A program made the translations under genes and the position numbers. Positions 1-64,000 of a stretch of DNA of 64,000 bases are shown one piece after another. The notes beneath the pieces were generated by a model. The model searched no databases. It was not told the DNA's origin and saw only the letters and a program-made list of their open reading frames with translations. The DNA comes from Candidatus Enterovibrio escicola (GTDB lineage: Bacteria; Pseudomonadota; Gammaproteobacteria; Enterobacterales; Vibrionaceae), in the NCBI RefSeq assembly GCF_002464935.1, contig NZ_NBYY01000009.1:372001-436000 (forward strand), read 5' to 3'. How positions within the stretch are numbered: position 1 is the first letter of the stretch; each line of letters opens with the position of its first letter.

Positions 1-99
1 AACCAGATTCAAGCTGACAAAATGGGCGTGGTTAAAGCTATTTTATGTGTAGACGGCCAGACCGTTGAATTCGACGAAGTCTTGATCATCATCGAGTAA
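1..99 (+). CDS. accB: Biotin carboxyl carrier protein of acetyl-CoA carboxylase, C-terminal end (partial)
   Basis: The last 32 codons and the TAA stop of AccB are present; the gene starts upstream of the window. The visible peptide (NQIQADK...[11 protein letters not shown]) matches the final hammerhead strands of the biotinyl domain. The biotinylated lysine of the family's EAMKMMN motif would lie only a few residues before the first visible codon. AccB carries CO2 on biotin from AccC to the AccAD carboxyltransferase. accC begins 12 bases after the stop, so the two genes form the usual accBC operon. Confidence 0.95.
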
Positions 100-111
100 T
101 TAAGGACAACT

Positions 112-1458
112 ATGTTAGATAAAATTGTCATCGCTAATCGCGGTGAAATTGCGCTTCGTATTTTACGTGCGTGTAAAGAGCTCGGTATCAAAACCGTGGC
201 AGTTCATTCAACAGCAGATCGTGAACTTAAACACGTACTGCTCGCCGACGAATCAATTTGTATCGGATCAGCATCAAGCATTCAAAGCTACTTGAACATT
301 CCACGTATCATCAGTGCAGCAGAAGTCACAGGCTCAGTCGCTATTCACCCAGGTTACGGTTTCTTATCAGAAAACGCTGACTTTGCAGAACAAGTTGAAA
401 GGTCCGGCTTTATTTTCATCGGACCTCGAGCCGAAACCATTCGTTTAATGGGTGACAAAGTATCAGCCATCAGCGCAATGAAAAAGGCGAACGTACCGTG
501 TGTTCCTGGTTCAGATGGTACACTGGACAACGATGAATTAAAAAACAAAACCTTCGCAAAGCGAATTGGCTACCCAGTTATCATCAAAGCTTCAGGTGGC
601 GGTGGTGGGCGTGGCATGCGTGTAGTACGTTCTGATGGTGAACTTACCCACGCAATTGCCATGACTCGAGCTGAAGCGAAAGTTGCTTTCGATAATGATG
701 TTGTTTACATGGAGAAATTTCTAGAAAACCCTCGTCACATTGAAATTCAGATTTTGGCTGACGGGAAAGATAGAGCAATTTCCCTCGGTGAACGTGACTG
801 CTCAATGCAGCGTCGTCACCAAAAGGTGGTCGAAGAAGCACCCGCATTAGGTATTACAACAGAAATGCGCAAATATATAGGTGACCGTTGTTGCCAAGCG
901 TGTATCGAAATTGGGTATCGTGGCGCTGGTACATTTGAATTCCTATATGAAAACGGTGAATTCTACTTTATCGAGATGAACACCCGTATTCAGGTTGAAC
1001 ACCCTGTGACCGAAATGGTAACAGGTATCGATCTGATAAAAGAACAATTGCGCATTGCGGCAGATCAACCTTTGTCATTCACCCAAGAGGATATCCAAAT
1101 TCGTGGACATGCGATCGAATGTCGTATTAACGCGGAAGATCCGGTCCGATTTTTACCTTGTCCAGGTAAGATTGAACGCTTCCATGCTCCAGGTGGTATG
1201 GGTGTACGTTGGGAATCGCATGTTTATACTGGCTACACCGTGCCTCCCTACTACGATTCAATGATTGGTAAGTTAATTTGTCACGGTGAAAACCGTGCTG
1301 TTGCCATTGCTCGCATGCGTAATGCGTTAAGCGAAATCATCATTGACGGTATTAAAACTAACGTTCCACTCCAACTGGAAATTATGAAAGATGAAAACTT
1401 CCAACATGGAGGTGCAAACATCCATTATCTGGAAAAGAAATTAGGGATCTATAAGTAA
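112..1458 (+). CDS. accC: Biotin carboxylase, acetyl-CoA carboxylase subunit A
   Basis: 448 codons, the usual AccC length. The enzyme carboxylates the biotin of AccB using ATP and bicarbonate, the first committed step of fatty-acid synthesis in the cytoplasm. The N-terminal ANRGEIALR motif, [10 protein letters not shown] at 79-88, the ATP-grasp glycine loop SGGGGGRG at 161-168 with K159, and the catalytic set K238, E276, E288, N290 and R292 are all in place. An AAGGA ribosome-binding site precedes the ATG, and the gene follows accB by 12 bases. In many gammaproteobacteria prmA follows; here only IS debris follows, so prmA is absent from this site. Intact and probably functional. Confidence 0.97.
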
Positions 1459-1652
1459 CTTGATACACAAAAAGACCTAAACGTAGTATGACTCACAATT
1501 AAATTAACCGTAATCACATCCCATGATTTTATCTTTAATTATACCTGAAGGGAAAATCATAGCATCAACGTATAGAGTTCAACGCTAGAATCTTTTTTTG
1601 CAACATGAATGAGGAAAGTGCTCATATCAAAGAGATATGCTGAATACTAAGT

Positions 1653-1802
1653 AACCTGATCTGCGCATAAAAAATGAACTAAATGCCTAAGTCGCGATCT
1701 GATCATTAAAAAACCATCTACTGCATAAGGACTTGGACATGAATAACTTAGACGTTCTTTTCGTTGATTTCGATGACTTCTGCCAGATTTTCCTCCCTGC
1801 AT
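1653..1802 (+). mobile_element. IS982-family left-end fragment
   Basis: The 5' terminal sequence of the IS982-type element that recurs through the window: inverted repeat reading acctga-ctgcgcataa, then the gatctgatcgtttaaaa-like segment and the cgatg-cgacttctgccagac segment. It is cut off at 1802 where an IS5-type end begins. No coding capacity. The 190 bases before it, after accC, show nothing recognisable. Confidence 0.75.
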
Positions 1803-1803
1803 A

Positions 1804-2446
1804 GGCGGTGTTTCCAAAATATCTGAACTAATCGTAATTCCTACGATTAGTGCATCATGGAGTTAAGAGGGAGGTGATGATGGGAAAGGCAAAGGCTAAG
1901 ATTAACAACTGGAAACAATATAATCAAGCATTAGTAAACCGTGGCTCAGTCACTTTTTGGATAAACGTCGCTTCTATTGAGGCATGGCTTTGTTTAAAGC
2001 ATCATGCTCATCGTGGCCGTGGGTTTATATTTTCGAATACCAAGATTGAAACGACACTGATGGTGAAAGGCATTTTTAAACTTCCACTTCGTAGATTACG
2101 AAGGCTTTCTCAATTCAGTTCTTACCTTGATGAATGTCCCGCTGAAATCCCCTATATACACCTGCATTAATAAATGTTCGAAGACCGTAAAAGCTAAGTA
2201 CCGTTTGCCGAGTCGAGAAGCAGTCGCCCACGTCGTTAATTATGCCACAGACCTAAAGGTATACGACAAAGGTGAATAGAAAACGCGTAAACACGGTAAG
2301 GATAAGCGACATATCGGGCGCAAATCTTATTTTGCCGTTGATGTGTCTACTTATGAGATGATTACTGTAGAAGTTAGCCTAGTTTCTGTAGGTGATAATG
2401 AGGTTTTACCTATACTGCTTAATCCATGACGACGAAAGATACTAAG
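1804..2446 (+). pseudogene. IS5-family (IS903-like) transposase relic, truncated
   Basis: The element starts with the GGCGGTGTT terminal repeat. From about 1871 it codes for MGKAKAKINNWKQYNQALVN..., the N-terminus of an IS903-type DDE transposase. The frame is broken after about residue 90 (near CPAEIPYIHLH) and continues in other frames to about 2430, where an IS982-type end cuts it off. The C-terminal catalytic glutamate region is missing, so it is non-functional. Confidence 0.85.
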
Positions 2447-3292
2447 TCAACCTCAGATCTGCATAAGCGCTTGCTTATCAAACCTAGTCATCTTGATGCT
2501 CGGCTCCTTGGGTTGAAATGAATACGCGATAAGTTCAACTATAAATCTGATACAACTACGGTGCCGAGAATGCTCGATTTGGGATATGTTTTTAGTTGAT
2601 CAAAAACGGTATCAATAACAAATCGTTTCCGGAGTACCAGGCGGTTCCAAAGTTTCATCACTTTGGTTTTCATATTCTTTTTTATACCCGTTATCAGTAT
2701 CACTCCCTTGTTTGCAAGTTCCCGCCACAATGGACCAGAGATATAACCTTTATCCCTTATCAATACCCCCAAAGCTCTGTCAGTCATTTCAGACACAGGC
2801 TTTCTATCATCCACGTCAGTCATCGTCACTTTGACTGAAATAATGCCACCTTGGTCATTGATAATGAGGTGTACGGTGAAGCTGTAGAACTACCCCATCG
2901 TTCCTTTTCCTCGTTTCACGGTACCCTTAAAGACCTGATGTCTGAAAATGCGTAAGTTGTGATAAACCTGTAGCTTGGATGCATCAACAAAGGCAAGCCC
3001 TGTCGGTTTGACCTGACGGTAAGTTAAGTAAGAGCAAAACGGAACCAGAACACCTTGCATGAACTTGAGCATTCACGTGTAGTTGACTAATTCAGGAAAT
3101 TTGTTGGTGATGCAGAGGCAAACAAAGTGGATGTAATAGGTTTTGAAGTTTCTACACTCCGATTGATGGAAAGCTATCACTATCGTCATCACTTCGCTAA
3201 CGGAGAGGCGAGAAGGTTTGTTTCTTTGTTTTATACCGGAAGAAATTAGGTATTTTCCCATGCTAGAGAGGAAAATCTGGTAGAAATACTAT
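2447..3292 (-). pseudogene. IS982-family transposase relic
   Basis: Read on the minus strand, the right-end repeat (acctcagatctgcataag) is at 2450. The remains of an IS982 DDE transposase follow: SEVMTIVIAFHQSE near the N-terminus, then GLAFVDASKLQVYHNLRI, then [11 protein letters not shown] and [14 protein letters not shown]. The gene is split over at least three frames, and its outer left end is missing beyond 3292. Non-functional. Confidence 0.85.
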
Positions 3293-3450
3293 TTGCCAAG
3301 TGAGTCTAAAACTGTGGCAACTACTAGTTGACAAACACATACGTAATTTCATCACACCAACATAATAAAATACAACCATCTCTTTGCGGGTTAGTCTCCC
3401 ATAGGTACACTGTAACCATGAATGATCTCCTTCAACCTAAACATTGCCAA

Positions 3451-5646
3451 ATGACTCCAAAAATCGCTAAAGTCGCATTACCCTTACCGTTATACAAAAC
3501 CTTTGATTACCTCATTGGCAATCATGTACCTATTGTCGGTGGACGCGTACGTGTACCCTTTGGTAAACAATGTAAAATTGGAATTGTAACTGCGCTTACT
3601 GACCAGTCTGATCTCCCACTAGAGCAACTTAAGCCAATTAATGACGTATTAGATAATACACCACTTTGGCCAACCTCTTTGTATAACCTACTCAATTGGG
3701 CAAGTCGCTATTACCAATATCCGTTTGGGAATGTGTTAACCACTGCTATGCCAGTCAGCCTAAGGAAAGGAAAGGCAGCTTTCCGTACACAAAATCGCCT
3801 ATGGAAATTAACTGATATCGGAAAAATTCAACCATTAAGTTCACTGACCAGCGCTCCAAAACAGGCACGAATACTAACTCTATTACGCAATAGCGCCATG
3901 ACGCACACTAAACTATTAGAAAATAATATCACCGCCACAGTTATAAATAAAGTAGAAAAAAAAGGCTGGATTGAAGTTGCCCAAAATGCGCATTACAAGC
4001 CATGGTCTACTCATTACAAAGTCATCGAAGATAAGCCAACATTGAATAACGAACAGGCAATGGCGGTGGCTACCATAAATGCCAATCCTAATTTTAGCTG
4101 TTACCTGATTGAAGGGGTGACAGCCTCGGGCAAGACAGAAGTATACCTCAACCTGTTAGAGCCTGTTCTCGCAAAAGGAAAACAGGCGTTAATTTTGGTA
4201 CCAGAAATTGGCCTGACACCACAAACCATTGAGCGCTTTAAACGCCGATTCAATGTTCCCGTTGAAGTCCTTCACTCAGGACAAAACGAGACAGAACGTT
4301 TAAATACTTGGCTTGCCGCTCGCGACTGCGAAGTAGCGATTATTATCGGAACCCGCTCCGCATTATTTTCACCATGCACAAATCTTGGCATCATTATTGT
4401 AGATGAAGAACATGATGTATCGTATAAACAAAAAGATAGCTTCCGCTATCACTCCCGCGACTTAGCCGTGATGCGTGGTCACAAAGAGAATGTTCCTGTG
4501 GTACTTGGCTCGGCCACACCATCATTTGAAAGCATCCATAACGTGGAAATAGGGAAATATCATCACCTTATTCTCTCTACCCGTGCCGGTAACGTTTTAA
4601 ATGCTAAACACGGTATACTCGATATTCGAGGTTTACACCTTGAGTCAGGATTATCGGCACCGCTAATATCCGAGATACGAAGACATTTAATAACAGGTAA
4701 TCAAGTGATGCTTTTTTTGAATCGCCGTGGTTATTCTCCTGCTTTAATGTGCCATAAATGCGGATGGTTGGCCTCATGCAAGCATTGTGATGCTAACTAC
4801 ACACTCCACCAGCAACCACAAAAACTTCGCTGTCACCATTGCGGCATACAATGTTCAATTCCACATCAATGTGATCACTGTGGTTCCACGCAGCTGATCC
4901 GTGTTGGGGTAGGAACTGAGCAGTTGGAAACTCACCTAGCATCCATATTTCCTGAATACAAAACTGTCCGGATCGACCGAGATAATACGCGGAAAAAAGG
5001 TGTATTGGAAGAATACCTCCATGCCATTCATAATAAGGAATATCAAATACTGATTGGTACCCAGATGCTCGCAAAAGGTCACCACTTTCCTGATGTTACG
5101 CTGGTTGCATTGGTTGATACTGACAGTGCACTCTTCAGTAATGACTTTCGCGCGCCTGAACGATTAGCCCAATTATTTATTCAGGTGGCAGGCCGTGCTG
5201 GTCGGGCAAACAAGCCTGGGATGGTTTTGCTACAAACGCACCACCCTGAGCACTTTCTGTTGCAGTCGCTCATTCACAACGGTTATAATAGTTTTTCTCG
5301 GAAAGCATTACGTGAACGTCAGCAAGCAAGTCTACCCCCATTTAGCTATTTTTGTCTTATCCGCGCTGAATCACATAAGAGTGAACTCGTCGAGCAATTC
5401 CTACAACAAGCACGGACTGTACTTGAAATTGGAGCTCTAGACGACAATAGCTGCACGGTTATGGGTCCAACACCGGCACCCCTTCATCGCCGCGCTGCTC
5501 ATTATCGATGGCAACTGATCGTTCAAACCCCAAGTCGTAGGATCCTTCAGCAAAAACTATCTATTGCACTCCACAGCATTCGACAACTACCACTGTCGAA
5601 GAAAGTACATTGGTCACTTGATATCGAGCCTCAGGACATGAACTGA
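3451..5646 (+). CDS. priA: Primosomal protein N', replication restart helicase PriA
   Basis: 731 codons from the ATG at 3451 (MTPKIAKVALPLPLYKTFDY), almost exactly the E. coli PriA length. Upstream ATGs at 3328 and 3418 would add a tail foreign to the family. PriA recognises abandoned forks and reloads DnaB. Visible features are Walker A GVTASGKTE at 222-230, the DEEHD Walker B box at 318-322, paired zinc cysteines starting near residue 434 (CHKCGWLASCKHC...CHHCG...CDHCG), and motifs GTQMLAKGHHF and QVAGRAGR. All look intact. The gene stands alone between IS relics; an IS5 end begins 14 bases after the stop. Its partner gene priB is a pseudogene elsewhere in this window. Confidence 0.96.
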   Translation: MTPKIAKVALPLPLYKTFDYLIGNHVPIVGGRVRVPFGKQCKIGIVTALTDQSDLPLEQLKPINDVLDNTPLWPTSLYNLLNWASRYYQYPFGNVLTTAMPVSLRKGKAAFRTQNRLWKLTDIGKIQPLSSLTSAPKQARILTLLRNSAMTHTKLLENNITATVINKVEKKGWIEVAQNAHYKPWSTHYKVIEDKPTLNNEQAMAVATINANPNFSCYLIEGVTASGKTEVYLNLLEPVLAKGKQALILVPEIGLTPQTIERFKRRFNVPVEVLHSGQNETERLNTWLAARDCEVAIIIGTRSALFSPCTNLGIIIVDEEHDVSYKQKDSFRYHSRDLAVMRGHKENVPVVLGSATPSFESIHNVEIGKYHHLILSTRAGNVLNAKHGILDIRGLHLESGLSAPLISEIRRHLITGNQVMLFLNRRGYSPALMCHKCGWLASCKHCDANYTLHQQPQKLRCHHCGIQCSIPHQCDHCGSTQLIRVGVGTEQLETHLASIFPEYKTVRIDRDNTRKKGVLEEYLHAIHNKEYQILIGTQMLAKGHHFPDVTLVALVDTDSALFSNDFRAPERLAQLFIQVAGRAGRANKPGMVLLQTHHPEHFLLQSLIHNGYNSFSRKALRERQQASLPPFSYFCLIRAESHKSELVEQFLQQARTVLEIGALDDNSCTVMGPTPAPLHRRAAHYRWQLIVQTPSRRILQQKLSIALHSIRQLPLSKKVHWSLDIEPQDMN

Positions 5647-5659
5647 ACGCATGTCATAC

Positions 5660-6024
5660 GGCGTTATTTCCCCAACATCTGAACTAATGGCAATTCCTAC
5701 GATCAGATCATCATGGAGTTCAGTGGAAGGTGATGATGGGACAGGCCAAAGCCATGATCAGCAACTGGAAATAATATAATCAAGCATTAATAAACTTGGG
5801 CTAAGTCACTTTCTGGATAAACGTCACTGCCGTTAAGGTATGGCATTATCCGAAGCATCACGGTCATCGTAACCGTGAGTTTATATTTACCTATACCGAA
5901 ATTGAGACGGCACTGCGGGTAAAAGATATTTTCAAGCTCCCACTTCGTGCGTTAAGAGGCTTTTTCAATTTGGTTTTTACGTTGATGAATGTCCCGCTGA
6001 AATCCCCTACATACACTTGCATTA
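5660..6024 (+). pseudogene. IS5-family transposase relic, 5' part
   Basis: It begins with a decayed ggcgttattt terminal repeat just behind priA and carries the N-terminal third of the IS903-like transposase reading (start near 5733, NWK-YNQALIN-G, HGHR-REFIFTYTEIETALRVK), with in-frame stops. It ends where an IS982 right end joins at about 6025, at the same internal site (after the CISK codons) seen in other broken IS5 copies. Confidence 0.8.
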
Positions 6025-6980
6025 CCCTCAAACCTGTATAAGCACTTGCTTATCAAACCAAGTCATCTTGATACGCGGTTTCTTTAGTTGTAATGAATAC
6101 GCGATAAACCCCCAACAAATTGACCATAAAGCTCATATAATTACGATGCCGAGAATACTCGATTTGGGAGATGTTTTTAGTTGTCAAAAACGGTTTGAAT
6201 AAGAAATGGTTTCCAAAGTATCAGGCAGTCCCAAAGTTTTATCACTTTGGGTTTAATATTCTTTTTTATACCCGTTATTATCTCAGTCAAAGTGACGACA
6301 GCTAACATGGATGATAGGAAGCTTGTTTCAGAAATGACTGACGAACTTTTGGGGTGTTTATGGTGTTTATAAGGAGACTAAAGATTATATCTCTGGCCCA
6401 TTAAAGCAGGAACTTGCAGACAGGGGAGTGAAACTAATACCACCTTGATCATTGATCATAAGCTGTAATTTGAAGCCGTAGAACCACCCTATCGTTCCTT
6501 TTCCTCGCTTCGAGGTACATCGATGTCTAAAAATGCGTAGGTTGTAATAAATCTGTAGCTTGAACGAATTAACGAAGGCAATCCCTGACGGTGAGTGAGG
6601 TAAGAGCAAAACAGAACAAAACCAAAACACCTTGCATGAACTTGAGCATTCACGTGTAGTTGACTAATTTAGGAAATTTGTTGGTGAGATGGTGGCAAAC
6701 AAAAGTGGATGTAATAAGTTTTAAAGTCTTGACATCCCGATTGATGGAAAGCTATCACTATCGTTATCACTTTGCTAACGTAAGAGGCGATAAGGCTTGT
6801 TTCTTTGTTTGATACCGGAAGAAATGAGGTGTTTCTCCCATGCAGGGAGAAAAGGTTTGGAAGATGTCGTCAACAGCGTCTAAGTTATTCATGCTAAAGT
6901 CCTTATGCAATCAATAGTTTTTTTAAACGATCAGATCACAACTTTGGCATTTAGTTCATTTCTTATGCGCAACTCAGGTT
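6025..6980 (-). pseudogene. IS982-family element relic with an internal inversion
   Basis: Both outer ends are present: a decayed acctgtataagcacttg at 6033 and gcgcaactcaggt ending at 6980. The transposase is minus-strand except for about 6278-6430, which reads on the plus strand (TANMDDRKLVSEMTDELLG...LKQELADRGV). That block is flipped in place between TTATC-type and GATAA-type sequences. Many stops and frameshifts; non-functional. Confidence 0.85.
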
Positions 6981-7059
6981 AGCTATATGTCGGTAAGTTT
7001 AGCTTGGTGGGGAGTAAGATAAAAATGAGATATGATCAAATCTGGTGTACAACTTCCAG

Positions 7060-7990
7060 AGCAGTATCCTGATGATTGACGTTTCTTGCATGACTGTCAT
7101 TTCTAAATTTCACGCCTTTGATAATATCTGAGAGTAATTTAAAGCTTCGCTAGCCTACGCCAGTTAACCTTAGCGTTACAAACATTGATTCAATGGGGTT
7201 TATCGTTCGCATATGTATCCAGTGCTCGGTGGAAAATCGTGAAATACCCACATTTCAACTTTGTTTTTGATCCGGTATTCCGCTGTTTTGGGACATTGAA
7301 CACCATATCGTATTTCAAACTGTCTGAAGGCTTTCTGTACCCATCAATAACGAACGGCTAGCACTTCCTTGCGACTGGCATCATCGACGCCGATGACAAC
7401 AAGCAGGCAAAGCTTGTCATCCATCTTAACTTTGCAGTAAATACCATCGGCCAAAATGTAGATATTCCACAGTTTACTTAGGTTGCGCTTACACCACTGG
7501 TCGCATTCTGCTTCCCACTGCTGCTTGAATCGAGAAACACTGTTTGCTGACAACCCCTTGACTTGCTTACCTAAGAGCAATTCTAGGGCTAGCTGCATAT
7601 CGCCCGTAAAGATCCCACGCAGATAAAGCCAAGGGATAAGCTCTTCTATGTTTTTGGTTCGCTTGAGATAGGGCGGAACCAATGTGCTGTTGAACTTGAT
7701 CCCACTCCCTGTTCTATCTCGAATCTTTGGGACTTTGACGGTAATGTCGCCAAATCCAGTTTGTAGGTGCCGCTCAGGCAAATGGCCATTGCAAACCACT
7801 CCCTGCTTTCCATTAGCTTGGAGTGATGTAAAATCATTGTGCATGGATTGAACCTCGGCTTCTATAGCTTAAACCAGCAACTGCCTTTCGCCTTATTTCA
7901 GCAGTTCATTAAGCGGGTTTTTTAGTTTATGAAACTCGGTAACGCTATGATTATTGTTCATGCGGTGTATTCTTTATTGGTTGTTAATCT
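7060..7990 (-). pseudogene. IS256-family transposase relic
   Basis: The longest open stretch, 7344-7844 on the minus strand (166 codons), encodes MHNDFTSLQANGKQGVVCNGHLPERHLQTGFGDITVKVPKIRDRTG... through DGIYCKVKMDDKLCLLVVIGVDDASRKEVLAV. This is the Mutator-type IS256 transposase core with its first catalytic Asp. N-terminal codons lie upstream to about 7930, and a decayed C-terminal region runs down to about 7060. The full-length frame is broken, so it is dead. It is nevertheless the longest uninterrupted transposase reading in the window. Confidence 0.85.
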
Positions 7991-8039
7991 GGCTAGATAA
8001 ATCAACATGTTACACCGCATTATTCCCTACCCATACATC

Positions 8040-8421
8040 AGAAATCACTATAGCTCGATAAAAACTAAAGGGAACTAGAACATTTTGCATCAACTTAAGC
8101 ATCTCTGTATAGAGGATCAAATCAGGAAATTTATCTGTTAGGTGACGGCAGTAAAAGTACATTTAATACGTTTTAAAATCACGAAATCTAGGCTGATAAT
8201 AAAGATATAACAATCGTTATTGATTTCACTGATTGAAAAGCGAGACGGTTTATTTTTTGTTCTAAACTCTAAAATTAAGTATTTTTCCCAAGTAGGAAGG
8301 AAAACCTGACAGAAAGTGTCGATATCAATCGAAAGCAGCGTTTAAATTATTTTGCTAACGTTCTTTTGCGACTGATAATTTTGTTCAAACTGGCAGACCG
8401 AGACTTACGCATAGTTCAGGT
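8040..8421 (-). pseudogene. Old, diverged IS982-family left-half relic
   Basis: The stretch aligns piecewise with the 5' half of the IS982 elements: the atttaatacgttttaaaatc, gaggaaggaaaacctgacagaaa and gcgactgataattt segments, ending gcatagttcaggt at 8421. It is clearly more diverged than the other copies. The hexamer TAATTA directly follows its end, as with several other copies. No usable frame. Confidence 0.65.
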
Positions 8422-8446
8422 TAATTAACAATGTGTTAGATCACGC

Positions 8447-8470
8447 AAAGAGACCATATGGTCTCTTTTT
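8447..8470. terminator. Orphan rho-independent terminator hairpin
   Basis: A perfect hairpin (AAAGAGACC, loop ATAT, GGTCTC) followed by TTTTT. It works on paper in both directions. No intact gene lies immediately upstream on either strand, so it probably belonged to a gene now lost between priA and dsbD. Confidence 0.7.
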
Positions 8471-8478
8471 CTGGCTTA

Positions 8479-8616
8479 TGCATTCAATAAGTTGAATGGT
8501 TCGTTAGTATAACTTGCAATCAAGTTGTTTACTATTACAAGTATCATGTGTCCTAACAGGATTTGGTAACCATGAAAAATTTATTGTTAAATAGAAACCA
8601 ACTTATTAAACACATG
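8479..8616 (+). mobile_element. MITE copy A (~140 bp, IS1-like ends)
   Basis: A short non-coding element with terminal inverted repeats near ATGCATTCAATAAGTTG and CAACTTATTAAACACAT. Its interior segments gttcgttagta, aacttgcaa-caagttgt, tcctaacaggatt and ccatg-aaaattt are shared with copies at 19272, 38703 and 55878. It lies directly upstream of dsbD. The ends match those of the IS1-family element at 41191-41969. Confidence 0.8.
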
Positions 8617-8716
8617 ATCTCTTTATTGCAACTTGTTATGAGCGGGATCTCTTTGGAAACCAATTTTGTCTTTCTCTAGTCTCAATAATAAATTCAATTT
8701 CAAGGTATTACCTATT

Positions 8717-10543
8717 ATGATGAAGATCATGTCGACATCCAGTTTTCGATTATTTACTTTTTTTACGCTTGCTCTGTTTAGTGTGTTACACGTACATGCT
8801 AAATTCACCCTATTTAATTCACCTACCTTTTCCATCAAGAATGTACCCACTTTTGTGACAGTTGATCAGGCATATCCATTTAGCTTTAGTCAGCAAGGTG
8901 ATCGGGTCTACCTCGATTGGCAAGTTACACCTGGATACTACCTGTATCAAAATAGAATTGAGATTATCGCCAGCGATGATGCGAAAATTGGTGCATTAGA
9001 AATGCGCCAAGGGCAACTTTATGAAGACGAATTCTTCGGTAAGATGCGACTCTACAAGAAAAAACTAACAGTCACTGTTCCTATTATTTCTGCCACGAAC
9101 AATTCGACCTTAAGTGTTACTTACCAAGGTTGCGCAGAAACGGGATTTTGTTACCCATCCAAAAGGGTTGATGTGCCGTTAATAACAAGAGATGCAGATT
9201 CGTTGATAGCAACAGCCATACCATCTGTCACATCGGCTTCAATGTCATTGGTATCAAAAATATCAGATCTGGTCAGTCAGCAGGTAAACGTTGGTAATCT
9301 GGCTGATAATTGGTGGCAACCCCTATTGTTTTTAGGATTTGGTCTTGGTCTTTCCTTCACACCATGCGTACTACCAATGTATCCAACCTTGGCAGGAATT
9401 GTACTTGGTTGTGGTAAGAAAACCCACAGACAGACTTTCTCTTTATCAATGTGGTATGTGCAGGGAATGGCACTCACTTACACCTTACTTGGATTGGTTG
9501 TTACTTTTGCTGGTATGCAATTTCAGGTTGCTTTTCAACACCCCTATGTATTGGTTGGTATAAGCACGACGTTTATATTACTGGCGATGTCGATGTTTGG
9601 ATTGTTCACTTTGCATCTTCCTTCCTTTTTACAAATCAAGTTGAGTCAACTCAGTAACCAACAGTCTATAGGGAGTAACCTTGGCATATTTACTATGGGT
9701 GCAATTTCTGGCCTTATTTACTCGCCATGCACCACCGCTCCGCTATCTGGTGCGTTACTGTATATCGCCCAAAGTAGTGATCTACTGACTGGTACCGTTA
9801 CTCTTTATTCTCTCGCTATCGGTATGGGTATCCCTCTAATCATCACTACTATGTTCGGTAATAAGTTACTTCCAAAATCTGGGGATTGGATGGATAAAGT
9901 TAAAACATTCTTTGGCTTTGTGTTACTTATGGTTCCGTTGTTGATGTTTGAACGTTTGCTGTCAAAAGAGAGCAACATCTTGTTGTGGTCAGGATGGCTA
10001 TTTGCTGTACTGAGTTGGTTGTATCATGTCAGTCGAGGATTGAAACCAAGTAAGTTGGCTAGTACCTGTGCGATCCTTGCCATTATTGGATTCAACATAT
10101 GTACGGCGTATACTTATAACAAACTGTTTTCGAAATCAGAAATTGACATATCCACACGAGGTGTGGACTTTATTCGTATACAGTCAATCGACGATCTTAA
10201 TCGAGAGTTAGCGTCTGCAAAGCAAGCTGGAAAACCTGTGATGCTAGATTTCTATGCTGACTGGTGTATTTCATGTAAAAAGTTTGAGAAGTATACGTTT
10301 CAAAATAATTGGGTTGTAACAAAACTGAAATACTTTGACTTTGTATTACTGCAATCGGATGTCACCGAAAACCGTCCACAAGACATTAAATTACTGATGT
10401 ACCTCAACGTGAATGGGCTGCCTAGTTTAGACTTTTGGGATGTAGCAGGCAATGCCTTACCACGGGCACGTCTCACAGGTTTCGTGGATGCATCCTCTTT
10501 CCTTCTGCATCTTAACCAAAATAACCTAATGGAAGCAGAATGA
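8717..10543 (+). CDS. dsbD: Thiol:disulfide interchange protein DsbD
   Basis: 608 codons from the ATG at 8717, with an AAGG 11 bases upstream. The frame is open back to 8666, but that adds residues ahead of a good signal peptide (MMKIMSTSSFRLFTFFTLALFSVLHVHA). DsbD passes electrons from cytoplasmic thioredoxin across the inner membrane to periplasmic DsbC, DsbG and CcmG. All three cysteine pairs are visible: CAETGFC in the periplasmic alpha domain, FTPCVLP with YSPCTTAP in the membrane beta domain, and WCISCK in the C-terminal thioredoxin-like gamma domain. About eight hydrophobic segments lie between. The usual neighbours cutA and aspA are absent; IS debris flanks both sides. Intact. Confidence 0.95.
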   Translation: MMKIMSTSSFRLFTFFTLALFSVLHVHAKFTLFNSPTFSIKNVPTFVTVDQAYPFSFSQQGDRVYLDWQVTPGYYLYQNRIEIIASDDAKIGALEMRQGQLYEDEFFGKMRLYKKKLTVTVPIISATNNSTLSVTYQGCAETGFCYPSKRVDVPLITRDADSLIATAIPSVTSASMSLVSKISDLVSQQVNVGNLADNWWQPLLFLGFGLGLSFTPCVLPMYPTLAGIVLGCGKKTHRQTFSLSMWYVQGMALTYTLLGLVVTFAGMQFQVAFQHPYVLVGISTTFILLAMSMFGLFTLHLPSFLQIKLSQLSNQQSIGSNLGIFTMGAISGLIYSPCTTAPLSGALLYIAQSSDLLTGTVTLYSLAIGMGIPLIITTMFGNKLLPKSGDWMDKVKTFFGFVLLMVPLLMFERLLSKESNILLWSGWLFAVLSWLYHVSRGLKPSKLASTCAILAIIGFNICTAYTYNKLFSKSEIDISTRGVDFIRIQSIDDLNRELASAKQAGKPVMLDFYADWCISCKKFEKYTFQNNWVVTKLKYFDFVLLQSDVTENRPQDIKLLMYLNVNGLPSLDFWDVAGNALPRARLTGFVDASSFLLHLNQNNLMEAE

Positions 10544-10618
10544 CTGATTGCCACCATACTTTATTCTTTCGGAAGAGCCACGAATTGGAGGGATCTAACT
10601 CTTACCTACAATTTATGT

Positions 10619-11044
10619 AACTTAATCTCAGTTGCTCATAAAAAATAAACTTAATACCAAAGTAGCGACCTGATCGTTTAAAAAACCATTACCCGCATAA
10701 CCACTTTGGTCATGGATAATAAGGTGGCATTATCTCAGTCAAAGTGACGACGGCTAACGTGGATGATAGAAAGCCTGTATCAGAAATGGTTGACGAGCTT
10801 TGGGGGTTTATACGGAGATAAAGGTTATATCTCTGGTCCATTGGAGCGGGAACTTGCAGACAAGGGAGTTACACTGATAACGGGTATAAAAAACATCTCG
10901 CAAATCGAGCATTCTCGGCACCGTAGTTGTATCAGCTTTATGGTTAACCTGCTGGCAGGGCTTAGCGCGTATTCATTTCAACCAAAGAAGCCGAGCTTCA
11001 AGAGGATTAGGTTTGATAAGCAAGCGCTTATGCAGATCTGAGGT
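10619..11044 (+). pseudogene. IS982-family element, internally deleted
   Basis: The left end (aacttaatctcagttgctcat) jumps at about 10700 directly to the middle of the transposase ([19 protein letters not shown]...[26 protein letters not shown]). It then jumps again to [21 protein letters not shown] and the right end cagatctgaggt at 11044. It resembles a naturally shortened, MITE-like derivative. TAATTA follows the right end. Confidence 0.85.
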
Positions 11045-11213
11045 TAATTAAAATTACACTGTTGTTAACTATGTTTTATCAACCCCATCACTAGAAGCTC
11101 ATTTACGTACATGGAGCTAGTTTACTTCTCTTTACTATTTAAAGCTGGCGTAACCTACTCGAATGAATGTGATGACGGAGAAGTATTAGATAAAAAAAAG
11201 AAAAAAATTACAT

Positions 11214-11249
11214 TTCCCCCTTGGGATTGAGATAACCCATCCCCATCTA
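11214..11249 (+). promoter_or_regulatory. Sigma-32 (heat-shock) promoter of groESL
   Basis: The -35-like TTCCCCCTTGGG at 11214-11225 and -10-like CCCCATCTA at 11241-11249 match the E. coli groE sigma-32 promoter closely (family consensus CTTGAA and CCCCATnT). It lies about 135 bases upstream of the groS ATG, so the transcript carries a leader holding the duplicated hairpin unit described next. Confidence 0.85.
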
Positions 11250-11250
11250 C

Positions 11251-11339
11251 AAGTGTACTTTGGGATCTGCGAGTCGAGTACTGCAGGTATCTTTTAAAAA
11301 GTGTGCTTTGGGATCTGCGAGTACCGCAGGTACCTTTTT
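11251..11339 (+). promoter_or_regulatory. Tandemly duplicated hairpin unit in the groESL leader
   Basis: Two ~43-base direct repeats (11251-11295 and 11299-11339) share TTTGGGATCTGCGAGT, a tacYgcaggtaYc hairpin and a T-rich tail. In copy 2, GTACC-GCA-GGTAC (11321-11333) is followed by CTTTTT, like a small terminator. CTGCG-AGTAC-CGCAG (11315-11329) is an alternative stem that excludes it. Copy 1 keeps both options using G-U pairs. This is seen directly; a regulatory role as attenuator or thermosensor is inferred. Confidence 0.55.
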
Positions 11340-11382
11340 GTTCCTTAAATATGGATCACTACATTTAATTAGGAGAAGGCCG

Positions 11383-11673
11383 ATGAACATTCGTCCACTA
11401 CATGATCGAGTAATCGTTGAACGCCAAGAAGTTGAATCAAAATCGGCTGGTGGCATTGTTCTGACCGGTTCTGCCGCTGAAAAATCTACCCGTGGTGTTG
11501 TACTGGCGGTAGGAAAAGGTCGCGTTCTAGATAATGGTAACATATTACCTCTAGATGTTAAAATTGGCGACACTGTGATTTTCTCAGAAGGCTATGGAAT
11601 GAAGACCGAAAAAATTGACGGTAAAGAAGTCCTGATCCTGTCTGAAAACGACGTCATGGCAATCGTTGAGTAA
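11383..11673 (+). CDS. groS: Co-chaperonin GroES
   Basis: 96 codons from the ATG at 11383, behind an AGGAG ribosome-binding site; the frame is open upstream to 11260, but that is leader sequence. GroES caps the GroEL ring and triggers release of folded protein in the cytoplasm. [16 protein letters not shown], the mobile loop [12 protein letters not shown] near 20-31, and the C-terminal [15 protein letters not shown] are typical. groL follows after 42 bases, forming the groESL operon under the sigma-32 promoter at 11214. Intact. Confidence 0.97.
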
Positions 11674-13353
<1,680 letters not shown>

Positions 13354-13397
13354 TCATCGATCCTGCTATTCATAATAGAATACATCAAGGTTTCACT

Positions 13398-13430
13398 AAA
13401 CCCGTAAAGCTCTGCTTTACGGGTTTTTTA
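13398..13430 (+). terminator. Rho-independent terminator of groESL
   Basis: Thirteen-base stem AAACCCGTAAAGC, loop TCT, GCTTTACGGGTTT, then a T run. It lies 45 bases after the groL stop. Confidence 0.92.
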
Positions 13431-13568
13431 TTCGTGGGTTTATTTATGTCATTTCATTATAGGTTTATAACTTTTCAGTTATTTATTGGGTCTTAAGTGG
13501 GGGTAGCAATAGTTGCAGGTTGCTATGTGTATACTATGAATAGTAAAAATTTAAGCCCTTGAACTAAG

Positions 13569-13709
13569 ATGGGAAATTACGAATTTAAATTAACTAAACT
13601 AGAAATGAAAAGTAGATTTTTTAGAGAACAAAAACCATATCAATTAACCACTATCGGAAGCAAACAAATCGAAGAGCACACCATGCTTTGGGTGGGTGAG
13701 CCGAACTAA
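13569..13709 (+). CDS. Hypothetical 46-codon ORF
   Basis: A small open frame (MGNYEFKLTKLEMK...HTMLWVGEPN) in the otherwise empty 13431-13744 interval. No convincing ribosome-binding site and no family I recognise; it may be chance or the stub of a lost gene. The rest of the interval is AT-rich and holds only a weak TAGCAA/TTGCTA stem at 13504-13525. Confidence 0.2.
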   Translation: MGNYEFKLTKLEMKSRFFREQKPYQLTTIGSKQIEEHTMLWVGEPN

Positions 13710-13744
13710 CTCCATCCCTCTCCTACAAAACACACATTTTAAGG

Positions 13745-14870
13745 GATTAGGACCTGCTACCTCTTCTTAAAGCTCACTGTCGCTTGAAGACCACAATATC
13801 TCACTAGTTGAAATCCTTTAGGAAGAATGTGCGGAACCAGCCTGCCAACAAATACCTGATCATCTACTATCTCATACGTTTTCAACTTCGTTTTATGTAA
13901 TTGATAGTAATACCTGATTTGATGACCGTCATACCCAACTATCCTAGATAAGCCTATCAACGGGGATGATAAATAGTTGGTTAGGTATCGTATTAACCCT
14001 CGGTAGCTTGTACTTGATACTTTATTTTTACGACCATTGCCAAAATGGGCATAGAAACCATCAGGATAATTAGCCCATACGGTTCTTATCACATATTGAC
14101 GCACCGGAAACTTAACCTCCATTAACTTCAGTAAGTGTTGTTGCTAAAGTAATCGTAGCTAAGATAACGATAAATGCTGAAACCCTTTCCAATCCTAGTT
14201 TGAAGGAAAGAATGCATCTTCAGCTAGTATCACATGTAAATGTGGATAATAGTTGCCATTACAACTATAGGTTATGGATGAAAACAATCACGACTATTTC
14301 ACACGCATCGCTCTTAAAGTGCACTTGAATTAACTCTGATAGGCAGGATTCCGCCAAGATCATAAACCTAAAATACAAACTCTTCTGATTGGAGTGATTA
14401 TGGAAAGGAATACGAAGTTGCTCAGGCAATGTTAAGATACCTTGCTGATATCTCACTCTAGGAAACAAGCAGACGCCTATTTTGACCATACTCTCCAGTA
14501 CATAACCTTTTCCACGTTGCGGACAAGCTTTCCCCTTATAACTAAAGTTAACTTTATGTTGCCATTGACCGCAACCCAAGCATTGGTAAGTGGTAAGATC
14601 ATTGTCTGAGCTTCCACACTTCAGCATCTTAGCAATTTTTGAATGATAATAATTGGTGATATAGCACGGATGACTGGATATGAATATGGCCCAATTCGTA
14701 GTGAAAATACGTTTAAAGCGAAGCAGCTTCAATTTGATACCTTGGAAATTCATTCATGCCTTTTATCTGTTCACTCGTGCTAAATGTATCACAGAAATGG
14801 ACATGCCTTAAGCCCCACCACATATAGTTTCTGGGAGGAAATTCCTAGGTGAAAAAATAAAAAATAGAGC
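13745..14870 (-). pseudogene. IS91-family transposase relic
   Basis: Minus-strand remains of a Y2 (rolling-circle) transposase. The N-terminal zinc-binding domain is at 14265-14753 (KMLKCGSSDNDLTTYQCLGCGQWQHKVNFSYKGKACPQRG). A C-terminal part is at 13757-14122 (RYLTNYLSSPLIGLSRIVGYDGHQIRYYYQ...). Frames are broken in between. The sequence upstream of the gene (14760-14870), containing taagccccaccacatatagt, recurs at 46806 and 55412 and is probably the element end. Confidence 0.75.
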
Positions 14871-14924
14871 AAATAACCTGATAGAAGCACCCTCCTTCAT
14901 CTGAAATAAACAGGTATTAGATCT

Positions 14925-15268
14925 TAATCAACCATCAAAAACTCTAAAAATATCGCCAGCAGAGCGATACCCAAGATGCGCACTACCACGTGTATTGAAA
15001 ATGTGTTTCATCTTGGCAATTCCCTCATTAACTGACCGCATTAAAGTTAGTTCACTTGGGTAAAATCACCTTATCAGATCATTGGTATGCCAATTCAGTC
15101 CCCGAGCACTTACCAAGAAGATCTGGCGAAATAGAAATCAGCGTCCTTAATTTCAGTAATCTATCCATGATCTGCACACTCTATCCGTTGTCTGATCTGA
15201 GGATTTTGAAGTCATGGAAGGTGGAATTTACAATATCAATAAACGTCTCAACCCCTGTATCCGCCTGT
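14925..15268 (-). pseudogene. IS30-family transposase relic, C-terminal part (split by IS982)
   Basis: On the minus strand it reads piecewise as IS30 transposase: FIDIVNSTFHDFKILRSDNG, then DADFYFA, GLNEYTNGLIRQ and NTRG-ASLGYRSP. It is the 3' half of the relic whose 5' half lies at 16019-16593; the IS982 copy at 15275-16012 was inserted between them. Many stops. Confidence 0.8.
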
Positions 15269-15274
15269 TTATTA

Positions 15275-16012
15275 ACCTGAACTACGCATAAGAAATGCAC
15301 TAAATAACAAAGTCACGATCTGATCGTTTAAAAAAATGATTGACTGCATAAGGACTTGGGCATGAATAACTTAGACGTTGTTTTCATCGATGTTGACGAT
15401 TTCTGCCAGACTTTCCTCCCTCACAGGGTAGAAACACCTAATTTCTTCCGGTGTTAAACAAAGAAACAAGCCTTCTCTCCTCTTAGTTGGCGAAGTGATG
15501 ACGATAGTGATAACTTTCTATCCATCGGGGTATTGAGACTTTAAAACCTATAACATCCACTTTGTTTGCAGCTACTTCACCAACGAATTTCCTGAATTAG
15601 TCAGCTACAGGTTTGTCACACCCTACGCATTTTCAGATATCAGGTCTTTAAAGGTACCGAGAAGCGAGGAAAAGGAACGATGGGGTGGTTCTACGGAGAT
15701 AAAAGTTATATATCTAGCCCATTAGTGCGGAAACTTACATACAAGAGAGTGACACTGATAACTGGTATGAAAAAGAATATGAAACCCAAAGTGCCAAAAG
15801 TGATGAAACTTTGGGACCGCCTGATGCTCCGAAAACGATTTATTATTGAAACCGATTTTGACCAACTAAAAAACATATCCTAAATCGAGCATTCTTGGCA
15901 CCGTAATTATATCAGCTTTATGGTTGGACTTATCACGTATTCATTTCAACCAAAGAAGCTGAGCTTCAAGATGACTCGGCTTGATAAGCAAGTGCTTATG
16001 CAGATCTTAGGT
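15275..16012 (+). pseudogene. IS982-family element inserted in IS30, with target duplication
   Basis: Complete ends: acctgaactacgcataag at 15275 and gcttatgcagatcttaggt ending at 16012. It is flanked by the direct repeat TTATTA (15269-15274 and 16013-16018), so the insertion boundaries are exact. Internally it is deleted: the N-terminal part jumps from about 15685 (GKGTMGWF) to YGDKSYISSPLVRKL. It then continues to the C-terminus with stops. Non-functional. Confidence 0.88.
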
Positions 16013-16018
16013 TTATTA

Positions 16019-16593
16019 GACATCTTCCTGATGAAGTAGAGTTTATTAGCTTTATCCACCATATTGAGAAGAAAAGAGTTGTGCCCAATCCCGACGACAG
16101 TGTCACTTTCGTAGTGACCAAATTTAGTCTTCTCGTCTGCAATATCAGACCAATTCTCAATGCCAATACAGTTCTTTACCGTATCGCCGATACTCATCTT
16201 AATTTTATAAGATTTTCCACGATGGAGAAGATCCTTTTTATAGCGCCCAGCCATTACCCCTATCATGCCATATCTACCGATAAAGGGTGCTTTCACTAAG
16301 CACCACATCATGCTTTAACACTAGTTTCTCCGCTAATCACATCTAGTGACGTATGCATGGCTAAGATGACCATGAATGAACGCCTTCCTTCTCTCTTATA
16401 TACATCTAAAAGCCAACCCATTCGTAGCGTTTAAGCAGTTTTTTAGCTTGTTCTGATACAAGGAGATGATAGTATACGCCGTGAAAATTATCTGGGATAT
16501 AGCGCTTTATTTCTCGACTGATAGTGGGAAAAACACCACCGAAATATTCTGGCAATTTGGTTAAAAAAGTCACCGTAAGCCAATCGTTGCTCA
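16019..16593 (-). pseudogene. IS30-family transposase relic, N-terminal and central part
   Basis: Minus strand: a DDE region KTKFGHYESDTVVGIGHNSFLLNMVDKANKL at 16030-16140, and upstream the helix-turn-helix region GVFPTISREIKRYIPDNFHGVYYHLLVSEQAK at 16440-16550. Frames are broken between them. It is interrupted downstream by IS982 (15275-16012) and cut off upstream by an IS5 end. Confidence 0.82.
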
Positions 16594-16841
16594 AGGTGTT
16601 GTTTCCTAAATATCTGGAACTAATCGCAATTTCTACAATCAGATGCTTATGCAATTAAGCGAGAGATTATAATGGAAAAATCTAAGCACAAGATCAGCAA
16701 CTTGAAATAATATAAATCAAGCATTAGTAAACCGTAGTTCAGTCACTTTTTAGATAAACAACGCTACCATTAAGGCATGGCATTGTCCAAAACATCACGG
16801 TCATCGTGGACATAAGTTTATATTTGCCAACACCGAGATTG
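16594..16841 (+). mobile_element. IS5-family 5' end fragment
   Basis: The GGTGTTGTTTCC end and the first ~60 codons of the IS903-like transposase (start near 16672, KSKHKISN-K-YKSSISKP, HHGHRGHKFIFANTEI) are present with frameshifts. It stops where IS982 sequence begins. Confidence 0.75.
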
Positions 16842-17088
16842 ATGGAAAGATATTACTATCGTCATCACTTCGCTAACTGAGAGGCGAGAAGGCTTGTTTC
16901 TTTGTTTGATACCAGAAGAAATTTGCAGTTTTTACCATGCAAGGAGGAAAGTTTGGCAGAAATCATCGACATCGATGAAAACAACGTCTAAGTTATTCAT
17001 GCTCAAGTCCTTATGCAGTCAATCATTTTTTTAAACGATCAGATCGTGACTTTAGCATTCAGTTCATTTTTCATGCGTAGTTCAGATT
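16842..17088 (-). mobile_element. IS982-family left-end fragment
   Basis: Minus-strand left ~250 bases of the IS982 element (atggaaagatattactatcg through the atcagatcgtgacttt segment to gcgtagttcaga). It carries only the first codons of the transposase. Confidence 0.75.
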
Positions 17089-17090
17089 AA

Positions 17091-18365
17091 AGTAGAAAAC
17101 CCGCTTAATGAACCGCTGAAACAAGGCGCACAGCAGTTGTTAGCTCAAGCTATAGAAGCGGAGGTTAAATTCTGGCTCGATAATTTTACATCACTCCAAG
17201 TGAACGGAAAGCAGGGAGTGGTTTGCAATGGCCATTTGCCTGAGCGGCACCTACAAACTTGATTCGGCGACATTACCGTCAAAGTCCCAAAGGTTCAAAA
17301 TAGATCAGGGAGCGAGATCAAGTTCAATAGCACACTGAGTCCATCCTATCTCAAGCGAACCAAAAACATAGAAGAGCTTATCCCTTGGCTCTATCTGCGG
17401 GGGATCTACACGAACGATATACAGCCAGCCTTGAAATCGCTCTTAGGTAAGCAAGGGGGCGTCAGCAAACAGTGTTTCTCGCCTCAAGCAGCAGTGGGAA
17501 GAAGAATACGACCAATGGCGTAAGCGCCTCCTAAGTAAACGTCAGTATGTCTCCACTTAGCTCGATGGTATTTACTGCAAAGTTTTGATGGATAACAAGT
17601 TTTGCCTACTTGTTGTCATCAGCGTCGATGATGCCAGACACAAGGAAGTGTTAGCCGTTGTCGATGGGTACAAGGGAGTTAGAGGTCAGTTGGCTTAGAG
17701 TTCTATCACAGCTAACGTTCCAATCAGCATCACTCCTGAACTCACCATTAGTGATGGTGCTTTCGACTTTTGGAATGCAGTGAAAAAGCATTGGCCAACG
17801 ACGCGTCATCAGCGCTGCTGGGTATACCAAACAGCCAATGTATTAAACAAAATCCGAAAATCTGTTTAACCAAGAATGAAAAAACTCTTCACGATATCTG
17901 GATGGTGGAGACACAACAAGAGGAACAGAAAGCCTTCGGACAGTTCGAAACATGATATGGTGCTAAATCTCCCATAGCAGAGAGGTGCCTGATTAAAGAC
18001 AAAGTTGAAATGCGGGCATTTTATGATTTCCACACCGAGCATTGCCATACATATTAGAACAAGAAAACCCATTGAATCAATGTTTGTAATAGTGAGGCCA
18101 AAAACGAACAAAACCAAAAATTGTGGAAATCGAAAAATAACACTGGCAATAACCTGCAAACTGATGCGAACCGCTAAGGTTAACTGGCATAGGCTACGCG
18201 GCTTTAAATTACTCACAGATATCATCAAAGGCATGAAATTCAGAGATAGCATTCGTGAAATAAACGTCAATCATCAGGATACTGCTCTGGAAGCAGTACA
18301 CCCAATTTGACCATAGCTCCACTCAAGCAAGGGTCAATCATCGATCTAAGCAATGTTTAGGGTTT
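17091..18365 (+). pseudogene. IS256-family transposase relic, near full length
   Basis: The plus strand reads NPLNEPLKQGAQQLLAQAIEAEVKFWLDNFTSLQ, GKQGVVCNGHLPERHLQT, ITVKVPKV, YLKRTKNIEELIPWLYLRGIYTNDIQPALKSLLGKQ. More decayed central (DGIYCKV, VVISVDDAR) and C-terminal parts (RHQRCWVYQTANVLNKI) follow to about 18320. At least six frameshifts or stops. The copy at 7060-7990 is the same family on the other strand. Confidence 0.85.
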
Positions 18366-18521
18366 AAGCACCCTGCCGTTGTTTTAAAAGACATAGTATT
18401 AGCAGTTTGCTTGGAAAGCGTCGCACTTCAGATTTGAATTCAGGTGTATATGATTAATTGAAGGAAGTAAGAAAATAGAGCAGAAATGGAACTTGAAAAA
18501 GTGGGATCAAGGGAGTAAATT

Positions 18522-18630
18522 TGCTTGGTGACCATAACATTATATAACCACCTGATCCCATACTAAACTCAGTAGTGATATGTAACAGCCCCTATTGTAG
18601 GATCGGGGTTCCCCGTGCTTTAAATTAAAA
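18522..18630 (+). pseudogene. rrf: Degenerate 5S rRNA gene
   Basis: The stretch aligns with enterobacterial/vibrio 5S: GCTTGGTGACCATAACATTA for GCCTGGCGACCATAGCGTTG, CCACCTGATCCCAT for CCACCTGATTCCAT, AACTCAGTAGTGA for AACTCAGAAGTGA, and GGGGTTCCCC. Many C-to-T and G-to-A changes disrupt the helices, and the 3' strand of helix I is gone. It sits upstream of a new rrn promoter, as the last gene of a preceding rRNA operon would in tandem operons. No 23S remnant is seen before it. Confidence 0.8.
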
Positions 18631-18745
18631 AAGCGCAGTAAGTTTAACGAACCTCTCTATTACTTTTACACTGACTTAAAAGTTAACCGTGACATAAGAA
18701 GGATTTTTTACTTTATCTTCTAAGGAAATAAGGCGGAATTTTTTC

Positions 18746-18773
18746 TTGACTGAATATCAGGATGGCGTAAAAT
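18746..18773 (+). promoter_or_regulatory. rRNA operon promoter (P1-like) and leader
   Basis: TTGACT (18746-18751), 16-base spacer, TAAAAT (18768-18773): a near-consensus sigma-70 promoter. Downstream lies a boxA-like antitermination element GTTCTTTAACA at 18825-18835 and a leader segment (tgtgtgaactcg, cagtgaactgagtgac) as in Vibrio rrn leaders. These are better preserved than the 16S gene they precede, probably because the promoter still drives the tRNA genes at 20448-20742. Confidence 0.75.
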
Positions 18774-18954
18774 ATGTGGCTTCAGTTTTCTGAAGTGCCA
18801 TCGGTTAGCATATTGAAAGTCAACGTTCTTTAACAATTCAATTTATACAAATTTTGTGTGAACTCGTACATGGTATATAAAATCATCATCAGTGAACTGA
18901 GTGACTAAACGAATAACTCCGTTTTGCGGAATGGCCGTTATTATCTTGGTCAAT

Positions 18955-20367
18955 TTGCTTCCTATTTTCGGACAGAAAAGAAACGTACGTTTTTTGCTGA
19001 GGAGCTTTGGACGGTGTGAGAACCCGGTGTGATGTCAGGACACAACAGTTGTTGTTAGTTAGTGGCTTAAATAATTTCATATCAAGGGGGCCTCCCTAAC
19101 TGGTTTGAGATGATGATTAGGGGATATTAGAACTTAGAGTCAGCCCAAACTCCCGTGGGAAAAAGTAGTGAGAAACATTGAATAATAGGTGCAAGCCGGT
19201 ACCTCCGTAACTTCACTTTAATTACAAAAGAAACATCGGTTGACTCCCCTATCAGGGGTCTTGGCAGGTTAGGTATTCAATAAGTTAAACATTTCGTCAG
19301 TAGGATTGGTAACTAAGTCGTCGAATCCTTTAAATATCACGGATCCTGAAAGAATTTATAATCCATGGAACATCAACTTCCTAAACGGAAATCGGATTAC
19401 TAAACACATAGCCGTCGTGTAACACAGATGGTGAAAGCATGATTACTGAGAACAAAACCCTTCAGACTCTTTGTTAAGACAAAGTTGAAAGTTTTAACCT
19501 TAATCTAGATAAGATAAAGTTGTGTAGAGAGAGGTAAATTTTTAGGTGTAATGGTGAAATACGTGGTAGAGTGTGTTGCAATCAAAAGGAATATGAAAGG
19601 AGTGAAGGTGGATCCACTAGACAAAAATGATGCTTACATACGGAAATACGAGACGTGTTCATCTACGCCACAAACGAATTTTACGTAGAAATTGTAAGAA
19701 TGAGACCTAAATATCCTCGCTATCGATTCAAGTTGATTGCTTGACAGGGACAGTCAGAAAATTCAAATGAATGATTGAGATTCATGACAAGAGGTGAAGC
19801 ACATGGTTAAGTTTTCTGCCTTGCGAAGACCTCTTCTACTCTTAATACCCTCAGAAATGGAAAGAAATTATCTCTGGGAAATTCTCAAACAAGTACTATA
19901 TAGTTATCTTCAACTAGTTTTGTGCAATGTTAGGTTAAGTTCTGCATTGAGCACACCACGTATCCTTAACTTCAAGTATATAGTATATTAAAGAGGGGAA
20001 CTCTTAAGAAAACTGCGGATAATAGATTACAGGGAGAAGACAATGACGTCCAATTATCAGAGTTTTTCTGAGTGGATCTGTATACATGCTACAATGGCAT
20101 ATACAGAAGGCAGATCAGTGGAATGGAATCTCAAAAGTAGGTGATGGTCTGGATTATAGTTTGCAGCTAAAATCCTTGAAGTCGTAATTACTAGTAATGG
20201 TGAGTAAAAATGCTACGGTGAATACGTTTCTCATACGATAGGAGTAGTCTTGTAGCAAAAGGAAATATCTTTATCTTCATGGGAAGTTATTTATCTTGGT
20301 ATCTGTCATGAGTGGAGTGAGTTATTAGGTAACCCTATGTTCAACTTGAACAGGATTGATTCCTTAT
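18955..20367 (+). pseudogene. rrs: Degenerate 16S rRNA gene, interrupted by a MITE
   Basis: Collinear landmarks of 16S survive with heavy substitution and small indels: CTAACTGGTTTGAGATGATGAT (19092); CAAACTCCCGTGGGAAAAAG for the 338-region; acatcggttgactcc (19228); GGTGTAATGGTGAAATACGT (19545) for GGTGTAGCGGTGAAATGCGT; GGAATATGAAAGGAGTGAAG; ATGCTACAATGGCATATACA (20087); CTACGGTGAATACGTT (20211); and the 3' end aacaggattgattccttatt. The anti-Shine-Dalgarno core CCTCC is lost (GATTGATTCC). MITE copy B sits inside at 19272-19410 near the 530 loop. Not a working 16S. Confidence 0.88.
19272..19410 (+). mobile_element. MITE copy B, inside the 16S pseudogene
   Basis: Ends GGTATTCAATAAGTT and GATTACTAAACACATA, with the shared interior (tttcgtcagta, cctgaaagaa, aatccatgga, cctaaacggaaat). 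It is the most diverged of the four copies. 16S sequence resumes on both sides, so this is a true insertion. Confidence 0.75.
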
Positions 20368-20447
20368 TATTAAGGTAAATTTAACACGGATTGTATATAT
20401 TGGAAAATAAAGATTAGTTGAAGCTTACAAAGCATAACCAATAAAGT

Positions 20448-20523
20448 GTCCCATTCGTCTAGAGGCCTAGGACACCGCCCTTTCACGGCGGTAACAGGGG
20501 TTCGACTCCCCTATGGGACGCCA
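20448..20523 (+). tRNA. tRNA-Glu (TTC)
   Basis: 76 bases with an encoded CCA. Acceptor stem GTCCCAT/ATGGGAC, anticodon stem CCGCC/GGCGG with loop CTTTCAC giving anticodon TTC, and an intact T arm GGTTCGACTCC. It is the first of three spacer tRNAs downstream of the ruined 16S gene. No damaging change visible. Confidence 0.97.
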
Positions 20524-20524
20524 C

Positions 20525-20600
20525 GGGTCGTTAGCTCAGTTGGTAGAGCAGTTGACTTTTAATCAATTGGTCGCAGGTTCGAATCCTGCACGACCCACCA
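20525..20600 (+). tRNA. tRNA-Lys (TTT)
   Basis: 76 bases with CCA, acceptor GGGTCGT/ACGACCC, anticodon loop CTTTTAA with anticodon TTT, T arm GGTTCGAATCC. It lies one base after tRNA-Glu. Intact cloverleaf. Confidence 0.97.
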
Positions 20601-20666
20601 TTTAACTGCAAGAAAGAGCGCGATTTGTTTTTTAATCTATATCAGTAATAAAGTAAAACGGCATGT

Positions 20667-20742
20667 GGGCGATTAGCTCAGTTGGTAGAGCACCTCCCTT
20701 ACAAGGAGGGGGTCGCTGGTTCGAGTCCAGTATCGCCCACCA
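20667..20742 (+). tRNA. tRNA-Val (TAC)
   Basis: 76 bases with CCA, acceptor GGGCGAT/ATCGCCC, anticodon stem CTCCC/GGGAG with anticodon TAC, T arm GGTTCGAGTCC. The order Glu-Lys-Val between 16S and 23S is a known Vibrio rrn spacer arrangement. Here no 23S follows. Confidence 0.97.
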
Positions 20743-21189
20743 TTTTTTAAATACCCGTATAAGCAATTATACTTCTAGACATGATCTACTGTGATCTAAA
20801 TTAATTAAAAATCTAGTTCGGTAAGACCGTATATTATATACATATACTCTTTAGAAATATTGGAAAGTTTACTGGTTGCTGTCGCTTTTGCCATACAAAA
20901 ATGTCATACTACTGACATTTCTTGAAAGAAATGTCATCTCTAGTTAAAACTGTAATGCATACTAAAATAAAGATACTTATATAAAGTACAGTCTAAACCA
21001 CTTTTATTAATACCTCTCCCATAATTCCACTTAGCAATGAATGACGTGTTGTCATAACCTTTAACAGCAACTATCGCATTGAGTTCTGCACGGAAGTCTA
21101 TAAGAATTTATGTATGAACAATAGCGTACCTTTACCTTTCTGATAACGCGAAGTAAAGAAGCAATCTGCCACAGTAGTTGCACGCCCTC
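20743..21189. other. Non-coding interval where 23S rRNA is expected
   Basis: No 23S landmarks found. It contains a hairpin pair at 20899-20935: AAATGTC/GACATTT, and overlapping it GACATTTCTT/AAGAAATGTC, which cannot form together. The remainder is AT-rich. The 21005-21060 stretch weakly resembles 32640-32700. No gene supported. Confidence 0.5.
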
Positions 21190-22150
21190 CTTCATCTTAA
21201 GGGTACAGGTATTCTATCTTAAACCACCATCAAATACTCTAAAAACGTCATTAGGGAAACGATACCTAAGATTCGCTCTACCACATGTATTAAGGATGTA
21301 TTTTATCTTGGTAATTGCCAAATTACTGACCGCATTGAAGTCAGTTCCCTTGGATAAAAATTAGTATGATCATTCAGCCACCGATTACTTGACTGATAAG
21401 GTTTGGCAAAATAGAACTCAGCGTCTGTGATTTCAGCAATCTCGTCATGTCCGACGGTCTATGTACCGTTATCTAATTTACAATATCAATAAATTTCTCA
21501 ACCACTGTATCTGCCTACTTAATTTAGCATCTTTCTAATGAAGTAGAATTCATTGACTTTATCCACCTCGATAATAAGAAAAGATTTGTGCTAAAGCTCG
21601 ATAACAGTATCAATTTCGAAAAGACTAAACTCGGTCTTTTTATCTTCAATATCAGGCTATTTCTCAATGCCAACATACTTCTTTATCCTTACCTTATCGT
21701 CGATATTCATCTTAATTTTGTAGAGTTTGCCATGATGGGGGAGATCCTTGTATAGTGCCACACCATTACCCCTATCATGCCATATATATCGGTAACGCCT
21801 ACTTTTACTAAGCATTAAATCGAGTGACCTATGCTTGCTGAGACATTCCTGAAAAAATGCTTGCCTTCTCTCTAAGTACAGCCAAAAGCCATCAGGTTCG
21901 TAGCGTTAGGGCAGGTTCGTAGCGTTAGGGCAGGTTTCTTTAGCATGTTTGGATGCAAGGTGATGACAGTATACGCAATGAAAATTGTTTGGGAAATGAT
22001 GCTTTCTTTCTTGACTGATAATGGAGTGAGCACAGTCAAATCTTCAGGAAATCTGGCTAGATAAATTACCCTTAGCCAATCACTGCTTAATATAAAATCG
22101 GTCATTGTCATTTAAGTGGTTATGATCCATGCACATCTCCAAACCAAAAG
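21190..22150 (-). pseudogene. IS30-family element relic
   Basis: Minus strand, all three parts of an IS30 transposase in decayed form: the N-terminal part at 21872-22111 (DFILSSDWLRVIYLARFPEDL..., SVKKESIISQTIFIAY), the central DDE part around 21540-21720, and the C-terminal part at 21230-21500 (NTCGRANLRYRF). Stops in every frame. The repeat gttcgtagcgttagggcag is duplicated in tandem at 21897-21935. Confidence 0.75.
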
Positions 22151-22218
22151 AGGATACGGAGAGTGTACTTTAGTCTAGCTAATTCTCCGCTAAGTCGTGC
22201 ATTGTACCTGACGGAGGG

Positions 22219-22295
22219 CGAATTCATTTCAACAAAAAAATCCAAGTATCAAGATGACTCGGCTTGATAAGAAAGCGCTTATGCAGATCGCAGGT
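22219..22295 (+). mobile_element. IS982-family right-end fragment
   Basis: The last ~75 bases of the element (gcgaattcatttcaac ... gcttatgcagatcgcaggt), followed by TAGTTA. Left part absent. From 22302 to 22743 no gene or element is recognised, although that stretch lies immediately downstream of uvrA. Confidence 0.75.
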
Positions 22296-22743
22296 TAGTT
22301 ACATCCAAAAGCAGATCAAATGAACCATGAGTAGCGATGACATTACTGTCATAGTATATCGAATGGCAAAATAATTTTAAGAGTGCGAAGGACGTCTGTT
22401 TCATGGAGGGCAAAGCTTAAAAAATCATAGCAAACCTCCAACCTGACGATGCAAGCAGTCCCATTGTTATATTATCGCGAACTTGACTATTAGTCCTTAG
22501 TATCATGCAAGGTTTCGAATACTTATTTTTGCTTCTTAATCACGATCATTTTCATAACCCGTATCTTGATCCTCCTTTTATTGAGACTCAAGCATCTTCA
22601 ATGATCACGGGTATCCTAGATGTTGTTGATGACCAATAAATGTAACTACTTGTTTTAGTCTACATATCTATAGTCAGTGCTTAGTCACCTCTCATTAGGC
22701 GATAATAGTAACTGCCATGGTAACCATCATCGGAAGTATTCGC

Positions 22744-25578
22744 TTATGATGCTTTCTTTTTCAGTAAGGGTTTCAAGAAACGCGCAGTATGTGAACCTTT
22801 TACCTTAACTATATTTTCTGGTGTCCCTTCTGCGATAATTCGCCCACCACCGCTTCCTCCTTCTGGTCCTAAATCAAGAATCCAATCTGCTGTTTTAATG
22901 ACATCAAGGTTATGCTCGATCACCACTATGGTATTACCGTGATCACGTAGGCGATGCAGTACCGTTAATAACTGTTGAATATCATGAAAATGTAGACCTG
23001 TAGTAGGTTCATCTAGGATATACAAAGTGCTCCCAGTGTCACGTTTAGATAGTTCACGTGCCAATTTAACACGCTGTGCTTCTCCACCCGACAGTGTGGT
23101 TGCCGCTTGACCCAAACGAATGTAAGACAAACCAACGTCCATAAGTGTTTGTAGTTTACTAAAAATGGAGGGAATAGCATGGAAATACTTATGTGCATCT
23201 TCTACCGTCATTTCCAAGACTTGATCTATGGTTTGTCCTTTGTAAATGACTTCTAACGTTTCACGATTGAACCGTTTGCCCTTACAAGTTTCACACGGTA
23301 CGTAGATATCTGGCAAGAAATGCATTTCTATCTTTATAACACCGTCACCTTTACAAGCTTCACAACGTCCTCCTTTCACGTTGAAGCTGAAGCGTCCGAC
23401 TTTATATCCACGTGAACGTGACTCTTGAGTACTAGCGAATAGCTCTCGAATTGGTGTGAAAATCCCCGTGTAAGTAGCTGGATTTGAGCGAGGAGTACGG
23501 CCAATGGGACTCTGGTCAATGTTGATGACTTTATCGAAATGATCAATGCCTTCAACCGCTTGGTAAGGTGCAGGTTCAGCAGTATTCGTACCGTTTAAAT
23601 TCTGGTGGGCAATCCTATAAAAGGTATTGTTTATAAGCGTCGATTTTCCTGAACCTGAGACTCCTGTCACACAGGTAAATAAACCTATAGGTATGGTCAG
23701 GTTGACGTTATTTAGGTTATTACCATTTGCTCCCCACAGTTTGACGACCCGATCTGGGTCATAAGGTACACGTTGTTTAGGCAACATAATTTTCTTTTTA
23801 CCACTAAGGTATTGTCCCGTTAGCGATGCTTCATTAGAAATGATGTCTTCATAGCTGCCTTCGGCAACTACATAACCACCGTGTACTCCTGCACCGGGAC
23901 CAATATCGATGATGTGATCTGCAGTACGAATAGCCTCTTCGTCGTGTTCTACCACCATCACCGTATTACCCAAGTCTCGAAGGTGAATCAGTGTGCTGAG
24001 CAGACGTGCATTATCACGCTGATGAAGGCCTATTGACGGTTCATCCAGAACGTACATCACACCCATCAATCCTGCACCAATTTGGCTTGCCAGACGAATG
24101 CGCTGCGCTTCTCCCCCTGAAAGGGTGTCGGCGCTACGTGATAAATTAAGGTAGGTGAGACCAACATTGACTAGAAAGTCAAGACGATCATGAATTTCTT
24201 TTAAGATTTTATTGGCGATTTGTGCGCGTTGTCCAAGAAGTGACAAATTTGCGATAAAATTCAATGCCTGATGAATACTCATTTCACAGATAGTGGGTAG
24301 GTTTGTTTCACCCACAAACACGTGGCGTACTTCTTCACGTAGACGTGAACCCCTGCAACAGGTACATGTTCTAGTCGAAACATATTTCCTGAGATCCTCA
24401 CGTACGGCCATGGATTTTGTGTCATGATAGCGACGATTTAGGTTGTTCAATACCCCTTCGAACGGGTGCTTGCGTATGGTGATATCACCACGGTCGTTGA
24501 CGTACTTAAAGGTAATATCGGTAGAACCAGATCCGTTAAGTACAATATCTTGTATGGTTACTGGCAAGTTTCCCCATGGGGTTTCAATGTCAAAGGTATA
24601 GTGTTCTGCCAGCGATCTCAGCATTTGGGAGTAATAAATATTCCGACGATCCCAACCGCGAACTGCACCACCAGCAAGGCTAATTGCTGCATTTTGAATG
24701 ACACGTTTTTGATCGAAGTATTGCTGAACACCTAGGCCTTCACAGGTTGGGCAGGCGCCTGCTGGATTATTAAATGAAAACATCCGTGGTTCCAGCTCTT
24801 GCATACTGTATCCACAATGTGAACAGGCAAAGTTTGCTGAGAATACCATGTCCTCACCCTCACCTTCCATCAACCCAATTACAGCCGTACCACCTGTTAG
24901 TTCTAGTGCGGTTTCAAACGAGTCTGCCAGACGTTGCAGCAGGTCGTCGCGTACTTTGAAGCGATCAACCACTACTTCGATGGTGTGTTTATTATGCAAA
25001 GCCAATGTCGGTGGAGTAGATAAATCATATACTTTCCCGTTAATACGGGCGCGGATAAAACCATGTGCCACCAAGTTTTTTAGTGTTTGAAGGTGTTCAC
25101 CTTTACGTTCTTTTACAATTGGTGCAAGCAATATTAGTTGGGTGCCTTCTTCCAGTTCCATCACTTTATCGACCATTTGACTAACGGTTTGTGCTTCTAA
25201 CGTGACATTGTGGATAGGACAACGAGGATCACCGACGCGCGCATAGAGTAAGCGTAAATAATCATATACTTCAGTGATGGTGCCAACAGTTGAGCGTGGA
25301 TTGTGCGAAGTGGACTTTTGTTCAATAGAAATAGCGGGCGATAGACCGTCTATATGGTCTACGTTTGGTTTTTCCATCAACGATAAAAACTGACGCGCAT
25401 AGGTAGACAGGGATTCTACATAACGACGCTGACCTTCAGCATACAACGTGTCGAAGGCCAGTGAGGACTTACCAGAACCAGACAAACCAGTGATCACAAT
25501 CAATTTGTCTCTCGGTATGGTCAGATTAATATTTTTAAGATTATGGGTGCGAGCTCCTCTCACATCGATCGTATCCAT
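22744..25578 (-). CDS. uvrA: UvrABC excinuclease subunit A
   Basis: 944 codons (E. coli 940). UvrA is the dimeric damage sensor that loads UvrB in nucleotide excision repair. Two ABC modules are intact: Walker [10 protein letters not shown] at 31-39 and GVSGSGKST in the second half, two LSGGEAQR signatures, and zinc-binding cysteine pairs (CSHCGYSMQ...CPTCEGLG and CEACKGDG...CETCKGKRF). AAGGAGAAC precedes the ATG. galU lies upstream in the same direction, the order known from Vibrio. I see no clear LexA box (CTG-N10-CAG) in the 25579-25700 region, which is unusual for uvrA. Confidence 0.97.
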
Positions 25579-25783
25579 GTTCTCCTTGTTTATTGTCTAT
25601 TGCATGTCATATAACAAAATCAACCCTTATTCTCTTGAAGTCGCAACATTTCTGACGACAATTCATACTTATTTACTGTAGGTGACCTATATCCATGGGA
25701 CTTAATCATTAACCTCTGCACTGCAACGAAAATGAAGTTAGGTATCACTGAATCTATCAGTATCCCATAAACAAGTGGCGTGG

Positions 25784-25819
25784 AAAAGAACAAGGCTGGA
25801 TATTTAGACAGCCTTGTTC
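25784..25819 (-). terminator. Rho-independent terminator after galU
   Basis: Eleven-base stem GAACAAGGCTG/CAGCCTTGTTC with a 10-base loop, followed on the minus strand by TTTT. It lies 50 bases after the galU stop and would separate galU from uvrA transcription. Confidence 0.88.
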
Positions 25820-25867
25820 ATGTCTATAACAACAGATATGAGCGCTATTGTACGTATAAAGTGAAAG

Positions 25868-26731
25868 TTAGTACTTTACCGTTGTATGTGATTGATTAGG
25901 TGCATCAGAGGTTAGATAAATGTTTTCGTAGCAATAGTTAGTAGCTTCGATAAATCCTTCCACGCTACCACAATCAAACCGCTTACCTTTGAATTTATGT
26001 GCCAGTACACAACCATCTTTGGCTTGCTTAAGTAGAGCATCGGTAATTTGAATTTCCCCATTCTTACCAGGTACAGTATGCTCGAGAATCTCAAAAATAT
26101 CTGGGGTCAGAATATAGCGGCCAATGATCGCTAAATTGCTTGGTGCAGTGCCAAGTTCTGGTTTCTCAACCATGTTGTCGACACGAAATAAATCATGTTT
26201 TATTTCCTGACCAGAAATCACACCGTATTTGTGTGTTTCATTTTCTGGCACTTCTTCTACTGCTACAATTGAACAGCGAAATTGTTTGTATAGTGTGACC
26301 ATTTGAGCCAAAACACCTTGCTCTTGGTTGATGCAAAGGTCATCGGCAAGTACAACCGAAAAGGCGTCATCACCCACTAATTCTTGACCTGTCAGAATCG
26401 CATGACCTAAACCACACATTTCTTTTTGGCGAATGTACGTGAACGAAGCAGCATAGATGGTTGCACGAATATCTTCCAGCAATGCTTCCTTGTTAGTACC
26501 TCGGATCTGATGTTCAAGTTCATAATTTTTATCAAAGTGATCCATCAAGCTGTATTTTCCACGACCTGTAACGATACACATTGCGTTAATTCCTGCTTGA
26601 ATTGCTTCATCTACGCCGTATTCAATCAATGGTTTATTAACAATGGGCATCATCTCCTTTGGCATTGATTTGGTTGCGGGAAGAAAACGGGTACCATAAC
26701 CAGCAGCGGGGAACAGGCACTTCTTAATCAT
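25868..26731 (-). CDS. galU: UTP--glucose-1-phosphate uridylyltransferase
   Basis: 287 codons. It makes UDP-glucose from UTP and glucose-1-phosphate for envelope polysaccharides. The nucleotide-binding loop GYGTRFLPATKSMPKEM (11-27), VEKP (of DNMVEKPELGTAPSNLAIIGRY) and GEIQITDAL are present. GKYSLMDHFD replaces the usual GKRxIEDHFD, a small departure near residue 78. Terminated by the hairpin at 25784. Upstream 26732-27235 is AT-rich with no recognised gene; it presumably holds the promoter. Confidence 0.95.
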   Translation of the reverse strand: MIKKCLFPAAGYGTRFLPATKSMPKEMMPIVNKPLIEYGVDEAIQAGINAMCIVTGRGKYSLMDHFDKNYELEHQIRGTNKEALLEDIRATIYAASFTYIRQKEMCGLGHAILTGQELVGDDAFSVVLADDLCINQEQGVLAQMVTLYKQFRCSIVAVEEVPENETHKYGVISGQEIKHDLFRVDNMVEKPELGTAPSNLAIIGRYILTPDIFEILEHTVPGKNGEIQITDALLKQAKDGCVLAHKFKGKRFDCGSVEGFIEATNYCYENIYLTSDAPNQSHTTVKY

Positions 26732-27235
26732 CAGATATCCTTATTTGATCATATCCAGAATGTCGGCAAGATACTTAAAATATTAGACAGATAGGATCTA
26801 TTCACTAACTCTATCCATTTTGCCAATTACTATAAGTATTAGATGAGGTTAGCTCATGGAATAAAAATCGAGACACTTTTTACTTTATGCTAAATGCTAG
26901 GCCAACAGGTTTTATGTACTTAAACCGAGACGCGCTGCAATCTCAATGCCTAAGTAACCATAAAGTGGCTTATGCTTCTACTTCGTAGATTTGTGATATG
27001 ATCTATGTATTTGAAGGTTTCTATAATAATTAGAAATTTATATATTTAGGCTCGGTTAATCCTTGATAAGTTTTTTTAAATAGCAAGGTGAAGTGTTATA
27101 ATCACTTTGCCAACAAAGACCGACAGACAACAACATACCTAGAACCCTGTTAATTGATAATCGCTAAAAACTATTATTGCAACTAAGGAGGAGTACTGGT
27201 CTTGTTTATAACAAGAGAGAATATAGGATTCTATC

Positions 27236-27663
27236 ACAAACTGAAAAGCTAAGTTATGATCTTATCAGCATTCATTATCTTTAGCATTATGACTATCAAT
27301 TTTTCGGGGCGATACTTGCTTTCCAACATCACCCTTTAGGTTGTTCTCTATTACGCTTTTTATAAACTCAGTTACCGTGAAATCGAAGAGATCATGGCTA
27401 AGTGGGATATCAAGCTTGATCACTCAACTATCAATCTGTGGGTTATCAAATATTCTATTTTGCTAGAACAGCAAGTTCGTCGAATAAAGAAGTGTGTTAC
27501 CTCTTCGTCACGGATGGACAAGGCATATATCAACGTCAAAGGTCAGTGGAAGTATTATTATCTGGCTATTGATAAGTTCGGTAATGTCATTAAATTTCTA
27601 CTTTGTAAACATCGTTTTGATAAAGAGGCTCTTGCCTTATTCAACAAGGTAAATAGGCCGTAA
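27236..27663 (+). pseudogene. IS6-family transposase relic, first part
   Basis: NFSGRYLLSNITL-VVLYYAFYKLSYREIEEIMAKWDIKLDHSTINLWVIKYS... MDKAYINVKGQWKYYYLAIDKFGNVIKFLLCKHRFDKEAL: an IS6/IS240-type DDE transposase with the first Asp (MDKAYINVKG). There is a stop before REIEEIMAKW, and the frame ends at 27661. An IS982 copy at 27713 separates it from its C-terminal end at about 28700. Confidence 0.82.
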
Positions 27664-27712
27664 TCATTTACTTTAAAAAGTGGTAATTGATAAGAGTAGT
27701 GACAAGTAGTTA

Positions 27713-28669
27713 ACCTGAACTGCGCATAAGAAATGAACTAAATGCTAAAGTTGCGATCTGACCGTTTGAAATAAACTATTGACTGCACAAGTCCTTGTTC
27801 ATGAATAACTTAGACGCCGTTTTCGTCGATGTCAACGACTTCTGCCAGACTTTCATTCCTGCATGGAAAAAATGCCTAATTTCTTCCGGTATTAAACAAA
27901 GAAACAAGCTTTCTTGCCTCTGAATTAGCGAAGTTATGACGATAGTGATAGCTTTCTATCAATCTTGGTATTGAGACTTCAAAACCTATTACATCCACTT
28001 TGTAGGTCGCTACCTCACCAACGAATTTCCTGAATTAGTCAGCTACACGCAAATGCGCAAGTTCATGCGAGGTGTTCTGGTTCCGCTTTTTTCTTACCTC
28101 ATTCACCAACAGGCAAAGTCGACAGGAATTGCCTTCATTGATTCGTCTAAGCTACAGGTTTGTCACAACCTCCGCATTCTCAGACATCAGGTTTTTAAGG
28201 TACCCCGAAGCAAGGAAAAGGAACCATGAGGTGGTTCTACGGTTTCAAATTATAACTTATTATCCATGATTAAGCTAGCTTTATCTCAGTCAAAGTGACG
28301 ACGACTAACGTGGATGATAAAAAGCCTGTATCGGAAAAGGTTGACGAACTTTAGAGATGTTGATATGGAGATAAAGATTATATCTCTGCTCCATTAGAGT
28401 AGGAACTTGCAGACAAGGGAGTGACACTAATCACGGGTGTAAAAAACATGAAACCCAAAGTTATGAAACTTTGAAACCGCCTGATACTCCGGAAACGATT
28501 TATTATTGAAACCGTTTTTAACCAACTAAAAAACATATCCCAAATCAAGCATTCTCGGCACGGTAATTGTAGCAGCTTTATGGTCAACTTACTGGCAGGG
28601 CTTATCGCGTATTCATTTCAACCAAAGATGCCTAAATTTGATAAGCAAGTGCTTATAAAGATCTGAGGT
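27713..28669 (+). pseudogene. IS982-family element inserted in IS6, with target duplication
   Basis: Full-length (957 bp). acctgaactgcgcataag starts at 27713 and atctgaggt ends at 28669, flanked by TAGTTA repeats at 27707-27712 and 28670-28675. All transposase blocks are present (VMTIVIAFYQS-, IAFIDSSKLQVCHNLRILRHQVF, GYISAPLE-EL, MKPKVMKL) but with at least five frameshifts or stops. Confidence 0.9.
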
Positions 28670-28675
28670 TAGTTA

Positions 28676-28930
28676 GCGTTGCTAAATATTAACATCTAAT
28701 TTTAGTTTACGGAGAGGATGCTCAACTTGATTGAAGTACTTCAAGTTAAGTATGTAAACAACCTAGTCGAGCAAAGCCCGCGGCTGGTTACATGCATCCG
28801 TTTCGAGAATGCAATTAGATGAAGGCGCCACTTCAACATTCACCGTTATAGAGCTGTGGTCGATGATTAAAAATGGATAGCTCAACAACCCAGAGCTTTA
28901 TCTGTTTGGGATTAACTTTACGCACTTACA
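28676..28930 (+). pseudogene. IS6-family transposase relic, C-terminal part
   Basis: Downstream of the IS982 insertion the stretch reads LIEVLQVKYVNNLVEQ, then FNIHRYRAVDDKNG, then NNPELYLFG/SVWD. These match the VKYLNNIVEQDHR region and C-terminus of IS6-type transposases. Several stops. Confidence 0.6.
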
Positions 28931-28989
28931 GCCTGATTTCCCTTAAAAATCAGTATATTTCTCCTTCTGTATAACTTTGCTACAGCACC

Positions 28990-29360
28990 GATCTTTTTGG
29001 TTGGAACGTATAAGCAATGAATATTGCAATCCGCTTGACCATAAAGTTGACATTACTTCGATGCCAAGAATGCTCTATTTGGGATATGCTCTTTAATTGT
29101 TCAGAAACTGCCTCGGTGATAAATCGTTTTATTAACATAAGATAACCCCTTTATCTCCATATGAATGCTCCCCAGAGATTATCTTCCAGATAAGGCATGG
29201 GTTCTCTGTCATCAACATTGGCTGTTATTACCTTCACATGAATGATATCGCCTTGGTCGTTGACGATAAGGTTAAGTTTAAAGCCATAGAATCAGCACAT
29301 CGTCCCCTTACCTCGTAAGGCCACCCCCTCAAACATTCAATGCGGTGGTATACGTAAATT
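28990..29360 (-). pseudogene. Diverged IS982-family relic
   Basis: Minus strand. Segments match the C-terminal half of the IS982 element (tcaagttgaccataaag, tgggatatg-tttta, ccccagagattat, gccttggtcgttgacgataa, ccatagaa) but with clearly greater divergence than other copies; probably an older or separate lineage. Confidence 0.6.
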
Positions 29361-29493
29361 ATGACAGAGGGCACTATATCTTGGTAGTAAGTGAACATAA
29401 TAAATGATAATAGAGAAACTAAATCACTAGTTTAGTTCAACATCCTAGATATAAGATAGTCAACAATGCCACAATTTCAAGTAAAAGAATATC

Positions 29494-32343
29494 CTATTTT
29501 TCCATCCATATCGACCAAGCATCCTTTACAGCTTTACGCTGTTCTACAAATTCGTTCGTGCTAATTTCCACCGATACATCCAATAGATTTAGACGATGAA
29601 TTTCATCACGCATTTGTACGTAAGCATCACGTAATCTAAGTGCTTGCGCTGTATCGAGAATCCCCACCTTCACAAGATCTCCAAGAATACGTACATTATC
29701 GCTCCAACGTGTCAAAACTGGTTCGTCGTGGCTATTTGCGAGAACTAGGTACTGGGTCAAAAACTCAATATCGATGATACCCCCTAGATCTTTCTTGAGA
29801 TGAAACACCCCTTTTTTTCTCCTGATAAAAGACTCATACATTTTTACCCGCATATCTACGACCTCTCGACGCAACACAGCAATATCTCGCAGTTTAGTCA
29901 ATATTTGCCTACGCACCTTTGAAAACCCTTGTGATAGATCTCTATCTCCGAAAATAATACGTGTTCGCACAAGTGCCTGATGTTCCCAAGTCCATGCTTC
30001 TTTATCCTGATACTCTTGGAACCATTCAAGAGTACTGACCAACATTCCTGACGCCCCTGACGGGCGCAAGCGCGTGTCGATCTCATACAGAACTCCATAG
30101 GTCGTTCTGGTTGAAAACAAATGGACAATCCGTTGTGCTAAACGCAAATAGAATTGACGACCATCAATCTCCTTAGGACCGTCGGTATACACGTTATCTG
30201 GACAATCGTGCAAAAACACCAAATCGAGATCTGAGCTATAACTGAGTTCATTACCACCAACCTTACCATATCCAATCACGGCGAACCTTCGACCTGTCCC
30301 GCTCACGAGATGCATTGGTTGACCGTATTTCTCAGATATTTGATACCACGCCTGATTGACAACTGCTTCAACAATCACTTCTGCTAAGTAAGTCAGGTGA
30401 TCACTCACTTCCATCACTGGTAACACACCCGTAATATCGGCAGCTGCAATTCGCAACAACTGGGTTTGTTTGAACTGACGTATCATCTCCATTTGCTGCT
30501 CCATATCCTCTTCTGGAATACGAACTGAAAATTCAAACAGTTCTTTTCGATATTCTTCAAGTCCCGTAGGGTTATACAAATGCTGCAGGTCTAACAGTTC
30601 ATCGAGCAAAATAGGGAATTCTGTTAGTTGATCTGCGATCATCGGGCTGGCACTACACAATCGAACTAGCTGTGTGATCGCGCCGTGATGTTCATTTAAA
30701 AGCTCTAGGTAAGTAGTACGTGTGGCAATTCGTACCAATAGCTTCAGAACCCGTTCTAACACTACCAATCCATCCTCACGATACAAAATATTATTAAGAA
30801 CATGAGGCATCAGTCGATTTAGTACCTCACGACCCCGAGGTCCAAGGGTACGCTTGGCAAGCTCTTGTTTAAAACGAAGCAAGACTCTTGCTTTTTTAAC
30901 CGAATGATTGGTTCGAATATCTTGCGAGATCTTTTCAATACAGTCGGTATCTAGCACTGTATTCCAAATCTCACTAAACACTGTCACGCTCTTATCATTT
31001 TCAATGCCTTCATCGTCTCCAATTAGATCGTCAAAAATCCGATGCACGCCAGACATATGGACGTGAATTTTATCATAAAGCTGAACCCAGTCTTTTGTTC
31101 CCATCATAAGGACCAAACGTTGTTGATCTAATGAAGATTCCGGCAAGGTCTGTACTTGCTTATCACCGATCGCCTGTAGCAGATTTTCAACTCGCCGCAA
31201 ATAACGATAGGATGCTTCAAGCATCTCAACATCTTCCTCTGATAAAAGATTCAACGAACGCAGAGCCTCTAACGTAGAGAAAAAACCACGTTGACGAAGA
31301 ATAGGATCGCGACCACCACGAATTAGCTGAAAAGATTGCACAATGAATTCAATTTCACGAATACCGCCTACGCCAAGCTTGATGTTATTGATCACCCCAC
31401 GACGACGCGCTTCGCTACGAATCATCGCCTTCATTCGACGCAGTGATTGAATGGCACTAAAATCAAGATAGCGTCGAAAGATAAAAGGCCGCAATAACTG
31501 ACATAGTCTTTGGGAACATTCAAATTGCTCCTTGCCCATGACGCGTGCCTTGATCATGGCGTAGCGTTCCCAATTTCGTCCCTGTTCTTGATAGTAATCT
31601 TCCATAGCAGCAAAGCTCATGACTAACGGTCCACTGTCACCAAAGGGACGAAGACGCATATCAACTCGATAGCAAAAACAGTCATACGTTTTCTGATCAA
31701 GTGATTTAATCAGCTTCTGCCCTAAGCGGGTGAAAAACATTGAATTTTCCATACTACGGTGAGTGCCTTGGGTTTCTCCATTTTCTGGATAAGTAAATAT
31801 AAGATCAACATCAGAAGAGAAGTTAAGCTCACCACCACCCAATTTTCCCATCCCTAAGATCAGCATAGGTTGTGGCTTTCCATCAGCATCACAGGGAGTG
31901 CCCCATTTAATACAGCAATGGCGATAAAGCCAGTCGTATGCCTCCATGATCAGGGCTTCAGCAAGTTTCGATAAATGAGAAAGGCTGTCATCAAGTGATA
32001 TCAGGTCATTAAAATCATTCCACGCCAACCAAACCATTTCTCTTCGTCGAAAGATCCGAAGCTCACGCATCAGACCATTTTCAGATTGTTGTCTATTTAA
32101 ATGTGCTTTGAGAGTCACTCGATACTGATCACTACGGTGGCCTGACATAAGATTATCCATAAGCCAAGGCAGTAGTGTTTTATCGTGTAATATAGCCTCC
32201 GCGATAAAATCACTCAGCGCCAGTGATCGGATTAACTGCTCACGCACAACACCTTTCCAGGGTTCAAGATTGTCCAGTTGAGTATCAAAAATAGAATTCA
32301 ACGCTCGAGTAGCACAGTGCTCAAGTTCATCAGGTAGCGACAT
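29494..32343 (-). CDS. glnE: Bifunctional glutamine synthetase adenylyltransferase/deadenylase
   Basis: 949 codons (E. coli 946). GlnE adds and removes AMP on glutamine synthetase in response to PII and glutamine. Two nucleotidyltransferase domains are visible: GMGKLGGGELNFSSDVDL with D178 and D180 in the deadenylylating half, and GYGKVGGNELSYSSDLDLVF in the adenylylating half. Both active-site pairs are kept. The usual partners ygiF and hldE are missing; IS debris lies on both sides. Retention of a full-length GlnE in a shrinking genome implies nitrogen regulation is still selected. Confidence 0.96.
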   Translation of the reverse strand: MSLPDELEHCATRALNSIFDTQLDNLEPWKGVVREQLIRSLALSDFIAEAILHDKTLLPWLMDNLMSGHRSDQYRVTLKAHLNRQQSENGLMRELRIFRRREMVWLAWNDFNDLISLDDSLSHLSKLAEALIMEAYDWLYRHCCIKWGTPCDADGKPQPMLILGMGKLGGGELNFSSDVDLIFTYPENGETQGTHRSMENSMFFTRLGQKLIKSLDQKTYDCFCYRVDMRLRPFGDSGPLVMSFAAMEDYYQEQGRNWERYAMIKARVMGKEQFECSQRLCQLLRPFIFRRYLDFSAIQSLRRMKAMIRSEARRRGVINNIKLGVGGIREIEFIVQSFQLIRGGRDPILRQRGFFSTLEALRSLNLLSEEDVEMLEASYRYLRRVENLLQAIGDKQVQTLPESSLDQQRLVLMMGTKDWVQLYDKIHVHMSGVHRIFDDLIGDDEGIENDKSVTVFSEIWNTVLDTDCIEKISQDIRTNHSVKKARVLLRFKQELAKRTLGPRGREVLNRLMPHVLNNILYREDGLVVLERVLKLLVRIATRTTYLELLNEHHGAITQLVRLCSASPMIADQLTEFPILLDELLDLQHLYNPTGLEEYRKELFEFSVRIPEEDMEQQMEMIRQFKQTQLLRIAAADITGVLPVMEVSDHLTYLAEVIVEAVVNQAWYQISEKYGQPMHLVSGTGRRFAVIGYGKVGGNELSYSSDLDLVFLHDCPDNVYTDGPKEIDGRQFYLRLAQRIVHLFSTRTTYGVLYEIDTRLRPSGASGMLVSTLEWFQEYQDKEAWTWEHQALVRTRIIFGDRDLSQGFSKVRRQILTKLRDIAVLRREVVDMRVKMYESFIRRKKGVFHLKKDLGGIIDIEFLTQYLVLANSHDEPVLTRWSDNVRILGDLVKVGILDTAQALRLRDAYVQMRDEIHRLNLLDVSVEISTNEFVEQRKAVKDAWSIWMEK

Positions 32344-32703
32344 AATGTTTTCCTATTAGCCACACTTATAATCAATCATGCAAACAACGTTACCGTAAAA
32401 AAATATTCGAGCAGTTAACGCTGATTACGTTGGACGATCCTACCAATAGTTAGGGGTTGATGATCTTTGCTGTACAAAACTCATTTAACAAGACAACAAC
32501 CACACTAACATTAATATCAGTAACATCCTGTAACATAATTTCTTTCGGATTTGTTATATCTAGCCAAAAATAAACGATATTATTTGATTCTCCAAAAGGT
32601 ATTCTTTATATAAAAAACGATACTCATATAGAGAAAACCTCTACTATTTTTATCGACATTTCACCCATAATCTCGCTTATCAATGACGCTCTTTCCACCT
32701 TTA
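32344..32703. other. Intergenic region upstream of glnE
   Basis: AT-rich, no gene recognised; the expected ygiF gene is not detectable. Positions 32630-32700 share a weak repeat with 20980-21060 (the cccataat, cttan-caatgan-cg and acctttaa blocks), origin unknown. Confidence 0.4.
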
Positions 32704-33761
32704 AACCGTGTTTTTTCAAAATATCTGAACTAATCGCAATTCCTACGATCAGATCATCATGGAGTTAAATAGGAAGTGATGATGGGAAAGTGAAAGCACA
32801 AGATCAGCAACTGGAAATAATATAATCAAGCATTAGTAAACCGTGGCTCAGTCACCTTTTGGATAAATGACGCTGCCATTAAGGTATGATTAAGGTATGC
32901 ATTGTCTAATGCATCACGGTCATCGTGGCAGTGGGTTTACATTTTCGGATACGGCGATTGAAACGGCACTGATTGTGAAAGGTATTTTTAAACTCCTACT
33001 TAGTGGATTAGAAGGTGTACTCAATTTAGTTTTTATGTTGATGAATATCTCGCTGAAATCCCCTACAGACACCTGCATTAGTAATGCCTTCGAAGACCGT
33101 AAAAGTTAAGTACCGTTTGCCGAGTAGAAGAGCTCTCCACGTCGTGGTGGATGCCACAGGCTTAAAATATACGGCGAAGGTAAATGGAAAACGCGTAAAC
33201 ACGGTAAGGAAAAGTGGTGTATCTAGCGTAAACTTCATCCTGCCGTTGATGTGTTTACTTATGAGGTTATTGTTGCAGAAGTTAGCCTAGTTTCTATGAG
33301 TGACAATGAGGTTTTACCTATATTACTTAACCCATTACGATGAAAGATACAGCAAGTCAGTACTGATGGAGCCTATGAGGCAAGAGCATATCACCACGTA
33401 CTAAAGAACAAAGGAATATCGCCCAGTATTCCACCTCTAAGCAACGTGGGGTATTGGAAGGAAGTACATCCTAAAAATGAAGCTGTAAAAGCTTTAAAAG
33501 AGGACAAACTGGCGGAATGGAAAAGGACAGGTATTATCAAAAATGCTCATGAGCAGAGACAGAAATGTTTCGCTATAGACAGTTGCTCAACCCTAAACTT
33601 CCTCTTCGTAATTACAATGCTCAAGTTAGTAAAGCGTTAGCAAATGTGAAAGCGATGAATAAAGTTATAAGACTCGGTATGCCTGTTCGACAGCAGACAC
33701 ATTAAGACTGTAAAAAATATTAGGATCAGTGCGTTATAGGCCTTATTTAATCAACAACGCC
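32704..33761 (+). pseudogene. IS5-family (IS903-like) element, near full length, dead
   Basis: The left end is decayed (cgtgttttttcaaaatatc); the right end taatcaacaacgcc finishes at 33761. The reading includes KHKISNWK-YNQALVNRGSVTFWINDAAIK, FKLLLSGLEGVLN, KVKYRLPSRRALHVVVDATGLK, GYWKEVHPKNEAVKALKEDKLAEWK, and NVKAMNKVIRLGMPVRQQTH at the C-terminus. It is spread over three frames with an early stop. It is the most complete IS5 copy on this strand. Confidence 0.88.
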
Positions 33762-34338
33762 TCTCCACACTGGTGATGATTTTCGGCTACATTTATATCT
33801 CCCAGAAATGGGGCACTTGTTTTGCGCCAGCCAACGGTTATGAAGGTATTAAATGGATCTTTAATTTATTGATGGTTGTGACAGTATTTACAAAGGGTTC
33901 ATAATGATGTAGCCACCGCAATCGGTTCTCAGTTAGCCATTGTGTTAATGATTAAGAATCATGGATCAAATTAGCAATAAAGCGTACATTGCCTACTGGA
34001 TATAACCATTCGGCCGTATGGGTATGGGTACTTTAGTGGATTTGCAACGTTGGGTCACAAGGTTACCGGCGGTATTGACCTTACGCACTCTCACCGAATA
34101 GCAGTTTTACGACCCAGATTGTAATCGCTTTCACCGTAGTATTGGTATCAAAACAGGTCTAGCTATTTCCACTAAACAAACACTCGTTTTGGTGTAGGAT
34201 TCATCCTTGGTTCCGTAATATCGGTGCATTAAATTTTAGCGCATTGAAAAACCTTGTTGCATCGTAGGGGTAACCTTACCTAGCGGTACACTACTGTCAG
34301 TAGTGTTATTTTATGTCATCCAAGCTACGCTCCGTTAA
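33762..34338 (+). pseudogene. pit: Inorganic phosphate transporter (Pit family), dead remnant
   Basis: Fragments over three frames match the C-terminal half of low-affinity phosphate permeases: NGYEGIKWIFNLLMVVT, NDVATAIGSQLAIVLMIKNHGS, SNKAYIAYW, FATLGHKVTGGIDLTHS, TTQIVIAFTVVLVS, LAISTKQTLV, FGVGFILGSVI-GALNF, GVTLPSGTLLSVVLFYVIQA. The 5' half is replaced by the IS5 element ending at 33761. In Vibrio a pit gene lies near ygiM and glnE, which supports the identification. Non-functional. Confidence 0.78.
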
Positions 34339-34487
34339 CACGAAAGTACTTTCATCACGTTATTGGATAATAATATCCGTCTCCAGTCATGAAAAGACTG
34401 GTTCTGCCTCACTTTTTTTGTACCTAGCAGGCATAATTTTTAATATCTAATACAAACAAAATTCACAACCAACCAAAGGAATAACCC

Positions 34488-35102
34488 GTGAATCAATTTT
34501 TTTCTGTTCTGGCTGTGATACTAATGTTTGCAGCTCCAGTCACACAAGCGCAGGACAACTATATTTCTGATGAGCTTTTCACATATATGCACTCAGGTGC
34601 TGGATCTCAATTCAGGATTATCGGTAGTGTAGATGCAGGTTCAAAAATTACGATTTTGGATATAAACCGTAGTGCTGGTTACACGCAAGTACTCGATGAC
34701 CGAGGTCGTAAAGGCTGGGTCGAAAGTAAGTTTATAACCAGTCAACCAAGTTTAAAAATACGAGTGCCTACGCTCGAGAAAGAATTGTTACAAATTAAGT
34801 CTGCATTAGTAAGTGCTCAAGGCGATTCGGAAGTAAAAACCAAAGGCTTAATTGAATCACTAAATCAGCGTAATTCTCAGTTAAAATCGATTGAAGGTCA
34901 CACCAAAGAACTCAACCAAAAGCTGGTTGACGCACAAAGAGAAATTCGCGAATTGCGTGCTCGCATCGATACCCAGAAAGACGATCTTCTGATGCGTTAC
35001 TTTGCATATGGGGGTATGGTAGCAGGTGGTGGTTTGCTACTTGGTTTACTCCTGCCACACCTGATTCCGCGTCGTAAAAAACGTAACAAAGGTTGGGCAT
35101 AA
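34488..35102 (+). CDS. SH3-domain membrane protein, YgiM-like (TIGR04211)
   Basis: 204 codons with an AAAGGAATAA ribosome-binding site. Signal peptide MNQFFSVLAVILMFAAPVTQA, then a bacterial SH3 domain (about 23-88: MHSGAGSQFRIIGSVDAGSKI...GWVESKF), a coiled coil (about 94-168), one membrane span (about 171-192, GGMVAGGGLLLGLLLPHL) and a basic tail RRKKRNKGWA. The layout is that of YgiM-type proteins, expected to be inner-membrane anchored with the SH3 domain in the periplasm. Function is not established. It stands between the dead pit gene and IS91 debris. Intact. Confidence 0.85.
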   Translation: MNQFFSVLAVILMFAAPVTQAQDNYISDELFTYMHSGAGSQFRIIGSVDAGSKITILDINRSAGYTQVLDDRGRKGWVESKFITSQPSLKIRVPTLEKELLQIKSALVSAQGDSEVKTKGLIESLNQRNSQLKSIEGHTKELNQKLVDAQREIRELRARIDTQKDDLLMRYFAYGGMVAGGGLLLGLLLPHLIPRRKKRNKGWA

Positions 35103-35229
35103 TTATATTCAATATAAGCACCCTTGAAGGTGGGAAATATCAATGCTTTTAATCGGTCGAAATGGTTAGAGTAAAAAGAGCAGGTTGCTCATTTTTGGAG
35201 TATGATAACCCTATAGAGGATAAAGAATG

Positions 35230-35870
35230 GCCAAACATCGACTGTTTTACCTCTTCAGACGACCTTCTCCAGTTCGAGACCGTCAAGTCGACATCATACG
35301 GTTAGGTTACATCGCTTGCCACACTCAGCTATTGGTATGCCTACACAGTAATCCGTAAAATTAACCGGAGAATCAACCGAAGTTTTCATAGGATGGATTC
35401 ATAAGAATCCACCTTCATATATCCGTTCGGTATCGTAGCATAATATCGAGCTGCCGTTTTTCTCTTTATCACCCTACCCATCGCCTTTAGGCAGTATACC
35501 CTCACCGTGGCAAATCAAAAAACCATAATAACGGATCATGTTGAAGTGTTTATTCGAAATATAGTCTACCACTCTTTAAATTTGCTTTGGCAAGTGGTTT
35601 CAGTACTCACATGTAAGCATGATAGCCTTTGCTGTAGTTACGAAGGCAGAACTGTGAGGGAAATCGTTTTTAAATAACGGTCTAGATAGTTGATGCTCAA
35701 CTGGATGTTATCGATCTTTTTGGCAAAGTGGACTTTTCAGTGTATCTTGTACGGATAGTCAAGATAATTATTCCATTTCAATTCATCTTGGATATGGGTA
35801 TAAATATCAGCCAACACCTCAAGACTAGTATACACTCAGGTCTGTATCTACCCATAATTATTGAAGATGC
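35230..35870 (-). pseudogene. IS91-family transposase remnant
   Basis: Minus strand fragments RPLFKNDFPHSSAFVTTAKAIM and VDYISNKHFNMIRYYGFLICH resemble the conserved Y2-transposase block ending in KHFNMIRYYGF. Stops in all frames. Too decayed to tell whether it came from the same element as the one at 13745-14870. Confidence 0.55.
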
Positions 35871-35872
35871 AT

Positions 35873-36444
35873 GATTTTCGTCGATGTCGACGACTTCTGA
35901 TAGACTTTCCTTCCTGCATGGGCAAAGTACCTAATTTCTTCCGGTATCAAATAAAGAAACAAGCCTTCTCACCTCATCAATTAGCGAAGTGATGACGATA
36001 GTAATAGCTTTCAATCAATCAGGGTATCGAGACTTCAAAACTTATTACATCCACTTTATTTGTGTTACCTTACTCACCATCAGGCAAGGCCGACAGAGAT
36101 TGCCTTTGTTGATTCGTTTAAGCTACAGGTTTATCACAACCTACGCATTCTCAGACATCATGTTTTTAAATGTACCGATAAGCGAGGAAAAGGGACGATT
36201 GGCTGGTTATACGGTTTCAAATTACACCTTATTATCAATGATCAAGGTGGCATTATCTCAGTCAAAGTGACGACGGATAACGAGTGTAAAAAACATATCC
36301 CAAATCGAGCATTTTTGGCACCGTTCTTCTATCATCTTTATGGTTAATTTGCTGGCAGATCTCGTCGCGTATTCATTTTAACTAAAGAAGCCGAACATCA
36401 AGGTGACTTGGCTTGATAAGCAAGTACTTATGCAGATCTGAGGT
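35873..36444 (+). pseudogene. IS982-family element, internally deleted, inserted in IS5
   Basis: It starts within the left part (ttttcgtcgatgtcgacgac) and includes SEVMTIVIAFNQSGYRDFKTYYIHFIC and KLQVYHNLRILRHHVFKCTDKRGKGTIGWLYGFKLHLIINDQGG. It jumps from VTTDN to the end (QIEHFWHR...) and finishes gcagatctgaggt at 36444. TAATTA follows and then an IS5 3' end whose uninterrupted form has TAATTA at exactly this place (33609). Confidence 0.85.
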
Positions 36445-36450
36445 TAATTA

Positions 36451-36598
36451 TAATGCTCAAGTTAGTGAAGTGCTGGCAAATATGAAAACGATGAAAAAAG
36501 TTATAAGCCTCGGTATGCCTATTCGACAGCAAACAAATTAAGATTGTAAAAAATAGTGGGATCAGTGCGTTATAGGCCTTATTTTAATCCACAACGCC
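36451..36598 (+). mobile_element. IS5-family 3' end fragment
   Basis: The last ~150 bases of the IS903-like element (NAQVSEVLANMKTMKKVISLGMPIRQQTN stop, then the gcgttataggcctta end and acaacgcc at 36598). Its 5' part was lost at or after IS982 insertion. Confidence 0.85.
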
Positions 36599-36762
36599 AC
36601 CTGATAATCCCAACATATCGAGCTACATCTTCAACAAGCAACTTTTCCCCCCAAAGAATAACCTCGATCACCAACATGATCGATTAAATCATGGTCTTAA
36701 TTATCGCCCAAGTACGACTTTTGTTGGCCATACTCCAAATGACTTCGAGATTGTGATTTAAG
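36599..36762 (-). pseudogene. alr: Alanine racemase remnant downstream of dnaB
   Basis: Minus strand: NLEVIWSMANKSRTWAIIKT resembles the Alr N-terminal block HNLQVIRQQAPNSxLMAVVKA. It is followed directly, after an internal deletion, by a stretch whose DNA aligns with CTTTGGGGAGAAGAGTTGCCTG and then EDVARYVGTIS, the C-terminal Alr block. In Vibrio alr follows dnaB in the same direction, which this site matches. Only about 165 bases remain, and the catalytic Lys and Tyr regions are deleted. Confidence 0.72.
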
Positions 36763-36809
36763 GCTCAAAGATGAAGATAGGTAGTTGCCACTTTCACCAT
36801 TTTTCTCCG

Positions 36810-38228
36810 TTATTCATCACCAAACGTAGAACCTGCGTAATTATCAAATCGGGAGAAACGGCCTTGAAAAGTCAATCTAACAGAGCCAATAGGACCGTTA
36901 CGCTGCTTACCAATGATAATTTCCGCAATCCCTTTCAGGGAGCTATCTGTGTTATAGACCTCATCGCGGTAAATAAACATGATAAGGTCGGCATCTTGCT
37001 CAATCGCCCCTGATTCACGAAGATCTGAGTTTATTGGACGTTTGTCTGCACGTTGCTCCAAGGAACGATTAAGCTGCGACAGTGCAACAACAGGCACGTC
37101 AAGTTCCTTTGCCAGTGCTTTTAACGACCGGCTAATCTCAGAAATTTCCTGAGTTCTATTGTCTTTCATCCCCGGTACACGCATAAGTTGAAGGTAATCA
37201 ATCATGATCATAGAAAGACCACCATGTTCACGCGCAACCCTGCGAGCACGAGAACGAATGTCCGTTGGTGTCAAACCAGAACTGTCATCAATATACATGT
37301 TCTTCTTCTGAGTAAGAAGACCCATGGTGGAAGAAATTCTAGCCCAGTCTTCATCGTCCAGTTGTCCAGTACGTATTTTAGTTTGATCGACACGAGAAAA
37401 AGAAGCTAACATACGCATCATTAGCTGTTCAGCAGGCATTTCGAGCGAGAAGATCAGCACAGGTTTTTCCTGATCCATAGAGGCATTTTCACACAAGTTC
37501 ATTGCAAAGGTAGTTTTGCCCATTGATGGACGAGCCGCTACAATGATCAAATCTGAGTTCTGTAAACCTGCAGTTTTCTTATTAAGATCAGTAAAACCAG
37601 TAGAAATACCTGTTACTCCATCTTGCGGTGTTTTTAACAGTAATTCTATCCGCTCAAGAGTCTTTTCCAATACGGTTTCAACATTCTTTGGCCCTTCATT
37701 TTCACTGGTACGCGCTTCTGCGATAGCAAAAACTTTACTCTCTGCCATATCAAGCAACTCTGCAGATGTCCGTCCCTCTGGTTCGTATCCTGCATCAGCG
37801 ATCTCATTAGCAACTCTGATAAGATTGCGTACGACGGCACGTTCCTGAACGATGTCTGCATAAGCCACAATATTCGCTGCACTTGGTGTATTGTTTGCCA
37901 ACTCAGCCAAATAGGCAAAGCCACCCACGTCTTCTAACTGATTTAGCTTCTCAAGGTGTTCAGATAAAGTAATAAGATCAAGTGGTTGACTGGTATCCAA
38001 CAACTTTTTAGTGCCTTCAAAAATTAATCGGTGTGAACGACTATAGAAGTCTGCCGTAACCACTTTTTCGACTACGCTATCCCAGCGTTCATTTTCCAGC
38101 ATTAAACCACCGAGAACAGATTGCTCTGCTTCTAAAGAATAAGGAGGCATTTTGAGAGCCTCTACCTGACGATCCTGAGATTTACTGAAGTTAAATTGCT
38201 TGCCACGTTGCTCTACCATATCACTCAT
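36810..38228 (-). CDS. dnaB: Replicative DNA helicase DnaB
   Basis: 472 codons (E. coli 471). It is the hexameric 5'-3' helicase of the replication fork. N-terminal primase-interacting domain (about 28-170), linker, and RecA-like domain with Walker A ARPSMGKTT at 232-240 and Walker B MIMIDYLQLM; the arginine-finger region and C-terminal GPIGSVRLTFQGRFSRFDN are intact. It is normally followed by alr, here a fragment. The gene lies several kb from rplI because IS elements have expanded between them (38703-43375). Confidence 0.97.
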   Translation of the reverse strand: MSDMVEQRGKQFNFSKSQDRQVEALKMPPYSLEAEQSVLGGLMLENERWDSVVEKVVTADFYSRSHRLIFEGTKKLLDTSQPLDLITLSEHLEKLNQLEDVGGFAYLAELANNTPSAANIVAYADIVQERAVVRNLIRVANEIADAGYEPEGRTSAELLDMAESKVFAIAEARTSENEGPKNVETVLEKTLERIELLLKTPQDGVTGISTGFTDLNKKTAGLQNSDLIIVAARPSMGKTTFAMNLCENASMDQEKPVLIFSLEMPAEQLMMRMLASFSRVDQTKIRTGQLDDEDWARISSTMGLLTQKKNMYIDDSSGLTPTDIRSRARRVAREHGGLSMIMIDYLQLMRVPGMKDNRTQEISEISRSLKALAKELDVPVVALSQLNRSLEQRADKRPINSDLRESGAIEQDADLIMFIYRDEVYNTDSSLKGIAEIIIGKQRNGPIGSVRLTFQGRFSRFDNYAGSTFGDE

Positions 38229-38702
38229 TACCTTATAATTACGCCTGTCATTATAGCCCTATCATGATTCCAATAACTATTGGAACCACAAAATGCACAG
38301 TAATGACATAATTCTTTTTCAATTTAACATTTTGTTGTTATTGTTATACATAGGGCATTTCCACTAAAACATCGCCCTGACAGTTGTAATAGTAAATCCA
38401 TATGGACACCATCCTGTTGAAACCACTTTTTCTTCGTCTCCCGACACTGCTATTACGTAGGTTAGCCGATATACTTACCAAAGTGACGTTCTAAACTAGA
38501 ATTAGTTTTTAGGTACTTTCACCTAAATCGATTCGCGTAACTATCAACGATCGACCCAGCATAAGCGATACCGAAAATCGGAGATTTAATACTTCATAAG
38601 CGACATTTCTTCTGGTCGAGAAATCCTAGATGGAAGAGAATAAATATAAAGGTCGCAATAGGACGTCAAGCCAACTACAAATTTAGTCATGTATCTCGTT
38701 CT
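38229..38702. other. Intergenic region upstream of dnaB
   Basis: No gene or IS recognised. AT-rich, presumably holding the dnaB promoter near 38230-38350. Confidence 0.4.
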
Positions 38703-38841
38703 GTCTTCAATAAGTCGATTTCTGTATAAAAAATGAATTCTTTCATGGATTACAAATCCTTGTTAAGACACATGACATCTGTAGTAGCCGACAACTGGGT
38801 TACCTGTTATACCACTGAACAATTCAACTTATTGAATACAG
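38703..38841 (-). mobile_element. MITE copy D
   Basis: Read on the minus strand it matches copies A and C: ends TGTATTCAATAAGTTG and the inverse of GTCTTCAATAAGTC, with interior segments caacttgg-tgcaagttg-like, tgtcttaacaaggattt and aatccatgaaa. About 138 bases, non-coding. Confidence 0.82.
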
Positions 38842-39047
38842 AACCACAAATTTTACCTATATCCTATACAATAATTGTTAGAAACATTATTTTAATTAAA
38901 TTAATGTTGACGATATGGTCATACCATATAACATGCGGGAACCAATCCTGAGGATATAAATGAGAGTAACGTGATAAATGACAAGACCTATGAAACTTCA
39001 GGGTATCCTTAACTGTGATAGGTCGAACAAGTAATTAATCCCAGATC

Positions 39048-40103
39048 GATGTTGTTGATAAAATCAGACCTATAATGCACTGATCCCAATCTTCTTTACA
39101 GTCTTAATTTGTCTGCTGGCAAACAGGAATACCGAGTTTTATAATTTTGTTTATTGCTTTTACGTTTACAAGTACCTCATCAACGTGATGCATTGTAATG
39201 CATGAAGAGTGAGTTTAGGACTGAGCAACTGCTTATAGCGATATATTGCTGTTTCAGCGAATGAGCGTTTGTGATAACTACTATCCTTTCTTACACTCCG
39301 ACAGTTTGTCGTCTTTCAACGCCATTACCACTGAATTTTTAGGATGTCCTTCTTCCCAGTGATCCGCATTGCTTCAAGGTCAAATAGTGGGCATTATTCC
39401 TTTATTTTTATTTTCAGTACGTAGTTCACATCCTTTTGTGTCATAGGCTCCATCAGCACTAACTTGCTGTATCTTTCGTTATAATGGGTTAAGCAATGTA
39501 GGTAAAACCTCATTGTCACCCACCGATATTAGGCTAGTTTCGGCAGCGATAATCTCATAAGTAGACATATCAACCGCAAGATGAAGTTTACGACAGATAC
39601 ACTTCTTCTCCTTACCCTGTTTACGTATTTTCCATTCACCTTGCCATATACTTTTAGGCCTATGTATCAATAACAACGTGGGCAACAGCTCCTCGATTAG
39701 ATAAAAGATACTTAACTTCTACAATCCTCGAACACTTACTAATGTAGGTGTATGTAGGGGATATCAGTAGAACATTCATCAATATACAAGCCAAATTGAG
39801 AGATCCTTCTAACGCACGAAGTGGGAGCTTGAAAATACCTTTTATCATCAGTGCTGTTTTAATCGAGATATCGGCAAATATAAACCTACGGCCACGATGA
39901 CCGTGATGATTTGGACAACACGATGCCTTAATGACAGCGTCATTTATCCAAAAGGTCACTGTACCACGGTTTACTAATGATTTATTATATTGTTTCCAGT
40001 TGCTGATCTTATGTTTGGCCTTTCCATCATAACCTCCCGCTTAACTCCATGATGAACTAATCGTAGAAGTTGCGATTAGTTCATATATGTTAGAAACACC
40101 GCC
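39048..40103 (-). pseudogene. IS5-family element, near full length, dead
   Basis: Minus strand from ggcggtgtttctaac (ending at 40103) to gatgttgttgataaaat near 39050. Segments VTFWINDAVIKASCCPNHHGHRGRRFIFADISIKTALMIKGIFKLPLRALEG, then VIDT, then KSIWQGEWKIRKQGKEKKCICRKLHLAVDMSTYEIIAAETSLISVGDNEVLPTLLNPL are readable. The C-terminal part is decayed. Several frameshifts. Confidence 0.87.
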
Positions 40104-40156
40104 CTTTCAAGTTATCGCGTATATTGAATAGTAATTTGGCGTAATATATATAATTA

Positions 40157-41126
40157 ACCTCAGATCTGCATAAGCGCTTACTTATCAAGCCGAGTTATCT
40201 TGATGCTCGGCTTTTTTAGTTTAAATGAATACACAATAAGCCCCTCCAGCAAATTGACCATAAAGCTGCTACAACTACCGTGCCGAGAATACTAGATTTG
40301 GGATATGTTTTTTAGTTGGTAAAAAACGGTTTCAATAATAAATCGTTTCTGGAACATCAGGCGGTTCCAAAGTTTCATCACTTTGGGTTTTCTATTTTTT
40401 TACACCCGTTATCAGTATCACTCCCTTGTCTGCAAGTTCCCCATCCAATGGATCAGAGATATAACCTTTATCTCCGTATAAACACCACCAAAGCTCGTCA
40501 GTCATTTCTGACACAGGCTTACTATCCTCCACGTTAGCCGTCATCACTCTGACTGAGATGATGCCACTGTGGTCATTGATAATAAGGTATAATTTGAAGC
40601 CGTATAACCACCCCCATCATTCCTTTTCCTTGCTTCTTGATACATTTAAAAAGCTGATGTCTGAGAATGCGGAGATTGTGATAAACCTGTAGTTTGGACA
40701 AATCAACGAAGGCAAGCCCTGTTTTCCTTGCTTGACGGTGAGTGAGATAAGAGCAAAGCGGAACTAGGACACCTTGCATGAGTTTGAGCATCATCGTGTA
40801 ACTACTTCAGGAAATTAGTTCGTGAGGCAGCGACCAACAAAGTGGATGTAATAGGTTTTGGAGTCTCTATACTCCGATTGATGGAAAGCTATCACTATCG
40901 TCATCACTTCGCTAATTGAGAGGCGAGAAGGCTTATTTCTTTATTTGATACCGGAAGAAATAAGATGTTTTCCCATGCAGGAAGGAAAGTCTGTCAGAAG
41001 TCGTCGACATCAACGAAAATAGCGTCTAAGTTATTCATGCCCAAGTCCTTGTGCAGTTGATAGTTTTTTTCAAATGATCAGATCGCGACTTTGGTATTTA
41101 GTTCATTTTTTATGCGTAGCTCAGGT
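40157..41126 (-). pseudogene. IS982-family element, complete ends and target duplication
   Basis: 970 bp, acctcagatctgcataagcg at 40157 to gcgtagctcaggt at 41126, flanked by TAATTA on both sides (40151-40156 and 41127-41132). The transposase is split: MLKLMQGVLVPLCSYLTHRQAR-TGLAFVDLSKLQVYHNLRILRHQLFK at 40650-40794, the rest in other frames. This is the best full-length reference copy in the window. Confidence 0.92.
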
Positions 41127-41190
41127 TAATTACTAGCATGACTAAATGGCTTCATTACAATGACTTCAGTTATAAAATTCCTAAAGTGGT

Positions 41191-41969
41191 CATGTATTCA
41201 ATAGATTTTCTTCGTGTAAAATACCATGCTTTTGCATGGTGACCCTTCCAGCTAGCGTTGACGTTAAATGTCGTTTCTGCCCGCAAACAAAAATGGTTAA
41301 AAACATGGTATCAGCCTTGGTGGACACCAAGGCTATCGTTGCCAAGTATATTATCAAACCTTACAGCTTGTATATGCATACAGGGTTTGTCAAGCGTGGA
41401 TAGAAGAGTAAATTATTGAACTTACTATGAATGATTCAGGTATTAGTGACTCCTATCAAGTACTACACATTAGCATTAATGAAGTTGTCCGAATTTTAAA
41501 AAAAATTTACACCACGCTGTAACCACATTCCATTTTGATGGACAGGAAGTGGAGCTTATCTGCGAAAATAGATGAGTAATGGTCTTTCGTAGGTAACAAA
41601 AATACCCCTCTCTGGCTTTAGTATGCTATGGCACCTCGATTGAAAAAATCATTGCTCACTCATTCTGGTATCGTGGAAGAAAGACATGAAATTTACTTTC
41701 CAATCGGTTATTTGTAATTCAATATTGCATTTTGGTGCATGGACGGTTTTAATATATACAAATATCTCTTCCCGAGAATAAACAAATTGTTAACAAGTTC
41801 TATACACAACACATTAAGAGGAAAAATTTAACCCTTCGGACACGCTTAAAACGACAAAACCTGAAAATGATTGAATACTTAAAATTAACGGAAATACACG
41901 ACAAAGAGAACGGTACATTCATTGAACAGGAGTATTACCTTTAAACTATAATCAACTTATTGAATACAT
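41191..41969 (+). pseudogene. IS1-family element, dead
   Basis: 779 bp between ATGTATTCAATAGATTT and the inverse of ATGTATTCAATAAGTT. Decayed InsA-like zinc-finger and helix-turn-helix part: CRFCPQTKMVKKHGISLGGHQ, NDSGISDSYQVLHISINEVVRILK. InsB-like DDE part: FDGQEVELICE, MDGFNIYKYLFPENKQIVNKF, NLTLRTRLKRQNLK, IHDKENGTFIEQEYYL. The spread over frames and stops shows it is inactive. Its ends match the four MITE copies. Confidence 0.8.
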
Positions 41970-42610
41970 AATCGCTTAAATGTGTCATCCACAAGTTTAA
42001 CTTAGAGAAACAACAGGATCTCATCCGTCACTCTGATGCGTTCAGAGTTCACTGCGCAAAGGATGAAGAAATTTTATTCATTGATGCCATCCATCCAACG
42101 TAAACGATAAAATAATCCATACATGGATACGCACGGCACAAGACAAAGCACATGAAACCAAAGAGCCACACAGTCGCCTGAATGTTATTCGGCACGCCCA
42201 ATATCCCTAATATTGCAGGTACAGTTATCAGCGATAATGACACCATCAACAGCGTAAAGATTGTTGATCTTTTATGCAAGTTAAGAGATGATTAGCCACT
42301 AATTTATGAACTACATATAACCTTGGATAGAACGGAATATTACCGAAGTGTCTTAATGAGAAATGCCGTACACATCCTCAATATCGAACGTAACTATCTA
42401 CCGTCTTACAATCCATATCTGTACCCAATATCAAGGTGTTATAAGATGAGGAATAAAAGGTCGCGAAACACATTTACTTTAAAAATAGATTAGATCTAAA
42501 ATAGGCCATTGACCAATTTCCCACTGCAACTCTTCCAGATATTACAAAATCTTTAATATCTCGAATAAATAATGAATTTCAGGTACTTAAACCTGCATCT
42601 TCAAGATGAT
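41970..42610 (+). pseudogene. IS630-family transposase relic
   Basis: HCAKDEEILFIDAIHPT (DDE motif with the LFxDAxHPTH signature), then NIAGTVISDNDTINSVKIVDLLCKLRDD, ELHITLD-TEYYRSVLMRNAVHILNIERNYLPSYNPYLYPI. The sequence is collinear with the IS630 C-terminal catalytic half but interrupted by stops. The N-terminus is missing. Confidence 0.75.
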
Positions 42611-42654
42611 TTAATCTAGTTCAGTCTAGATTTAACACATCTATCTAAAAGATT

Positions 42655-42930
42655 AACATAGTTGATAAAGCCTATAAGCTCTGTTGCATCAGAAAAATAC
42701 TAATAAGCAGGCGGTACTCTCGTAGAAACGTTTATTGAAATTGTGAATTCCACCTCTATAACTTAAAAATCCTCACATAAGACAACGGTACAGAGTTCGC
42801 CGGTCATGAGGAGATTGATAAAAATAGAACATATCCTCAACACACGTGATAAAACGTGTCTTTGGTATTGTTTCAATGACGATGTTTTTTAGAGTATTTG
42901 ATAGCAGATTAGGGTATAACACCTATGAAT
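42655..42930 (+). pseudogene. IS30-family fragment
   Basis: VDKAYKLCCI, then TFIEIVNSTSIT-KILT-DNGTEFAGHEEIDK and the AGDVFRVFD-like tail. Plus-strand piece of the IS30 catalytic region, about 270 bases, with frameshifts and a deletion. Confidence 0.65.
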
Positions 42931-42944
42931 TTCACATGAAGGAG

Positions 42945-43375
42945 GATAAACAGCTATAGCGACAATTCAATAGATATTCATTCTTTCATAGGTAGTGGTG
43001 GGTTACCCATCTACTTCGAGTTATCCGAAGGACAAAGGCACGATATTATTCATGTAGGAAGTCTTCTAGACCACCCTGTTAAGGTTAATACGATATTTGA
43101 TGATAAATCTGATAACAATATGTCATTCAGAGAATGATGTAGTGATTATAAGGTGAACATACCATCATTGCTGAACGAAATCAGAGGCGAGATACCGGTA
43201 AAAATGGATAGACTGATATTTAATACAGATATCGTCATTTAACAGAAAACGTCTTTAAGCAAATTAAATAATATTGTTCAATTCCAACTAGATATGCAAA
43301 TTAGAAATAAATTGTGTCAGCAGGGTATCAAGGAAATTTATTTTAATGTGGCTGCCGTTGTATTTTTGAACAAAT
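42945..43375 (+). pseudogene. IS5-group (IS427-like) transposase fragment
   Basis: IHSFIGSGGLPIYFELSEGQRHDIIHVGSLLDH, FDDKSDNNMSFRE, SLLNEIRGEIPVKMDRLIFNTDIVI, NIVQFQLD, YFNVAAVVFLN. The order fits the C-terminal half of an IS5/IS427-type transposase distinct from the IS903-like family elsewhere here. Single decayed copy. Confidence 0.55.
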
Positions 43376-43478
43376 TTTGTAAAGTAAAGATCAACAGCCC
43401 TATTATTTATTGGTGGGATTGTTTGTCAAAGTGCTCGGTGTTAGGCGAATAATTCACTTTGTTAAAGTAACGTATATT

Positions 43479-43928
43479 CTACCTAGTTACGACGCTTACC
43501 TTAACAGTAGCTAATACATCGGTATGTAGTTGCAGTCCGATTTCGTATTCACCCGTGTTGCGTAGTGCACCTGCTGGCAAGCGAACCTCACTCTTCGTGA
43601 CATTGACGCCAACTGCAGTTATTGCATCAGCAATATCTCGAGCACCGACAGAACCGAACAATTTACCTCCATCACCCGCTTTAGAAATGATTACAACTTC
43701 CCCCAGAGCAGCAATTTTCTCAGATCGTGCACCTGCAGCAGCTAGAGTTTCAGCAATTTTTACTTCCCACTCAACACGTTGGGCTTTGAAATGTTCAACG
43801 TTTTCTTTAGTTGCCATAACAGCCTTACCTTGTGGTATAAGGAAGTTACGTGCGTAACCAGATTTAACCTTTACCTGATCACCTAGTTGACCTAGGTTAC
43901 TAGTTTTATCAAGCAGTATAACTTGCAT
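43479..43928 (-). CDS. rplI: 50S ribosomal protein L9
   Basis: 149 codons, standard length. N-terminal rRNA-binding domain [36 protein letters not shown], long central helix, and C-terminal domain [21 protein letters not shown]. It follows rpsR by 31 bases in the rpsF-priB-rpsR-rplI operon. Intact. Confidence 0.97.
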
Positions 43929-43959
43929 TATCGTATCCTCTTAAATTGAAGAGTGCCCA

Positions 43960-44187
43960 TTACTGATGTTTATCAGTATACGGCAACAGAGCTAGGTAAC
44001 GTGAACGCTTGATAGCACGAGCCAGCTGACGTTGGTACTTAGCACGAGTACCCGTGATACGGCTAGGTACAATTTTGCCAGCTTCAGTAATATAGTTTCT
44101 CAGAGTCGCTACATCTTTGTAATCGATCTCTTGTACGTTTTCTGCAGTAAAACGGCAGAATTTGCGACGACGGAAGAATCTCGCCAT
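43960..44187 (-). CDS. rpsR: 30S ribosomal protein S18
   Basis: 75 codons: [33 protein letters not shown] ... [19 protein letters not shown], typical of Vibrionaceae. AGGAG precedes the ATG. It binds with S6 on the 30S platform. Intact, directly downstream of the dead priB. Confidence 0.97.
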
Positions 44188-44199
44188 GGGATTTTCTCC

Positions 44200-44510
44200 T
44201 GATCTTAATATTTATTATATGCATCGGCATGCATATAGCACCACTTTGTCCATGCCATTTTATGGTTAGTTTTAGATGCAATGAAGCCAACTACCCTGAT
44301 GTTATTCTTTGAGCTAAATACCGCGTTTAATGTTATTTCCCTTATCCAATAGTGACTAAATTCAGACGAGATACATATCTTGACAATGCCGTTTCCTCTT
44401 GTTACGAGTTGTACGTAGGCACAAAGTGAAATCTAAGTATACCCACAGGGCTTTATTCTTAAATAGCACTACCGATGAAGACATCCGAATGCATAATCTA
44501 ATTAATCATC
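44200..44510 (-). pseudogene. priB: Primosomal replication protein PriB, dead remnant
   Basis: The interval between rpsF and rpsR holds priB in relatives. On the minus strand it still reads, over shifting frames, NRL near the start, then VYLDFTLCLRTTRNK (for CQFVLEHRSxQ), SEFSHY-IREITLNAVFSSKNNIRVVGFIASKTNH, then GMDKVVLYA-DAY. This mirrors ITVGSxLTVxGFISxHKNxNGLSKLVLHAExI at the PriB C-terminus. Several frameshifts and stops prevent a product. PriB is the small single-strand-binding protein that bridges PriA and DnaT in replication restart. Confidence 0.78.
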
Positions 44511-44518
44511 AAATCAAA

Positions 44519-44905
44519 TTACTCTGTTACTCCGCCTTCAGCTTGTATAAAATTTTCACTATCTTCGCGCCGAGGTACGCGCTCTTCTTTAGCCTTCATC
44601 ATCACAGATGGGTCAGTAATAATGTCTTTGGTACGCATAATTATATTTCGAATCACAGCATCATTAAAATGAAACGCGGTCTCTAACTCATCAATAACAG
44701 CTTTATCCGCTTCAACATTCATCAAAACATAGTGTGCTTTATGCAGCTTGTTGATCGGGTATGCCAGCTGACGACGCCCCCAGTCTTCTAGACGGTGGAT
44801 TTGACCACCTGACTCTTTGATAGAACTTGTGTACCGCTCGATCATACCGACAACTTGCTCACTCTGATCAGGGTGCACCATGAATACGATTTCGTAATGA
44901 CGCAT
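44519..44905 (-). CDS. rpsF: 30S ribosomal protein S6
   Basis: 128 codons: [29 protein letters not shown] ... [51 protein letters not shown] precedes the ATG. First gene of the rpsF-(priB)-rpsR-rplI operon; S6 pairs with S18. The C-terminal acidic tail is of normal type. Intact. Confidence 0.96.
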
Positions 44906-45039
44906 TATTTGCTCCTTACGGACTATTCAGCTTCCAGTGTTGGCCAGTCGTCCAGAGGAAGCAAGGAACGAAAATAAAAGACTGGGAATTTGGAGACAGA
45001 ATGTTACAGAGTTCCACAACCAATAGCAATCACTATTAA

Positions 45040-45420
45040 AAAGTGAGCACAGGAACCAAATGGGTGTGCAAACCAAATTCAGATAGCTTTCAAAAAGGGA
45101 TAAAACCTGCCAACCAAAAATCGTTGGGGCATGAACACATTTGTTCTAAGGAGGGGTATGCTCTCATTAAGGTTGCTGAACCCAACCCATACACTAAAGC
45201 TAGAATACGGTATCGATATAAGCACCACATGATATGGACGAAACACAATGGAGCTATTCCAGCAAAGCTGTTATCCATTTTATCGAGGGTGAACCGTTAA
45301 ATTGCGATATTAGCAATCTAACTTGTGAGACAAAATTCGTTAATATGAGGATGCATTAGAACCGTATGAATTCTTTCCATGTAGAGTTCAGATCAATGGC
45401 GAAAGCGATAACTTAACTTA
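45040..45420 (+). pseudogene. Phage HNH endonuclease remnant
   Basis: KPANQKSLGHEHICSKEGYALIKVAEPNPYTKARIRYRYKHHMIWTKHNGAIPA, then after a frameshift VIHFIEGEPLNCDISNLTCETK. This is the phage HNH pattern in which HKxxWExxxGPIPxGHVIxFxDGNxxNCDIxNL is conserved. It is frameshifted in the core, and the active-site H of GHAV is lost. It starts the phage-derived block 45040-46800. Confidence 0.65.
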
Positions 45421-45481
45421 AAGTGACGTTATTTGAAAGGACGGGGGCAGACCGATGAACAGGATGCTAATGGCGTAAGCG

Positions 45482-45800
45482 ATGAGCATTAAAGTAAGTA
45501 ACCCGACACGGAAGTTTGTTTTGTTTAAACTTGCAGATAATGCCGGTGGCAAGTGCTGGCCTTCGTATGAGCACATTGCTGATATGTATGAAATTGACCG
45601 ACACACAGCGATGCCTCACACCAAGAAATTGAAGGAAGATGGCTTAATTTCGGTAACATATCATAAGGGTAAAAAAGGTAATTCTAGTAACATTTATTAG
45701 CTCTATTTAAGTAGTGATATACCATTACATGGGTAGTGGTAGAGGATCACCAACCTAGTGATCTTGTGTCACCCAGAACCAGTCATAGAACCTATAAAAA
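45482..45800 (+). pseudogene. Phage replication protein O-like, truncated
   Basis: An open stretch of 72 codons (45482-45700): MSIKVSNPTRKFVLFKLADNAGG-KCWPSYEHIADMYEIDRHTAMPHTKKLKEDGLISVTYHKGKKGNSSNIY. It is the winged helix-turn-helix at the start of phage O-type replication initiators. After the stop, remnants such as GSPRTSHRTYK continue the typical linker. A small HTH protein could still be made, but the initiator is broken. Confidence 0.7.
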
Positions 45801-46800
45801 ATAAACAAGAAGTATATGACTGCAATTGAATGTTGTTTCAAGCATGTGTGGTTTCAGTTTCCAACGAAGAAATCTAAGAAAAATTCTTTGGCAAAATTCA
45901 AGATTTTGGCTTAGGCGAGAAGTGAACCAGTGGATGAATTTACAAACAGGCTCTGTCAGAATATCAGAACTCGAATATCTAACCAACAATTCAGATTCAA
46001 CAAACTACACCTTACGACTTACTTGAACCAACAGCGTTGGAGTGATGACTATGAAAGAAATCGACCAAGTACTAATAAAATAAACCATAAACAAAATCGA
46101 TATAAGTAACACAATGCGGAGCTGCTCAAGTGTTATGACCACTCTTCCGCACCGAGTGGAAGGGTAATTGGTTCCAGTTAATCTTGGAAGATCGGATTCA
46201 AACGAAGTTTGTGGAGGGCTACGAGGCGTAATAGTCTCACAATGCACTACCCCTAGACTTGGATATAAGCGATTACGACGATGTCGAACAACGAAGTTTG
46301 CAGGGCTGTTAGTTACCTTTTGCTGGAAGGCGATGCATGGCTACCAAACTTACCAGAGTTTATTTCTTTGAGCCGACAAGAGCTTGTCAATTTTGACGAC
46401 GCTTTCGATCAAATGATGCAAGGAAAACCCGAAAGCGATATTGAATACTAGGCGACGCAAGAGGTAGGTTTTCTGTGCCGTAGTTATTTAAGTGAAGAGA
46501 GACGCATAATTAAAATACCGCAAAGTGTTGAATAAATACGGTGAATAAGTATCGCACTGGTTCATTACCAACAAGAAACCAAAACCGCTTACAAGATAAA
46601 TCAAACATCAAACTAATATCTACTATTCATCAGTGGCTTATGCCTGAATAATTTGATAAGAGTTCAGTGTTCGCAACAGTTACTTCAATGGCGCAAAAGT
46701 GTGATACAAGTAGAGAAACCACGGGCGAAATTTAACGTTAAATGGATTAACTACGAGCCGTCGTTAGGCGGTAAAGCGTTGCTGTTTCTTGAAGCCTGCT
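45801..46800 (+). pseudogene. Phage replication remnants (P-like helicase loader and neighbour)
   Basis: RISNQQFRFNKLHLTTYLNQQRWSDDYE resembles the C-terminus of phage replication proteins. Farther on, NNEVCRAVSYLLLEGDAWLPNLPEFISLSRQELVNFDDAFDQMMQGKPESDIEY-ATQEVGFLCRSYLSEER is the P-type loader C-terminal pattern. Stops in all frames. No integrase, att site or structural gene is visible, so this is a fragment of a prophage or plasmid. The last ~60 bases (46806-46867) match the IS91 end sequence at 14804. Confidence 0.6.
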
Positions 46801-46893
46801 AAATGTATAACAGATGACTTAAGCCTCACCACATATAGTTTCTTGTAGGAAATTCCTAGCTGAAAGAACAAAGGACAAAAGTCATCATATTTA

Positions 46894-47858
46894 ACCTGAA
46901 CTGCGCTTAGGAAATGAACTAAATGCCAAAGTCACGATCTGATCGTTTTAAAAAACTATTGCCTGCATAAGGATTTTAGCATGAATAACTTAGAGGCTGT
47001 TTTCGTCGATGTCAATGATTTCTGCTAGACTTTCCTCCCTGCATGGTAAAAACACCCAATTTCTTCCGGTGTTAAACAAAGATACAAACCTTTTCGCCTC
47101 TCCGTTACCCAAGTGATGACGATAGTGATAGCTTTCCATTAATCTGGGTATCGAGACTTTAAAACCTAGTACATCCACTTCGTTTGCCGCTACCTCACCA
47201 ACGAATTTCCTAAATTAGTTGCTACACGGAGGATGCTCAAGCGTATGCAATGTGTTTTGGTTCCGCTTTACTTTTACCTCAGTCACCATCAGGCAAGGAC
47301 GACAGGGATTACCTTCGTTAATTCGTATAAGTTATAGGTTTATCACAACCTACGCATTTTCAGACATCAGGTTTTCAAAGGTACTGCGAAGCGAGGAAAA
47401 GGAACGATATGATGGTTTTAAATTACACCTTATTATCGATAACCAAGGTGGCATTATTTCAGTCAAAGTGACAACGGCAAACCTGGATGATAAAAAACCT
47501 GTATCGGAAATAGCTGACGAGCTTTGGGCATGTTTATACGGAGATAAAGGTTATATCTCTGATCCATTGAATAGGGAACTTGCAGACAAGGGAGTGACAC
47601 TGATAACCGATATAAAAAAATAGGAAACCCAAAGTGATGAAATTTTGGAACCGCCTGATGTTCCAGAAACGATTTATTATCAAAATCGTTTTTAACCAAC
47701 TAAAAAACATATCCCAAATCGAGCATTCTCGGCACCGTAGTTGTAGCAGCTTTATAGTCAATTTGCTGGCGGGGCTTATTGCATAGTCATTTAAACTAAA
47801 GAAGCCGAGCATCAAGATAACTAGCTTTGATAAGCAAGCACTGATACAGATCTAAGGT
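46894..47858 (+). pseudogene. IS982-family element, near complete, dead
   Basis: 965 bp, acctgaactgcgcttagg to gatacagatctaaggt, with TAATTA following the right end and a decayed tattta before the left end. Blocks include FLPCREESLAEIIDIDENSL in the opposite-strand leader and [51 protein letters not shown] at 47465-47623. Multiple stops. Confidence 0.88.
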
Positions 47859-47864
47859 TAATTA

Positions 47865-48457
47865 CGTGGAGCTGTCAGTAAGATATCATATAAAAGAAAC
47901 AGTGATGAAGCGCGCCTTTTACATCGATTTAAGTTATAATAACCCAAATATATTTAGAAGCTTAGAGTTAACGAGTTTTTTAGACTAACGCCTGATGATT
48001 CTTATGTTTCTGGACATGCTTCCACCTGAATAGTTGATCAGTATCATTGTGATCGTAAACGAGTATGGGATGACCATGTAAACCATATGGTTCTGGTTAT
48101 CAACGAAGTTATGTGGTTGGCGTTCGTGGTAAAATAGTAGGAAACGATTAGGCAGGCCAGTAGCATTAATTATTATGTAAATTAGAAACGCTTGTGAAGC
48201 GTAACACTGTTGTATCACCTCCGTTTTTCGTCTAACAAATGCTATGAAAGCCTTTCTCGAAAAAGAGACAATCTCACCTTCGTGGTATGATTGCAGGAAA
48301 TAATGACCTACAACAGCCTTCGTACTCCTGTTTATCTCTGTTTAACTAGTGGTATTTGTAGACTGTGCCCAACCATTGCTGGCAATCCTGCTGAGCACTC
48401 ATTTTATTTTATCTAAAGCGATATACTTAAATAAAGTGTCGCTAACGGGAATCCTAT
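47865..48457. other. Interval upstream of rnr without a recognised gene
   Basis: No IS or known gene seen; expected neighbours (purA, nsrR) are not recognisable. It ends with the rnr ribosome-binding region (aacgggaatcctat). It is probably a strongly decayed gene because it is less AT-skewed than true spacers here. Confidence 0.35.
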
Positions 48458-50941
48458 ATGTCTCAGGACAAAGACTTGTATAGCAACGATCCATTTTCAG
48501 ATCGTGAAGCAGAAAAATATGAGAACCCAGTACCAAGCCGTGAATACTTGTTAGATGTTATTAAAAGTTTTAGTGCACCTGTTAATCGCGATCAGCTCTT
48601 TGAAGTGCTGGGCTTGTGTTCAGACGATGAATACGAAGCTCTTCGTCGCCGACTTCGTGCCATGGAGCGTGACGGGCAGTTAATCTTTACCCGTCGCCGA
48701 TGTTTTGCTCTTCCTGAACGTTTAGATCTAGTCAAAGGTACGGTGATTGGACACCGAGATGGTTTTGGTTTTCTTCGCACAGAAGGTAAAAGAAACCGTG
48801 AAGATTGGCTATTGCCATACCACCAAATGAAAAGTTTAATGCACGGGGATTACATATTGGCGCAGCCAATGGGTACCGATAAACGGGGTCGTAAAGAAGT
48901 TCGTGTAGTACGTGTGTTAAAAGAACGAAAAGGACAGATTGTTGGTCGTTATTTCGTTGAAAATACCCAAGGTTTTGTCACACCTGATGATTCTCGGCTA
49001 GGTCAGGACATTAAGATTCCTAACCAAGATCGTAAAGGTGCTCGCATGGGCAACGTAGTGGTGGTAGAAATTTTACAACGTCCAACTCGTCAACATAACC
49101 CTGTCGGTCAAGTTGTCGAGGTTCTTGGTGAAAACATGGCACCTGGAATGGAAATAGAGATCGCTCTCCGTACCCATGATATTCCAAATGAGTGGCCAAT
49201 AGGACTCGAAAAACAAATTAAGGATTTGACTGAAGACGTCCCTGAAAATGCAAAAAATGGCCGTGTAGATCTACGTAAACTATTATTGGTGACTATAGAT
49301 GGAGAAGATGCCAGAGACTTTGATGACGCCGTGTTTTGTGAAAAGAACAAACTTGGGGGGTGGCGTTTGTGGGTAGCTATTGCAGACGTCAGTTGGTACG
49401 TGCGTCCTAAATCAGCACTCGATAAAGAAGCAATTAACCGTGGTAATTCAGTTTACTTTCCCTCTCAAGTGGTTCCTATGTTGCCAGAAGCGCTGTCTAA
49501 TGGAGTGTGTTCTTTAAATCCACACGTTGATCGTTTGTGTATGGTGTGTGAAATGACTATATCGGAATCGGGTATACTTTCAGGCTTCAAACACTACGAA
49601 GCCGTGATGAACTCATATGCTCGTTTAACCTATACTCAAGTGGCGAAGATGCTTGAAGGTAATGAGGAGCTGCGTGCACGTTACGCACATTTGGTTCCTC
49701 ATATTGAAGAACTCAAAAACATGTATAAAGTACTCAAAGCATCGCGTGAAGAACGTGGAGCTATTGAATTCGAAACAATGGATACTAAGTTTATTCTTAA
49801 TGCTATGCGTAAGATTGAACGTATTGTTCCGGTTGAGCGTAATGAGGCACACAGAATTATTGAGGAATGTATGATTCTAGCCAATATTGCATCTGCTCGT
49901 TATGTGGAAAGACACAAAGAAGCAGCCCTATATCGTGTGCATGAGGCGCCAAGCGAAGAACGCTTGACTGGTTTTAAAGATTTCTTGAATGAAATTGGCT
50001 TAACTCTTAATGGAGGGTTAACACCCTCACCAACGGATTACGCACAATTGGCACACCTTATTCAAACCCGTCCTGATAAAGAGTTAATCCAAACTATGCT
50101 ATTGCGTTCAATGAAGCAAGCGGTGTATCAGGCAGATAACCAAGGACACTTTGGCTTAGCAATTAAGCAGTATGCACACTTTACGTCCCCAATTCGGCGT
50201 TATCCTGATTTGCTACTGCACCGTGTGATTAAATATCTAATAGCTAAAGAAAAAGGAAGCACCGATCGAGGAACACCAACGGGTGGTTATCACTACGCCT
50301 TTGATGATATGGATGTAGTAGGTGAGCAGTGTTCAATGACTGAACGTCGTGCTGATGATGCAACCCGTGATGTGTTTGATTGGCTCAAATGCGAATACAT
50401 GCAAGATCATGTTGGTGATGTACTGGTAGGTACCATTGCCAACGTGACAGGATTTGGCTTTTTTGTGCGTCTTAATGAAATTCAAATTGATGGTCTGGTA
50501 CATATATCAAATCTGGATAATGACTATTACCGTTTCGACATGGTCGGTCAAAAGCTGGTGGGTGAAAGTTCTGGTCGCATATTCCGACTTGGCGATCAGG
50601 TTACGGTTAAAGTATTATCGGTAAAGCTTGATGAAAGGATGATTGATTTCGAACTGGATGGTGTTTTACGTAAAATGCGTGGTACAGGGAAAACAGCGCG
50701 TAACAAAGCCAACAAAGGCAATGACGTATCTGGTAAGCCGCATGGAGTAAGTCAAAAGCGACTGTTTGTTCATCAACAGTTGAAACAAGGTGGGGTTTTA
50801 AAAGCTGAAGGTGATACGTCATCAAATGGAAAGCAAGGCGATAAAAACAACACAGTCAACTCGGCTAAAAAAAGAAGAAGAAAGAAAAGGTGTACAAAAA
50901 AGAGTCGAGCTGAAACAAGCCAACGAAAGCCAAATCTGTAA
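48458..50941 (+). CDS. rnr: Exoribonuclease R
   Basis: 827 codons (E. coli 813). A 3'-5' exonuclease that degrades structured RNA, including defective rRNA and tmRNA-tagged messages. N-terminal helix-turn-helix and cold-shock domains, the RNB catalytic motif [15 protein letters not shown] near 281-295, an S1 domain near 653-735, and a basic tail. The tail ends [24 protein letters not shown]; another frame of the same DNA reads [15 protein letters not shown] and stops at 50962, suggesting a late frameshift in the low-complexity tail. The catalytic core is intact. rlmB follows after 26 bases. Confidence 0.95.
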
Positions 50942-50967
50942 AAACAGGCAATCAAAAGAAGTAACTT

Positions 50968-51705
50968 ATGAATGACGAATTAATTTATGGCATCCATGCC
51001 GTCAAAGCGATATTGGAAAGTGACCCCGCACGCTTTATCGAAGTTTATATCTTAAAAGAACGTGACGACGACCGTGTGCTTCCTTTACTAAAACAGTTAA
51101 TTAAATTTAGCATTCCCACACAAAAAATGGGGAGAAAAGTGTTAGATACTAAATGTGATGGCGCGTCACATCAAGGCTTGATCGCACGTGTAAAATTGGG
51201 TCGCCAGTACAATGAAAATGATCTGAGTTTTATTCTTAATGGGAAAAAAAATCCATTGTTGTTGGTGTTGGATGGCGTGACTGATCCACATAACTTAGGT
51301 GCGTGTCTCCGTAATGCAGATGCCGCAGGCGTCTGTGCGGTTATCGTGCCAAAAGATCGCTCTGCCAAACTCAACGCTATAACACGAAAAGTTGCCGTGG
51401 GTGCCGCTGAATCTGTGCCATTGGTTCGTGTGACTAACCTAGCTCGTACCATGCGTACACTACAAGAAAAAGGTGTGTGGTTTATGGGCACAGCAAGAGA
51501 AGCGTTACTTGACATCTTTCAAAGCAAAATGACAGTACCACTGGCGATCGTTATGGGTGCGGAAGGTAATGGAATGCGCCGCCTAACGCGTGAAACATGT
51601 GATGAGTTAATCAGCATACCCATGGCGGGTAGTGTTTCGAGCTTGAACGTGTCGGTTGCGACTGGGATCTGTTTGTTTGAAGCCATACGTCAACGTCGTT
51701 GCTAA
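50968..51705 (+). CDS. rlmB: 23S rRNA (guanosine-2'-O-)-methyltransferase RlmB
   Basis: 245 codons (E. coli 243). SpoU/TrmH-family enzyme that methylates G2251 of 23S rRNA. N-terminal L30e-like domain, then the three knot motifs: [32 protein letters not shown] and [20 protein letters not shown]. It is cotranscribed with rnr. Intact. 51706-52111 downstream shows no recognisable gene. Confidence 0.95.
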
Positions 51706-52111
51706 CCACCAATGAATTGGTTTTAACCAAGAGTCATTCTGTTTTCTTATGAAAGTTATAGGTATACCTGATATTTTGACGTGTGTAAGTATACTGTATT
51801 GTGATAAAGTTATCCAGATGTAATGCTTGCCTGCCGTCAGTAAGGGATCATTTAATCTAATAGACTTTTCATAGTCGTGCTTATTGATAATAATAAAAAT
51901 ACCACATAGGCCTTTAGGTTTTCTTGTACGTTGCTACAATCAATGCCAACATAGACTTATAATCGTATATACGAAGAACGTTCCTCAAAGAATTTGATTT
52001 AACAAGTTATCGTGCTATGCCTGACTAAATTGTGATAAGTAATCTATGAGTTCATTACCATGGTAGAATTGCTTGGTAGGAACGTATTAATCTAACATAA
52101 TCGGAGCTACG

Positions 52112-52141
52112 TATAAGAACTTGCTTATGCAGATCTAAGGT
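52112..52141 (+). mobile_element. IS982 right-end scrap
   Basis: gtataagaacttgcttatgcagatctaaggt: only the terminal ~30 bases of the IS982 right end, followed by TACTTA. Just downstream of the pgi stop codon. Confidence 0.55.
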
Positions 52142-52164
52142 TACTTAGGTAGTTCTGAAGTTAC

Positions 52165-53817
52165 CTAAGAACGCCACTGTTTAAAGGCATTAATCAGGCC
52201 ATTAGTTGAACTATCGTGATTCGTCACTGCTTCTTGACCTCCCAACTCTGGTAAAATCTGATTCGCCAGTTTTTTACCTAGTTCAACACCCCACTGATCG
52301 AAACTGAAGATATTCCAAATAACTCCTTGTGCGAAAATCTTGTGTTCGTACATGGCAATTAATGCACCCAAAACATGCGGCGTTATTTTCTTCACTAATA
52401 TAGAATTAGTTGGGCGGTTGCCGTAAAAAACTTTGAACGGCACTAGCTCAGCTACTTCTTCAAGTGATTTACCTGCTTCTACAAATTCAGCTTCAGCTTG
52501 CTCACGGGTTTTACCAAAGGCTAAGGCCTCGGTTTGTGCAAAGAAGTTTGCTAGTAGTTTCGGATGATGATCGTTTAACGGATTATGGCTAAGAGCTGGT
52601 GCAATGAAATCACATGGGATCAGCTTGGTACCTTGGTGGATTAACTGATAAAACGCATGCTGACCATTCGTTCCAGGTTCCCCCCAAATAACAGGACCTG
52701 TCTGGTAGTCAACGATATTGCCAGAACGATCTACAGCTTTGCCATTTGATTCCATATTACCTTGTTGAAAATAGGCTGCAAAACGATGTAGATATTGATC
52801 ATACGGCAAGATCGCTTCTGACTCTGCACCATAAAAGTTGTTATACCACAAACCAATCAACGCCAGCAGAACTGGCAAGTTTTCTGAAAAGGGTGCCTGC
52901 TGAAAGTGGTTATCCATGTCATGTGCACCCGCCAGTAGCCCGATAAAGTTATCGTAACCTACAGAAAGGCAGATAGAGAGACCAATCGCTGACCATAGGG
53001 AATAACGCCCACCCACCCAATCCCAAAACTCGAACATATTATCCGTATCGATACCGAACTCTGCAACTAATTTTGAATTGGTTGACAACGCTACAAAATG
53101 CTTAGCCACATGCACTTGATTCCCTGCCGTCGCAAGGAACCAGTTACGTGCGGACAGCGCATTCGTCATCGTTTCTTGAGTGGTAAATGTTTTCGAGGCG
53201 ACCAAGAATAAGGTAGTTTCTGGATTTAAGTTCTTCATGGTTTCTACAATGTGGGTACCATCAATGTTAGAAACAAAATGTAGGTTCAGGTGAGTTTTGT
53301 AGGCAGCCAATGCCTCAGAGACCATGTAAGGACCCAAATCAGAACCACCGATACCGATGTTTACTATATCAGTAATTTCTTTTCCTGTATAACCTTTCCA
53401 ATTGCCCCCAAGTACACAATCAGAAAACACCTTCATTTTTTCAAGCACGGCATTGACGTAAGGCATAACATCTTCACCGCCAACAATCACTGGTGTATTG
53501 CTACGATTACGCAAGCCAATATGCAACACGGCACGATCCTCAGTTTTGTTTATTTTATCACCATTAAACATGGATCTGATCGCTCCTTTTAAGTCTGTTT
53601 CATCTGCTAGTGCGAACAGTTTATCAAGCGTTTGTTCACTAATGAGGTTCTTTGAGTAATCCAGCAGAATATCTTCACCGAAGTACACAGATAATTTAGA
53701 AAAGCGATTAGAATCGCTTAAAAAAAGAGAAGTAAGGGTCAAATCCTGTATATCTTCAAAGTGTGCCGTTAACGCTTTCCACGCCGCAGTTTGCGTCGGA
53801 TTGATGGACTTTAACAT
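52165..53817 (-). CDS. pgi: Glucose-6-phosphate isomerase
   Basis: 550 codons from the ATG at 53817. The frame opens at 53823, but AAGGAG (53827-53832 on the minus strand) stands 8 bases from the second ATG and only 2 from the first. It interconverts glucose-6-phosphate and fructose-6-phosphate. Motifs [39 protein letters not shown] and QGNMESNGK are present. Intact. In Vibrio pgi lies near dnaB-alr; here it has been moved between rlmB and fis. Confidence 0.96.
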
Positions 53818-53936
53818 AATCATTTCTCCTTGTAGACAAAATAAGTAACCGTGGTTAATGTCATCCCACAGTTACTGATATAAACTAAATATTGGTATGA
53901 AATCATCAGGTAACATAACGTGACTCTATCGCTATC

Positions 53937-54668
53937 CGTCATCTGAAATACACAAGTTTGATATCTTTAAAACCGACATCGAATGCTTGATAACAAATAT
54001 CGTTAGGAGAGCAATAGCCAAGACTCCCTCTACCACGTATATTAAAGATGTGTTCTATCTTGTTAATTTTCTCATTACTGACTTCGTTGAAGTCAGTTCC
54101 CGTGGATGAAAAGCACCCTATCAAACCATTTGTATACTCATTCATCCCTCGACCACTTGACCTATAAAGTTTAGCAAAATAAGAATGAGCGTCTGGGATT
54201 CTAGCAACTGCTCAATGACCGTCAAATTCTGTTCCATTGTCTGACGTGAGGGTTTTTTAAGTCATGGAAGGTGGAATTTACAATATCAATCAACATCTCT
54301 ACCACTGTACCCGCCTACTTATTGGGCATCTTTCTGATACAGCAGAGTTTATTGCCTTTATCCACAACTGATAAGAAGAAAATATTTGTGCTCAGTCCCA
54401 ACAACAGTGTGAATTTCAAATTAATCAAACTCGGTCTTCTCGTCTGCAATATCAGGTTGTTTCTAAATGCCACCACAGTTCTTGATCTTTACCTTATCGC
54501 TGCTGCTCATCTTAATTTTCTAGGGTTTGCCATGATCTGGAAGATCCTTGTATAGCGCTCTGCCATGCTATATATACAGGTAATCGTGCTTTAGAGCCAG
54601 TTCTCCGCTAACTAACTCGGGTGACGTATGCGTGCTGAAACACTCATAAATGAACCCCTTCGTTCTCT
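53937..54668 (-). pseudogene. IS30-family element relic, C-terminal and central part
   Basis: Minus strand: NEYTNGLIGCFSSTGTDFNEVSNEKINKIEHIFNIRGRGSLGYCSPNDICYQAFDVGFKDIKLVYF at 53939-54145, the classic IS30 C-terminus. The decayed DDE region follows to about 54668. The N-terminal part resumes at 55466, so something was inserted or rearranged between. Confidence 0.8.
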
Positions 54669-55190
54669 AGGATATGGCTGCCAAGATATTCTTCATGCTG
54701 GATGTTTGCCCCGTACTATCTGCGCAACCCCTCTTTTTTATGCATTGATGGGGATTGATAACGACGCGCTAAAGTGGTTACGTAAATATGAAACTGAACG
54801 TCATTACAAAAAAACGTAAAAAGTTACGATACGGACAACGCGCTTCGTCAATATTATTGAAACAACATTTTAAGAATCTTGGAACATAGACATACCAAAA
54901 AACTCAAGTTATAAAATATTATTGTCCTCGATACCACCTCTTTCTCGCCTAGCATCGATAGCAAAAAATCTAAGAAAACGTTTCAACGAGAAAAGCTGGC
55001 ATGTTAACACAAAGGCTAAAGCGAGCATCAAGATCGCTAATGTGATGCTGTGTCGCATGGGCACCCACACATGAAAATAACACTGAGGCGTATATAAGAA
55101 ATATTTCTCATAGATTGTCTATTCGCGATGACACGGCATTAGCTTTGGCACATTATCCAGCATTGAGGATAATAATCATAACGTTACCGA
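54628..55190 (+). other. Unrecognised coding-like segment inside a split IS30
   Basis: A 63-codon ORF (54628-54819), from its residue 13 on, reads LGYGCQDILHAGCLPRTICATPLFYALMGIDNDALKWLRKYETERHYKK. After frameshifts the stretch continues as SYKILLSSIPPLSRLASIAKNLRKRFNEKSWHVNTKAKASIKIANVMLCRMGTH. The text looks like decayed protein sequence, not spacer, but I do not recognise the family. It lies between the two halves of an IS30 relic, so it probably came in on another element. Confidence 0.4.
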
Positions 55191-55416
55191 TCCTCATAAA
55201 CTAGAAAACCGCTTAATTAACTGCTGAAATAAGGCGCACAGCAGTTGTTGCTTCAAGCTATAGAAGCCGAGGTTCAGTCCTTGCTTGATAATTCTACATC
55301 ACTCCAAGCTAATGGAAATCGGGGAGTTGTTCGCCATGGGCATTTGCCTGAACGGCACCTATACACTAGGTTCGTCAACATTACCGTCAAGGTCCCAAAG
55401 GTTCGAGATAGTACAT
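55191..55416 (+). mobile_element. IS256-family 5' end fragment
   Basis: ENRLINC-NKAHSSCCFKL-KPRFSPCLIILHHSKL followed in frame 55245-55433 by MLLQAIEAEVQSLLDNSTSLQANGNRGVVRHGHLPERHLYTRFVNITVKVPKVRD: the first ~70 residues of the IS256 transposase seen at 7060 and 17091. It is cut off by a 50-base IS91-end-like sequence (55412-55465, cttaagccccactaaatatag). Confidence 0.8.
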
Positions 55417-55465
55417 GCCTTAAGCCCCACTAAATATAGTTTCTGGAAGGAGATTCCTAGGTGAA

Positions 55466-55800
55466 ATGAAACACAGCCAAAAGCCAGACCGTTCGAAGTG
55501 GCGAAGTGGGTTTCTTTAGCCTGTTCTGATGCAAGGTGATGACAGTCTACGCCGTGAAAGTTATTTTGGATATTACGATTTATTTCGCGACTGATAGTGA
55601 AGTGAACATAGCCAAGTATTCGGGTAATCTGGTTAAAGGAACCACCCACAGCCAATCGTTTCTCAATATAAAATCGGTCATTGTCATTTAACTGTTTATG
55701 AAGCCATATACATCTCCAAAGCAAAAATGGATACTGGAAAGTGTATTTTAGTCTGGCTGACTCTCCGTTAGGTTATGAATTTCACCTGACGAAGGGCGTG
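55466..55800 (-). pseudogene. IS30-family element relic, N-terminal part
   Basis: Minus strand 55470-55724: NDNDRFYIEKRLAVGGSFNQITRILGYVHFTISREINRNIQNNFHGVDCHHLASEQAKETHF. This is the helix-turn-helix of IS30 transposase in one of the best-preserved stretches. Counterpart of 53937-54668. Confidence 0.85.
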
Positions 55801-55877
55801 TTGATTAGTTTATCCTGATAGCACATACTCAGGGAGTAAGTTTAAACCATGAGATTTCAGTGTCTAGAATTTCAAGC

Positions 55878-56018
55878 GTGTGTTCAATAGGTTGAATTGT
55901 TCGTCAGTACAACTTGCAACCAAGTTGTCTACTGCTGTAGATATCCTGTGTCCTAACAGGATTCGTAATCCATGGAAAATTTCGTTTCCTAGACGAAAAT
56001 AAACTTATTGAACACACG
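55878..56018 (+). mobile_element. MITE copy C (best preserved)
   Basis: 141 bp. Terminal repeats GTGTGTTCAATAGGTT and AAACTTATTGAACACAC. Interior segments cgtcagtacaacttgcaacc, aagttgtctactgctgtaga and tcctaacaggatt. No ORF. It can serve as the reference for copies at 8479, 19272 and 38703. Confidence 0.85.
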
Positions 56019-56432
56019 ACCGGAATTCCCGTTAACAGTTGCTATTCGATCATATTCATTTCAACCTCAGGCAGTGTGAAAACCTATAAACACTAGGTAG
56101 ATCCTGAGTTTGACACTACTTCTTCACCACACTTTTAACAGCACAACCCTAGCAGGGAGTGAACAAGAATGTCTGTCTCTCTCTGCCCTCTTCGACGGAG
56201 ATTCTGACGATGGGCAACATGCCGAGTTTCATGAATTGACGGACAGTCGAACTTCATATTCGCGTAACTTGCACTAAAGTTCTTGTATCAGGGCTTTAGC
56301 GGAACCAATACTGCCTAGTTCAGGTAATTTTCGGTAAATATATTTGACCCTTCATTTCACACAGTTTAATCAACGCGTTGGATCGTTCAACAGGCAGAAG
56401 TGAACCAAGAGATGATCGTCATTTTCTGACGA

Positions 56433-56479
56433 CTAATGGCTAATGGCTAATGGCTAATGGCTAATGGCTAATGGCTAAT
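56433..56479 (+). repeat. Heptanucleotide tandem repeat (CTAATGG)6.7
   Basis: Six perfect CTAATGG units plus CTAAT. A seven-base period would shift frame if inside a gene, but no gene is recognised here. The surrounding 56019-56932 interval holds no intact gene; 56160-56400 may be decayed coding sequence of unknown origin. Confidence 0.9.
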
Positions 56480-56932
56480 TCTGACTGTCAATAGAACTCT
56501 CCTGAACGGTTACACGTATCGTGGACAAGGTTACCACGACGACAATCGGCATACTTTTTGCTTGAGCCCATCAAGATAACTGATACCAAAATCTTTTATC
56601 TATTCCCAACCCACAATAACACCACAAACAGTTAACAGTCCGATATAAGAAAGCGTGTTATATACGTTTTAAGTTTATCATAACTATCTGATAAAAGGAA
56701 AGTATTCAAACAGAATCATCGCATTCATTGGTAACAATGATGGCAAAGAACAGCAAGTAAGATACTAATCACCTTATACCTTATTAAAGATGAAAAAACC
56801 TAAGGCTTTAATGACAATATAAATCTTCATAATCTCTCCCTAGGTATATGTAGGGAGATAGATAATGGAAAATGGATCATATTTTCCTATACAATTCCTT
56901 ATAATCCAGTTGGTTCTCATGCTAATTTACTG

Positions 56933-57229
56933 TCAGTTCATGCCGTGCTTTTTCAGTTTCTTACGCAAAGTCCCTCGGTTAATACCCATTATGGTCGCGG
57001 CGTGCGTTTGGTTACCACGAGTATATTGCATGATGGTGTCCAGCAGGGGTTGCTCCACTTCCGCAAGTACTAACTCATACAGGTCATTAACTTTTTGGCC
57101 ATTCAACTGTGCAAGATAGTTTTTCAGGGAGGACTTGACTGAGTCACGCAGTGGCTTTTCAGTGATTTGGTCTTGCGAAGTCACCGTGGTAACTATCAAT
57201 GCTTCTGAAGTCGGGTTTTGTTCGAACAT
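56933..57229 (-). CDS. fis: DNA-binding protein Fis
   Basis: 98 codons, the exact family length. Nucleoid protein and activator of rRNA and tRNA promoters. N-terminal beta-hairpin arm ([26 protein letters not shown]), [49 protein letters not shown] with the helix-turn-helix at the end. Only conservative changes from E. coli Fis. It is normally the second gene after dusB; dusB is dead here but its promoter (58256-58284) persists, leaving fis with a ~1 kb untranslated leader. Confidence 0.97.
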
Positions 57230-57239
57230 ACTCTGTCAG

Positions 57240-58072
57240 CTCTTCTCATATTTATGCAGGGTTTAGGAAATATCTTTACAGCGAATCGATCTGCTGATAT
57301 GCATCATCGATTACGTTGAGAATCAGGCGGAAATATCTATTTTATCAAGTTTTTTTAAGCTCCATCTCAGGTGTTTATATGCGATAAGTATCCCTTTAAA
57401 ATAACCATAAAAATACTGAAGTTATTGAACATAATCCAACAAAATTTTTCTGATCTCATCAATTATCTGGACACGGAGCTCTTCGTCAATGGCGAGGTAA
57501 TTTAAGTTTGCATCAAAATCCAATTTTGCCATTAAACTAGCGACCCATAATCAAGATCACAGTATTTGTGTAATTCAGCACCTATTTAGCTTTTTGATGA
57601 AAAACGATATCCTGTTAGGGATATCCGAACAATAGACACTATTTCTTTCACCATTTTTACATTCGCGTACTCATCAAATTATTTATACACACAAATGAGT
57701 ATTCTGTCATATAAGCTAAACACTTGACCTGTGAGTTAAGATTGCCAGCTTAGATGAAAACTTGATACATATTTTTGTTTCCCAAATCTTAACTTACCTA
57801 GGTGTTAAGCGTCACGCTAACAACTCCAGCACCAATCATTTTATCTACAATTCGACCAAGCTTATTTTACTCATTGATATTAAATCAGCGAGTTCCTTAT
57901 TGATCTTTTTACCGAACAATCCATGTTGATGTTAACGATCTGAGTACCCTTCACAATACAATAACAGTAACACCAAGAATCTGTCTAGATTATCGGTTCT
58001 GTACCGATCTGTTGGACAACAAGGAATCATTTCCGTAGAGATAAGCAATCCGATATTAACATTTATTTTCAT
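57240..58072 (-). pseudogene. dusB: tRNA-dihydrouridine synthase B, dead remnant
   Basis: Collinear DusB fragments on the minus strand: a start ATGAAAATAAATGTTAATAT (for MKIGNYQL) at 58072 and PTDR in the FMN-site region; TQIVNINMDCSVK-INKELA (for [20 protein letters not shown]). Farther on, EIRKILLDYVQQLQYFYGYFKGILIAYKHLRWSLKK (for ILLEHVQQLHxFYGExxGVRIARKHVxWYL) and FRLILNVIDDAYQQIDSL-RYF at the C-terminus. The catalytic Cys region is decayed, and stops and frameshifts are many. The position directly before fis matches the conserved dusB-fis operon. Confidence 0.8.
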
Positions 58073-58243
58073 GTTACATCGCCAGATTGTAATACATCAA
58101 TTTTTGTTTACTCGAATGCCCTAGTTGTAACTAGAACAAAGTTCGTGAAATAGACTGTCAATTATATTCAGCTATAAAAACATCACTAAAGCGTGCCATC
58201 AGTTCACGTTATCAGATTTGGAAGAAAACACCTCTTTTATACA

Positions 58244-58284
58244 GCAAGGGGGCGTATTTTACGCATTTCTTCCTCCTTTTGGAA
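58244..58284 (-). promoter_or_regulatory. Probable dusB-fis promoter with GC-rich discriminator
   Basis: Minus strand: TTCCAA (58279-58284), 17-base spacer, TAAAAT (58256-58261), then CGCCCCCTTGC. A GC-rich discriminator after the -10 is the hallmark of stringently controlled promoters and is known for E. coli fis. It sits 170 bases upstream of the dusB remnant start and is cleaner than the dead gene behind it. Confidence 0.6.
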
Positions 58285-58442
58285 GGCTAATATTTGAACG
58301 TTTTTACTTCATTATATAAAAATTATTTAATTCAATTAGTTAGTTTATTAATCACCAAATTGTCACCTAGTCACCTCTTTTAACCTATGATGCAGCACTT
58401 TTTTTAGATAATTAGGATGTCCATGACTAGGCGCTGTTTCCT

Positions 58443-58852
58443 AACCTCAGATATGCATAAGCACTTGCTTATCAAACCTAGTCATCGTGATGCTCGGCTT
58501 CTTTGGTTGAAATGAATACGTGATAAGTCCTGCCAGCACGTTGACCAGAAAGTTGATACAACTACGGTGCTGAAAATGCTCGATTTGGGATATGTTTTTT
58601 AGTTGGTCAAAACGGTTTCAATAATCAATCGTTTCCGGAGCATCAGGCGGTTCTAAAGTTTCATCACTTTTGATTTCATGTTTTTTTACACCCGTTATCA
58701 GTGTCACTCCCTTGTCTGCAAGTTCCCGTTCAAATGGACCAGAGATGTAACCTTTATCTCCGTATAAACACCCCAAAAGCTCGTCAACTATTTCCAATAC
58801 AGGCTTTCTATCATCCACGTTAGCCGTCGTTACTTTGACTGAGATAATGCCA
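58443..58852 (-). pseudogene. IS982-family element, C-terminal half
   Basis: Minus strand from the right end acctcagatatgcataagcac at 58443. 58618-58818 encodes [64 protein letters not shown]. It is joined at 58853 to an IS30 fragment, so the N-terminal half is missing. Confidence 0.85.
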
Positions 58853-59390
58853 CCTCAATTTTTTTATCTTTACCTTATCGACGATGTTCATCTTAATTCT
58901 GTAGGGTTTAACATGATAGGTAAGATCCTTGTATAGCGGCATGCCATTACCCTTAGCATGATATCTATCTATAAAATATGCTTTCACTGAGCATTACATC
59001 GGCCTTTAGAGCTAGTTCGCCACTAATCACATCAGGTGACGTATACGTACTAAGACGTTCATGAATGAACACCTTTATTCTCTCTGAAATACGGCTAAAA
59101 ACTATCCATTTCGTAGCATTAAAAATAGTTTCTTTAGCCTGTTTTGACGCAAAGTGGTCATAGTATATTCTGTAAAAATTATTTGGGATATGGCGCTTTC
59201 TTTCTTGACTGATAGTGGAGTGAACACAACCAAGTCTTCAGCCAATCATTACTCAATATAAAATCGGTCATTGTCATTTCACTGTTTATGAGCCATGCAC
59301 ATCTCCAAACCAAAATAGAATACAAAGAGTGTACTTTAATCTCGCTGACTCTCCGCTAGGTTGTGCCTTTCAAATGACGAATGGTGAAAG
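58853..59390 (-). pseudogene. IS30-family fragment
   Basis: Minus strand central and N-terminal IS30 sequence (accttatcgacgatgttcatcttaa, tatggcgctttctttcttgac, aatataaaatcggtcattgtcattt) in decayed form. No usable frame. Confidence 0.65.
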
Positions 59391-59394
59391 TAAT

Positions 59395-59502
59395 GGACAA
59401 AGTTATAAGATTTGGTATGTCTATTCGCTAGTAGACAAATTAAGGCTGTTAGAAGACGATTGGGATCAGTGCGTTATAGGCCTGATTTAATAAACAACGC
59501 CT
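59395..59502 (+). mobile_element. IS5-family 3' end fragment
   Basis: MDKVIRFGMSIR tail, then gatcagtgcgttataggcctgatttaa and acaacgcc at 59502. From 59503 to 59865 there is only an unrecognised 68-codon ORF (59516-59722, MNGGTYIVFAISKIGIYRGQ...) of doubtful reality and the region in front of purH. Confidence 0.8.
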
Positions 59503-59865
59503 TTTCGAAAAACAGATGAACGGTGGTACTTATATTGTCTTTGCGATATCGAAGATTGGAATTTACCGTGGTCAATCATTGATAATTCATGGTAGTACTA
59601 TTTGCTATCTTAGACAGAATAGCATACAACTTTGGATAGTTGGCTTCCTTTTTTCCGCTAAACCAATTAAGTGTTGCAGTTATTATTTGAATTCAGGTTT
59701 TATGATAAAATCACATAAGTAATCGATTGTGTAGGTGAATTCGATTAGGATGTTCACTATTCAACCTCATGGTTTTGCCTAAATTTAAGTCTTTGACAAA
59801 GCTACCTTAAGATATTGCAGTTTTGCTAAAAATCTTAATCTCCACAATTGAGAGAAATGGTACCG

Positions 59866-61476
59866 ATGAAAGATCTTCATCCTATTCGTCATGCATTAAT
59901 TAGCGTAGCTGACAAAACTGGCGTTATATATTTTGCCAATGCCCTAGCAGCACAAGGTGTGGATATTATCTCCACTGGCGGTACTGCAAGCTTATTGGCA
60001 CAACAAGGTCTAACGATTACTGAAGTGTCAGATTATACAGGTTTCCCAGAAATAATGGGAGGACGCGTCAAGACCTTGCATCCGAAAGTGCACGGAGGTA
60101 TTTTGAGACGTCGCAACACTGACGATGATGTTATGAACGAACACAGTATTACCCCTATTGACATGGTAGTAGTAAACTTATACCCATTTGCAGAATGCGT
60201 CGACAAGGAAGATTGTACGCTAGAAGATGCAGTTGAGAACATTGATATCGGCGGGCACACCTTGATTCGTTCTGCCGCAAAAAATCACAAAAATGTGGCT
60301 ATCGTGGTAAATATATCTGATTATGACCGCGTATTGATAGAAATGAGAGCAAACGAAGGTTCGTTAACGCTTAAAACACGCTTTGACCTTGCTATTTTAG
60401 CATTCGTACACACAGCGGCTTACGATGGCATAATCACCAACTATTTCGACAGCTTGGTATCCTCTTGTCATAACCCATTCTTAAAAGAAAGAGGGATAAG
60501 TGGTGATAAAAAATCCAATTTTCCACGAACTTTCAATCAAAAATTCATAAAAAAACAAGATCTGCGTTATGGTGAAAACAGCCATCAAGCCGCAGCGTTC
60601 TACACTGAAGCCTCACCACAAGAAGCTTCAGTCTCAACAGCAACCCAGCTTCAAGGAAAGGCATTGTCTTACAACAATATAATGGATACTGATGCAGCAC
60701 TTGAGTGTGTGAAAGAGTTCAACCCACCAGCATGCGTCATCGTTAAACATGCCAACCCGTGTGGGGTCGCTCTTGGTGAGAACATACTCGAAGCATACAG
60801 CCACGCATACAATACCGATCCGACGTCAGCATTTGGTGGTGTCATCGCGTTTAACCGTGAATTGGATATGGATACAGCACAAGCCATTATTGATCGCCAA
60901 TTCGTGGAAGTTATCATTGCACCATCGGTATCTGCCTACGCATCCAAGACTATTAGCACGAAAAAAGATATTCGGCTACTCATCTGTGGAGAGTGGAGCA
61001 TCAAGACCAGTGCTTTTCATCTAAAAAGTGTTAACGGCGGTCTGTTAGTGCAAGATCGTGATCAAGGTATGGTATCATTTGACGACCTAAAAATTATGTC
61101 TCAACGCCAACCAGAACAAGATGAACTGATCGATGCATTGTTTTGCTGGAAAGTTGCAAAATACGTAAAATCTAACGCCATTGTTTATGCGAAAGGACAA
61201 ATGACTATTGGCATTGGTGCGGGGCAGATGAGCCGTGTCTATTCTGCAAAAATTGCGAGCATTAAGGCGACGGATGAGAATCAGACAATCACTGGGAGTG
61301 TCATGGCGTCCGATGCCTTCTTCCCGTTCTGCGATGCTATTGACATCGCAGCTGAGGCGGGAATTACCTGTGTGATCCAGCCAGGTGGTTCTATTCGTGA
61401 CGATGAAGTGATCGCCACAGCCAACGAGCACGGTATGGCTATGATCTTTACAGGTATGCGTCATTTCCGACATTAA
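59866..61476 (+). CDS. purH: Bifunctional AICAR transformylase/IMP cyclohydrolase
   Basis: 536 codons from the ATG at 59866 ([19 protein letters not shown]), chosen because GAGAG lies 11 bases upstream; 59857 and a TTG at 59848 are less likely. It catalyses the last two steps of purine synthesis. The N-terminal MGS-like domain keeps [10 protein letters not shown] and NLYPF but has three changes at normally invariant places: G65 in GGRVKTLHP (usually D), R81 (GILRRR, usually GILGRR) and H131 in [10 protein letters not shown] (usually GGPT). The C-terminal transformylase motif VKHANPCG and the end GMRHFRH are intact. purD follows after 119 bases. Confidence 0.94.
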
Positions 61477-61595
61477 TTAAACAGTTTTTATGTTCTAGAT
61501 ACGAAAACTCTAAAAACCGATAGCTCGCTACCAAAAAGTTTAAGTCAGTCCTATAAATCTATCTTTCTAGGCAAAGGGATGAGGTAAGTATTTAG

Positions 61596-62879
61596 ATGAA
61601 CGTTCTTGTTATTGGTAACGGAGGACGCGAGCATGCGTTGGCATGGAAGGCGGCACAGTCTCCAAAGGTTGACACCGTATTTATTGCACCTGGTAATGCA
61701 GGGACTGCACTTGAACCTCTACTAAAAAACGTCGAGATTAGCACCGAAGATATTCCAGCACTGGCTAGATTTGCCAAAGACAAAAATATCGGGTTAACCA
61801 TTGTTGGTCCAGAAGGTCCTCTGGTTATCGGCATTGTTGATATTTTTCGTGCAAAAGGCCTTCCCATCTTTGGCCCAACACAAGCGGCAGCACAACTGGA
61901 AGGCTCAAAATCCTTTACCAAAGATTTCCTCTCACGCCACAAAATCCCTAGCGGGGAATACAAAAACTTCACCGAAGTTCAACCTGCATTGGCATATGTC
62001 AGAGAAAAAAATATGCCTATCGTTGTCAAAGCAAATGGTCTCGCTGCGGGCAAAGGTGTGATTGTGGCCATGACGCTAGGAGAAGCAGAAAATGCAATTA
62101 GAAATATGCTCTTATACAGCGTATTTGGCTCAGCCGGTCACTGTATAGTGATTGAAGAATTCCTCGACGGTGAAGAAGCCAGTTTCATTGTCATAACGGA
62201 TGGAAAAAATGTTCTACCGATGGCCACCAGCCAAGACTACAAACGTGTCGGTAATGGTGATACAGGGTCAAATACAGGTGGTATGGGCGCCTATAGTCCA
62301 GCACCTGTTATTACACCTGAGATCCACTATCGAGTGATGAATGAAATAATTCTTCCTACTATTCACGGTATGGCAACAGAAGGCAATCCATATACTGGAT
62401 GTCTATACGCAGGCTTGATGATCATGGCCGACGGGACACCAAAAGTAATTGAATACAATTGCCGCTTTGGTGATCCAGAGACCCAGCCCATTATGCTACG
62501 CCTGCAATCAGACTTGATCACACTTTGTGAAGCGTCTATCGGAGGCAATTTAGATATGGTTGAGTCCAAATGGGATCCACGTACATCCCTAGGTATCGTT
62601 TTAGCTGCTAAAGGTTACCCTTCTGCTTATAAAACAGGTAATATTATTTCCTTACCAACCACTGAATTAGACTGCACAAAAGTCTTTCATGCGGGCACTG
62701 CAGAAAAGGATGGCAACATCGTCACTGCAGGAGGACGTGTACTCTGTGCTACAGCAATGGGTGTTAACGTGTCAGACGCTCAGCAACGCGCATATGAACT
62801 GGCCTTACAGATCAGCTGGGATGGTATGTTCCACCGTGATGATATTGGCTACCGTGCTATCGCTCGCGAACAAAAATAA
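61596..62879 (+). CDS. purD: Phosphoribosylamine--glycine ligase
   Basis: 427 codons. It joins glycine to phosphoribosylamine with ATP in purine synthesis. N-terminal MNVLVIGNGGREHALAWK, VGPEGPLVIGIVD, the ATP-grasp region KANGLAAGKGVIVAMT, the EEFLDGEEAS motif, NTGGMGAYSPAP, and EYNCRFGDPETQ near the metal-binding site are all present. AAGGGATGAGG lies upstream of the ATG. It pairs with purH as in E. coli and Vibrio. Intact. Confidence 0.96.
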   Translation: MNVLVIGNGGREHALAWKAAQSPKVDTVFIAPGNAGTALEPLLKNVEISTEDIPALARFAKDKNIGLTIVGPEGPLVIGIVDIFRAKGLPIFGPTQAAAQLEGSKSFTKDFLSRHKIPSGEYKNFTEVQPALAYVREKNMPIVVKANGLAAGKGVIVAMTLGEAENAIRNMLLYSVFGSAGHCIVIEEFLDGEEASFIVITDGKNVLPMATSQDYKRVGNGDTGSNTGGMGAYSPAPVITPEIHYRVMNEIILPTIHGMATEGNPYTGCLYAGLMIMADGTPKVIEYNCRFGDPETQPIMLRLQSDLITLCEASIGGNLDMVESKWDPRTSLGIVLAAKGYPSAYKTGNIISLPTTELDCTKVFHAGTAEKDGNIVTAGGRVLCATAMGVNVSDAQQRAYELALQISWDGMFHRDDIGYRAIAREQK

Positions 62880-62994
62880 CACGAACAAAATATAACGTAT
62901 GAACAAAAACATCACTGTAAATGAAAAGGGAAGTACGATATATTCGACTTTCAGGATGATTTAGTTCTTGGAGACAGTCAGCACAGTGATGATC

Positions 62995-63078
62995 GTCTTG
63001 ATGCTATGGTTCTTTGGTTTAAATGAATAAGTGATGAACCCCACCAATCAAGTTGATCATAAAGCTGATATAGCTAGA
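62995..63078 (-). mobile_element. IS982-family internal scrap
   Basis: Minus strand, ~80 bases matching the C-terminal coding region (cttgatgct-tggttctttgg, aatgaataagtgatgaa, agttgatcataaagctgatat). Both ends are lost. Confidence 0.6.
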
Positions 63079-63084
63079 TTAGAA

Positions 63085-63540
63085 TAACTTGACATAATCC
63101 ACATGCTGATAAAACAGCTCATCAATGTAACAGACTCTTTCCTTCTTATAGACTTCACCTCTGCCCATTTATGTCCTATTTGGTTAAGATCTGGATCTCC
63201 ACTCTAAAGTACAACCACGAGCGTCAATTGCTTCCAATGTGTCGCTAAACTTATGAAAACTCGCATTATCCATAACAATCATAGCTTGCTCTGGAACTTT
63301 CGGAAGTAAATCTTGTTCTATCCACGTGTGATATACCTCCGCATTGACGCTTCCAATTACTAAGTTAAGCGTTCAAAACGTATAACTAATGATAGCACCA
63401 ATGGCGTTAACTCTTCCTTTCGAGTGCCAATAATGAACTCCAGAATATCGACTTCCTTTTTTAGAGTAACAATGCGTTCGAGGCATATTTTGGTTAAATC
63501 CACTTTCAGATCAGGTTAGGTAACCTTGTCACTCATCTAA
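63085..63540 (-). pseudogene. IS630-family transposase relic
   Basis: Minus strand: ASVNAEVYHTWIEQDLLPKVPEQAMIVMDNASFHKFSDTLEAIDARGCTLEW (DDE superfamily IS630 with the VMDNASFHK signature), then NRTxMGRGEVYKKERVCYIDEL. The second acidic residue region PYSPDLNPIE is decayed (RSRS stop PNRT). N-terminal part missing. This lineage differs from the IS630 relic at 41970. Confidence 0.78.
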
Positions 63541-63680
63541 GAAATAGATGCTGATAACACCTACTTGGACAAGGATAGTTAGTAGTAAAAATAGGGTACT
63601 ATGCACTCTCGGTCAAATCACAATCCATTTAAGCAACAAAAGGAAGAATAAAGGAAGCTATTGCTCAATAATGCATATAT

Positions 63681-63716
63681 ATCCGCCGAAACAAACAAAG
63701 TGTTTTGGCGGAGTAT
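63681..63716 (-). terminator. Probable terminator hairpin after hupA
   Basis: TCCGCC ... GGCGGA stem extended by AAAC/GTTT, just downstream of the hupA stop at 63725 on the minus strand. It lacks a clear T run, so the call is moderate. Confidence 0.5.
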
Positions 63717-63724
63717 GTATAAAT

Positions 63725-63997
63725 TTACTTAACTGCGTCTTTAAGGGATTTACCAGCGACAAATGCAGGCACGTTTACCGCTGCAATTTGAATCTCCTGA
63801 CCAGTTTGCGGGTTACGGCCAATACGCCCAGCACGATGGTTAACTTTAAACGTACCGAAACCAATCAATTGTATTTGTTCACCATCTTTCAGTGCAGCTA
63901 CAATACCTGACAACGTTGCTTCCAAAGCGGTTTTCGCTTGGATTTTAGATAAGTCTGCTTTTTCAGCAATCAGATCGATTAAGTTAGTTTTGTTCAT
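63725..63997 (-). CDS. hupA: DNA-binding protein HU-alpha
   Basis: 90 codons, the family length. Histone-like dimer that bends DNA and organises the nucleoid. [53 protein letters not shown] with the RNPQTG arm tip that inserts into the minor groove, and C-terminal [15 protein letters not shown]. In Vibrio it lies next to purD and purH, as here. Intact. Confidence 0.97.
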
Positions 63998-64000
63998 TAG

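Follow-up and report, generated by a model that had tools for sequence, protein, structure and literature searches.

In this genome, the heat-shock groESL mRNA has a 5′ leader with a short stem-loop that is present in two tandem copies and that most likely serves as a structural boundary, a reading that we hold with moderate confidence. Comparison with relatives shows a homologous hairpin with covarying arms common to the genus, and it shows that the hairpin was duplicated in tandem in the lineage of this genome. The conserved groESL leader stem-loop is the ordinary part of the arrangement and the private duplication is the unusual part. All positions given below refer to the window, i.e., the whole stretch of 64,000 nucleotides that was analysed.

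The operon lies on the forward strand. A sigma-32-type heat-shock promoter (11220-11248) is composed of CTTGGGA at 11220 and CCCCATCT at 11241, separated by a 14-nt spacer, and this block is conserved, since query positions 4-66 to 4-84 are matched in most genomes of the genus. The transcription start of the groESL leader is the one inferred from this promoter. The Shine-Dalgarno region, AGGAGAAGG (11371-11379, forward strand), precedes groES (11383-11673, forward strand), which begins with the ATG at 11383 and matches Pfam Cpn10 (E 2.2e-30). It is followed on the same strand by an ORF of 545 aa (11716-13353) that we take to be groEL by recognition of its sequence. The surroundings contain several other features. 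A transposase remnant (10763-11041; DDE_Tnp_1_3, E 1.4e-9) lies between dsbD and the groES promoter. An apparent decayed rRNA operon occupies 18524-20739, with a 16S remnant that scores only 80.5 bits over model positions 925-1374 and a 5S of 39.3 bits (gathering score 38); three tRNA genes follow it with scores of 58-79 bits, which looks like retention of the tRNAs alongside decay of the rRNA genes. Further away, the window contains an RpsF leader on the reverse strand (44903-44985; Rfam RF02893, 56.4 bits) and a perfect 7-nt tandem array of CTAATGG in 6.7 copies (56433-56479).

The tandem duplication between the heat-shock promoter and groES, which the initial annotation had recorded, is real. 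Copy 1 spans 11251-11298 and copy 2 spans 11299-11342, both on the forward strand; the unit of about 43 bases given originally has to be replaced by lengths of 48 and 44 nt, copy 2 being 4 nt shorter. A repeat search identifies a 24-nt block common to both copies, with 96% identity and a start-to-start spacing of 48 nt. The copies differ by A/G at 11257/11305, by T/C at 11282/11325 and at 11290/11333, and by a 4-nt indel, so that the two C/T substitutions described at the outset are present but are not the only differences. With up to three mismatches allowed, the 24-nt block, which represents the 5′ half of the unit, occurs only twice in the 2,645,619-base genome, both times here; for copy 2, its distinctive 3′ half has a single match in the 2.65 Mb. 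The pair is also the sole direct repeat with a spacing of 25-100 and at least 23 of 24 matches in 444 kb, made up of the window and 19 stretches of the same contig, once low-complexity hits are filtered out, and is thus not a chance occurrence. The possibility that the unit is a mobile repeat found at unrelated loci is ruled out by the genome-wide search: no dispersed copies were found in the whole 2.65 Mb, and both copies are confined to the groES leader.

Each copy is predicted to form one longer hairpin, GGGATCTGC/GCAGGTAyC, in which 8 of 9 positions are paired and one is a G.A mismatch. Hairpin 1 extends over 11262-11291 (forward strand), with arms at 11262-11270 and 11283-11291, and hairpin 2 over 11310-11334 (forward strand), with arms at 11310-11318 and 11326-11334 and an energy of -10.8 kcal/mol on its own. 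It had been proposed that each copy alternates between CTGCG/CGCAG and an overlapping GTACC/GGTAC pairing. Both 5-bp pairings can indeed be written and the two C/T changes keep both, but the CTGCG/CGCAG stem is merely the inner part of the nine-position stem. As for GTACC/GGTAC, its mean predicted pair probability is 0.00 in both copies at 4, 10, 15, 20, 25, 30, 37, 42 and 50 °C; this second state is never populated in the predicted folds, and the two-state hairpin is rejected in the form proposed. In the minimum-energy folds, the outer three pairs (GGG) move over by one position and a bulged A takes the place of the mismatch; this minor shift between two predicted registers does not amount to the proposed switch. 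The predicted pairings that do compete are larger, and they involve the two copies and the Shine-Dalgarno region. The predicted folding energies of the copies are modest: z scores against shuffles are -0.18 for copy 1, -1.78 for copy 2 and -1.82 for both together, so that copy 1 alone does no better than shuffles and copy 2 "only modestly" better. A known RNA family is also rejected, as no Rfam 15 match at or above the gathering score was found in the leader of the window (two lie far below, at E 1.3 and 3.5), nor was any such match found at ten related loci when their groES leaders were searched. CIRCE, the HrcA operator of groESL, is the inverted repeat TTAGCACTC-N9-GAGTGCTAA; with up to three mismatches allowed it has 0 matches in the window, which rules out this operator there.

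Related bacteria carry the hairpin in their groES leaders as well. Among the 18 genomes of the genus that were searched, 17 have groES (G014 does not), and the hairpin is found in 16 of these 17, this genome included; it is single in 15 and doubled only here. The divergent leader of G002, a metagenome-assembled genome, is not alignable and was left out of the counts. In all 16 genomes, the hairpin opens with GGAA or GGGA and lies directly 5′ of a GGATCA(C/T)TACATT block. Altogether 17 hairpins, two of them from this genome, yield 14 distinct ones for the analysis of covariation. With ungapped arms, 107 of 126 cells are paired, against a shuffled mean of 97.6, a value reached by 3 of 5000 column shuffles and by 21 of 5000 whole-arm permutations. 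In a MAFFT alignment, 87.9% of cells are paired, compared with 25.8-54.4% when the arms are slid; the slides allow for relatedness, whereas the covariation shuffles ignore it. The same alignment gives 11 double-change cells versus 5.6 in shuffles (0/500) and a covariation score of 0.255 versus 0.168 (1/500), and one stem position is occupied by G-C in 8 rows and by A-U in 6. Other measures do not exceed the shuffles: pairs with a double change number 3 versus 2.6 (286/500, MAFFT), and further pair types number 9 versus 8.1 (174/500, MAFFT; 912/5000 with ungapped arms). Because the 5′ arm of G004 is misplaced in this alignment and G015 and G017 are shifted, the best pairing of these three is not used there; of the 9 ungapped pairs, only 5 are kept in G015 and 4 in G017. 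Conserved pairing is therefore present in related genomes, and the RNA switch suggested initially survives in part: a structured element with compensatory changes is supported by the relatives, and the specific mechanism is not.

The position of the hairpin also follows a pattern. In all 16 genomes, the stem ends 33-37 nt ahead of AGGAG (36 nt for copy 2 here), and this kept spacing to the Shine-Dalgarno sequence points to a role near ribosome binding, although common descent of the conserved block in between could be enough to account for it. From the inferred start to the stem, the distance is 12-13 nt in six single-copy genomes of the Enterovibrio type and 57-58 nt in nine of the Grimontia type; here it is 13 nt for copy 1 and 61 nt for copy 2. 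The location of the hairpin 57-58 nt from the inferred start, behind another one, in 9 of the 15 single-copy genomes speaks against a purely 5′-end role. Together with six coding bases, the leader of this genome measures 140 nt, leaders of the Enterovibrio type reach 90-99 nt and those of the Grimontia type 134-137 nt; the extra length of the Grimontia type holds another predicted hairpin. The latter is seen between the promoter and the conserved hairpin in, for example, L034 (G001), L037 (G007) and L039 (G016). Through the duplication, this genome thus has a two-hairpin leader of Grimontia-like length.

Structure in this interval extends beyond the genus. A total of 86 leaders were submitted to the folding test; 5 proved too short, and the 81 that could be folded include 47 from Vibrionaceae, 45 of them distinct. 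Other genera of the family are represented by 19 genomes, of which G020 alone entered the test under its own handle, some of the others being the same species as named loci. The 45 distinct Vibrionaceae leaders have a mean z of -1.11, with 37 below 0, 23 below -1 and 7 below -2. Controls of the same length from the same 45 give -0.26 for groES coding sequence and -0.44 for upstream sequence, with 8 and 9 below -1, respectively (Mann-Whitney p 8e-5 for leaders versus coding and 1e-3 for leaders versus upstream). Excess structure in the leader interval is thus statistically common in the family. It counts against the structural reading that whole leaders of the genus range from -2.56 to +1.57. 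Twelve Shewanella leaders have a mean z of -2.02 and twelve of a mostly Colwelliaceae set -0.86. Several Shewanella leaders (L102, L121, L122, L124, L132) contain a pair of predicted hairpins, and a GCCAAC..GTTGGGC stem recurs in the second one. The five leaders that were too short for the test all come from outside the Vibrionaceae, so that groESL can do without such a hairpin.

Stem-loops that stabilise mRNAs from the 5′ end are known, such as those of ompA and papA (cited in PMC3997798). By analogy, and given its position, the groESL stem-loop most likely acts as a structural boundary: a folded element upstream of the A+U-rich spacer and the Shine-Dalgarno sequence would keep the entry site free of upstream pairing and hinder decay from the 5′ side. 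The duplication would have lengthened the leader to two hairpins, and the copies are predicted to pair with each other in the cold, which would close the beginning of the transcript. In this genome, such pairing would take up 11251-11256, with predicted unpaired fractions of 0.01-0.04 at 4-20 °C. The likeness to the ompA/papA type lies in a 5′ leader stem-loop placed upstream of the ribosome-binding site, with conserved pairing in the present case. Unlike that type, the stem of the single-copy relatives starts 12-13 or 57-58 nt after the inferred start, and the unit is doubled in this genome. In the literature searched, which includes few subscription papers, no description of such a hairpin in Vibrio or Enterovibrio groESL leaders was found.

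The duplication is private to this genome among the leaders scanned. A direct repeat of at least 19 nt with up to two mismatches is found in none of the other 110 leaders scanned over up to 170 nt each, the set of 111 including some species twice. A groES-groEL tree joins this genome weakly with G004 (83/92), on long branches; since G004 has a single hairpin, the duplication most simply arose after the split from G004. The two genomes are small, 2.65 Mb in 39 contigs here and 2.1 Mb for G004, compared with 4.0-5.7 Mb in 14 of the 17 genus mates and 3.6-3.7 Mb in two. Each carries two adjacent luciferase-family genes, and one such gene is found in each of the two larger mates searched, G005 and G013. 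Genome sizes of 2.6 Mb for Ca. Enterovibrio escacola and 2.1 Mb for Ca. E. luxaltus, both anglerfish symbionts, are given in PMC6020299, and the sizes of this genome and of G004 fit these values. The bacterium is probably a deep-sea anglerfish light-organ symbiont.

Other explanations have been considered for the doubled element. The leader could be an RNA thermometer or translational switch, in which the Shine-Dalgarno sequence is paired with the T-run in the cold, in a fourU-like manner, and the structure rearranges when warm. In fourU-type and groES RNA thermometers, a U-run pairs with AGGA of the Shine-Dalgarno sequence (PMC4166951), and a thermometer upstream of groES in the Salmonella groESL operon is cited in the same source (original dated 2013). 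Structured groESL leaders are therefore not new, and the initial statement that no such element was described for groESL needs correction. Some of the predictions are in line with this reading. The T-run after hairpin 2 (11335-11339, forward strand), together with CC at 11333-11334, can pair with the Shine-Dalgarno region, and the resulting 7-bp helix between CCUUUUU and the GGAGAAGG stretch has a predicted probability that drops from 0.91 to 0.23 between 4 and 37 °C. Over the same range, a predicted repeat-to-repeat helix (within 11251-11308, forward strand) that joins AAGUGUACUU (11251-11260) with AAGUGUGCUU (11299-11308) through 10 bp, three of them G-U, falls from a mean probability of 0.91 at 4-10 °C and 0.87 at 20 °C to 0.44 at 37 °C. 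Predicted Shine-Dalgarno access also rises with heat in G013 (0.00 to 0.12) and G001 (0.11 to 0.38). In this genome, however, predicted access is 0.20 at 4 °C and 0.14 at 42 °C, with no rise on heating, because a second helix, 11290-11297 with 11369-11376 in the Shine-Dalgarno region, replaces the T-run helix as its probability grows from 0.00 to 0.35 between 4 and 42 °C. Moreover, 17% of shuffles are as closed as this leader, which is within chance, and the corresponding figure varies from 7% to 96% across the 17 genus leaders folded, so that conserved occlusion of the Shine-Dalgarno sequence is rejected as a shared mechanism and the thermosensor named in the initial annotation is not borne out. 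The present leader resembles the Salmonella groES thermometer, as cited, in being a structured 5′ leader of the same operon; it differs from that mode of control in that the conserved hairpin ends 36 nt before the Shine-Dalgarno sequence and predicted access does not rise with heat. A thermometer is thus unlikely. It is equally improbable that an ordinary hairpin became a new temperature-responsive RNA through being duplicated, an RNA in which the paired copies would seal the 5′ end and the T-run would mask the ribosome-binding site in the cold, the copy junction taking over that site when warmer. If this were true, the chaperonin operon of a cold deep-sea symbiont would have a regulatory fold that exists only through the doubled hairpin, and the duplication would have rebuilt the two-hairpin layout that Grimontia-type relatives have by other sequence.

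The T-run could also act in transcription, hairpin 2 and the T-run forming an intrinsic terminator at which a share of the heat-shock transcripts would stop, some 90 nt from their start. The sequence behind hairpin 2 is TTTTTGTT, 7 of the next 8 bases being T, and a terminator-like match lies at 11313-11331; the usual layout of intrinsic terminators and attenuators, a U-run immediately after a hairpin with G-C pairs, is present in copy 2 only. The T-rich tract initially described after each hairpin holds for copy 2, with its run of 5, and not for copy 1, which continues with TTTTAAAA. Attenuators differ from the present case in that the T-run here is not conserved, a run of at least 5 following only 3 of 17 hairpins (copy 2 of this genome, G004 and G013), and in that the proposed alternative fold is not populated: with a probability of 0.00 for the alternative stem, no supported antiterminator was found. 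The two overlapping terminator-pattern matches, against 0.5 (sd 0.8) in shuffles, are weak. A conserved attenuator is rejected on these grounds, and the attenuator proposed at the outset is unlikely. By virtue of the points against them, attenuation and the thermometer are each less likely than the main rival of the structural stem-loop, a neutral by-product. Here, a tandem duplication that arose by chance, in a symbiont genome that is small and decaying, would have left a second copy without function, even if the ancestral single hairpin may have one. This explanation is a tenable one, to which we give less weight than to a structural role. It fits the size of the genome, 2.65 Mb against the 4.0-5.7 Mb of most genus mates, the decayed rRNA genes and transposase remnant in the window, the 974 predicted pseudogenes reported for the probable organism (PMC6020299), and a copy 1 that is by itself no more stable than shuffles. 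It fits less well with the finding that the 444 kb examined contain no second tandem duplication of this sort, or with the paired stem that both copies keep despite three site differences and an indel, two of the changes lying in or beside the stem and preserving its pairing.

If the reading as a structural stem-loop is right, Vibrionaceae groESL leaders would carry a structural element whose sequence turns over while its fold stays, and one probably host-restricted lineage would have doubled this element. The single- and double-copy leaders would then form a natural pair in which the effect of a leader hairpin on chaperonin output could be tested, in the setting of a shrinking symbiont genome.
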